Shown piece by piece: positions 1-33,689 of a DNA stretch of 33,689 bases. Every line of letters starts with the position of its first letter. Within the stretch, counting starts at the first letter, position 1. A program made the position numbers and the translations under genes. Under the pieces are notes generated by a model. That model searched no databases. It had not been told where the DNA came from and worked only from the letters and a program-made list of their open reading frames with translations. Source of the DNA: Spirochaetaceae bacterium (lineage in GTDB: Bacteria > Spirochaetota > Spirochaetia > CADAEX01); the NCBI GenBank assembly GCA_009780675.1, contig WQZP01000023.1, positions 1 through 33,689 of the forward strand, in the 5' to 3' direction.

Positions 1-80
1 ATTTCTCCCATATAATTAACATATGAACGCTCTTTTGCTGTATATTGGTTATAATAAAAGGGTACAGGTGCATTTGCCAT
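1..80 (-). CDS. 5' end of an unidentified protein (partial)
   Basis: An ATG at 80 (minus strand) is preceded by a GGAG ribosome binding site 8 nt upstream and opens a frame that runs off the left edge. The 26 visible residues begin MANAPVPFYYNQY and continue with a charged stretch. I do not recognise the family from so little sequence. It is a minus-strand gene like its neighbours, separated from the DUF1801 gene by about 160 bp without another gene. Confidence 0.55.
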   Translation of the reverse strand, partial: MANAPVPFYYNQYTAKERSYVNYMGE

Positions 81-241
81 AATTTACTCCTTATTAATAT
101 TATATATTGCTTTTTTTTATTTACAAGTTTATTTTCAATCTCTTTCCCTGAGTCTATAATCTGAACACTTTAACGTATTGCGTTTAACGGTTAAGATTAA
201 CAGCGCTGATGCCCAGATGGCCTAATATTATTATTGACATC

Positions 242-646
242 TTAAAATGACTGTACGCAATATAGAGCAATTGCTTTAATCAACTCATACGGAATCGGCT
301 TATTCCACGGTAACTGAATTACTCCCTTGTTACTCTTAAATCCTTCTTTTTCAATTTGAGAAGCAAATTCCTTTACAGCTTCAGGTCCAGGATATAGCCC
401 TAAATGATTTTTATGTACAGCAAACTGAATAAGGTTTTTTTCCTGCCAAAAGGTTGGCATCTTCCAGGAAAGTTTCTCGGTTGCTTCAGGCATGACGGAA
501 CGAATAGTTTCTCGTACACGCCGCAAAATATCACGATGTTCTTCAGGCGAATGTTCTATATATTCGTCGATTGTTTTAAAATCTCCACAATAATGACTCT
601 GATTTATGTTTTTGAAACTACGATTGCATTTTGAACATGTCCACAT
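242..646 (-). CDS. DUF1801 / YdhG-like protein with N-terminal zinc finger
   Basis: This 134-residue protein belongs to the DUF1801 (YdhG/YdeI-like, frataxin-like fold) family. The body from about residue 24 has the family pattern: YIEHSPEEHRDILRRVRETI, then PEATEKLSWKMPTF, then LGLYPGP, and finally GVIQLPWNKPIPYELI near the end. The first 22 residues add a small zinc-finger-like motif (Cys4, Cys7, His18, Cys20), a common N-terminal extension in Firmicutes and spirochaete members. The start is supported by AGGAG upstream of the ATG. Members have been proposed as iron chaperones or small-molecule binders; no enzymatic role is established. It stands as a single-gene unit 50 bp downstream of the metal exporter gene on the same strand. 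Confidence 0.8.
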   Translation of the reverse strand: MWTCSKCNRSFKNINQSHYCGDFKTIDEYIEHSPEEHRDILRRVRETIRSVMPEATEKLSWKMPTFWQEKNLIQFAVHKNHLGLYPGPEAVKEFASQIEKEGFKSNKGVIQLPWNKPIPYELIKAIALYCVQSF

Positions 647-698
647 ATTACAATCTCCTTTTGTATATTTTCAGTAAATCTATTATGCTTTTTTTCTA

Positions 699-1598
699 TT
701 ATAATGACAATAATCTATTGCCAGCCGTAATTTGCTCCAATGGCTCTACATGGATTGTGGCATTCATTTCGAATTTTTCCAAAATCATATTTTCGACATT
801 AGTTGCTATTTTGTGGCAGTTTTCATTTGTCATATTTCCGGCGAGTCGTAAATGCATAGTCAATTCTTTTTGAGAAATGTAATTGTGTAAATGCAAATGA
901 TGAATGTTAAATTTTTCTTGATAAATCAATTTGATCTCGTCATTGATTTTATCAATTAAATCCTGTTTTAATTCTTCACCAAGTATTTTTGATATTGATT
1001 CTCTTAGAATTGTAAAGGCTGCATAAAATATCGCAAATGCGCAAAACATTCCTAGAACACTGTCCATCCACCAAAAGTCTGTTGTGAATTTTGTAATTAC
1101 AATGCCGATTAAAACTACTACAGATGATAATGAATCTGATCTGTGATGCCAGCCATCTGCTTTTACAATTACATTGTCTGTTTTTCGTCCAATGTAAAAT
1201 GCGATTTGAGCAAGAATTTCTTTTACAACAATTGATACTGCTGTTATAACAATAGCAATTGTTCCAAATTCAACACTTTCCCTGTTTTGAAATCTTTCAA
1301 TTGAACTTATAAGAAAATCATAGCCAATAATTCCCAGAATAAAAGCGACAAAAATCGAGGAAATTTGTTCCCACCGCCCATGCCCAAAGGGGTGTTTCTT
1401 ATCTGCTTTTTTAGATTGTAATTTAACAGAAAACGCTACAAATACTGATGTCAATGAGTCAGAAAGGGTATGCCAGGCGTCAGCTATTAAAGCAATTGAG
1501 CCTGTTATCAACCCTACCCAAAATTTAACCACAAACAAAACTGCATTTACAACAACCGATAAAATGCCTTCAAAAACCTGTGCTTTTGCTTTATTCAT
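699..1598 (-). CDS. Cation diffusion facilitator (CDF) metal exporter
   Basis: This 299-residue inner-membrane transporter exports divalent metal by proton exchange. It has about six membrane segments and both CDF metal-site signatures: HTLSD in segment 2 (after ALIADAW) and HHRSD in segment 5. A His-rich cytoplasmic loop (KKHPFGHGRWE) and a C-terminal cytoplasmic domain with HHLHLHNY and HVEP complete the family architecture. The frame is open 15 codons further upstream, but the ATG at 1598 has GGAGG 8 nt upstream and lies beyond the riboswitch terminator, so it is the better start. The leader carries a NiCo-type riboswitch, which suggests Co2+/Ni2+ as substrates rather than Zn2+. Specificity cannot be read from the protein alone. 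Confidence 0.93.
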   Translation of the reverse strand: MNKAKAQVFEGILSVVVNAVLFVVKFWVGLITGSIALIADAWHTLSDSLTSVFVAFSVKLQSKKADKKHPFGHGRWEQISSIFVAFILGIIGYDFLISSIERFQNRESVEFGTIAIVITAVSIVVKEILAQIAFYIGRKTDNVIVKADGWHHRSDSLSSVVVLIGIVITKFTTDFWWMDSVLGMFCAFAIFYAAFTILRESISKILGEELKQDLIDKINDEIKLIYQEKFNIHHLHLHNYISQKELTMHLRLAGNMTNENCHKIATNVENMILEKFEMNATIHVEPLEQITAGNRLLSL

Positions 1599-1631
1599 AA
1601 CAAAAACCTCCAATTGTAGTTCATAGGGCAT

Positions 1632-1675
1632 AAAAAAACGCACCTATGGAACATTTTACTGTCCCACAGATGCGT
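1632..1675 (-). terminator. Riboswitch expression-platform terminator
   Basis: A 16-bp stem (1675-1660 with 1653-1638, three G-U pairs), loop GTAAAA, is followed by seven U residues on the minus-strand transcript. Its 5' strand contains the 3' strands of aptamer helices P4 and P1, so aptamer folding and terminator are mutually exclusive. Metal binding should therefore switch the exporter gene on. Confidence 0.88.
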
Positions 1676-1744
1676 GTAATACTCATCTGTTGCTGCACAC
1701 AGCAGCCCAGCCCCATAAACCTAAAGGTTTATCGCCTGCTCAGT
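1658..1744 (-). promoter_or_regulatory. NiCo (czcD-type) cobalt/nickel riboswitch aptamer
   Basis: Read on the minus strand, this leader folds into a four-helix junction. P1 is ACTG/CAGT (1744-1741 with 1661-1658). P2 is ATAAACC/GGTTTAT (1732-1726 with 1721-1715). P3 is GCTGC/GCAGC (1706-1702 with 1696-1692). P4 is ACAGATG/CATCTGT (1690-1684 with 1672-1666). Junction strands AGCAGGCG, GGGGCTGG and GGGACAG match what I recall of the NiCo/czcD class, which controls CDF exporters, and a CDF gene follows. A TATAAT-type -10 lies at 1754-1749, placing the transcript start just before P1. Confidence 0.82.
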
Positions 1745-1828
1745 TTCTATTATATTCTTAGCATATTTTAGCTATTTTGTCAATAGAAAAAATGCATTGT
1801 GAAGCGTAACGTGCAGAAATGCTTATAC

Positions 1829-2596
1829 TCAGATAACTTTGGCAATAAGCTGGATTGTATTAAAATACTTCCCATCTTCTGCTGCCTTCATGTCCAATGT
1901 CCATTTGTCCACGTACTCCGCATCCAATGCAAATTTTTCTCCCTTTTGGGGGTCAAGGCTTGCAAGGTATTCTTCCCAAGCTATGTCGTGGCAGGCCATT
2001 TCGCTGATATTAATAATTTCTATGCCCTCTGCCTTATTAAACAAGTCCTTCCACCATTCAATACCACGAACGCATCTTGCTACATCAGAAACATCCCAGA
2101 ACGGTTGCATTTCCGGCGGAACATTGTCACCAAACTCATACTTCAACCCGGGAAATGCAACTGCAATGTAGCCACCCTTTTTCACATAAGAAATAAGCTT
2201 TGGTAGCATTTCCTCGTTATCGCCAAACATATTGTATGCGCCTACCGAAAAAATCACATCGAAATAACCCTTTGCAAAAGGCAACGGCTGTGTTGCGTCT
2301 ATCAGCATCGGAACGATTTTATCTGCAATGCCGAGGGATTGAAATCTCTGATGATTTTCGGTTGGATCAGCAAATAAATCAGTGGCAAAAACCTCTGCAC
2401 CATGTGCTTGCACTAGGTACAATGCCGACAAGCCCATTCCGCAACCCAAATCAAGGATTCGCATATTCTTTGTGATTGTGAAATGTGAAGCCAATTCCTC
2501 GGCCTGTCGTATTCCATTTGGACCCCACATTGTGGCTTTTAATAGTGCAAGATTCTTTTCATCAGCAATGAACTTGTTTGAAAATATATTACTCAT
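1829..2596 (-). CDS. Class I SAM-dependent methyltransferase
   Basis: This 255-residue Rossmann-fold methyltransferase has a clear SAM motif I (ILDLGCGMGLSAL, about residues 47-59). An acidic residue follows at the end of strand 2 (FATDLF), and a motif II/III region reads DVIFSVGAYNMFG. The length and C-terminal half fit small-molecule methyltransferases of the Methyltransf_11/25 type, with substrate unknown. The start has only a weak purine-rich site upstream. It is a single-gene unit between the riboswitch-controlled exporter, whose promoter lies about 75 bp beyond this gene's stop, and the HEAT/DUF3795 gene. No pathway partner is visible. Confidence 0.85.
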   Translation of the reverse strand: MSNIFSNKFIADEKNLALLKATMWGPNGIRQAEELASHFTITKNMRILDLGCGMGLSALYLVQAHGAEVFATDLFADPTENHQRFQSLGIADKIVPMLIDATQPLPFAKGYFDVIFSVGAYNMFGDNEEMLPKLISYVKKGGYIAVAFPGLKYEFGDNVPPEMQPFWDVSDVARCVRGIEWWKDLFNKAEGIEIINISEMACHDIAWEEYLASLDPQKGEKFALDAEYVDKWTLDMKAAEDGKYFNTIQLIAKVI

Positions 2597-2628
2597 AATT
2601 TTTTTCTTAGTCTATTATCCTTTTTTTA

Positions 2629-3684
2629 TTATTTCTTTAATTTTAATTCAACATTTTCTTCTTTTGCATATTCATTTATTTTATTTTTTAATTCTTCAAT
2701 GCTTAATTCTTTATTGTCTTTTATATATTTTAAAATTCCATTTATATTTTCGATTTTTAATAGTGTAGTTGCCAAGCAATAATAGCTCTTACTTCTTTTA
2801 TCATTATATTTTTCAAGAAGAATATTTAATAATTTAATTCTTATTTTTTGTTCCTTTATAAATTCATTTAATCCATTTTCTTTTATAAAATAATGATTTT
2901 GAAATATTTTTTTATGAGTTACAAATGAGTCTTTTAAGACCTTTTCTTTGTTTTCATATCTATTACAAGGAAAATTATTACATAGGCCACAAGCTTCTAA
3001 TTTGTTTTTCTTAAAACAGCAGTTTGCGAAAGCACATGGTGGACGACTTTTTGTAAAACCTAGTCCAAAACATCCAGGACATTTTGAATCACCGTCTGTA
3101 TAAAATCTTGGACATAAGCCGCAATCAACGCCGCAACAGCCCAAAACATAATGTTTTTTGACTAGTTCATCAGATGTTTTTTTTATTACATCCATATACA
3201 TTTTCTTTATATTCGGTTTTTCTTCTTTGGCACAAATTTCGTTAATTTTTGGTATTAGTTTTTTATTATAATCTGTTTCGAGTTTTATAATTTCTACGAG
3301 CGCGTAAGCAGCGCTCCACCTAACAACAGTTCCGTCAAAAGTAGCATTTTGAAGTAAATTTTCTATTGCACTATTTAAATCCGTTTTATATAAATACGCA
3401 ATATTACCAATTATTTTCGCACATTCCCATTTTACACGAGGTGCCTTATCAGATAAATGATCTACAACAAATTCAAAACACGTTTTGTTAATTATTTTGG
3501 GATCTTTTGCGCTAGCAAATTCTAAAGCCTCAATACAAGTGCCCTTTTCAGCATCTTTTGCGGTTTTTGCATAAGCTAATAAATCTTTAATGTTAATTTC
3601 TTTATTAATAATGCTTTGACATAATACTTCAATTTTTTGTTTTGGCTTCAATGCTTTATTTGATAAAATTTCTGTAATATCCAT
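2629..3684 (-). CDS. HEAT-repeat and DUF3795 Cys-rich fusion protein
   Basis: This 351-residue protein is in two parts. Residues about 1-170 are helical repeats of HEAT type (for example the segment around DKAPRVKWECAKIIGNIA, and VVRWSAAYALVEII). The middle, from about residue 180, is a DUF3795 domain with paired cysteines: CCGVDCGLCPRFY, CPGCFG, CAFANCCFKKN, ACGLCNNFPC. This probably holds zinc or another metal. The tail is Lys-rich and helical. The start has AAGGAG upstream of the ATG. The fusion suggests a HEAT scaffold that presents or binds a partner for the metal domain; no biochemical function is established for DUF3795. It lies 32 bp upstream of the methyltransferase and may be co-transcribed with it. 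Confidence 0.8.
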   Translation of the reverse strand: MDITEILSNKALKPKQKIEVLCQSIINKEINIKDLLAYAKTAKDAEKGTCIEALEFASAKDPKIINKTCFEFVVDHLSDKAPRVKWECAKIIGNIAYLYKTDLNSAIENLLQNATFDGTVVRWSAAYALVEIIKLETDYNKKLIPKINEICAKEEKPNIKKMYMDVIKKTSDELVKKHYVLGCCGVDCGLCPRFYTDGDSKCPGCFGLGFTKSRPPCAFANCCFKKNKLEACGLCNNFPCNRYENKEKVLKDSFVTHKKIFQNHYFIKENGLNEFIKEQKIRIKLLNILLEKYNDKRSKSYYCLATTLLKIENINGILKYIKDNKELSIEELKNKINEYAKEENVELKLKK

Positions 3685-3723
3685 TTTTATCTCCTTTTCA
3701 TTGTATGAAAGTACCAGTAACTT

Positions 3724-3754
3724 AACTGTCTTAACGAAAATCGGACAGTTTTTT
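3724..3754 (+). terminator. Hairpin with T-run, terminator-like
   Basis: AACTGTC and GACAGTT form a 7-bp stem at 3724-3750, with an inner CGA/TCG pair, followed by TTTT on the plus strand. It lies between two minus-strand genes, so it would stop antisense transcription entering from the left. Read on the minus strand it has only a weak U-tract. Confidence 0.45.
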
Positions 3755-3858
3755 ATATATAATTGTTTTATATGGAGAACGATAAAAAATTCAATTTTGG
3801 TAAAATATCAGTCAATACAGAAACAACTGGTAAACAGCCTAAAAAGACACCACAATTA

Positions 3859-4209
3859 TTATTTCTTCTTTTTAATAATATTTTTATTCAACTTCAATAA
3901 AATTTCAGACTGTTCCAGTAAACAATCTTTTAAAGTATCATCGATGGTGTTGTAAATTTCAAGTATTTTCTCAAGTCTATAATCTGGGGGTTCAGAGGAG
4001 AACATATCCCCTTTTCCTGTCAATAACCAATCCTTATTAACGTTAAACGTGGTACAGATAAGTTGGATTATTCTGTCATTGGGTTCCCGTGTTCCATACT
4101 CAACTTGACCGTAAACCCCGTGACTGAAATATATGTGTTTGGAAAAATCCCTGATAGACATTTTAAAATGGGTTCGGACAAGTTTTAATCGGGTGTGGAC
4201 GGTGTTCAT
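3859..4209 (-). CDS. XRE-family helix-turn-helix regulator
   Basis: This 116-residue protein starts at ATG 4209. The N-terminal domain (residues about 2-65) is a Cro/C1-type helix-turn-helix: RLKLVRTHFKMSIRDFSKHI, then FSHGVYGQVEYGTREPNDRIIQLICTTFNVNKDWLLTGKG. The C-terminal segment (YRLEKILEIYNTIDDTLKDC, then a helical tail ending in poly-Lys) is probably the dimerisation helix. A TATAAT -10 at 4224-4219 with a TTGATT -35 at 4248-4243 puts the transcript start within 1-3 nt of the ATG, so the message is probably leaderless, which explains the missing ribosome binding site. A GTG at 4230 is in frame, but it lies upstream of the predicted transcript start. It is divergent from a 54-residue gene that shares nine residues with its C-terminal helix. 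Confidence 0.82.
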   Translation of the reverse strand: MNTVHTRLKLVRTHFKMSIRDFSKHIYFSHGVYGQVEYGTREPNDRIIQLICTTFNVNKDWLLTGKGDMFSSEPPDYRLEKILEIYNTIDDTLKDCLLEQSEILLKLNKNIIKKKK

Positions 4210-4218
4210 GTTCGTATA

Positions 4219-4332
4219 ATTATAGAACACAACGTGGTATTAAATCAAGACAGAAAATAGCGTATGAAAAAGTAGACATTTTCTGGGTTATTGAAACATT
4301 ATATTGACAGTCTTGATATAATACGATATATG
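4219..4332. promoter_or_regulatory. Divergent promoters with inverted TCAAGAC operators
   Basis: The leftward promoter is TTGATT (4248-4243), 18 bp, TATAAT (4224-4219). The rightward promoter is TTGACA (4304-4309), 17 bp, TATATG (4327-4332). Each overlaps or abuts one copy of an inverted motif: ATCAAGAC at 4244-4251 and GTCTTGAT at 4310-4317. A second inverted repeat, CAGAAAAT (4251-4258) and ATTTTCTG (4278-4285), lies between them. These are good candidates for binding sites of the XRE regulator. Confidence 0.6.
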
Positions 4333-4352
4333 TATATATAAAGGACGCTTTC

Positions 4353-4517
4353 ATGGAGAAAAGGATCGGTAAGAAAAAGAAAGAAGATGTTGACCAATTA
4401 CATCAAAATTACCTTAAAATGGACGAGGTAGGAAAGGAAAAATTGAAAGACGTATCAGAGAAGATATTGGAGATTTACAATACTGTAAATGAAAAAAAGG
4501 ATAAAACCCGTGAGTAA
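4353..4517 (+). CDS. 54-residue charged protein, partner of the XRE regulator
   Basis: This small gene has AAGGA 8 nt before its ATG and a well-formed promoter upstream. The product is highly charged and Lys/Glu-rich with no membrane segment. Its C-terminal third contains EKILEIYNTV, and the divergent XRE regulator has EKILEIYNTI in its C-terminal helix. In the regulator this segment follows the DNA-binding domain, so the small protein resembles a detached oligomerisation helix. Inferred role: it modulates the regulator by mixed dimer formation. I know of no named family. The lipoprotein gene follows 67 bp downstream on the same strand and is likely co-transcribed. Confidence 0.65.
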   Translation: MEKRIGKKKKEDVDQLHQNYLKMDEVGKEKLKDVSEKILEIYNTVNEKKDKTRE

Positions 4518-4584
4518 TTACTCATGATAAAACAAACTTAAAAGGTTCTCGTATGGGAATCTATTATGGAATTGGAGTAAAAAG

Positions 4585-5001
4585 ATGAGAAAGATTTTAA
4601 TTGGAATGATAGTTATTCTATCAATGTTGGTGATCGGGTGTGATAATGATAATGGTGATAATGGTGGGGGTGGAGACGTAACAATCAATATCTTAAACTC
4701 AATGCCGGAAAATATTATTAGAATTAGGATTTATCAAGCCCTTGATCCCTGGGTGGTGAAATACGACAATGAAGCGATATCTATTCCAACTGGACAAACA
4801 CATTCAATTACAATTTCTGGACTTACTTTTTCACTAATTAATACAGCTGTTTTAACTATATATGTTTGGACTACTGCAAATGAAGGTGATAATCCATATT
4901 CCCATATTTTTGGTGGTGGTCATATAAATGTTGAAAAAGGAAAACCATACAATCTCCAACTTCGTGAATATTATAGTTGGATCGGTCTTTTCGATAATTA
5001 A
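4585..5001 (+). CDS. Small secreted lipoprotein
   Basis: This 138-residue protein has a lipoprotein signal peptide with the lipobox LVIGC at about residues 15-19. An Asn/Asp/Gly-rich linker follows, then a beta-rich domain of about 105 residues with no family I recognise. The start has GGAG 8 nt upstream. Composition (TINILNS, HSITISGLT, LTIYVWT) suggests a small beta-sandwich. It is probably co-transcribed with the 54-residue gene and so under the XRE regulator. It is followed by a hairpin that can act as a terminator. Confidence 0.75.
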   Translation: MRKILIGMIVILSMLVIGCDNDNGDNGGGGDVTINILNSMPENIIRIRIYQALDPWVVKYDNEAISIPTGQTHSITISGLTFSLINTAVLTIYVWTTANEGDNPYSHIFGGGHINVEKGKPYNLQLREYYSWIGLFDN

Positions 5002-5009
5002 CTACTAAT

Positions 5010-5039
5010 AAATATCCCGTTATTATTGACGGGGTATTT
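5010..5039 (+). terminator. Intrinsic terminator-like hairpin after the lipoprotein gene
   Basis: AAATATCCCGT (5010-5020) pairs with ACGGGGTATTT (5029-5039), 11 bp with one G-U, loop of 8. The following U-tract is weak (AACTT). It starts 9 bp after the lipoprotein stop codon. Confidence 0.55.
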
Positions 5040-5133
5040 AACTTCATAAATAATATTTACACAATTCTTTGAGATATTTCCAATACATTTAATCCGTTTT
5101 TTTTTCGTATATCGTTCCAATATTTTCAACGAT

Positions 5134-5907
5134 TTATAATATAACGTTATATTTCATTTGTTGAATAATACCATTAATAAATCTTATATCTTCTTCAATC
5201 CAATAGCCTTCGTCATGTGCCTCACTTTCTATAATACCGGAAAGGTATAAAACAAGCTCCTGTAAATTTTCAATTATCCTTTCATATTGGATTGATAGAG
5301 ACCTGGGGTTTCTTTGAAGCCACCGATTTCCTTGCACTCTTTCAAATTGTAGTAAAACTTCCAATAAAACAACCACTGTGTATTGTCTTGGGTAGCTATA
5401 CCATGAATTTCCATAATTAAGCGATTTTGCCCAATTAAAGAAACGATGTTGGAACGAATTTGGCGACAGTAATCCCAAGGTCATAAAAGAAACAGTGTCC
5501 CTAAAAGTTATCTCACGGGCATCCTGTCCATCTGAAGCGCCGCCTGTTTCCTGAAAGTGAATTGTATTATTCAATAGTCTGAATGCTTCTTCTCTCAATT
5601 GCCTTTGCCGAAGATAATCTTCCGGATCTCCGAGCCTTATGTTGATGTGATGTCTATCATTAAAAGCTTCAAGAAATAAATTTATTATTTCATTGCGACC
5701 GGAAAACCATGACCATGATGGTTCAAATGAAGAATCCCATTTTAAAAGCCCATTTGAGATATATTGTATTATATGGGATGATAATTTACTGTCCACGCTT
5801 TCGTAATCATCTTGTGCATTTATTGCATTTGCACAAATTATGAAAACAATTAAACACAATACTCTTTTTTTTGGAATGCATTTAAGAAAATACAAATTAT
5901 CTTCCAT
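5134..5907 (-). CDS. Exported protein of unknown function
   Basis: I place the start at the ATG at 5907 because it gives a normal signal peptide (basic KCIPKKR, then a hydrophobic core, then ANAINAQ) of about 31 residues. The open frame continues 39 codons upstream without a plausible signal. The mature part (about 225 residues) is helical, Trp- and Tyr-rich (WDSSFEPSWSWF, YGNSWYSYPRQY), and has no motif I can assign. The ribosome binding site is weak. It converges with the lipoprotein gene across a spacer of about 130 bp. Confidence 0.6.
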   Translation of the reverse strand: MEDNLYFLKCIPKKRVLCLIVFIICANAINAQDDYESVDSKLSSHIIQYISNGLLKWDSSFEPSWSWFSGRNEIINLFLEAFNDRHHINIRLGDPEDYLRQRQLREEAFRLLNNTIHFQETGGASDGQDAREITFRDTVSFMTLGLLSPNSFQHRFFNWAKSLNYGNSWYSYPRQYTVVVLLEVLLQFERVQGNRWLQRNPRSLSIQYERIIENLQELVLYLSGIIESEAHDEGYWIEEDIRFINGIIQQMKYNVIL

Positions 5908-6127
5908 ACTTAAGCAAGTATGAATAGAAACTATTAGTTTGTCAATAAATCGCAATGGTTCTGTTAAAAAATTGGCACATGACGTGATTAGATATACGAC
6001 GTGAGGTGAGCCTGCCCGAAGCATATACTGTATGTTAGACGAAATGCACCTAATTTCTAATAATCCTTATATGTGTTATACGCTTTTTCGAAATAGAAAT
6101 CACCTTTATATTCTTAATACGTTACTT

Positions 6128-6517
6128 TCACGGAATTTTTCTAATTTTTGCGATTAGTAATGGAGCAAATCCAATAAATATAACAACTATTAGCCAAAAA
6201 TTTCCTGTTGTTATATTGTATGAATTTATTACATCATTTATTGTTAGTCCCATTAATAATCCTAATACGGTCTCAAACAATATAGTAAGAAAAATCCATA
6301 ATACTCCAATTTTTAGATATATTTTCCTTTCTCCCTTTCCTAATCGTGGAATTAGAAAAAAGGATACAATGAAAATCAAAATACACAAAATAATACAACT
6401 TACTGGATTTGCATATATTGATCCAATCATGGGTTCAATAATACCTTCTCTTAATCCTCCATTTAAAATCGCGAGTGGCACAAATAATAGCCATATTAAA
6501 ATTGATTTTATTATCAT
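6128..6517 (-). CDS. Small integral membrane protein (four segments)
   Basis: This 129-residue protein has four hydrophobic segments. Its first loop (NGGLREGIIEPMIG) and a later loop (INSYNITTGNFWL) resemble a conserved uncharacterised bacterial family. The start at 6517 overlaps the stop of the DinB-like gene as ATGA, so translation is probably coupled. An extended frame would begin inside the upstream gene without a ribosome binding site. Function is unknown. Confidence 0.75.
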   Translation of the reverse strand: MIIKSILIWLLFVPLAILNGGLREGIIEPMIGSIYANPVSCIILCILIFIVSFFLIPRLGKGERKIYLKIGVLWIFLTILFETVLGLLMGLTINDVINSYNITTGNFWLIVVIFIGFAPLLIAKIRKIP

Positions 6518-7245
6518 ATTAAACTTCCAATTCTGCAGTGTTTGTCCTTTATCGCAAAACAAGGAATAAAATGATAATTTGTATGATGACTTGTTATTGG
6601 AACTTTAAGCAAACCTAAAATATTTTTATTCCCCCAATAATCCAATAACCAAATTGAATTCGGGTCATTTAGCACGCCGCCATTTTGGGTTATTTTTTTT
6701 ATTTGTTCTGGCTTTACTTTTATTTTTAAATCATTAAATTCAAGAGATTCCAATATTTTTTTTGTAGATTTACCAACTTTTATCCTATATTCTTTTAGCG
6801 CTTTTATGTTTATATTATTATTCAATAAATCTATTTCAGAATTCGTCATTGAATTTCCTACATCTGATATTTTGATATTTAGTTTTGTTTGAATTTCTTT
6901 ATTGAATACTGTTTCATTGTTTCCAATCAATAAATTTGATATAAGATCCTCTATTCTTGTCGTATGCCAAATACACCATAATATAGAAGCTCCTTTTTTA
7001 GGAATAATTTTACAAGTTTCAACAGTTAAATTATCCCACAAAAGATCATAAATTGTATCGTCATCCGTCTTATATACCTTTTTATCATGTACCAAACTAT
7101 GATTTTTTAATAATAAATTTTTCCCTTCAGCAAATGTTTCTTCCTTGCATATCAATGATGTCCATTTCTTTTGATTATCTGAAAATAATTTTAATTTATT
7201 CTGTCTTTCATTCCAGCCTACAGGTCTGTTTTTATTTATACTCAA
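6514..7245 (-). CDS. DinB/DUF664-like four-helix protein
   Basis: This 243-residue protein has DinB-superfamily features: a helix with SILWCIWHTTRIEDLISNLL, whose His corresponds to a metal-ligand position, and a late His cluster (ITSHHTNYHFIPC). DinB-like proteins are small metal-binding four-helix bundles, including thiol transferases, with many of unknown substrate. The start is a TTG at 7245 with AGAGGA upstream. The stop overlaps the start of the membrane-protein gene by 4 nt, so the two form a two-gene operon. Assignment rests on local motifs only. Confidence 0.65.
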   Translation of the reverse strand: MSINKNRPVGWNERQNKLKLFSDNQKKWTSLICKEETFAEGKNLLLKNHSLVHDKKVYKTDDDTIYDLLWDNLTVETCKIIPKKGASILWCIWHTTRIEDLISNLLIGNNETVFNKEIQTKLNIKISDVGNSMTNSEIDLLNNNINIKALKEYRIKVGKSTKKILESLEFNDLKIKVKPEQIKKITQNGGVLNDPNSIWLLDYWGNKNILGLLKVPITSHHTNYHFIPCFAIKDKHCRIGSLI

Positions 7246-7606
7246 ATAATAATCCTCTTAATTTTATATTAACATAAATATTCATTTTGTCAAGATTGTT
7301 AAATTATTTATACCAAAATTATAACAAATGGTGCATAACGAAGCTATGATAAAAAGGGTGCGGAGCTGGTATGTTAAATAAAGTTTGAAAAGAACAATGC
7401 TGGTTGTATCTAAAACTGAGGCAAATCATTGATAGCGATTAACAACCAGCACCGCATCGCCTTTTGGGGAACGGTCTCAATCAAATCATTACCCCGTATA
7501 GACGTTTGGTAGTATACCGTTTTTCTTTTCAATTATTCATTTTAACTTAAATTTTTCATTTCTTTTTATTATGTTTTTGCTGTTATCAGAAATAAATACA
7601 GTTACC
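7246..7606. other. Intergenic region with a large imperfect palindrome
   Basis: I see no gene in these 361 bases. The first part is AT-rich, with the DinB-like gene's ribosome binding site at its left end. The middle (7351-7465) is a GC-richer block with long inverted repeats. The remainder up to the hydrolase stop is plain AT-rich sequence. Confidence 0.7.
7351..7465. repeat. Imperfect inverted repeat (attC- or mobile-repeat-like)
   Basis: The left arm contains GTGCGGAGCTGGT (7358-7370) and the right arm ACCAGCACCGCAT (7445-7457), a 13-nt inverted repeat with one internal mismatch and one end mismatch. Flanking AAAA/TTTT and TGTT/AACA also pair. A third copy of the core, GCTGGTTGT at 7399-7407, is perfectly complementary to 7442-7450, so two alternative stems are possible. 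The local GC content is above that of the surroundings. Confidence 0.6.
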
Positions 7607-8551
7607 TCATTTTAATTTTGAAATAATTTCTTTAACAGCGTTATAAAAATCAGTAGGATTATCAGCATCTGTCGCATGTCCAGCATTTTCTATCCAATAT
7701 AGCCCCTTTTGCGGAGCATTAATTTTTTCAAAATACTCTGCAGCTAATGTGCTTGGAACTTGCCAATCGTCTCTCCCGAGAAGATAGTAGACAGGCACAG
7801 AATATTCCGTTGTTTCATAAATGCTATAATCTGTCATCCATTTCATGAGTTTCATGTTTGTCTTTGGGCCTTTTATCATTAAGATAAGGTCGCTTAATTT
7901 AAAAATTGGGCTTTTGAGCATAATTTTAAACAATTTCCCCATTTTTAGGGTAAGCCCATATTTTGTTCTCAAAAAAAAGAATTTCGTTTCCATTGCAACA
8001 TAGTTTTTTTCATCAACTTCCATAGTTGGCAAGTTTTGCATTTCCATTAATTTTTTTGCGTCTTTTTTGTTTCCCTTAGTTTCAATAGCATCCTTTAACT
8101 TGTCATATGTTATTTTCATTTCAAGGCGTGTATCAATGCAATGCCCAGTGCCAATGTAGCATAAAACATCATCAGGATATTTGAGGACATATAACGTCCC
8201 TAAAATAGTTCCCCATGATTGACCCAGTAAAATAATTTTGTTTGTTTGGTATTTTTCCTTTACATAACAAATTATTTGCTTTAAGTCAGCAATCAGGTTT
8301 TCTATTGTCAAGTCTTCCGGCTTCGATTTATTTTTTTTCTGTGTTCTACCTGCTCCCCGTTGGTCATAATAAACAACATTACAAAAATCCAGATATGGTT
8401 TTACCATGTACGCAAAAAGTGTAGCGGATGATCCTGGTCCTCCATGTAAATGTAAAATAACTTCTTTTTGCGGTGAAGGATAATGCAAAAAATACTGCTT
8501 TATGCCGTTTATCTGAACATATTCCTCTGAATAATCTTTAATTTTAGCCAT
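7607..8551 (-). CDS. Alpha/beta hydrolase, proline iminopeptidase-like
   Basis: This 314-residue enzyme has the full alpha/beta hydrolase set. The oxyanion motif is HGGPGSS, the nucleophile elbow is GQSWG, the acid is in LGRDDW, and the His is in AGHATD near the C-terminus. HGGPG plus YYDQRGAG is the signature of the proline iminopeptidase subgroup (peptidase family S33), although many members have other ester or amide substrates. The cap region between the nucleophile and the acid is Lys-rich. I chose ATG 8551, which has AGAG upstream, over the in-frame ATG at 8575, which has no ribosome binding site. No signal peptide is present, so it is cytoplasmic. Confidence 0.88.
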   Translation of the reverse strand: MAKIKDYSEEYVQINGIKQYFLHYPSPQKEVILHLHGGPGSSATLFAYMVKPYLDFCNVVYYDQRGAGRTQKKNKSKPEDLTIENLIADLKQIICYVKEKYQTNKIILLGQSWGTILGTLYVLKYPDDVLCYIGTGHCIDTRLEMKITYDKLKDAIETKGNKKDAKKLMEMQNLPTMEVDEKNYVAMETKFFFLRTKYGLTLKMGKLFKIMLKSPIFKLSDLILMIKGPKTNMKLMKWMTDYSIYETTEYSVPVYYLLGRDDWQVPSTLAAEYFEKINAPQKGLYWIENAGHATDADNPTDFYNAVKEIISKLK

Positions 8552-8654
8552 AATTGTATTCTCTTTTATAATCATATAATGTTAAATATCAAAATAATTA
8601 GTTATATATAAAAGTTGTGCAACAGGCACGTTTGTTAGACAAAGTGGGCTGTCT

Positions 8655-8999
8655 TCATTTTAACAATTTATTTATTAATATATCTTTTAAGTTTCTTCTG
8701 GAATCTATTATTGCCATTACATATACTTTATTTTCAATTATTTTATAATAGATCTTCCATGGGTGTTCAGTTACTTGCCTAAAATCTTTAATATTTTTTG
8801 CTAATAACGCAGGAACATACGAACCACGATATGGAAAATGATCTAGTGTATCTATTTTTCTTTGTATTTTTTCCATTATTGTTAATGCTGTTCTTGGATT
8901 GTTTTCAGCAATAAAATCGATAATTTCATTTAAATCCTTTTCAGCACTTTGAGTCAGTTTTACATGATATTCTTCATATTCCTTGATTTTTTTAGCCAT
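8655..8999 (-). CDS. RelE/ParE-family toxin
   Basis: This 114-residue protein has the RelE/ParE pattern: HVKLTQSAEKDLNEIIDFIA at the N-terminus, then a Leu-rich helix, FPYRGSYVP, and the core strands FRQVTEHPWKIYYKI and VYVMAIIDSRRNL. RelE toxins cut mRNA on the ribosome and ParE toxins poison gyrase; the sequence alone does not decide between these. The ATG overlaps the antitoxin stop by 8 nt, the usual coupled order with antitoxin first. Confidence 0.88.
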   Translation of the reverse strand: MAKKIKEYEEYHVKLTQSAEKDLNEIIDFIAENNPRTALTIMEKIQRKIDTLDHFPYRGSYVPALLAKNIKDFRQVTEHPWKIYYKIIENKVYVMAIIDSRRNLKDILINKLLK

Positions 9000-9276
9000 T
9001 TTTTGTTAATCTTTCTCTTAATTCTTTAAATACTGTTTTTGAATCCTTTACATTTTCATTCTCAATGTCTTTTTCAGACAATTTCAATATGCTTAATAAG
9101 GCAAAAGCGTCTTCATTATCTTGATAAGTATTTATATCCATTAAAACTGCTCTAGCTTCACCATTTTGCGTAATAATTATTGGGTTTTTACGTTCATTTA
9201 CATAGTCCAGCATTTTAGCCGCATTAGTTTTTACATATGAAATAGGTTTTACATTATCTCTTAAATTTAATGCCAT
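8992..9276 (-). CDS. Phd/YefM-family antitoxin
   Basis: This 94-residue protein has the Phd/YefM fold signature near the start: VKPISYVKTNAAKMLDYVNE, then PIIITQNGEARAVLM. The C-terminal acidic helix region is the toxin-binding tail. ATG 9276 is chosen because GGAG lies 7 nt upstream; an upstream in-frame start would add 16 residues without a ribosome binding site. Such antitoxins repress their own operon, usually more strongly in complex with the toxin. Confidence 0.88.
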   Translation of the reverse strand: MALNLRDNVKPISYVKTNAAKMLDYVNERKNPIIITQNGEARAVLMDINTYQDNEDAFALLSILKLSEKDIENENVKDSKTVFKELRERLTKNG

Positions 9277-9423
9277 ATTTTTCTCCAGTACATATAAGAT
9301 GCCATATTTGGTCTTTTTTGTCAATTGTCTTTTATTGTATATTTTTAATAAAACCGGACGTTTTTTATTCCAAAAAATTCAGTCTATTTCGCTAACGTTT
9401 TGAGTTGATGACGTTGCCGACCG

Positions 9424-9702
9424 CTAACCCATAAGATTTAGCTCATTACATACCATTAGGACTTCACTGAATACTTTTTCTATCTCTCTATTCATCCATG
9501 ATACAAAGTTTGATATCTTAGTTCTATTGCCGGTGGCCCGGTTAAATTGTTGTTATATTTATCGTCGAAAATACTTAAGTCGAGTTTTTTATCGATTAAA
9601 TGGTTTTAAGGTATATTCGTATGTGCCTTTAATTATTTGCTCAGACAAGTTGATGTTTAAAAACAGTTTTTGTCCTTTTTTGGTTTCTTTGTAGCGTGCC
9701 AT
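9424..9702 (-). pseudogene. Remnant of an IS1182-type transposase
   Basis: Reading leftward from ATG 9702, the first frame gives MARYKETKKGQKLFLNINLS, then EQIIKGTYEYTLKPF, and stops. After a shift the next frame gives IDKKLDLSIFDDKYNN and then LTGPPAIELRY. A third segment gives ISNFVSWMNREIEKVFSEV and LMVCNELNLMG before a stop at 9424. These are the successive N-terminal blocks of IS1182-family transposases as I know them, here with a frameshift and an internal deletion. The catalytic part is missing. I see no terminal inverted repeats. Confidence 0.75.
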
Positions 9703-9768
9703 GATATATTATTTTATCAGTTCGCCACGAATGGCGAATGCGCTTTATTATATCAATATTTTGTTGTT

Positions 9769-9978
9769 TTACTTCCACGTTATATTTATTTGCTTTGAAT
9801 GCGTTGCACAATCGGATAAATATAGATTTATTAAATTTTGGTATGCTATTCCTGTCACTTCAGCTTGTTTTTTGAAGAAATTTATTGTGTCTATGTCAAC
9901 CCTAATGGAAATTTGTTTTCGTAATTTTTTAACATATGGATTCAATTTTCCTTTTGAAAAATCATATTCTTTCCTCAT
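9769..9978 (-). CDS. brnA: BrnA-family antitoxin
   Basis: This 69-residue ribbon-helix-helix protein begins MRKEYDFSKGKLNPYVKKL and continues KQISIRVDIDTINFFKKQA, the BrnA pattern. It neutralises the BrnT ribonuclease and represses the operon. ATG 9978 has GGAGG 8 nt upstream, located within the last codons of brnT. An alternative in-frame start upstream overlaps brnT and lacks a ribosome binding site. The order toxin then antitoxin is typical for brnTA. Confidence 0.88.
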   Translation of the reverse strand: MRKEYDFSKGKLNPYVKKLRKQISIRVDIDTINFFKKQAEVTGIAYQNLINLYLSDCATHSKQINITWK

Positions 9979-9982
9979 AGTA

Positions 9983-10258
9983 TTAACCTCCATAATTCTT
10001 GGATTCATTCCTGGTTGCTTTCCTTGCGGAAATTATCCTAATAATTTCATCATCTTCCCTATAACAATGGCAAACTACCAATAATTTTAGTAATTTACTT
10101 ATGCCTAAAATTATAAACCTATCTTCATCAATAGAATGATCCGGATCGTGTATTACCTTTGCGTTTGGATCAAAAAATACAGTTTCTGCTTCTTCAAACG
10201 ATACTTTATGATTCTTGATATTACTTTCATTTTTCTTTTGATCCCATATAATTTTCAT
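9983..10258 (-). CDS. brnT: BrnT-family ribonuclease toxin (DUF497)
   Basis: This 91-residue BrnT toxin has the DUF497 signature IIWDQKKNESNIKNHKVSFE, then AETVFFDPNA, DHSIDEDRFIILGIS, and the C-terminal IIRIISARKATRNE. The RelE-like fold cleaves RNA. The ATG has no ribosome binding site, but a consensus promoter places the transcript start at or within a nucleotide of the ATG, so the message is probably leaderless. It is followed by brnA after 4 nt. Confidence 0.9.
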   Translation of the reverse strand: MKIIWDQKKNESNIKNHKVSFEEAETVFFDPNAKVIHDPDHSIDEDRFIILGISKLLKLLVVCHCYREDDEIIRIISARKATRNESKNYGG

Positions 10259-10264
10259 GTATAT

Positions 10265-10331
10265 ATTATAATTATATTATCATTATTTGTCAATTATCTA
10301 ATTAATACGTGGCATATAACATATTATATGC
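10265..10331 (-). promoter_or_regulatory. brnTA promoter with upstream palindrome
   Basis: On the minus strand TTGACA (10293-10288), a 17-bp spacer and TATAAT (10270-10265) form an exact consensus promoter, with the brnT ATG only 6 nt beyond the -10. Just upstream lies a palindrome, GCATATAA/TTATATGC with a 4-nt centre (10312-10331), a candidate BrnA operator. Confidence 0.7.
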
Positions 10332-10397
10332 GTCAGAGCTGTCGTATATATAATATATTGTGTCATAAAAGCGTCAGTTTATTCAGCCTCATTAGTA

Positions 10398-11546
10398 TCA
10401 CTCAAAAATCACACCCAGCCAGTGCGCAGGGTCGCTTTTATCTGCTACAATAAGACCTATGTCAACGTTAGCAGTGGTTTCCGCGACCAGCCATCCGACC
10501 CCTTCTGCCTCAAGGCGCGCCCCTGGGCCTGGAATAGCTGCAAGACCCATGGCGTGGGAGTAGTGGCGGGATACCATGATAGCTGCCGGGATGTTTGCCT
10601 GTGCAACAATTATTGCCCAAAGCATGGCACGGCTGTCACTGCCGCCCCTCCCTTCGGTAATGGCAGTAACCAAATTTATAAAATCACTCCCTTCAAGATT
10701 CCTCTCGAATTGGAAGGCCTGTACAAAAGTAAGCGCTCTTTGCACAAAAGCCAGAACATTCGCATCCGTTTCGGTACCACGTGTCGTACTGCTGGGCATA
10801 TTCAGGCTTTGCGCAATCTGCAAAGCAGCGTTCGCGATTCTGTCCCATGAATCCCTGTAGATTGCTCTGTAATAACGTATCCACGCATCCTGCAAATAAG
10901 GAGAAGCCAGGTACAAAGTAAGGAGCCTGAATTCCTGCTCAATCAGCGCCTGCGCATTAAAAGCATCGTGTTCCCGAATCATTGTAGTCAAACCCAGCCC
11001 ACCTGCAAGCGGTACCTCCCTTAGTTCTCCTCTGGGATATGCAAACTCCATTATTGGTCCAGGCCGCCGCGTATCCATCAGCGTAGGCGCAATGGAGTTC
11101 AGGGCAGAAATATGAAACAAGTTTAAATATTCTTTTCCCACAGGCGCGTAAGCAAGGGCAAGTAAAAGGGGAGGGTTTGCTCTTCCATAAGTATTCTCGA
11201 GTTCAATGCCAAGACCCCAGCCCGTCATATTTCCGAAACGCAGTTCCATAATGGCTGCAGCTTTACCCCCATACTCAAAAAAAGATGTGTCGCCTGTGTT
11301 TCCAAGTCTATGGCTTATATCCTGCATCATCTCTTTGATGTTCTGATAGGTTCCATTGTGTACAGTCATGTCGAACATTGTCTCGCTGGGACCTCGAAAC
11401 GAAAAACGGTCAAGTGCATTCCCTTCGACAAACTCATAACCAATCGGCAGGTACAGACTAAAGCCCCAGGTAGCGAAATAGAGTTGATTTGCTGAAAGGA
11501 ATGCTGGAATGAAAAATAATAAAAGCAGGTATAGTTTTAACTTCAT
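10398..11546 (-). CDS. Exported transglutaminase-like protein, Cys-to-Ser variant
   Basis: This 382-residue protein has a signal peptide of about 19 residues (MKLKLYLLLLFFIPAFLSA). Its N-terminal domain (WGFSLYLPIGYEFVEG, then FSFRGPS) recalls outer-membrane-associated binding folds. The C-terminal part, from about residue 260, resembles a transglutaminase/protease core: GRGGSDSRAMLWAII, then RHYSHAMG, then WLVAETT. The position of the catalytic Cys (Cys in the paralogue at 12271-13419) is Ser here, so this copy may be a binding protein or pseudoenzyme. The His and acidic positions remain. The two paralogues align over their full length without gaps, about three quarters identical by eye. Confidence 0.7.
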   Translation of the reverse strand: MKLKLYLLLLFFIPAFLSANQLYFATWGFSLYLPIGYEFVEGNALDRFSFRGPSETMFDMTVHNGTYQNIKEMMQDISHRLGNTGDTSFFEYGGKAAAIMELRFGNMTGWGLGIELENTYGRANPPLLLALAYAPVGKEYLNLFHISALNSIAPTLMDTRRPGPIMEFAYPRGELREVPLAGGLGLTTMIREHDAFNAQALIEQEFRLLTLYLASPYLQDAWIRYYRAIYRDSWDRIANAALQIAQSLNMPSSTTRGTETDANVLAFVQRALTFVQAFQFERNLEGSDFINLVTAITEGRGGSDSRAMLWAIIVAQANIPAAIMVSRHYSHAMGLAAIPGPGARLEAEGVGWLVAETTANVDIGLIVADKSDPAHWLGVIFE

Positions 11547-11642
11547 AATTAAATCTCGGCAAGAGAGTCAACTGTTTTAAAAAGTAAATTGAGAAATTTT
11601 CAGAAAAATGAAATTGAGCCAATAGGTGTTGGTATGATAATA

Positions 11643-12107
11643 TTAGAATTGATTCCTCTTCATGAGCCGGTACCAATATGACATTTCATATACTATCCAC
11701 AATTGATATATTATAACGATTATAGCCAAGATCAAATTTTTTTGTAATAGAAAAAATATCACCGTTGGTACAAGAATAAAAATTATAAGGTTACTGTAAA
11801 AAAATAATTTTAAATTTTTCGTTTTGTAGAGAAAAAAAGGAGATATTCCCATTATTAGTACAATAGTAATCATTATTATAATAGGGATAATATCCTTGCG
11901 GATAAAAAGATAGTATAAAACAAATCCAAACATTAAAAAAACAATGAATCCTAATTTATTCATAAATTTTACCATAAGTGCATTGTCCGGGTGATTTAGA
12001 TTCTTAAACCATTTTTTTGCTTCATCACTCCAAGATTTCCCTGCAATGATTAATGATATTAGACAACATCCTATTGTGAACAATAATGCCAATAAATTGA
12101 ATTCCAT
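11643..12107 (-). CDS. TspO/MBR-like membrane protein
   Basis: This 154-residue protein has five hydrophobic segments, the count expected for TspO. It carries a divergent form of the family's first loop (KKWFKNLNHPDNALMVKF) and a Trp/Tyr-rich last segment (YQLWIVYEMSYWYRLMKRN). TspO proteins bind tetrapyrroles and are linked to stress; the core residues are only partly kept, so function is open. The start is very well supported by AAGGAGGT 6 nt before the ATG. It sits between the two transglutaminase-like paralogues on the same strand. Confidence 0.7.
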   Translation of the reverse strand: MEFNLLALLFTIGCCLISLIIAGKSWSDEAKKWFKNLNHPDNALMVKFMNKLGFIVFLMFGFVLYYLFIRKDIIPIIIMITIVLIMGISPFFLYKTKNLKLFFYSNLIIFILVPTVIFFLLQKNLILAIIVIIYQLWIVYEMSYWYRLMKRNQF

Positions 12108-12270
12108 GCATTACCTCCTTCGTATAATTATCTTTTGCTGCACAAAAAGCGAACTTCGTATAATCTCCATTCGCGGATATAACACGAGGTGGAAGAATAA
12201 GTTAGTGTCAATAAAAGAGATTGTTTGATATTATTTTCCGCTAATATTGGAGGTGTTGTGGCGGACAACG

Positions 12271-13419
12271 TCACTCAAAAATCACGCCCAACCAGTGCTC
12301 AGGGTCGCTTTGATCCGCTGCAATAAGACCTATCTCAACGTTAACAGTTGTTTCAGCGACCAGCCATCTGACCCCTTCTGTTTCAAAGCGCGCCCCTGGG
12401 CCTGGAATAGCTGCAATACCCATAGCGTGTGAGTATTCCCGGGATACCATGATAGCTGCCGGAATGTTTACCTGTGCAGCAATTATTGCCCAAAGCATGG
12501 CGCGGCTGTCACAGACGCCTCTCCCTTCGGTAATGGCAGTAACCAGATTTATAAAATCACTCCCGTCAAAATTTCTTTCGTATTGGAAGCCCTGCACAAA
12601 AGTAAGCGCCCTTTGCGCAAAATCCAGAACATTCGCATCCATGTCAGTGCTGCGTGTTGCTCTGCCGGCCCTGTTCAGACTTCGTGCAATTTGCAAAGCA
12701 GCGTCCGCAATCCTGTCCCATGAATCCCGGTAAATCATACGGTAATACCGTATCCATGCTTCCCGCCAATGCGGCGAAAAGTAATACATCCTCATGAGCA
12801 GAAATTCCCGCTCAATCAGCTCCTGCGCAATAAAAGCATCGTGTTCCCGAATCATTGCAGTCACACCCAGCCCACCAGCAAGTGGTACCTCCCTTAGTTC
12901 TCCCCGGTTATAGGCGAATTCCATCATTGGTCCAGGCCGCCGCGTATCTATCAGTGTAGGTGCAATTGAGTTCAGGGCAGAAATATGAAGCAAGTCCACG
13001 TTTTCTGTTCCCACAGGCGCATAAGCAAGAGCAAGTAAAAGGGGAGGGTTTGCTCCTCCATCAGTATTCTCGAGTTCAATGCCAAGACCCCAGCCTTCCA
13101 TATTTCCGAAGCGCAGTTTAATAATGGCTGCGGCTTTATCTCCATACTCAAAAAAAGAGGTATCTTCTGTGTTTCCCAATCTATGGCTAATATCTTGCAT
13201 CATCTCTTCGATGTTCTGATATGTTTCATTGAACACAAGCATGTCGAACATTGCATTGCTGGGACCCCGAAACGAAAAGCGGTCAAATGCATTCCCTTCG
13301 ACAAACTCATAACCAATCGGTAAGTAAACTCGAAAGCCCCAGGTAGGGGAATAGAGTTGATTTGCTGACAGGAATGCTGGAATGAAAAATAGTAAAAGCA
13401 GATAGAGTTTTAACTTCAT
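12271..13419 (-). CDS. Exported transglutaminase-like protein with Cys-His-acid set
   Basis: This 382-residue paralogue of the gene at 10398-11546 has the same signal peptide and domain order. Its candidate catalytic set is intact: Cys in GRGVCDSRAML, His in YSHAMG, and Glu in WLVAETT, spaced as in the transglutaminase-like cysteine peptidase/ligase fold. The N-terminal domain carries WGFRVYLPIGYEFVEG. After signal cleavage it would act in the periplasm or at the surface; substrate unknown. The bases upstream of the two starts are nearly identical, so the duplication includes the start region. Confidence 0.72.
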   Translation of the reverse strand: MKLKLYLLLLFFIPAFLSANQLYSPTWGFRVYLPIGYEFVEGNAFDRFSFRGPSNAMFDMLVFNETYQNIEEMMQDISHRLGNTEDTSFFEYGDKAAAIIKLRFGNMEGWGLGIELENTDGGANPPLLLALAYAPVGTENVDLLHISALNSIAPTLIDTRRPGPMMEFAYNRGELREVPLAGGLGVTAMIREHDAFIAQELIEREFLLMRMYYFSPHWREAWIRYYRMIYRDSWDRIADAALQIARSLNRAGRATRSTDMDANVLDFAQRALTFVQGFQYERNFDGSDFINLVTAITEGRGVCDSRAMLWAIIAAQVNIPAAIMVSREYSHAMGIAAIPGPGARFETEGVRWLVAETTVNVEIGLIAADQSDPEHWLGVIFE

Positions 13420-13561
13420 AATTTAAATTTCGGCAAGGCGATATCTGGGTTTAAGGAAATAAAAAAACAGGCAAAAATTATGCAACTGATAACCGCTGCA
13501 ATCAGTACAAAACCAGGGCTGCTCAATAAATAACAGCCCCCGGAGTTCAGATTTTTCATAA

Positions 13562-13592
13562 TTGACAGAAGGTTCTAAATAAAGGATATTAT
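13562..13592 (+). promoter_or_regulatory. Possible promoter of the nucleotide operon
   Basis: TTGACA (13562-13567) is followed by TATTAT (13587-13592) with a 19-bp spacer, which is longer than ideal. The pyrE ribosome binding site AAGGCGGTGA follows directly, so the leader would be very short. A GGGCTG/CAGCCC hairpin without a U-tract lies just upstream. Confidence 0.4.
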
Positions 13593-13611
13593 TCTAAGGC
13601 GGTGATTTTGT

Positions 13612-14943
13612 ATGATAGATAAAAACAAACTGATTGATACATTGTTCGAGCTAAACCTTTTTTACTGCGCTGGAAAAGCAGAATATTTTCTTGATTCTGA
13701 AACAAAATCCCCATTTTTTTTCGATATAAATTCAATTAACTCATTCCCTTTTTTTAAACCTTTTTTTCTCGACTCCCTTGTTTCTTTAATAAAAAAAGCG
13801 TGTGACTATGGCGACGGAAAAAACACAGAGTTGCTGCTTGCGGCAGTAGGCCATTCCGGCATCCCATTTACAGCTCTTGCCAGCGATAAGCTTTCTCTTC
13901 CAATGATATATATAAGAGATTCCTCAAAAAAGCATGGTAAAAAAAATCTGATCGAAGGTTCTGTAAAGGAAGGGATAGCAACATTGCTTTTTACAGAGAC
14001 TCTTTCATCAAAAGCTAAACTGGAAAACGCGGTAAGGGCGCTTAATGAAAAAAAGGGTGATATAAAAGGTATTGTTACGATTTTCAATATGCTTGATGTT
14101 TCTGATGTAAAGATTGATGATAATATTATTCCTGTTTATTCTCTTATAGACTTGGCAAGTTTGATAGAACGCGCAGAAAAAAATAAACTGATAGATAAAA
14201 AAAATATTGAGATCATGGCTAACTGGAAGTCTCAAGGCAACCCTGCTGCAAGTAAAACCCCTTGCGTGTCGGACAAGGGATGCCCCAAAGTGTCGCATGA
14301 TGCGCAAAAAGCCGCTGAAGTGCTTCTGGATATAAAAGCTGTTGCGCTTTCTGTGAAAGAACCTTTTCGTTATGCATCAGGAATTTTAAGCCCTATCTAT
14401 TGCGATAACAGGCTTCTTGTTTCTAATCCGGAAAAGTGGAATATCATAATCAATATTATGGAGCAGATAATCAAAACAGAAGTAGGGATCGAAAATATAG
14501 AAGTTATTGCTGGTACATCCACTGCCGGGATTCCTCACGCAGCGCTCCTTGCGGAAAAATTTTCTCTTCCAATGATATATGTAAAATCAGAAAAAGGGGA
14601 AATCGAAAAGAGATCAAATATCGAAGGGTCGCTGTTTTACGGTAAAAGAGTTTTGGTTATCGAAGACCTTGTGAGTACGGGAAAAAGTTCCATAGAATCT
14701 GTAAGGATATTAAGGGAACATGGTGCAATAGTTGATTACTGCGTTGCTATTTTTACATATCAGATGGAGTCAGCGGAAAAAGTTTTTGCCGATGAAAAAT
14801 GTACTTTATTTACTGCTTCGAATTTTAAGACTCTTATAAAAACTGCTGTTGATGGAAAATATATCACAGATGACGAAGCTGAAAAAGCAGTAAACTGGAG
14901 CAGTGATCCGCCAAACTGGGGAAAAAAATATGGATATGAATAA
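13612..14943 (+). CDS. pyrE: Tandem-domain orotate phosphoribosyltransferase
   Basis: Orotate phosphoribosyltransferase turns orotate and PRPP into OMP. Normal enzymes have about 190-215 residues; this protein has 443 and is two such domains. Domain 1 (about 1-205) keeps the mobile catalytic loop (Arg102, Lys106, His108, Gly109, then IEG at 114-116), but its PRPP motif is degraded to LFTETLSSKAKL (126-137). Domain 2 (about 232-443) keeps the SG-SPIYCDNR orotate end and the PRPP motif VLVIEDLVSTGKSS (347-360), but at the loop positions of Lys106 and His108 it has Gly329 and Ile331. Since the loop acts across the dimer interface in this family, one composite site is predicted. The linker (210-232) carries an inserted repeat. 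The start has AAGGCGGTGA upstream. Confidence 0.85.
   Translation: MIDKNKLIDTLFELNLFYCAGKAEYFLDSETKSPFFFDINSINSFPFFKPFFLDSLVSLIKKACDYGDGKNTELLLAAVGHSGIPFTALASDKLSLPMIYIRDSSKKHGKKNLIEGSVKEGIATLLFTETLSSKAKLENAVRALNEKKGDIKGIVTIFNMLDVSDVKIDDNIIPVYSLIDLASLIERAEKNKLIDKKNIEIMANWKSQGNPAASKTPCVSDKGCPKVSHDAQKAAEVLLDIKAVALSVKEPFRYASGILSPIYCDNRLLVSNPEKWNIIINIMEQIIKTEVGIENIEVIAGTSTAGIPHAALLAEKFSLPMIYVKSEKGEIEKRSNIEGSLFYGKRVLVIEDLVSTGKSSIESVRILREHGAIVDYCVAIFTYQMESAEKVFADEKCTLFTASNFKTLIKTAVDGKYITDDEAEKAVNWSSDPPNWGKKYGYE
14268..14295 (-). repeat. 28-nt dispersed repeat, copy 1 (inside pyrE linker)
   Basis: Read on the minus strand this is CGACACTT, 7 variable bases, then TCCCTTGTCCGAC. All 21 outer bases match copy 2 in pyrF, which lies in the opposite orientation. 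It encodes about residues 219-228 of the linker between the two phosphoribosyltransferase domains. Confidence 0.75.
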
Positions 14944-15958
14944 GCCCTGCAAGTCAGAAATCGAATATGGGAACTTTGCAGACAGACTCAATAAGTTGAT
15001 CGATGAAAAAAAGAACCCTTCTGTAGTGGGGCTGGATCCGGCAATAGAAAATCTCCCTTCATCTATAATCGAAAAATATAAACTTTCCGGCAAGTCCGAC
15101 ACTTCATGTCGTCCCTTGTCCGACGCTTCGGATCGTCCCATAGAAAATATTTTCCATGCTGCAGCAGAAGCAGTATTTGAATTCAATAAAAATATAATAG
15201 ACGCGACATGCGATATTGTGCCTGCTGTTAAACTACAGATAGCCTATTATGAAGAACTTGGAGCAGAAGGTATTACATCATTTAAAGAAACAGCTTCCTA
15301 TGCAAAATCAAAAGGGATCATTGTTATAGGAGATGTAAAACGGAATGATATTGGAAATACCTGCAAAGCTTATTCAAATGCGTATATTGGCAGGCCAGAT
15401 ATATTTGGAAAAAAAATTCCCCTCTTTGATCTTGATGCAGTAACTATAAACAGTTATCTGGGTCACGAAGGGGTTGCTCCGTTTATAGATGACTGCGCTC
15501 AATATGGAAAAGGTATTTTTATTCTTGTTAAAACTTCGAATCCAGGGTCAGAAGAGTTCCAGGGGCTTACAACTGAAAAAGGGAAAAACTATTTTGTAAT
15601 GGGCCAGCTTGTTGCGGAGTGGGGGAAAGCGCTTACAGGAAAAAGCAAGTACAGCAGCGTAGGAGCTGTTGTTGGCGCGACATATCCCGAAGAAGCTGCG
15701 ATCTTAAGGCAAAATATGAAAGAGACACTTTTTCTGGTTCCGGGATATGGAGCGCAGGGTGGCACAGCAGATGATATTATGGAATGTTTTAATTCCGACG
15801 GGCTTGGAGCTTTGATAAACTCTTCACGCGGAATAATTTTCGCGTACAAAAAATATAAAGATGAAAAAAATTACAGCAAATATGCAAGAGAAGAATCTCT
15901 CATAATGAAAGATAACATTTCAAAAGCATTGATAAAAAAAGGAATATACAGATGGTAA
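14930..15958 (+). CDS. pyrF: Orotidine 5'-phosphate decarboxylase, type 2
   Basis: This 342-residue TIM-barrel enzyme decarboxylates OMP to UMP. The catalytic signature DVKRNDIG is at about residues 135-142, and VVGLDP at 32-37 and VPGYGAQGG near the C-terminus are also family blocks. Length and motif spacing fit the type 2 (longer) subfamily. ATG 14930 overlaps the end of pyrE and is chosen over the longer frame. Residues 54-70 (KSDTSCRPLSDASDRP) are an insert in the loop after the first strand, encoded by copy 2 of the dispersed repeat, and unlike anything expected in the family. It follows pyrE in the pathway and in the operon. Confidence 0.93.
   Translation: MDMNKPCKSEIEYGNFADRLNKLIDEKKNPSVVGLDPAIENLPSSIIEKYKLSGKSDTSCRPLSDASDRPIENIFHAAAEAVFEFNKNIIDATCDIVPAVKLQIAYYEELGAEGITSFKETASYAKSKGIIVIGDVKRNDIGNTCKAYSNAYIGRPDIFGKKIPLFDLDAVTINSYLGHEGVAPFIDDCAQYGKGIFILVKTSNPGSEEFQGLTTEKGKNYFVMGQLVAEWGKALTGKSKYSSVGAVVGATYPEEAAILRQNMKETLFLVPGYGAQGGTADDIMECFNSDGLGALINSSRGIIFAYKKYKDEKNYSKYAREESLIMKDNISKALIKKGIYRW
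15097..15124 (+). repeat. 28-nt dispersed repeat, copy 2 (inside pyrF)
   Basis: CGACACTT, 7 variable bases, TCCCTTGTCCGAC. Outer 21 bases are identical to copy 1 in pyrE read on the other strand. It contains a hairpin (CGACA/TGTCG), and a degenerate second unit follows to about 15139 (TCCGACGCTTCGGA, itself a hairpin). It encodes residues 56-65 of pyrF in frame. Confidence 0.75.
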
Positions 15959-16248
15959 AAGAAAACACAACCAATTCAAAACGGGCAATAATTACAGTAC
16001 TTGGCGCAGATAAAGTAGGTATTATTGCAGGGGTAACAACTGCTCTTGCAAAACTTGGGATCAATATTCTTGATATATCGCAGACAACAATGCAGGATAT
16101 TTTGACAATGATAATGCTTGTTGATCTTGAAAAAGCTGCAAAGCCAATTCGTGAAATTATTGATGAACTTGAAGCAGTAGGAAAGCAGCTTAATGTTGAA
16201 GTAAGATTTCAACTTGAAGAAATATTTAAAACAATGCACAGAATATAG
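15952..16248 (+). CDS. ACT-domain protein (UPF0237 type)
   Basis: This 98-residue single ACT domain (ITVLGADKVGIIAGVTTALA, then INILDISQTTMQD, then MIMLVDLE) is of the UPF0237 type. ACT domains bind small ligands, often amino acids, and regulate partner proteins. Its ATG overlaps the end of pyrF, and UPF0210 follows 11 nt after its stop. ACT/UPF0210 neighbours are conserved in many bacteria and archaea, so this protein is probably the ligand-sensing partner of the next gene. Confidence 0.9.
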   Translation: MVKENTTNSKRAIITVLGADKVGIIAGVTTALAKLGINILDISQTTMQDILTMIMLVDLEKAAKPIREIIDELEAVGKQLNVEVRFQLEEIFKTMHRI

Positions 16249-16259
16249 GAACATAAAAA

Positions 16260-17621
16260 ATGCTTATTCCATCCGAAATTGTAGAAACAATAAAAATGAT
16301 TCATGAGGAAAACTTTGATATAAGAACAATCACTGTCGGTATATCGCTGAGAGATTGCTGCGACAGTAACGGAAAAAAATCAAGGGAAAAAATATATGAT
16401 AAAATAACAAAGATTGCGGAAAATCTTGTTAGAACAGGCGAAGATATTGAAAAAGAGTATGGCGTGCCAATAATAAATAAAAGAATATCTGTAACCCCTA
16501 TTTCCATGGTTGCAGAAGCATCTGATGATAAAAACTATACAGAGTATGCAGTAACGCTGGATAAGGTCGCAGACAGATGCGGAGTAAATTTTATAGGTGG
16601 CTTTTCTGCTCTTGTGCATAAGGGATATACAAAAGGGGACAAAATCCTTATAGACTCAATACCAGAAGCATTGGCAGCAACAAATAAGGTTTGCTCTTCT
16701 GTAAATCTTGCCACAACCAGATCAGGAATAAATATGGATGCTGTGCGCCATATGGGAATGATTATCAAACAGACCGCGGAAAAGAGCGCAGATAAAAATG
16801 CTATTGGGTGCGCGAAGCTTGTTGTTTTTACAAATGTTCCGGAAGATAACCCTTTTATGGCAGGCGCTTTTCATGGTGTCGGAGAAAGCGAGAGTACGAT
16901 CAATGTTGGGATAAGCGGCCCAGGCGTAGTGCAGAATGTTATTAAAAGAGTGGGCATTAATGCAGACTTTGGAGTTGTTTCAGAAGAGATAAAAAGAGCT
17001 GCATTTAAAATTACAAGAGTAGGGGAGCTTGTTGCAAGAGAAGCTTCCCGCAGACTTAATATTCCGTTTGGTATTGTAGATCTTTCACTTGCCCCAACAC
17101 CAGCAAGAGGGGACAGTGTTGCTCATATTATCGAAGAGATGGGGCTTGAAGTTTGCGGTACTCACGGTTCAACTGCTGCTTTGGCGCTTTTAAATGATGC
17201 TGTAAAAAAAGGGGGCTCAATGGCATCTTCGTATGTTGGGGGCTTAAGCGGTTCATTTATCCCTGTAAGCGAAGATGTAGGGATGATAGATGCTGTAAAA
17301 TCAGGTCATTTAACTATTGAAAAACTTGAAGCACTGACATGCATCTGTTCTGTGGGTCTTGATATGATTGCAATACCCGGGGATACTCCGTATGAAACAA
17401 TTTCCGCAATTATCGCAGATGAAGCTGCGATAGGAGTTATAAATAACAAAACCACTGCAGTCAGGATAATACCTGTCCCCGGTAAAAAGGTAGGCGATAT
17501 TGTTGAGTTTGGCGGACTATTGGGAACCGCGCCTATTATGAGAGTGAATAACGCTTCAAGCGCGCCATTTATTCACAGGGGCGGGAGAATCCCTTCGCCG
17601 TTAAATGCATTAAAAAACTAA
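16260..17621 (+). CDS. UPF0210 (DUF711) protein
   Basis: This 453-residue protein has the length and motifs of the UPF0210/DUF711 family: [11 protein letters not shown]-type start ([17 protein letters not shown]), [48 protein letters not shown], and [20 protein letters not shown] near the end. The fold is related to the pyruvate formate-lyase-like barrel, but the active-site chemistry is unknown. It follows the ACT protein at 11 nt and precedes the kinase. Its presence in a pyrimidine/PLP/purine-salvage operon is a hint to a nucleotide- or cofactor-linked role. Confidence 0.93.
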
Positions 17622-17645
17622 AATATGTTTGGAGAGAAGTTAATA

Positions 17646-18521
17646 ATGACAAATCCTGTTTACGAAATAGCAGCAGTGCATGATCTTTCCGGATATGGAA
17701 AATGCTCTCTTACTGTTGCGATCCCGGTTCTGGCAGCAATGGGAATGCAGGTATGCCCTTTGCCAACTTCTATTTTGTCAACACAGACATCAGGTTTTAA
17801 AGATTATACTTTTTTTGATTTTACAGACCACATGGAAGGGATCATAAATCACTGGAAAAGCCTTAATATAAAGTTTGATGCTATTTATACAGGTTTTCTT
17901 GGATCCTCCAAACAAATAGATATAATAATAAATTTTATCGAGAAATTTAATCATGAAAAAATGCTCGTAGTTATTGATCCTGTTTTGGGCGATGATGGAG
18001 AGCTTTATGACACTATTAGTCAAACAATTGTAGAAGAGATGAAAAAGCTTGTAACAAAAGCAACTCTTATTACCCCGAATATTACAGAAGCTGCAATACT
18101 TCTTGGAGAAAACAATTACGACAAGTTATCAGATAAAAAAATAAAATCCATTCTTGGCTCTCTTGCGGAGATGGGGCCAGATATGGTTGTAGTTACAAGT
18201 GTTGGAACCGAGAATGAGCTGCACCCAATTGTAGCTGCCTATGATAAAAAACTTAATAAATACTGGAAAATCAAAAATGAATATATCCCTGTAAGTTATC
18301 CAGGCACTGGAGATATATTCGCGAGTATAATGACAGGCTGCATACTGCGAGGAGATAGTCTGTCTGTATGCGCTGCAACTGCTGTTGAATTTATTACAGA
18401 GGCAATCAAAGAAACTTATGCGCATAAGACCACTCCAAGAAACGGGATATTGTTTGAGAAAGTGCTTAATATGTTATCTGCTCCCTTAAATAAAAATGCT
18501 TTTAATATTTCGGAACTATGA
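17646..18521 (+). CDS. pdxK: Pyridoxamine/pyridoxal kinase (ribokinase superfamily)
   Basis: This 291-residue kinase phosphorylates B6 vitamers in the PLP salvage pathway. The evidence is the N-terminal VHDLSGYGKCSLTVAIPVLA, the SILSTQTSGF block, DPVLGDDGELY, and the anion-hole/catalytic motif YPGTGDIFASIMTGC, all of the PdxK/PdxY group (COG2240). The start is ATG 17646 with GGAGAG upstream; an ATG 21 nt earlier has no ribosome binding site. It is packed against UPF0210 and the HAD gene in the same operon. Confidence 0.88.
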   Translation: MTNPVYEIAAVHDLSGYGKCSLTVAIPVLAAMGMQVCPLPTSILSTQTSGFKDYTFFDFTDHMEGIINHWKSLNIKFDAIYTGFLGSSKQIDIIINFIEKFNHEKMLVVIDPVLGDDGELYDTISQTIVEEMKKLVTKATLITPNITEAAILLGENNYDKLSDKKIKSILGSLAEMGPDMVVVTSVGTENELHPIVAAYDKKLNKYWKIKNEYIPVSYPGTGDIFASIMTGCILRGDSLSVCAATAVEFITEAIKETYAHKTTPRNGILFEKVLNMLSAPLNKNAFNISEL

Positions 18522-18524
18522 AAT

Positions 18525-19403
18525 ATGATATTCGTAACAGATTTTGATGGCACATTATATAGAGACGACCGTACAATAAGTAATGTTGATATTGAAACTA
18601 TTGAAAAATTGGGCAAGCTTAATGTAAAAAGGGTTATTGCAACCGGAAGATCTTTTTATTCTGCATTAAAAGTTATTCCTGAGCATTTTCCAATTGATTA
18701 TCTTATTTTTTCATCAGGCGCAGGAGTAATGGAATGGGAAAATAAAAAAATTATAAAGACATATTCATTAAATAAAACCCAAATAGAAAATACTGTAAAA
18801 ATTTTAATAGAGAACAAATGCGATTTTATGCTTCACAAAAAAATACCAGATAATCACTATTTTTATTATCATAAATCATCAAATAGCTCATCAGCAGCAG
18901 AAGGAGATTTTGATAAACGGCGCAGCATCTATTCAGCTTATTCCGAAGAACTTGATGATGCCGCTGTTGCAGATTTGGAAGAGGCGTGTCAGTTTGTTGT
19001 AGTGATCCCTTATAATACATTGTTATCACATACAGAAATATATGAAGATTTAAAAGAAAAACTTAAAAAAACAGAAGGGCTTCATATAATAAGGGCAACT
19101 TCTCCAATAGATAAAAAAACACTTTGGATCGAAATATTTCCCGAAGGGGTTTCAAAAGCACATGGGATAAAAACAATTGCAGACCGCCTTTTTTTGGATT
19201 ATAATTCTACTGCAGCATTGGGAAATGATTTTAATGACCTTGATATGTTAAGATGGGTAAAAAATCCATTTGTAGTTGAAAATGCTCCTATGGAACTTAA
19301 AAAAGAGTTTATAACTGTAAAATCCAATAATGAAAATGGATTTACAGATGCTGTAAATAAGTACTTGGATATTAAAAATTTGACAAATGCAGGTGATGAA
19401 TGA
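18525..19403 (+). CDS. HAD-family (Cof-type) phosphatase
   Basis: This 292-residue protein has HAD motif I (VTDFDGTLYRDD, nucleophile Asp7), motif II (VIATGRS), motif III Lys region (VSKAHGIK) and motif IV (LGNDFNDLDML). The cap arrangement and length are those of the Cof/IIB subfamily of sugar-phosphate, nucleotide or PLP phosphatases. It begins 3 nt after the kinase stop and overlaps apt by 4 nt. Placed next to a pyridoxal kinase it may act on PLP or a nucleotide; substrate is not readable from sequence. Confidence 0.9.
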   Translation: MIFVTDFDGTLYRDDRTISNVDIETIEKLGKLNVKRVIATGRSFYSALKVIPEHFPIDYLIFSSGAGVMEWENKKIIKTYSLNKTQIENTVKILIENKCDFMLHKKIPDNHYFYYHKSSNSSSAAEGDFDKRRSIYSAYSEELDDAAVADLEEACQFVVVIPYNTLLSHTEIYEDLKEKLKKTEGLHIIRATSPIDKKTLWIEIFPEGVSKAHGIKTIADRLFLDYNSTAALGNDFNDLDMLRWVKNPFVVENAPMELKKEFITVKSNNENGFTDAVNKYLDIKNLTNAGDE

Positions 19404-19933
19404 GAGGCGAAAAAATTATTGATGATGCAATAAGAAAAGTAAAAGATTTCCCCAAAAAAGGGGTGTTATTTTATGATATAACAGGACTCCTAATAACTCC
19501 TGATGCATTTAATCATTGTATAAAAAAAATGATAGAGCTTTATGAAAAAAAGGGGATAAAGCGTATTGCTGCAATCGAGGCAAGAGGATTTCTTTTTGCT
19601 TCTCCTTTGGCATATCATCTTGGCGTACCAATCACACTTGTAAGAAAAAAGAATAAACTTCCTGGCGAGACTATCAGAAAAAACTACTCTCTTGAATATG
19701 GAGAAGATTCGATTGAGATCCATAAATCAGATGTATTGCCCGGAGAAAAAATACTTGTTGTTGATGATCTTATTGCAACTGGCGGAACATTATCTGCTGC
19801 ATGTGAATTGATAGAATCTGTTGGAGCAGAAATAGAAGAGATTTTTGCAGTAGTAGGGCTCCCTTTTCTTAACTATGGGAAACTTCTTTTCAAATATAAA
19901 ATAAAAACCCTTATAGAATACGATGAAGAGTAA
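19400..19933 (+). CDS. apt: Adenine phosphoribosyltransferase
   Basis: This 177-residue enzyme salvages adenine with PRPP to give AMP. FPKKGVLFYDITGLL, AIEARGFLFASPLA, VRKKNKLPGETI and the PRPP motif ILVVDDLIATGGTLSA are textbook Apt blocks, and the length is standard. The start overlaps the HAD stop as ATGA. It is the last gene of the operon; I see no strong terminator before the cyclase promoter. Confidence 0.97.
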   Translation: MRGEKIIDDAIRKVKDFPKKGVLFYDITGLLITPDAFNHCIKKMIELYEKKGIKRIAAIEARGFLFASPLAYHLGVPITLVRKKNKLPGETIRKNYSLEYGEDSIEIHKSDVLPGEKILVVDDLIATGGTLSAACELIESVGAEIEEIFAVVGLPFLNYGKLLFKYKIKTLIEYDEE

Positions 19934-19965
19934 CTGATGAAGCTCGTATAAAAATTGTATATGGG

Positions 19966-19995
19966 TTGACAATATCACACTATTTGGTGTAATAT
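19966..19995 (+). promoter_or_regulatory. Promoter of the cyclase operon
   Basis: TTGACA (19966-19971), an 18-bp spacer, and TAATAT (19990-19995). An inverted repeat ACAC/GTGT lies inside the spacer, overlapping the -10 edge, and could be an operator. Confidence 0.55.
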
Positions 19996-20037
19996 CTTCT
20001 ATAAAAATACTGCTTGAAAATATCCTAAGGCGATATT

Positions 20038-20106
20038 ATGAACATTTTTGAAGTCGTCATAAAATATGAAAATTCTTGCAGCATAAATGGAGCGTTGGCT
20101 TTATGA
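20038..20106 (+). CDS. 22-residue leader ORF coupled to the cyclase
   Basis: ATG 20038 is preceded by AAGG 8 nt upstream and encodes MNIFEVVIKYENSCSINGAL plus two residues. Its TGA overlaps the cyclase ATG as ATGA at 20103-20106. This is the geometry of translational coupling. The peptide shows no repeated codons that would suggest classical attenuation. It may only exist to load ribosomes onto the cyclase start, or it could be chance. Confidence 0.45.
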   Translation: MNIFEVVIKYENSCSINGALAL

Positions 20107-21944
20107 CAGTTCGGTTTTCAATAGGCGCCAAATTAATAATTTTGATTTCTTTTATTGTAATCCTCTCTCTTGGATCAGTTACAGCTCTGGTTTCATGGCT
20201 TGTACACGGGGACTTGCGGGTGTTGGCAGAAGAAAATAACTTTGAAACAAACCGCCGCTCAGCAATAGAAGCAGAAACGATTCTTTCAAATGTGCGCTCC
20301 AATTCCAGAATACTAATACAGACCATAACTGCAGCAGGGGCAGGCAGCATCATGGCACAGGAAGCAATCGACTTCTTTTTTGAGGAAAATCCCCAGGTAG
20401 CATCTGTTTTCTTTCTTGATCAGGGTCAGGCAGAACAATTACTGCTCAACAGGCAATTCTTTACTTCACGGGACCTTGAAGCAGAGCTTGCGAGCTCCTG
20501 GTTTGGGAATCAAGGAAATGCTCTTGGGCGGGTAATGCGTGGAGAAACTTTGCTCTTGAATGCAACGCCTCACTTCGGAGGATCACTCCTTGCTTTATTT
20601 TTCTCCTGGCAGGGGAGCGGGGTTGTAGGAGTTCTGTTTTCTTCTGAAAGCTTAAACCAGAACTTTGGATTTGGAACTAATCAGTCTTATATGATAAACA
20701 GTGACGCAGATATATTATCCCATGCAGATTATTCCCTTGTACATTCTTTGGTAAATCTTTCGGGAAAAGATTTTATCCGCGCAATTATCAACAGTCCACA
20801 AAAAAGCAGGCAGGAGCTTATCGAGTCAGATTTTGAGTTTTTACAAAGCCAGGATCCGGCGATTGCTACAGATTTCCATGAAGTTATTCGCAAATTTGTA
20901 GCATTTACAAAGCTGGATATAGCTGGAGCCATAGTTATCACCAGCATTGAATATAACAAAGTTTTTGAAGGGATAGCTGCTACCACAAGGCGAAATATCT
21001 ACCTTACCATTGCGGTTTTAAGTATTTCAATTATTTTTATCTGGTTCTTTTCCAAAACAATTTCAACCCCCCTAAGAGCATTGACAGTTGTAGCGCGTAA
21101 CATTGAGGGTGGTGATTTTAATATGGAACTTAAGCCAAAAACACGCGACGAAATCGGTGTTTTGACCAACAGTTTTCAGCATATGTGTGCAGCCTTGCAT
21201 ATTTTCGGCAGATTCACCAACAAGGAAACTGCAGTCAAGGCAATGCGTAATGAAATAAAACCAGGCGGCTTGCAAAAACACGCTACGATTTTCTTTTCCG
21301 ATATCCGGGGGTTTACTACATTGTCCGAAGGTTTTACAAGTGTTTTTGGAGAAGAAGCTTCTGACCGTATTGTCTACTGGCTGAATCATTACTTAACTGC
21401 CATGATAGATTGTGTTGGAAAAACAAACGGCACAATAGACAAGTTTATCGGCGATGCAGTAATGGCTCACTGGGGCGCAGCTTATACAGAAGGGTGTCCG
21501 AGCAAAGATGCGTATAACTGTGTAAAGGCAGCCTTGTTGATGCGGGATGCTCTTTATCACATGAATAAAGAACGCACGCCCAATGACCCAGCGAGTCCAC
21601 CCATCAAAATCGGCTGCGGCATAAATACAGGTATGGTTACAGCAGGGCAGCTTGGCAGTGATATGCGGATGGAATACACTGTTATCGGCGCCCCTGTAAA
21701 CCTTGCTTCACGTTTGGAATCACTTACAAAAACCCTTGGAGTAGATATCCTTATCTCTGAATATACATGGAACCTGGTTGGAGATGAATTCATAACAGAA
21801 GAGATGACGTCGGTAACTGTGAAAGGCAAAGAAGAACCAGTACGGATTTTCGCTGTAGTTAATTTTGTAAATCAAGAAAATGGGCCTAAAACCATTGCAG
21901 ATGTACGCAAACTTCTGGGCATAGAAGTTCCCAAGAATTCATAA
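20103..21944 (+). CDS. Membrane class III adenylate cyclase with periplasmic sensor and HAMP
   Basis: This 613-residue protein has a membrane segment at about 10-32, a periplasmic domain of roughly 260 residues, and a second membrane segment (IYLTIAVLSISIIFIWFF). A HAMP linker follows (STPLRALTVVARNIEGGDFN), then a class III cyclase domain. Metal-binding aspartates are in FFSDIRGF and FIGDAVMA. The purine-specifying pair is Lys in TIDKFIGD and Thr in EYTVIG, the Lys/Thr pattern of bacterial class IIIb adenylate cyclases, and NLASRL carries the transition-state Asn and Arg. It should make cAMP in response to an extracytoplasmic signal. ATG 20103 overlaps the leader ORF stop; a TTG at 20076 is in frame. 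FecR and barrel genes follow. Confidence 0.9.
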   Translation: MTVRFSIGAKLIILISFIVILSLGSVTALVSWLVHGDLRVLAEENNFETNRRSAIEAETILSNVRSNSRILIQTITAAGAGSIMAQEAIDFFFEENPQVASVFFLDQGQAEQLLLNRQFFTSRDLEAELASSWFGNQGNALGRVMRGETLLLNATPHFGGSLLALFFSWQGSGVVGVLFSSESLNQNFGFGTNQSYMINSDADILSHADYSLVHSLVNLSGKDFIRAIINSPQKSRQELIESDFEFLQSQDPAIATDFHEVIRKFVAFTKLDIAGAIVITSIEYNKVFEGIAATTRRNIYLTIAVLSISIIFIWFFSKTISTPLRALTVVARNIEGGDFNMELKPKTRDEIGVLTNSFQHMCAALHIFGRFTNKETAVKAMRNEIKPGGLQKHATIFFSDIRGFTTLSEGFTSVFGEEASDRIVYWLNHYLTAMIDCVGKTNGTIDKFIGDAVMAHWGAAYTEGCPSKDAYNCVKAALLMRDALYHMNKERTPNDPASPPIKIGCGINTGMVTAGQLGSDMRMEYTVIGAPVNLASRLESLTKTLGVDILISEYTWNLVGDEFITEEMTSVTVKGKEEPVRIFAVVNFVNQENGPKTIADVRKLLGIEVPKNS

Positions 21945-21955
21945 GGTATATATTA

Positions 21956-23983
21956 ATGCTACTGAAAAAAAATAAAAAACCAGTAAAGGTTGAGCCTGTT
22001 GACAATTTGCGACCTCTTGAGCCCAAGCGTTTGAGACCAAGAGATATTATAGTAACTATTTTACTTCTTCTTATAGCGTTATTAAATATAAATTTATTCA
22101 GAATAGATTTTCAGCGGACTATAACTCTGCGAAATGTAGAACCTGTTGGTTATGTTGTAATAAGGGAGAACGTTGTCCAGCGCAGGCTTATAGATCACGT
22201 GCTTTGGGACAGGCTGACAACAGAATCACCAGTGTATCCTGGAGACTTGATCCGCGTTGCACCGCTTTCTGCTGCGACTCTGTTTTTTGATGCCAACAGC
22301 ATTGATTTAAGTGAAAATACACTTATACGCATAACACAGGCAGCAGATGGTGAAACCTTACAGATTACTATGAATGAAGGAGCTCTTTCCATTGCTACTA
22401 CTTCGGATAGCAGGAGAGTATCTGTAGATATAAATGGTCGCCAGGTATTACCAGTTGGAGCAGCTATACTCAACATTACAGCTGCAGAAGATGGCATGGT
22501 GGTGCAGGTGGCCGAAGGAACAGCGCGATTTATTGATATTGACGAGAGGCGGTCGCGGGAAATCCAGGCAGGCAGCCTTATTAGTCTTGATGCAAGTGGT
22601 TTTGAGCGCGAGGATAAAGCAGTAGTAATAATGCACCCTGCTTTAAATGATCGTTTTATTAATGCTGACCCAGGTCTTTTTTCTCTCAACTTTTTATGGA
22701 GCAGGATAAATCTTGACGCTAATGAATTATTGCGCCTGGAAGTTGCTACAGACAGAAACTTTAATAATATTTTATATATTCATGAAGATTTGGACACACA
22801 AGCGCAAATTGTTGTTGATAATGGGCTTTGGCACTGGAGGCTTTCTAATGAAGATAGTGTTCTTGGCAAAGGGCGATTTATAATAGCAGATGGCGCAGCG
22901 CAGCAATTAAAAAGCCCTGTTGAAAACAGCGTATTTACTTATACAGATGAATTGCCTGTAGTGAATTTCCAGTGGTTTGAGGTAGATAGAGCGTCTTCTT
23001 ACATTCTGGAAATCTGCGATACCCCTTCTTTTGTTAATCCACAAATCCAGAGGCATAGCCAAATAACTTTTTTTACAGATTCAAGTTTTGGGACTGGAAC
23101 ATGGTATTGGCGGGTGAAGCCTGTTTTTCCCATTGTTTTCAAAGGGGACTCTTCGTTTTCACAAGTTTCAGATTTTAGAGTTGAGCATGTATCTTCTCAT
23201 GAGGAGCAACGTGATGTCCGTTATCGCGGGGAGAGACGTGCTGTTGCCCCTCCTCAGGAAGAGCAACGTGTTGCTGTACGTCCTCAGGCAGAGCAGCCTG
23301 CTGTTATCCCTCCTAGGGAAGAGCCGCGTGTTGCTGTTGCCCCTCCTCAGGAAGAGCAACGTGTTGCTGTACGTCCTCAGGCAGAGCAGCCTGCTGTTAT
23401 CCCTCCTAGGGAAGAGCCGCGTCCTGTTATTGTCCCTCTTCAGGAAGAGCCGCGTGTTGTTGTTCCTCCTCGTGAAGAGCCGCGTGTTGTTCCTCCTCCT
23501 CCTCCTAGAGAAGCGCCACGTGTTCTTCTGGAAGAGAGGCGAGACGAAGCAACTCAGGAGCCTGTTGCTTCTGTTATATCACAGCCAACGCCGCCCCCTC
23601 TCTTGGCAGCGCCGCGAAATTTGTCGCCAGCACAAGGACGACGTTATACAATGAGAGACCTGCAAACCCAGAGAAGCCTTAACTTTAGCTGGCGAGCAGT
23701 AAGTGGAGCCAATGCTTATATCTTCACCATTTATCAGCAAATTGCAGATGGTGGCAGGCAGCAAATTTATCGCACACAGCCTTTAACGCGTACAAATTAT
23801 TTGCTTGAAGATCTGCAAATTTTAGATAGAGGGACTTTTATCTGGCAGGTAGAAGCTGTAACTGTGGGATCAGATGGCGCTATCAACCGACGCGGTAACA
23901 TGGCGGAAAACACATTTATTATGGACATCTATTTCCCCGATACTGTACGGGTAGAAGGGGCAGGGATCATGTATGCGAATTAG
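21956..23983 (+). CDS. FecR-domain membrane-anchored protein with Pro/Glu/Arg repeats
   Basis: This 675-residue protein has an N-terminal cytoplasmic tail, one membrane segment (IIVTILLLLIALLNINLF, about 31-48), then a periplasmic FecR domain (YPGDLIRVAPLSAATLFFD, then a long beta-helix-like stretch to about residue 215). Two fibronectin-like segments follow, ending in GLWHWRLS and GTWYWRV. Residues about 425-525 are a Pro/Glu/Arg/Gln-rich linker of imperfect repeats (EEQRVAV, EQPAVIPPREEPR), likely to span the periplasm and possibly bind peptidoglycan. A last fibronectin-like domain ends with GTFIWQVEAVT. The start is ATG 21956, 11 nt after the cyclase stop. It probably links the cyclase to the outer-membrane protein. 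Confidence 0.88.
   Translation: MLLKKNKKPVKVEPVDNLRPLEPKRLRPRDIIVTILLLLIALLNINLFRIDFQRTITLRNVEPVGYVVIRENVVQRRLIDHVLWDRLTTESPVYPGDLIRVAPLSAATLFFDANSIDLSENTLIRITQAADGETLQITMNEGALSIATTSDSRRVSVDINGRQVLPVGAAILNITAAEDGMVVQVAEGTARFIDIDERRSREIQAGSLISLDASGFEREDKAVVIMHPALNDRFINADPGLFSLNFLWSRINLDANELLRLEVATDRNFNNILYIHEDLDTQAQIVVDNGLWHWRLSNEDSVLGKGRFIIADGAAQQLKSPVENSVFTYTDELPVVNFQWFEVDRASSYILEICDTPSFVNPQIQRHSQITFFTDSSFGTGTWYWRVKPVFPIVFKGDSSFSQVSDFRVEHVSSHEEQRDVRYRGERRAVAPPQEEQRVAVRPQAEQPAVIPPREEPRVAVAPPQEEQRVAVRPQAEQPAVIPPREEPRPVIVPLQEEPRVVVPPREEPRVVPPPPPREAPRVLLEERRDEATQEPVASVISQPTPPPLLAAPRNLSPAQGRRYTMRDLQTQRSLNFSWRAVSGANAYIFTIYQQIADGGRQQIYRTQPLTRTNYLLEDLQILDRGTFIWQVEAVTVGSDGAINRRGNMAENTFIMDIYFPDTVRVEGAGIMYAN
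23243..23428 (+). repeat. 93-nt tandem repeat inside the FecR gene
   Basis: Two units of 93 nt (31 codons) start at 23243 and 23336; the first 87 nt of the two are identical. They encode the Pro/Glu/Arg linker. Such exact coding repeats are prone to expansion and loss, so linker length may vary among strains. Confidence 0.85.
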
Positions 23984-24836
23984 AAATTTATGTTTAATGG
24001 TATTATTGCTTTTTATATTAACACCTGTTCTCTATGCGCAATCCGATGAACAACGTTTTGGACGACGGATTTTTTGGCAAGGTACTGGACACGTCCTGCA
24101 TTATGCTGTGGAAATCGAAAGACAAGACCGTGGAACTTACAGAAGCCATTTGCGTGAATTTACCACATTGCTTCATTTAGATGTTTCTTTGCCCTTGGGC
24201 GAATATCGGTTTCGCATAATTCCCTATGATATTCTTGGACGGTCTGTTGAAGGAACAGAGTGGATATACTTTGTCGTCCGCCCTGGACTTGACCCTGAAA
24301 TTACTGAAGGAGTTCAGGTAATTAGTGGTGAACGAGGTCTGGACATTGATAGTCCCTATCGTGCTCCAGCGACCATACGGTGGGAGAGGCGATCAACAAG
24401 AAGGGTTCCAAGGTGGGACAATAGATTCAATACACTGGGTATTTCTTTTGGTACTTCTTTTACAGAACCATTGCTTATTGCTACGCTACACGGAACCTAT
24501 TCTCCAGTCCGGAATTTCTATATAGAGCTTGGTTGTGATGTTGGTTTTCTCAGTGCAGATAAAGATATCAATGATTATTTTTCAATATATCCTTTTGGGC
24601 GCTTAGGATTTTTTCTCCCATTTGAGGAAGGAGCCGGTTTTTTCATAGGTGCTGGTGGCGGCTATCAAATAGCCAATTATACTATTGGACGTAGAAGAAT
24701 CAGCCAGGATGTTTTTAAGGCCAACTTTAATACAGGCCTTGTCGTGGCTGATTTTTTAATTATTTCCTACACACTGCTTACTGATTTTAGGTCGACAAAC
24801 AATAAAATTTCAGTGGGCTATATTTATAGATTTTGA
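23973..24836 (+). CDS. Outer-membrane beta-barrel protein
   Basis: This 287-residue protein has a signal peptide of about 22 residues ending in LYAQ. An N-terminal fibronectin-like domain follows (HYAVEIERQDRGTYRS, PLGEYRFRIIPYDILGR), then a C-terminal barrel of alternating strands (NTLGISFGTSF, YIELGCDVGFLSA, GFFIGAGGGYQIA) ending in Phe (VGYIYRF), the usual end of an outer-membrane barrel. The ATG overlaps the FecR gene by 11 nt, so production is coupled. No terminator with a clear U-tract follows. Confidence 0.85.
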   Translation: MRIRNLCLMVLLLFILTPVLYAQSDEQRFGRRIFWQGTGHVLHYAVEIERQDRGTYRSHLREFTTLLHLDVSLPLGEYRFRIIPYDILGRSVEGTEWIYFVVRPGLDPEITEGVQVISGERGLDIDSPYRAPATIRWERRSTRRVPRWDNRFNTLGISFGTSFTEPLLIATLHGTYSPVRNFYIELGCDVGFLSADKDINDYFSIYPFGRLGFFLPFEEGAGFFIGAGGGYQIANYTIGRRRISQDVFKANFNTGLVVADFLIISYTLLTDFRSTNNKISVGYIYRF

Positions 24837-24965
24837 TAGGAAAACAATTCTGTCGGATAAGCCAACTGCATAACAAATATTACTTTTAATATCTTGACAT
24901 AAAACCAATATTTGGATATTTTTATAATTCAAATACGAGTTTTTTCGTGTTTTGTTTAAACCCAG

Positions 24966-25036
24966 TGCCCGATAGTGTAACGGTAACACTCAAGATTCTG
25001 GCTCTTGTTTTGGGGGTTCAAATCCTCCTCGGGCAG
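24966..25036 (+). tRNA. tRNA-Gln (anticodon CTG)
   Basis: The acceptor stem TGCCCGA/TCGGGCA (24966-24972, 25029-25035) is followed by a discriminator G. The D-arm has GTGT...ACAC, and the anticodon arm is CAAGA-TTCTGGC-TCTTG with CTG at positions 34-36. The T-arm is GGGGG-TTCAAAT-CCTCC with one G-U. The 3' CCA is not encoded. A TTGACA lies about 70 bp upstream. The integrase gene begins 143 bp downstream, so the 3' half is the probable attachment core. Confidence 0.95.
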
Positions 25037-25057
25037 CTATTTTTATTAGCAAGTGAA

Positions 25058-25088
25058 AAGTAAATCTTTACAGTATAAAGACTTACTT
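25058..25088. other. 13-bp hairpin after the tRNA
   Basis: AAGTAAATCTTTA (25058-25070) and TAAAGACTTACTT (25076-25088) pair over 13 bp with one mismatch, loop CAGTA. There is no U-tract. It may be a binding palindrome in the attachment region or a processing/termination hairpin for the tRNA. Confidence 0.5.
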
Positions 25089-25112
25089 AATACATTTCCC
25101 TCAAAACTCCAA

Positions 25113-25134
25113 AAGTGTCCGCAAAGTGTCCGCA
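25113..25134. repeat. Two perfect 11-bp direct repeats, possible integrase arm sites
   Basis: AAGTGTCCGCA occurs twice in tandem (25113-25123 and 25124-25134), between the tRNA attachment core and the integrase promoter. Tyrosine recombinases of phages bind short direct repeats of about this size in the arms of their attachment site. Confidence 0.6.
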
Positions 25135-25142
25135 AATTTTGC

Positions 25143-25171
25143 TTGTCTTATTCAAAAACCTAAAATATAAT
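25143..25171 (+). promoter_or_regulatory. Integrase promoter (leaderless start)
   Basis: TTGTCT (25143-25148), 17 bp, TATAAT (25166-25171). The integrase ATG begins 9 nt after the -10, so the transcript would start at or 1-2 nt before it. Confidence 0.65.
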
Positions 25172-25179
25172 AGCAAAAT

Positions 25180-26334
25180 ATGGATGATTACAGGTTTATT
25201 GAAAGACAAGGTCGAAAAATACAAGTTGTTTTTAGGATATTGCCCGGCAAGGAAATATCAACTGGTACAGATTGCAAAAGTGAAGCTATTAAATTTGCAG
25301 AAAGATATTTGCAAGACTTTGATGTTAAGAAAACGGGGAAGATTCCTACATTTAAAGAAATTGCATATGGCTTTTACGCTAATGATAAATATGGGTATAT
25401 AAAGCAATTAGAGAAAAAAAAGAAATACCATCGAGCTATTCACTGGGCAGAACAAGAGGGGAGGATCCAAAATTATTGGATTCCAAAGTTTGGAAGTTTT
25501 TTAATATCTGCGATAACGGCAAAGATGATTGATAATTGGTATATGGATTTAACAGATTGTCATGGCAAATCAAAGCAGTTAGCAGATAGCACAAAAAATA
25601 AAATACTTTATGCAGGCAAGCCTATTTTTAAAATGGCGGTAAGAGAAAAAATAATCAGAGAAAATCCGACAAGGGAAATTACTAAAATAACCGAAGAAAA
25701 CAAGCCAAGAAAGCCATTTTGTGACTTTGAACTTGCAAAGTTATTTCCGGAAGATGAAAGTGAGTTACTGAAAATATGGCTTACAAGAAAATGGATCAGC
25801 TATTTCTTAATTATGCGTGATACCGGCTGGAGACCTGGAGAAATTGCTGGACTAATAAGGATAAACTATTACCCACACATTGGAGGCGTATACACAGACC
25901 AATCAATTGAGGCATATTCGGGTAGTGTAAAAAAGAAAATAAAAACAACAGACAACGGCAAGGCGTTTAAAATTGGATATTTAAGCGAAGCAACAATAAT
26001 ACAACTTAACAAATATTTGGAAGAAGAAAATCCTGGAATCAATGATTTAATTTTTACCTCTACAAAAAATACAGGATTAAAACCAGAAGTATCACTTAAA
26101 CACTTTAAAGCATCTTGCAAAAGAGCAGGGGTCATTATTGGCGACAGAACACAATATAGTTTGCGCCATACTTTTGATACAAAAATGTTAGAAGGTTTAG
26201 ACAAAGATACAGTTAGTGTCTTAATGGGTCATGTTGCTTATCGACCAGAATATGACCATCGGAGCGCAGAGACATTGCTAAGGCAATATAAGGGCGCACG
26301 AGAAAAGATAGAGCAAAGCTTTAAAATAGGCTGA
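25180..26334 (+). CDS. int: Tyrosine recombinase, phage integrase
   Basis: This 384-residue integrase has a core-binding domain (about 55-165) and a C-terminal catalytic domain. RDTGWRPGEIAGL carries catalytic Arg I, SLRHTFDT carries Arg II, and VLMGHV holds the last His. The nucleophile Tyr is in TLLRQYKG near the C-terminus. The usual HxxR has Tyr in place of the His (QYSLRH), a tolerated variant in some families. No ribosome binding site precedes ATG 25180; the promoter position suggests a leaderless message. It lies directly downstream of tRNA-Gln, reading away from it into the element, as in many tRNA-integrated phages. Confidence 0.9.
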   Translation: MDDYRFIERQGRKIQVVFRILPGKEISTGTDCKSEAIKFAERYLQDFDVKKTGKIPTFKEIAYGFYANDKYGYIKQLEKKKKYHRAIHWAEQEGRIQNYWIPKFGSFLISAITAKMIDNWYMDLTDCHGKSKQLADSTKNKILYAGKPIFKMAVREKIIRENPTREITKITEENKPRKPFCDFELAKLFPEDESELLKIWLTRKWISYFLIMRDTGWRPGEIAGLIRINYYPHIGGVYTDQSIEAYSGSVKKKIKTTDNGKAFKIGYLSEATIIQLNKYLEEENPGINDLIFTSTKNTGLKPEVSLKHFKASCKRAGVIIGDRTQYSLRHTFDTKMLEGLDKDTVSVLMGHVAYRPEYDHRSAETLLRQYKGAREKIEQSFKIG

Positions 26335-26563
26335 GCCGTTAATTATATAAAAATATTTCAATTACATTTAATATTAATAACAATGGTTATGAAGCCAATT
26401 ATTGCCACTAATAATAAGAATAACTTAAAGAATAATTGATAATATGCATATTACTATGACAATATTTTTTTTCATGTTTGATATTATAATATAAAAACAA
26501 ATATTTTAAAATAGTATTTTCTTATTTTTTCTGAGGCTTTGTTAAAATACAAATAGACGAATT

Positions 26564-27622
26564 CTAAAAAGGTGTATCCTGTAAAGTAGTCCATACTGTG
26601 CCATTATTAGAGTATGCAATATTACCATTTTGTCCAACGACAACAAATTGGTTATTAGCATAGGCAATATCAAGACGGGCTGAAGTATGAGAGAATGGCA
26701 CTAAAGTGATGATAATATCATTTATCCCATCGCTAGATCTTACTATTCTTCCACTAGCACCTAAAGTAACGAACTCGTTATTGATGGATAATATAGTTTG
26801 CACAGTATCAAAATCTTCAAAAAAAGATGAAATATTGCTCCATGTTACTCCTCCATCTGTAGACCGAGCCATTTTACCTCTCGTGCCACCCACTAAGAAT
26901 GTATTATTGAAATTATTAAAACCTATTGATGTGGGTTGCCCTAAAGGGACTGTTTGTAAAAAAAGATTAGTTGAAACAGTAGACCAGCTTACTCCTCCAT
27001 CTGTAGATGATGATATTCTAGGATTAGATGCTGAGCCGACAGCGACAAATTTATTATTCCCATAAGTAATGTCAAGGATTTGGTCGAAAGTGTTGAAGGT
27101 ACTATTATTTACAGCAGTCCATGATATACCATTTGCAGAATGTGCTATCCTGCCTCTGTTTCCGACAGCAACAAATCTATTATTTCCAAATGCAATACTA
27201 TTAATGCTTGTTCTACCAAATGAGGTATTATTTACAGCAGTCCATGATACGCCGTCTGTGGAATATGCCATGTTGCCATTGTCTCCTACCGCAACAAACT
27301 TATTATTGCCCCATACAATATCTGTGATATTTTCCTCATGGTTAGTGAATGGATTGTTCTTTGGTTTTACAGCAGTCCATGATATACCATCTGCGGAATG
27401 TGCCATGTTGCCTCTGTTTCCGACAGCAACAAATTTTTCATATCCGACAAGACCGCCCCATGCAATGCCTCTGATAGTGTTGCCGGTAAGTATTAAGTTG
27501 ATGTTATCGGTATCACTATTCCAGTTGTCATTAGTATTATCTTCATTAGTATTTTCTGTTATATTACAAGCTATCACTGCTAAAAGAGCAATAATCCCTA
27601 GAAGTTTAAACGAAGTTTTCAA
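26564..27622 (-). CDS. Seven-bladed beta-propeller lipoprotein (prophage moron)
   Basis: This 352-residue lipoprotein has a signal peptide with lipobox VIAC at about residue 16-19, an Asn/Asp-rich linker, then repeats of about 40-50 residues. Each contains a FVAVG-type strand and an Asp-box-like SxDGxSW motif. I count seven, from HSADGISW through STDGGVTW to SNNGTVW, which fits a seven-bladed propeller of the BNR/YCF48-like type. The start is a TTG at 27622 with AAAGGA upstream. It sits between integrase and repressor on the minus strand, a typical place for a gene expressed in the lysogen. It may change the cell surface, for example by excluding other phages. Confidence 0.75.
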   Translation of the reverse strand: MKTSFKLLGIIALLAVIACNITENTNEDNTNDNWNSDTDNINLILTGNTIRGIAWGGLVGYEKFVAVGNRGNMAHSADGISWTAVKPKNNPFTNHEENITDIVWGNNKFVAVGDNGNMAYSTDGVSWTAVNNTSFGRTSINSIAFGNNRFVAVGNRGRIAHSANGISWTAVNNSTFNTFDQILDITYGNNKFVAVGSASNPRISSSTDGGVSWSTVSTNLFLQTVPLGQPTSIGFNNFNNTFLVGGTRGKMARSTDGGVTWSNISSFFEDFDTVQTILSINNEFVTLGASGRIVRSSDGINDIIITLVPFSHTSARLDIAYANNQFVVVGQNGNIAYSNNGTVWTTLQDTPF

Positions 27623-27741
27623 AAAAAATCCTTTTATTATATACTATATTTTTCATATTAGAATCTAATTTTACTTCCTGTAAATATAATGTAAAAAGTA
27701 GATATTTTGCAACTATTTTTTATATGGATTTTTTAGTCCTT

Positions 27742-28581
27742 TTATTTTTGTGAGCTTATTTTATATGAGGTATAAATCCCTTGAATTTCATATTCGGTGG
27801 AATCTACTTCTATTTTTTTATCCGATCCATCTTCGTAGCATAAAAATGTTTTTCCATTTTTAATTAAAATCCTTTTTAGAGTGGAGGAATTTTCAAATCT
27901 TACAAGCATTATTTCTCCATTTATAGCCTCATAAGCTTTTCTAATTAAAACAATATCTCCGTCATTTATTCCTGCCTCTACCATTGAATATCCTTTAATC
28001 GTCACCCATAAGTGTTCTTCTGGTTTCCCCTTTAATAGCTTTATAGGGAATGGGAGTTGGTCTGTTATCGGGTTTGTATCTATTTCTAATGGTTTACTTG
28101 CTGCTGTGCGTCCATAATGCGGGATCATTACCATTTCTCCTTCATCAAAAAATTTAACATTATTATCTATTTTATATTTAGGTGCTTTTTCAGTGACAAA
28201 ATCGATTGTTTTATTCTCACCAAATACTGGCTTTTCATCTCTATTTGCAAGTTTGTGGTTAAGTAGGAGCATAATTTCATCTTTCTCTTTTGGCGATAAT
28301 TTCTCTATTTTTTTGGCTATTTCAATGATTTCGGGTGCAATAGCTTTATCATCTTTACCATGCATAAAATAAGGTACTGACATATTGAATAATCGAGCTA
28401 TTTTTATAGCACTTATAATATCTGGCAATCTATCTTTTTTAACCCATTGGCTTAATGTTTGTTGTTTAATTCCTATCCGTTCAGCAATCCATGTCCATGT
28501 TGTATTTTGAGAATCTACTATATCCTGTATTCGCTGCCAACAATCTAACACTGTTTTATTATCGGATAAAAAAAACAACAA
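27742..28581 (-). CDS. Phage repressor, helix-turn-helix plus S24 peptidase domain
   Basis: This 279-residue CI-type repressor has an N-terminal helix-turn-helix (about 22-65: WTWIAERIGIKQQTLSQWVK, then RLPDIISAIKIARLF). A linker follows, then a C-terminal S24/LexA-like domain with Ser in GYSMVEAGINDGDIVLI and Lys in STLKRI, the Ser-Lys dyad. The expected cleavage region reads GRTAASKP, where family members often have Ala-Gly; here it would be Ala-Ser. The frame opens with TTG at 28581, with no ribosome binding site, and overlaps operator 1; a GTG at 28554 is the alternative start. It is divergent from the early genes and should keep the lysogenic state until RecA-stimulated self-cleavage. 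Confidence 0.88.
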   Translation of the reverse strand: MLFFLSDNKTVLDCWQRIQDIVDSQNTTWTWIAERIGIKQQTLSQWVKKDRLPDIISAIKIARLFNMSVPYFMHGKDDKAIAPEIIEIAKKIEKLSPKEKDEIMLLLNHKLANRDEKPVFGENKTIDFVTEKAPKYKIDNNVKFFDEGEMVMIPHYGRTAASKPLEIDTNPITDQLPFPIKLLKGKPEEHLWVTIKGYSMVEAGINDGDIVLIRKAYEAINGEIMLVRFENSSTLKRILIKNGKTFLCYEDGSDKKIEVDSTEYEIQGIYTSYKISSQK

Positions 28582-28650
28582 ATGTTGAAAAAAAAACTTG
28601 ACAATACTACATGTGTTGTATAATATGTCAATAAATACAACAAACGTTGT
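28575..28650. promoter_or_regulatory. Prophage switch: three operators and overlapping divergent promoters
   Basis: Operators with consensus ACAAC-N4-GTTGT lie at 28575-28588 (one mismatch), 28606-28619 (one mismatch) and 28637-28650 (perfect). Centre-to-centre spacing is 31 bp in both intervals. The rightward promoter is TTGACA (28598-28603), 17 bp, TAATAT (28621-28626). The leftward promoter is TTGACA (28631-28626), 16 bp, TAGTAT (28609-28604). Both run through the middle operator. Confidence 0.82.
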
Positions 28651-28651
28651 T

Positions 28652-28695
28652 AAGTAATGCTAGCATTACTTAGATACAGATTGACATCTGTATCT
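28652..28695 (+). other. Two adjacent hairpins at the start of the early transcript
   Basis: A perfect 20-bp palindrome (28652-28671, AAGTAATGC/GCATTACTT around a TA centre) is followed without a gap by a 9-bp hairpin AGATACAGA/TCTGTATCT with loop TTGACA (28672-28695). They begin about 20 nt after the predicted rightward start. Neither has a U-tract, so they are not simple terminators. Confidence 0.75.
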
Positions 28696-28704
28696 AATAA
28701 AGAA

Positions 28705-28816
28705 CCTTGCCAAAGTTCGGCAGGGGGAAAAGAGCAATTAAGAGGGAGTCAGGAACGTCTTAATTGCTGCAAGGCAACAGCCCTCAAGGAATCCTGACTC
28801 CGAGAGGGCATTTTTT
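28705..28816 (+). ncRNA. Structured early leader with complementary loops and a terminator
   Basis: Hairpin A is an 11-bp helix, 28733-28743 with 28758-28768, with a 14-nt loop. Hairpin C is GCCCTC/GAGGGC (28780-28785 with 28804-28809), followed by TTTTTT (28811-28816), an intrinsic terminator. The loop of A contains GGAGTCAGGA (28745-28754), perfectly complementary to TCCTGACTCC (28792-28801) in the loop of C. A third hairpin CCTTGCC/GGCAGGG lies upstream (28705-28724), and its CCTTGC can instead pair with GCAAGG at 28769-28774. Motifs TGCAAGGC and CCTCAAGG recur in the second leader. Confidence 0.65.
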
Positions 28817-28938
28817 ATTGGTTTGGTGGCGAGGTTTACAGTGTTACGGCCTGAAGCTTTTAAGCCTGACTTTTATTGTAATTGAAAAATCCTGTCTTTG
28901 GCAGGAAGGGCGAAGCTATATTCAGGGGGGTAATAATA

Positions 28939-29181
28939 ATGGAAACCGCTATTAAAGAAATTAAAGAAATAAAAACAATAGTAGATGCTGTTGTCCATGT
29001 ATTTGATAGCTATGCAGTAGGGTATAAATTTTACGGACATCAACTGCATAGAGATGTAACTCGCATATATCCAGCCGCTGAAAATGCCTATACAGATACG
29101 TTGCTCAGGGCTTTAAGAAGGTATCGCAGAAGTTCTTTTATAGCAGTAAATCAGAAAAGTTTATACGAAAAAGTTGGTTAA
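28939..29181 (+). CDS. Small phage early protein, possible winged helix
   Basis: This 80-residue protein starts at ATG 28939, with GGGGGG 8 nt upstream. After a charged N-terminal helix (METAIKEIKEIKTIVDAV) it has GYKFYGHQLHRDVTRIYP and YTDTLLRALRRYRR, a helix arrangement that could be a winged helix with a basic recognition helix. I do not recognise a named family. It is the first gene after the attenuator-like leader, the place where phages put early regulators. Confidence 0.6.
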   Translation: METAIKEIKEIKTIVDAVVHVFDSYAVGYKFYGHQLHRDVTRIYPAAENAYTDTLLRALRRYRRSSFIAVNQKSLYEKVG

Positions 29182-29184
29182 CAA

Positions 29185-29265
29185 ATGGGTGCAATAGAAA
29201 TGCTGTCTTTAATATTTGCCTTAGGGCTTTTTGGCTTTTTTGTTTGGCTTATTTGGCGGAGGTAA
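29185..29265 (+). CDS. 26-residue single-span membrane miniprotein
   Basis: ATG 29185, 3 nt after the preceding stop, opens 26 codons: five polar-start residues, a 19-residue hydrophobic stretch (MLSLIFALGLFGFFVWLI), then WRR. The positive end fits a C-in topology. Its last codons contain the GGAGG of the next gene, so the two are tightly packed. Its own ribosome binding site is weak, and it is probably coupled to the preceding gene. Function unknown. Confidence 0.6.
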   Translation: MGAIEMLSLIFALGLFGFFVWLIWRR

Positions 29266-29267
29266 AT

Positions 29268-29609
29268 ATGGGCGTAACTTTAGCAACCTTAGAAGATATA
29301 GAAGAAGTAAAAGCTGATATTAAAAGGATAAAAGAAGATATTAGCACGTTATTAACTAAGCTGGTGGATGGAACTGTTAGCAAAAAAGAGCTTGCTCGAA
29401 GAAATGGACTTTCGGTAAGTGCTTTAAACCTTGATGACAATCGGCATCTTATGCCTAATTTTGGTAAATCAGATTTTGTTGGAAAGCGCAAGACAAGGTG
29501 GAAAATTGAAACGGTTGAAGCATGGGAAAAGATACCCGAAGATGAACGCCAAAAGATATGGCAGTTGATGGATAGGGTAGATCGCGAGAAAATTATAAGA
29601 GCGTCATAG
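29268..29609 (+). CDS. Phage helix-turn-helix protein with N-terminal coiled coil
   Basis: This 113-residue protein starts at ATG 29268 with GGAGG 6 nt upstream. Residues about 8-40 form a heptad-like charged helix (EEVKADIKRIKEDISTLLTK). Residues 45-65 look like a helix-turn-helix (VSKKELARRNGLSVSALNLD), and the C-terminal part (TRWKIETVEAWEKIPEDERQ) suits excisionase-like or MerR-like DNA-binding proteins. It may act in excision or early regulation. The helicase-methyltransferase leader follows. Confidence 0.65.
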   Translation: MGVTLATLEDIEEVKADIKRIKEDISTLLTKLVDGTVSKKELARRNGLSVSALNLDDNRHLMPNFGKSDFVGKRKTRWKIETVEAWEKIPEDERQKIWQLMDRVDREKIIRAS

Positions 29610-29630
29610 GAACTCTCTTTTTATAAAAGT

Positions 29631-29726
29631 TGCAAGGCTGCTTCCGGTAGCAGTAATTACCGGATTCCCCTCCTCAAGGGAAATAGTTACATTGCGTTGC
29701 TGGGCTGCATCTGGCAGCGCATTTTT
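29631..29726 (+). ncRNA. Second structured leader with terminator before the helicase-methyltransferase
   Basis: It has TGCAAGGC (29631-29638) and CCTCAAGG (29672-29679), the same motifs and order as in the first early leader. A hairpin CTGCT/AGCAG (29638-29653) exposes TCCGGT, which extends to a 7-nt match with TACCGGA at 29658-29664. It ends in a 9-bp hairpin TGCGTTGCT/GGCAGCGCA (29693-29721, two G-U) followed by TTTTT (29722-29726), a terminator shape 13 nt before the next start codon. Confidence 0.6.
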
Positions 29727-29738
29727 AAAGGGCTAAAA

Positions 29739-32273
29739 GTGAATTATCAAGAGTTTCTAAAAGATAAGATAAAAATTGCTCCAGATTCGGGATTTGATAC
29801 AGCTCCAGATGAAGTACACCCAATTTTAAAACCGCATCAAAAAGATATTGTTCTTTGGGCGGTAAGGGGTGGTAGACGTGCAGTATTCGCATCTTTTGGA
29901 CTTGGTAAAACAATGATGCAACTTGAAATTGTACGCATTACCCGCGAGAAAGCTGGGGGCATGGGTTTAATCGTTGCGCCTCTTGGAGTACGCCAAGAGT
30001 TTATGCGTGATGCTGTAAAACTGGATATTAAAATAAAGTTTATACGCCGTATAGAAGAAGCTGATGATCCCGAAGGTATTTATATCACAAATTACGAAAC
30101 TGTTCGCGATGGGAAATTAGACCCACGTATATTTACCGTAGCGAGTCTTGATGAAGCGTCTTGTCTTCGAGGTTTTGGTGGAACAAAAACATTCCGTGAG
30201 TTTATGGGATTATTCGCTGGTGATTATAAAACAATGAATGAGCGGATACGTTCAGACGGTGTAAAATATCGTTTTGTTGCGACTGCGACACCTTCGCCAA
30301 ACGAATATATCGAGCTATTAGCATACTCGGCATTTTTGGGCGTCATGGATGTATCGCAAGCAAAAACAAGATTTTTTAAACGAGATTCTACAAAGGCTGA
30401 TAAATTAACGATTCATGCACATAAAGAAGAAGAGTTTTGGTTGTGGGTGTCAAGTTGGGGACTATTTATACAAAAGCCATCAGACATAGGATATTCAGAT
30501 GTAGGATATGCATTGCCAGAAATGGAAATACATTGGCACGAAATACCGGATAATCATGAAAAAAATACAGAAACAGAACTTAATGGACAATATAAGCTTC
30601 TAAAATCACAAGCTGTTGGCTTACTTGAGGCATCAAAAGAAAAGCGTGATAGCTTGTCAAGTCGAATTGAAAAAATGCTTGCAATTAGAAATATTGATCC
30701 TTCTGCACACAGAATTATATGGCATGATTTAGAAAATGAACGTCATGCGATAGAAAAGGCTATACCTGAATGTGTATCAGTTTATGGTTCGCAAGATTTA
30801 GACGAACGCGAAGAGGCTATTATAAAGTTCTCTGATGGCAAAATACAAGAGCTTGCTGCGAAGCCTGTTATTGCTGGTTCTGGTTGTAATTTTCAGCGTC
30901 ATTGTGCATGGGCGATATTTCTCGGCATAGGTTACAAGTTTAATGATTTTATACAGGCAATACACCGCATATTCCGGTATTTACAAGAGAAAAAAGTGCG
31001 CATAGATATTATTCACACAGAATCAGAACGAGCTATAAAAGCAACACTTTTGCACAAATGGGAACAGCATAAACATACAAGCGCAAAAATGGCAGAAATA
31101 ATAAAACAATACGGATTATCTCATGCTGCAATTGCGGAAAAAATGAAAAGGAGAATAGGCGTGGAAAGACTTGAGGTTAACGGAAAGCGGTACAGGGCAA
31201 TTTTAAATGATTGCATACTTGAAACTAAAAATATGGAAGATAACAGCATTGATTTAATTTTAACGTCAATCCCATTCTCTACACAATACGAATACTCTCC
31301 CAACTATAGCGATTTAGGACATACTGACAATAACGAGCATTTTTTTAAGCATTTTGAATATTTAACGCCAAACCTGTTGCGCATACTTAAGCCAGGCAGA
31401 GTTGCCGCAATACACGTTAAAGATCGTATTGTACCAGGTGGATTAACAGGGCTTGGCTATCAGACGGTTTATCCTTTTCATGCAAAATGTATTGATCATT
31501 TTATTCAACACGGCTTTGGGTATATGGGAATGAAAACAATTGTAACTGATGTTGTGCGTGAAAATAATCAAACATATAGGCTTGGGTGGAGTGAGCAGTG
31601 TAAAGATGGTACAAAAATGGGCGTTGGTATGCCGGAATATTTACTATTATTTAGAAAAACACCAACTGATACAATAAATGCTTACGCGGATAATCCTGTA
31701 CTTAAAAACAAACAAAACTATACCCGCAGCCGATGGCAGGTTGATGCGCATGGCTTTACGAGATCAAGCGGTAACAGACTTTTAACGCCAGAAGAACTGG
31801 AACAGTTACCACATGAAGCATTGTTCAAATGGTTTAGAGATTATAATTTACAAAATATTTATGATTTTGAACATCACGTCAAAGTCGGCGAATCATTAGA
31901 CGAATACAAAAGACTCCCTACAAGTTTTATGCTATTACAGCCACCTTCGTGGAGTGATGAAGTATGGAGTGATGTCGCAAGAATGCGAACTCTTAATATG
32001 ATGCAGGAAAAACGCGGCCAAGAGCAGCATCTTTGCCCTCTCCAGTTTGATATCTGCGACAGAGTAATAGAACAATTTTCAATGAAAAACGAAACAGTGC
32101 TTGATCCTTTCGGCGGAATTATGAGCGTACCTTATCGAGCAATTTTAAAAGAACGCAAAGGCATTGGTATCGAGTTAAGCGATAAATATTTTTATGACGG
32201 CTGTTATTATTTAAAAGCAGCAGAGGAAGAAATGTCGATGCCAAGCTTGTTTGAAACAGAAGGAACAGCATGA
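29739..32273 (+). CDS. SF2 helicase fused to a beta-class DNA methyltransferase
   Basis: The GTG start at 29739 (AAGGG upstream) is chosen because it lies after the terminator hairpin; the frame is open 14 codons earlier. The 844-residue protein has two enzymes. Residues about 25-455 are an SNF2/DEAD-like helicase: Walker A FGLGKT (53-58), Walker B LDEAS (137-141), motif III ATATPS (181-186), and a late motif QAIHRIFRYLQ. Residues about 475-844 are an amino-methyltransferase in the beta order: motif IV LILTSIPFSTQY (507-518), then motif I VLDPFGGIMSVPY (787-799). Two usual Gly/Pro positions differ (TSIPF for TSPPY, GIM for GIG). No nuclease domain is present, but a VRR-NUC gene overlaps its end. 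Confidence 0.85.
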   Translation: MNYQEFLKDKIKIAPDSGFDTAPDEVHPILKPHQKDIVLWAVRGGRRAVFASFGLGKTMMQLEIVRITREKAGGMGLIVAPLGVRQEFMRDAVKLDIKIKFIRRIEEADDPEGIYITNYETVRDGKLDPRIFTVASLDEASCLRGFGGTKTFREFMGLFAGDYKTMNERIRSDGVKYRFVATATPSPNEYIELLAYSAFLGVMDVSQAKTRFFKRDSTKADKLTIHAHKEEEFWLWVSSWGLFIQKPSDIGYSDVGYALPEMEIHWHEIPDNHEKNTETELNGQYKLLKSQAVGLLEASKEKRDSLSSRIEKMLAIRNIDPSAHRIIWHDLENERHAIEKAIPECVSVYGSQDLDEREEAIIKFSDGKIQELAAKPVIAGSGCNFQRHCAWAIFLGIGYKFNDFIQAIHRIFRYLQEKKVRIDIIHTESERAIKATLLHKWEQHKHTSAKMAEIIKQYGLSHAAIAEKMKRRIGVERLEVNGKRYRAILNDCILETKNMEDNSIDLILTSIPFSTQYEYSPNYSDLGHTDNNEHFFKHFEYLTPNLLRILKPGRVAAIHVKDRIVPGGLTGLGYQTVYPFHAKCIDHFIQHGFGYMGMKTIVTDVVRENNQTYRLGWSEQCKDGTKMGVGMPEYLLLFRKTPTDTINAYADNPVLKNKQNYTRSRWQVDAHGFTRSSGNRLLTPEELEQLPHEALFKWFRDYNLQNIYDFEHHVKVGESLDEYKRLPTSFMLLQPPSWSDEVWSDVARMRTLNMMQEKRGQEQHLCPLQFDICDRVIEQFSMKNETVLDPFGGIMSVPYRAILKERKGIGIELSDKYFYDGCYYLKAAEEEMSMPSLFETEGTA

Positions 32274-32578
32274 ACATAACAGCAGTAATTGAGCCAAAAG
32301 AATCACAGATACAGAAGCAAATAGTAGGTTATCTGGAGTTAAAAGGCTATGAGGTTATCCGTCATAATGCAGGAAAGGTTAAATACAATGTTACGGGTGC
32401 AAAAAAGGGAATGCCTGATTTGGAAGCGTTAATTGGTGGCGGAATATCTGTATTTGTTGAAGTGAAAACTAAAAAAGGTAAATTAAGCGAAGATCAAAAG
32501 AAAATGCAAAAAAGGCTTAGAGATTTGGGGCATAAAGTAATCGTTGCACGAAAGCTTGAAGATGTAAGGAATATATGA
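32270..32578 (+). CDS. VRR-NUC nuclease
   Basis: This 102-residue protein is a compact VRR-NUC domain of the PD-(D/E)xK superfamily. It has ESQIQKQIVGYLELKGYEVI, then GMPDLEALIGGGISVFVEVK with catalytic Asp, Glu and Lys, then GKLSEDQKKMQKRLRDLGHK. Such phage nucleases act on branched or flapped DNA. It overlaps the helicase-methyltransferase stop as ATGA, so the products are probably made together. Confidence 0.92.
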   Translation: MNITAVIEPKESQIQKQIVGYLELKGYEVIRHNAGKVKYNVTGAKKGMPDLEALIGGGISVFVEVKTKKGKLSEDQKKMQKRLRDLGHKVIVARKLEDVRNI

Positions 32579-32727
32579 AGCGTTGTTGCCTTAACTGCAA
32601 ACGTGCTGAATGGTGTAAAGATAAAATATGCGTTGGCGTAAGACAGGAATGGAAAAACTGTCACTTTGGAGATGCTGAAATATTATGCCCGGCAATAAAG
32701 TGTCAGGAGATCATAATAAGAAAATAG
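32575..32727 (+). CDS. 50-residue Cys-rich zinc-binding miniprotein
   Basis: The ATG at 32575 overlaps the stop of the VRR-NUC gene by 2 nt. The 50 codons encode eight cysteines and a His: MKRCCLNCKRAEWCKDK, then ICVGVRQEWKNCHFGDAE, then LCPAIKCQE. CCxxC and spaced Cys residues suggest one or two zinc knuckles. Phage early operons often have such small Cys-rich proteins, many of unknown function. Coupling to the nuclease suggests it belongs to the same DNA-processing set. Confidence 0.7.
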   Translation: MKRCCLNCKRAEWCKDKICVGVRQEWKNCHFGDAEILCPAIKCQEIIIRK

Positions 32728-32768
32728 TTGTTCTTTGAAAGTTTAGAGAAGGGTGAGATGTGAAATGA

Positions 32769-33626
32769 TTAATTTTCAGAGTTTTTATCAATCAATTTTT
32801 TATCAGATTTTTTAAATTCTTTATTTGTCTTTTTTAATTCTGATTTAATTTTTTTGATGTTTACTTCTGGTTGCAAATCTTCGGGCATGGTTCCGCCTGT
32901 TTCTCTTATAGCTTTTCTTACCGTTTCTCCAACACGTTGAGCAGCTTCTTCAAGATTTTGTTGCCCTTTGATTCTTTCTCTTTTTATTTTAGCATTTGTT
33001 TGTGTAATTCTGAAGATATTTGCACCAAGTTCTTCGGCTCCCATATAATCAAATAGCGGTTCTTTTTCGGGGACACCTTTTAGTCTTTTAATTTTATCAA
33101 GAGGCATATTGTATAAGCCTAGATAACCCTTGTATTGGAAAAGTGCATAGCCATTCTTGTTAATTCCAGCTATGCTTGCTGTAGACATAAGAGTTCTTTC
33201 TTGTTCTGTTATTTCTGTTCTTAAAGATATTCTTTCAACATCTTCTTGGCTTTTTATGAATTCCTGCATGGTTGCTGTAAATGCTGCAAAATAAGCTTGC
33301 GCCTTTGCTACTTGAGGCTTTTTAATATCGGAATTCATTGCTACGAGATAACAAGCAAAACGAGAAAGTTTAAAATCTTTTATTCTTTTTCCGTCTATTT
33401 CTCTCCATTCTTCTCTGAAATTATCAGAAGTATCTATATTTGTAGACATACAAACCTGTAAAGCTTTTTGAAGAGGTTTTATGGTGGGAGAATATTGGTC
33501 ATATCCGAGCCTACTTAAAAAATATGAAGCATACCAATAAATTTGCCCATTATGAGAATAGCTATTCTCAAATGAGGGATTTTCTAATTCAAAGTAATCT
33601 AAATCTTTTACTGCTTCATCTGACAT
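32769..33626 (-). CDS. dinD: DinD-family protein
   Basis: This 285-residue protein matches the E. coli DinD family along its length. It has an N-terminal block with WYASYFLSRLGY and a central block (FKLSRFACYLVAMNSD, PQVAKAQAYFAAFT). Then come NGYALFQYKGYLGLYNM, FDYMGAEELGANIFRITQT and VGETVRKAIRETGGTMPEDL. DinD is LexA-regulated in E. coli and inhibits RecA filaments in vitro. The C-terminal tail is Lys-rich. The gene faces the early operon, with a 41-bp spacer between the stops. In a prophage it could tune RecA activity and so repressor cleavage. Confidence 0.88.
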   Translation of the reverse strand: MSDEAVKDLDYFELENPSFENSYSHNGQIYWYASYFLSRLGYDQYSPTIKPLQKALQVCMSTNIDTSDNFREEWREIDGKRIKDFKLSRFACYLVAMNSDIKKPQVAKAQAYFAAFTATMQEFIKSQEDVERISLRTEITEQERTLMSTASIAGINKNGYALFQYKGYLGLYNMPLDKIKRLKGVPEKEPLFDYMGAEELGANIFRITQTNAKIKRERIKGQQNLEEAAQRVGETVRKAIRETGGTMPEDLQPEVNIKKIKSELKKTNKEFKKSDKKLIDKNSEN

Positions 33627-33689
33627 AGGGCTATTCTATAAGAAAATAAGAAAAAAGTCACTACTTATCAGTTTCTTCCTTTGGCTTTC

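Follow-up and report, generated by a model that had tools for sequence, protein, structure and literature searches.

Loop-loop kissing decides whether a terminator forms in the leaders of the plasmid attenuators pT181 and pIP501, where an antisense RNA made from the opposite strand serves as the partner in the kiss. Phages, too, use RNA to control their early transcripts. In the satellite phage P4, premature termination is controlled by an RNA that pairs with sites in the leader (PMC4825925), and the heteroimmunity of P1 and P7 uses c4 RNA (PMC12197685). The put RNA of HK022 is about 70 nt long, contains two stem-loops and binds RNA polymerase (PMC9378689). Skipping-rope RNA (RF02924) is a small phage-associated RNA that contains a loop-loop pseudoknot (PMC7779021, PMC8501573).

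We describe here an early prophage leader in which the loop of one hairpin is exactly complementary to the loop of the intrinsic terminator that follows it. On the sequence evidence, we propose that this element would be a kissing-loop attenuator, placed in an early lytic leader between a repressor-controlled promoter and the early genes and acting by antitermination in cis. Taken as a whole, this proposal has in our judgment an even chance of being correct; its parts are graded separately below.

The early leader and its setting

The left part of the prophage lies within the window, which is the whole 33,689-nt stretch of DNA analyzed. A leader of about 300 nt separates the promoter on the repressor side from a rightward early operon, and both hairpin A and the terminator are inside it (Table 1). 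Transcription is expected to start near 28631. The divergent S24 repressor presumably binds the ACAAC...GTTG repeats around the promoter.

Table 1. Features of the early leader and the neighboring prophage region, in window positions
Feature	Position	Strand	Description
tRNA-Gln	24966-25037		Prophage left part
Tyrosine integrase gene	25180-26334		Prophage left part
S24/HTH CI-like repressor gene	27742-28581	-	Divergent
Operator-like ACAAC...GTTG repeats	28575-28650		Around early promoter; 28575-28587 and inverted repeat 28606-28621/28635-28650
Early promoter	28598-28626	+	TTGACA 28598-28603, TATAAT/TAATAT 28619-28626; consensus match only
Hairpin H2	28670-28697	+	TTAGATACAGAT-TGAC-ATCTGTATCTAA
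Hairpin H3	28705-28725	+	CCTTGCC-AAAGTTC-GGCAGGG; same in both copies
Hairpin A	28733-28768	+	11-bp stem, 14-nt loop; 5' arm AGCAATTAAGA 28733-28743; loop GGGAGTCAGGAACG 28744-28757; 3' arm TCTTAATTGCT 28758-28768
Kissing strand k	28745-28754	+	GGAGTCAGGA, in hairpin A loop
Intrinsic terminator	28780-28819	+	6-bp stem GCCCTC 28780-28785/GAGGGC 28804-28809; 18-nt loop AAGGAATCCTGACTCCGA 28786-28803; then ATTTTTTATT
Kissing strand k'	28792-28801	+	TCCTGACTCC, in terminator loop
Conserved untranslated leader 3' of terminator	28826-28917	+	92/94 aligned columns identical in second prophage
First early gene	28939-29181	+	80 aa; without family match; second-prophage homologue 65% at amino acid level
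113-aa gene	29268-29609		Early operon, rightward
Helicase-methylase gene	29697-32273		Early operon, rightward
VRR-NUC nuclease gene			Early operon, rightward

The stretch from 28640 to 28825 is unusually structured as a whole, with a folding energy of -69.2 kcal/mol (z = -6.9). Within it, the terminator was overlooked by a stock terminator scan because the loop limit of that scan is 8 nt. When free, the terminator loop can form an optional upper stem, GGA/TCC. Hairpin H3, which precedes hairpin A, might offer RNA polymerase or a factor a constant site. A candidate leader peptide, running from the ATG at 28656 to a stop in the terminator loop, was rejected: there is no ribosome site upstream, and the frame is lost after the variable island described below.

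Several other features were observed in the window. A second structured stretch precedes the helicase-methylase gene at 29644-29727 (and lies from 10847 onward in L009). In the sister prophage, three pairs of its hairpin CCGGTA-GCAGTAAT-TACCGG have changed on both sides in a compensatory manner (CCGTGT/ACACGG), and the loop GGCTGCATC of the terminator-like hairpin that comes after it can pair with the CCGGTA hairpin by only 4 nt. A NiCo riboswitch (1657-1753, minus strand, 76 bits) lies directly 5' of a leftward cation-efflux-type gene (699-1643). Two pairs of small genes that by eye look like toxin-antitoxin pairs are found at 8655-9324 and 9769-10258 on the minus strand (ParE/RelE-Phd-like and BrnT-BrnA-like), and two near-duplicate genes of 382 aa each lie in tandem at 10398-11546 and 12271-13419 (minus strand).

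Loop complementarity and its conservation

The first-pass annotation of this DNA had pointed to complementary 10-nt stretches in the loops of hairpin A and the terminator. The match is exact as it was described: k and k' are perfect reverse complements, and the complementarity stops at 10 nt on both sides. That such a match is very unlikely by chance was borne out by shuffling the loop letters over 200,000 rounds, which gave a match of at least 10 nt at a frequency of 1e-5 for the window copy and never for a second copy of the element. Among 189 pairs of a hairpin and a terminator in a 400-kb sample of the same genome, no match exceeded 9 nt, a length seen once (permutation expectation, 0.08), and among 716 such pairs in 80 viral contigs the maximum was again 9 nt, seen once (expectation, 0.12). 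Matches of 8-9 nt thus do occur among hundreds of pairs, as would be expected if the complementarity had arisen between the hairpins by chance. Against that view, 10 nt are matched in both copies, at about 1e-5 each and with differing sequence. We regard coincidence as extremely improbable, and the second copy by itself already disfavors it.

This second copy is the one relative of the leader that a whole-genome search found in the same genome. It lies on contig C15, within a separate prophage that has a tRNA-Val and an integrase of its own, an unrelated-looking repressor and different operators. Each copy lies directly 3' of the repressor-side promoter and 5' of the first early gene. Hairpin A of the second copy consists of AGCTTTTAAGT, a loop of GAAGTGTGCG followed by GTG, and ACTTAAAAGCT; its terminator consists of GCCATC, a loop of AAAGAAG, CGCACACTTC and GGA, and GATGGC followed by TTTTTTTT. 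The first-pass annotation had held that loss of complementarity in relatives would speak against a functional pairing. In the one relative found, the loops GAAGTGTGCG and CGCACACTTC are complementary at 10 of 10 positions, an outcome that favors the pairing.

A structural alignment of the two copies showed that 5 of the 10 loop-loop pairs are altered on both sides, as are 3 of the 11 stem A pairs and 1 of the 6 pairs of the terminator stem. The kiss and the two stems therefore hold nine two-sided compensatory changes, and none of their pairs is broken or altered on one side only, in what is a single comparison of two homologous copies from one genome. The upper stem of H2 has three two-sided changes and one broken pair in the second copy and retains its TGAC loop. 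The spacing is also kept: in loop A the paired stretch is preceded by 0-1 nt and followed by 3 nt, in the terminator loop it is flanked by 6-7 nt and 2-3 nt, and the linker measures 10-11 nt. Finally, the upper stem of the terminator can pair in both copies, GGA/TCC being replaced by GAA/TTC (GAAG/CTTC) in the second.

These changes are confined to an island. The leader flanking it is 98-100% identical between the prophages (45 of 45 bases in the 5' flank, from TATCTAATAAAG to GAGC), the variable segment between the flanks has an identity of only about 63% and the following gene one of about 70%, and near-identity of the two contigs resumes at about 29660. Besides constraint, recent exchange between the prophages may have contributed to the identical flanks. 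Either way, it is hard to explain without selection on pairing why almost all differences within the island preserve it.

The main non-selective alternative is template switching between nearby inverted repeats, which would have copied the complement of one loop into the other. Template switching yields several compensatory-looking changes at once, and the comparison is of two sequences only. It would, however, require separate events on loops of two different stems, in both copies, leaving the same spacing behind, and stems A and T have also changed in a compensatory manner while the flanks were untouched. We consider this origin very unlikely. Because the element is located before the first early genes and the match is kept although its sequence has changed, selected pairing is well supported, and loop-loop pairing as such, whatever the direction of its effect, is very likely.

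The two copies were the only matches to the leader across all of the collections searched. No leader homologue was found among INPHARED phages or plasmids, in IMG/VR with exact and relaxed patterns, in GTDB contigs searched with a pattern and with the 80-aa protein, or in 11 genomes of the family and order, 393 of the phylum and 395 of the class. A few other genomes encode better relatives of the 80-aa protein; the one that was inspected is without the leader, and a hairpin finder detected no such element in the other genomes with better relatives. Short matches in two further genomes (L013 and L014) proved on inspection not to be the leader. In coding-looking sequence of another genome (L013:796-819), 24 nt exactly match the conserved leader 3' of the terminator, possibly by chance.

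As a general class, phage terminators of this design showed no overall excess of loop matches beyond 7-8 nt, and single candidates were L053, L112 and L064. The viral contig L053 (4163-4270; also L145) carries a 14-bp hairpin and a strong terminator of 14-16 bp upstream of a ParB-like gene, with loops that match over 11 nt. This stretch is identical between the two contigs, the flanks of which are 93-95% identical. It has no sequence homology to the leader and a different loop spacing, and covariation is known for the leader only. The look-alike may be analogous or a product of chance; given its existence, the design may have had more than one origin. On the viral contig L112 (9885-9980), a hairpin and a terminator have loops that match over 8 nt, or about 12 nt with a bulge.

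Possible action of the leader RNA in cis and in trans

A regulatory role of the element is probable from its position. The first-pass annotation had suggested a regulated terminator controlling all early genes. The part of this that holds up is a selected loop-loop pairing that would bear on the terminator; control of all early genes would follow from position. Action in cis on the adjacent terminator is, on balance, likely.

We envisage that loop A would pair with the terminator loop in the nascent RNA as the latter leaves RNA polymerase. The kiss would then occupy bases needed for the upper stem of the terminator, so that terminator folding would be delayed and read-through into the early genes favored. 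Were loop A occupied, for example by another RNA or by a factor, transcription would stop with a leader RNA of about 185 nt. The kiss and the upper stem use the same 3' loop bases and are thus alternative states. Because the upper stem stays pairable in both copies, both states are suggested to matter.

The timing of exposure was estimated with 10-14 nt of RNA shielded by the polymerase and with nearest-neighbor energies that ignore the cost of loop constraint. On these assumptions, the loop-loop duplex contributes -17 to -18.5 kcal/mol and can form at the latest when the polymerase is one or two bases from the release point; the exposed part of the terminator then contributes about -1 to -5 kcal/mol. 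Since the loops could pair before the terminator folds, and since the kiss takes bases of the upper stem, we lean toward antitermination, although we hold this direction tentatively and give it somewhat less than even odds. The conserved spacing would allow both stems to stand side by side and kiss within one molecule. Usual kissing loops have 5-7 bp (PMC10907184), and because 10 bp with both stems closed would exceed this, the actual contact may be shorter than 10 bp.

The same contact could have the opposite sign. The kiss would then organize a terminator that folds slowly on account of its 18-20-nt loop, making hairpin A a termination enhancer and leaving the operon off by default. The loop is indeed far bigger than usual, as its escape from the stock scan illustrates, and the anatomy suggests linkers long enough for both stems and the kiss. 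However, the terminator loop retains an upper stem of its own, of 3-4 bp, in both copies; outside help to close the loop is therefore unneeded, and the kiss competes with this stem. We consider termination enhancement unlikely.

A further alternative to antitermination in cis is that the terminated leader acts in trans, as a small RNA that pairs with the leaders of other copies. Its targets would be superinfecting or co-resident related phages, and the loop sequence would set immunity specificity, as in the RNA immunity of P4 or P1, for which the P4 leader pairing (PMC4825925) and the P1/P7 c4 RNA (PMC12197685) are precedents. The two alleles cannot cross-pair: their best duplexes reach -4.7 and -3.6 kcal/mol versus about -20 kcal/mol for matched loops. 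These orthogonal loops occur in co-resident leaders that are near-identical outside the island and that follow fully different repressor sides. Such non-cross-pairing fits a specificity determinant, and independent drift would give the same result. What speaks against a trans role is that the cis partner, on the same RNA at a distance of 37 nt, should outcompete any other, that repression of the promoter in the lysogen would presumably leave little RNA, and that every further 10-mer target site in the genome is in coding-looking sequence. Because the cis partner is always nearby, we rate action in trans below action in cis and think it quite unlikely. That the loop pair would be an immunity tag, by which the terminated leader RNA silences or releases the early operon of its own kind only, is likewise improbable; related phages would on this view share the leader and differ in mutually orthogonal kissing pairs. 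If the loops did set specificity between co-resident prophages, RNA would complement the repressor as a second layer of heteroimmunity.

The cis attenuator leads to a simple prediction. Replacing both loops with those of the sister prophage should preserve function, and replacing one should not.

Comparison with known RNA systems

No match was found to any of 4227 Rfam families at the gathering score, riboswitches included, nor was there a match of put-like kind. A terminator loop that kisses a neighboring hairpin, and whose sequence can be rewritten as long as the two remain matched, would if confirmed be a simple programmable read-through switch, and phage early control of this form is not catalogued in Rfam.

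Skipping-rope RNA was considered and rejected. The window is without a match to RF02924, and the best score in the genome is 15.8 bits, at another place, against a gathering score of 36.7 bits and 60-63 bits for true members. In skipping-rope RNA two hairpins are enclosed by an outer closing stem and the terminator is separate; in the leader, the terminator itself forms the second hairpin, and an outer stem is absent. Its sequence is also conserved, unlike the variable loops of the leader.

The leader resembles HK022 put in that a structured RNA opens an early phage transcript, and put affects terminators. Nevertheless, put acts by binding RNA polymerase (at the beta' zinc domain) and not by pairing with a terminator loop. 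By analogy, the constant hairpin H3 could be put-like.

In the cobalamin riboswitch contact L5-L13, as here, a 5' loop kisses the loop of a regulatory hairpin in cis and alters expression (PMC10907184). The riboswitch has an aptamer, none of which was found in the leader, and its contact typically has 5-7 bp compared with 10 here. In the riboswitch example the target hairpin bears the ribosome site (PMC10907184), whereas here it is the terminator.

The CI RNA and the seqA, seqB and seqC sites of P4 share with the present locus an early phage leader in which termination is tied to pairing within the leader (PMC4825925). Pairing sequences in an early leader are found here from sequence and covariation, and their effect on termination would follow from their placement. 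P4 employs a processed trans-acting RNA with two targets; the present leader employs adjacent hairpin loops, one of which is the terminator, and one target site was found for it, with no further non-coding copy of the 10-mers in the genome. No sequence match was found in Rfam or the phage collection searched.

The leader differs from the pT181 and pIP501 attenuators in having both loops on one strand. As judged from its sequence, it combines complementary loops, one of them that of the terminator, with covariation between the two, as would be expected of a kissing-loop attenuator, and it does so in an arrangement, the terminator's own loop serving as partner of a same-strand neighbor, that is found in none of the P4, c4, cobalamin and put descriptions compared.
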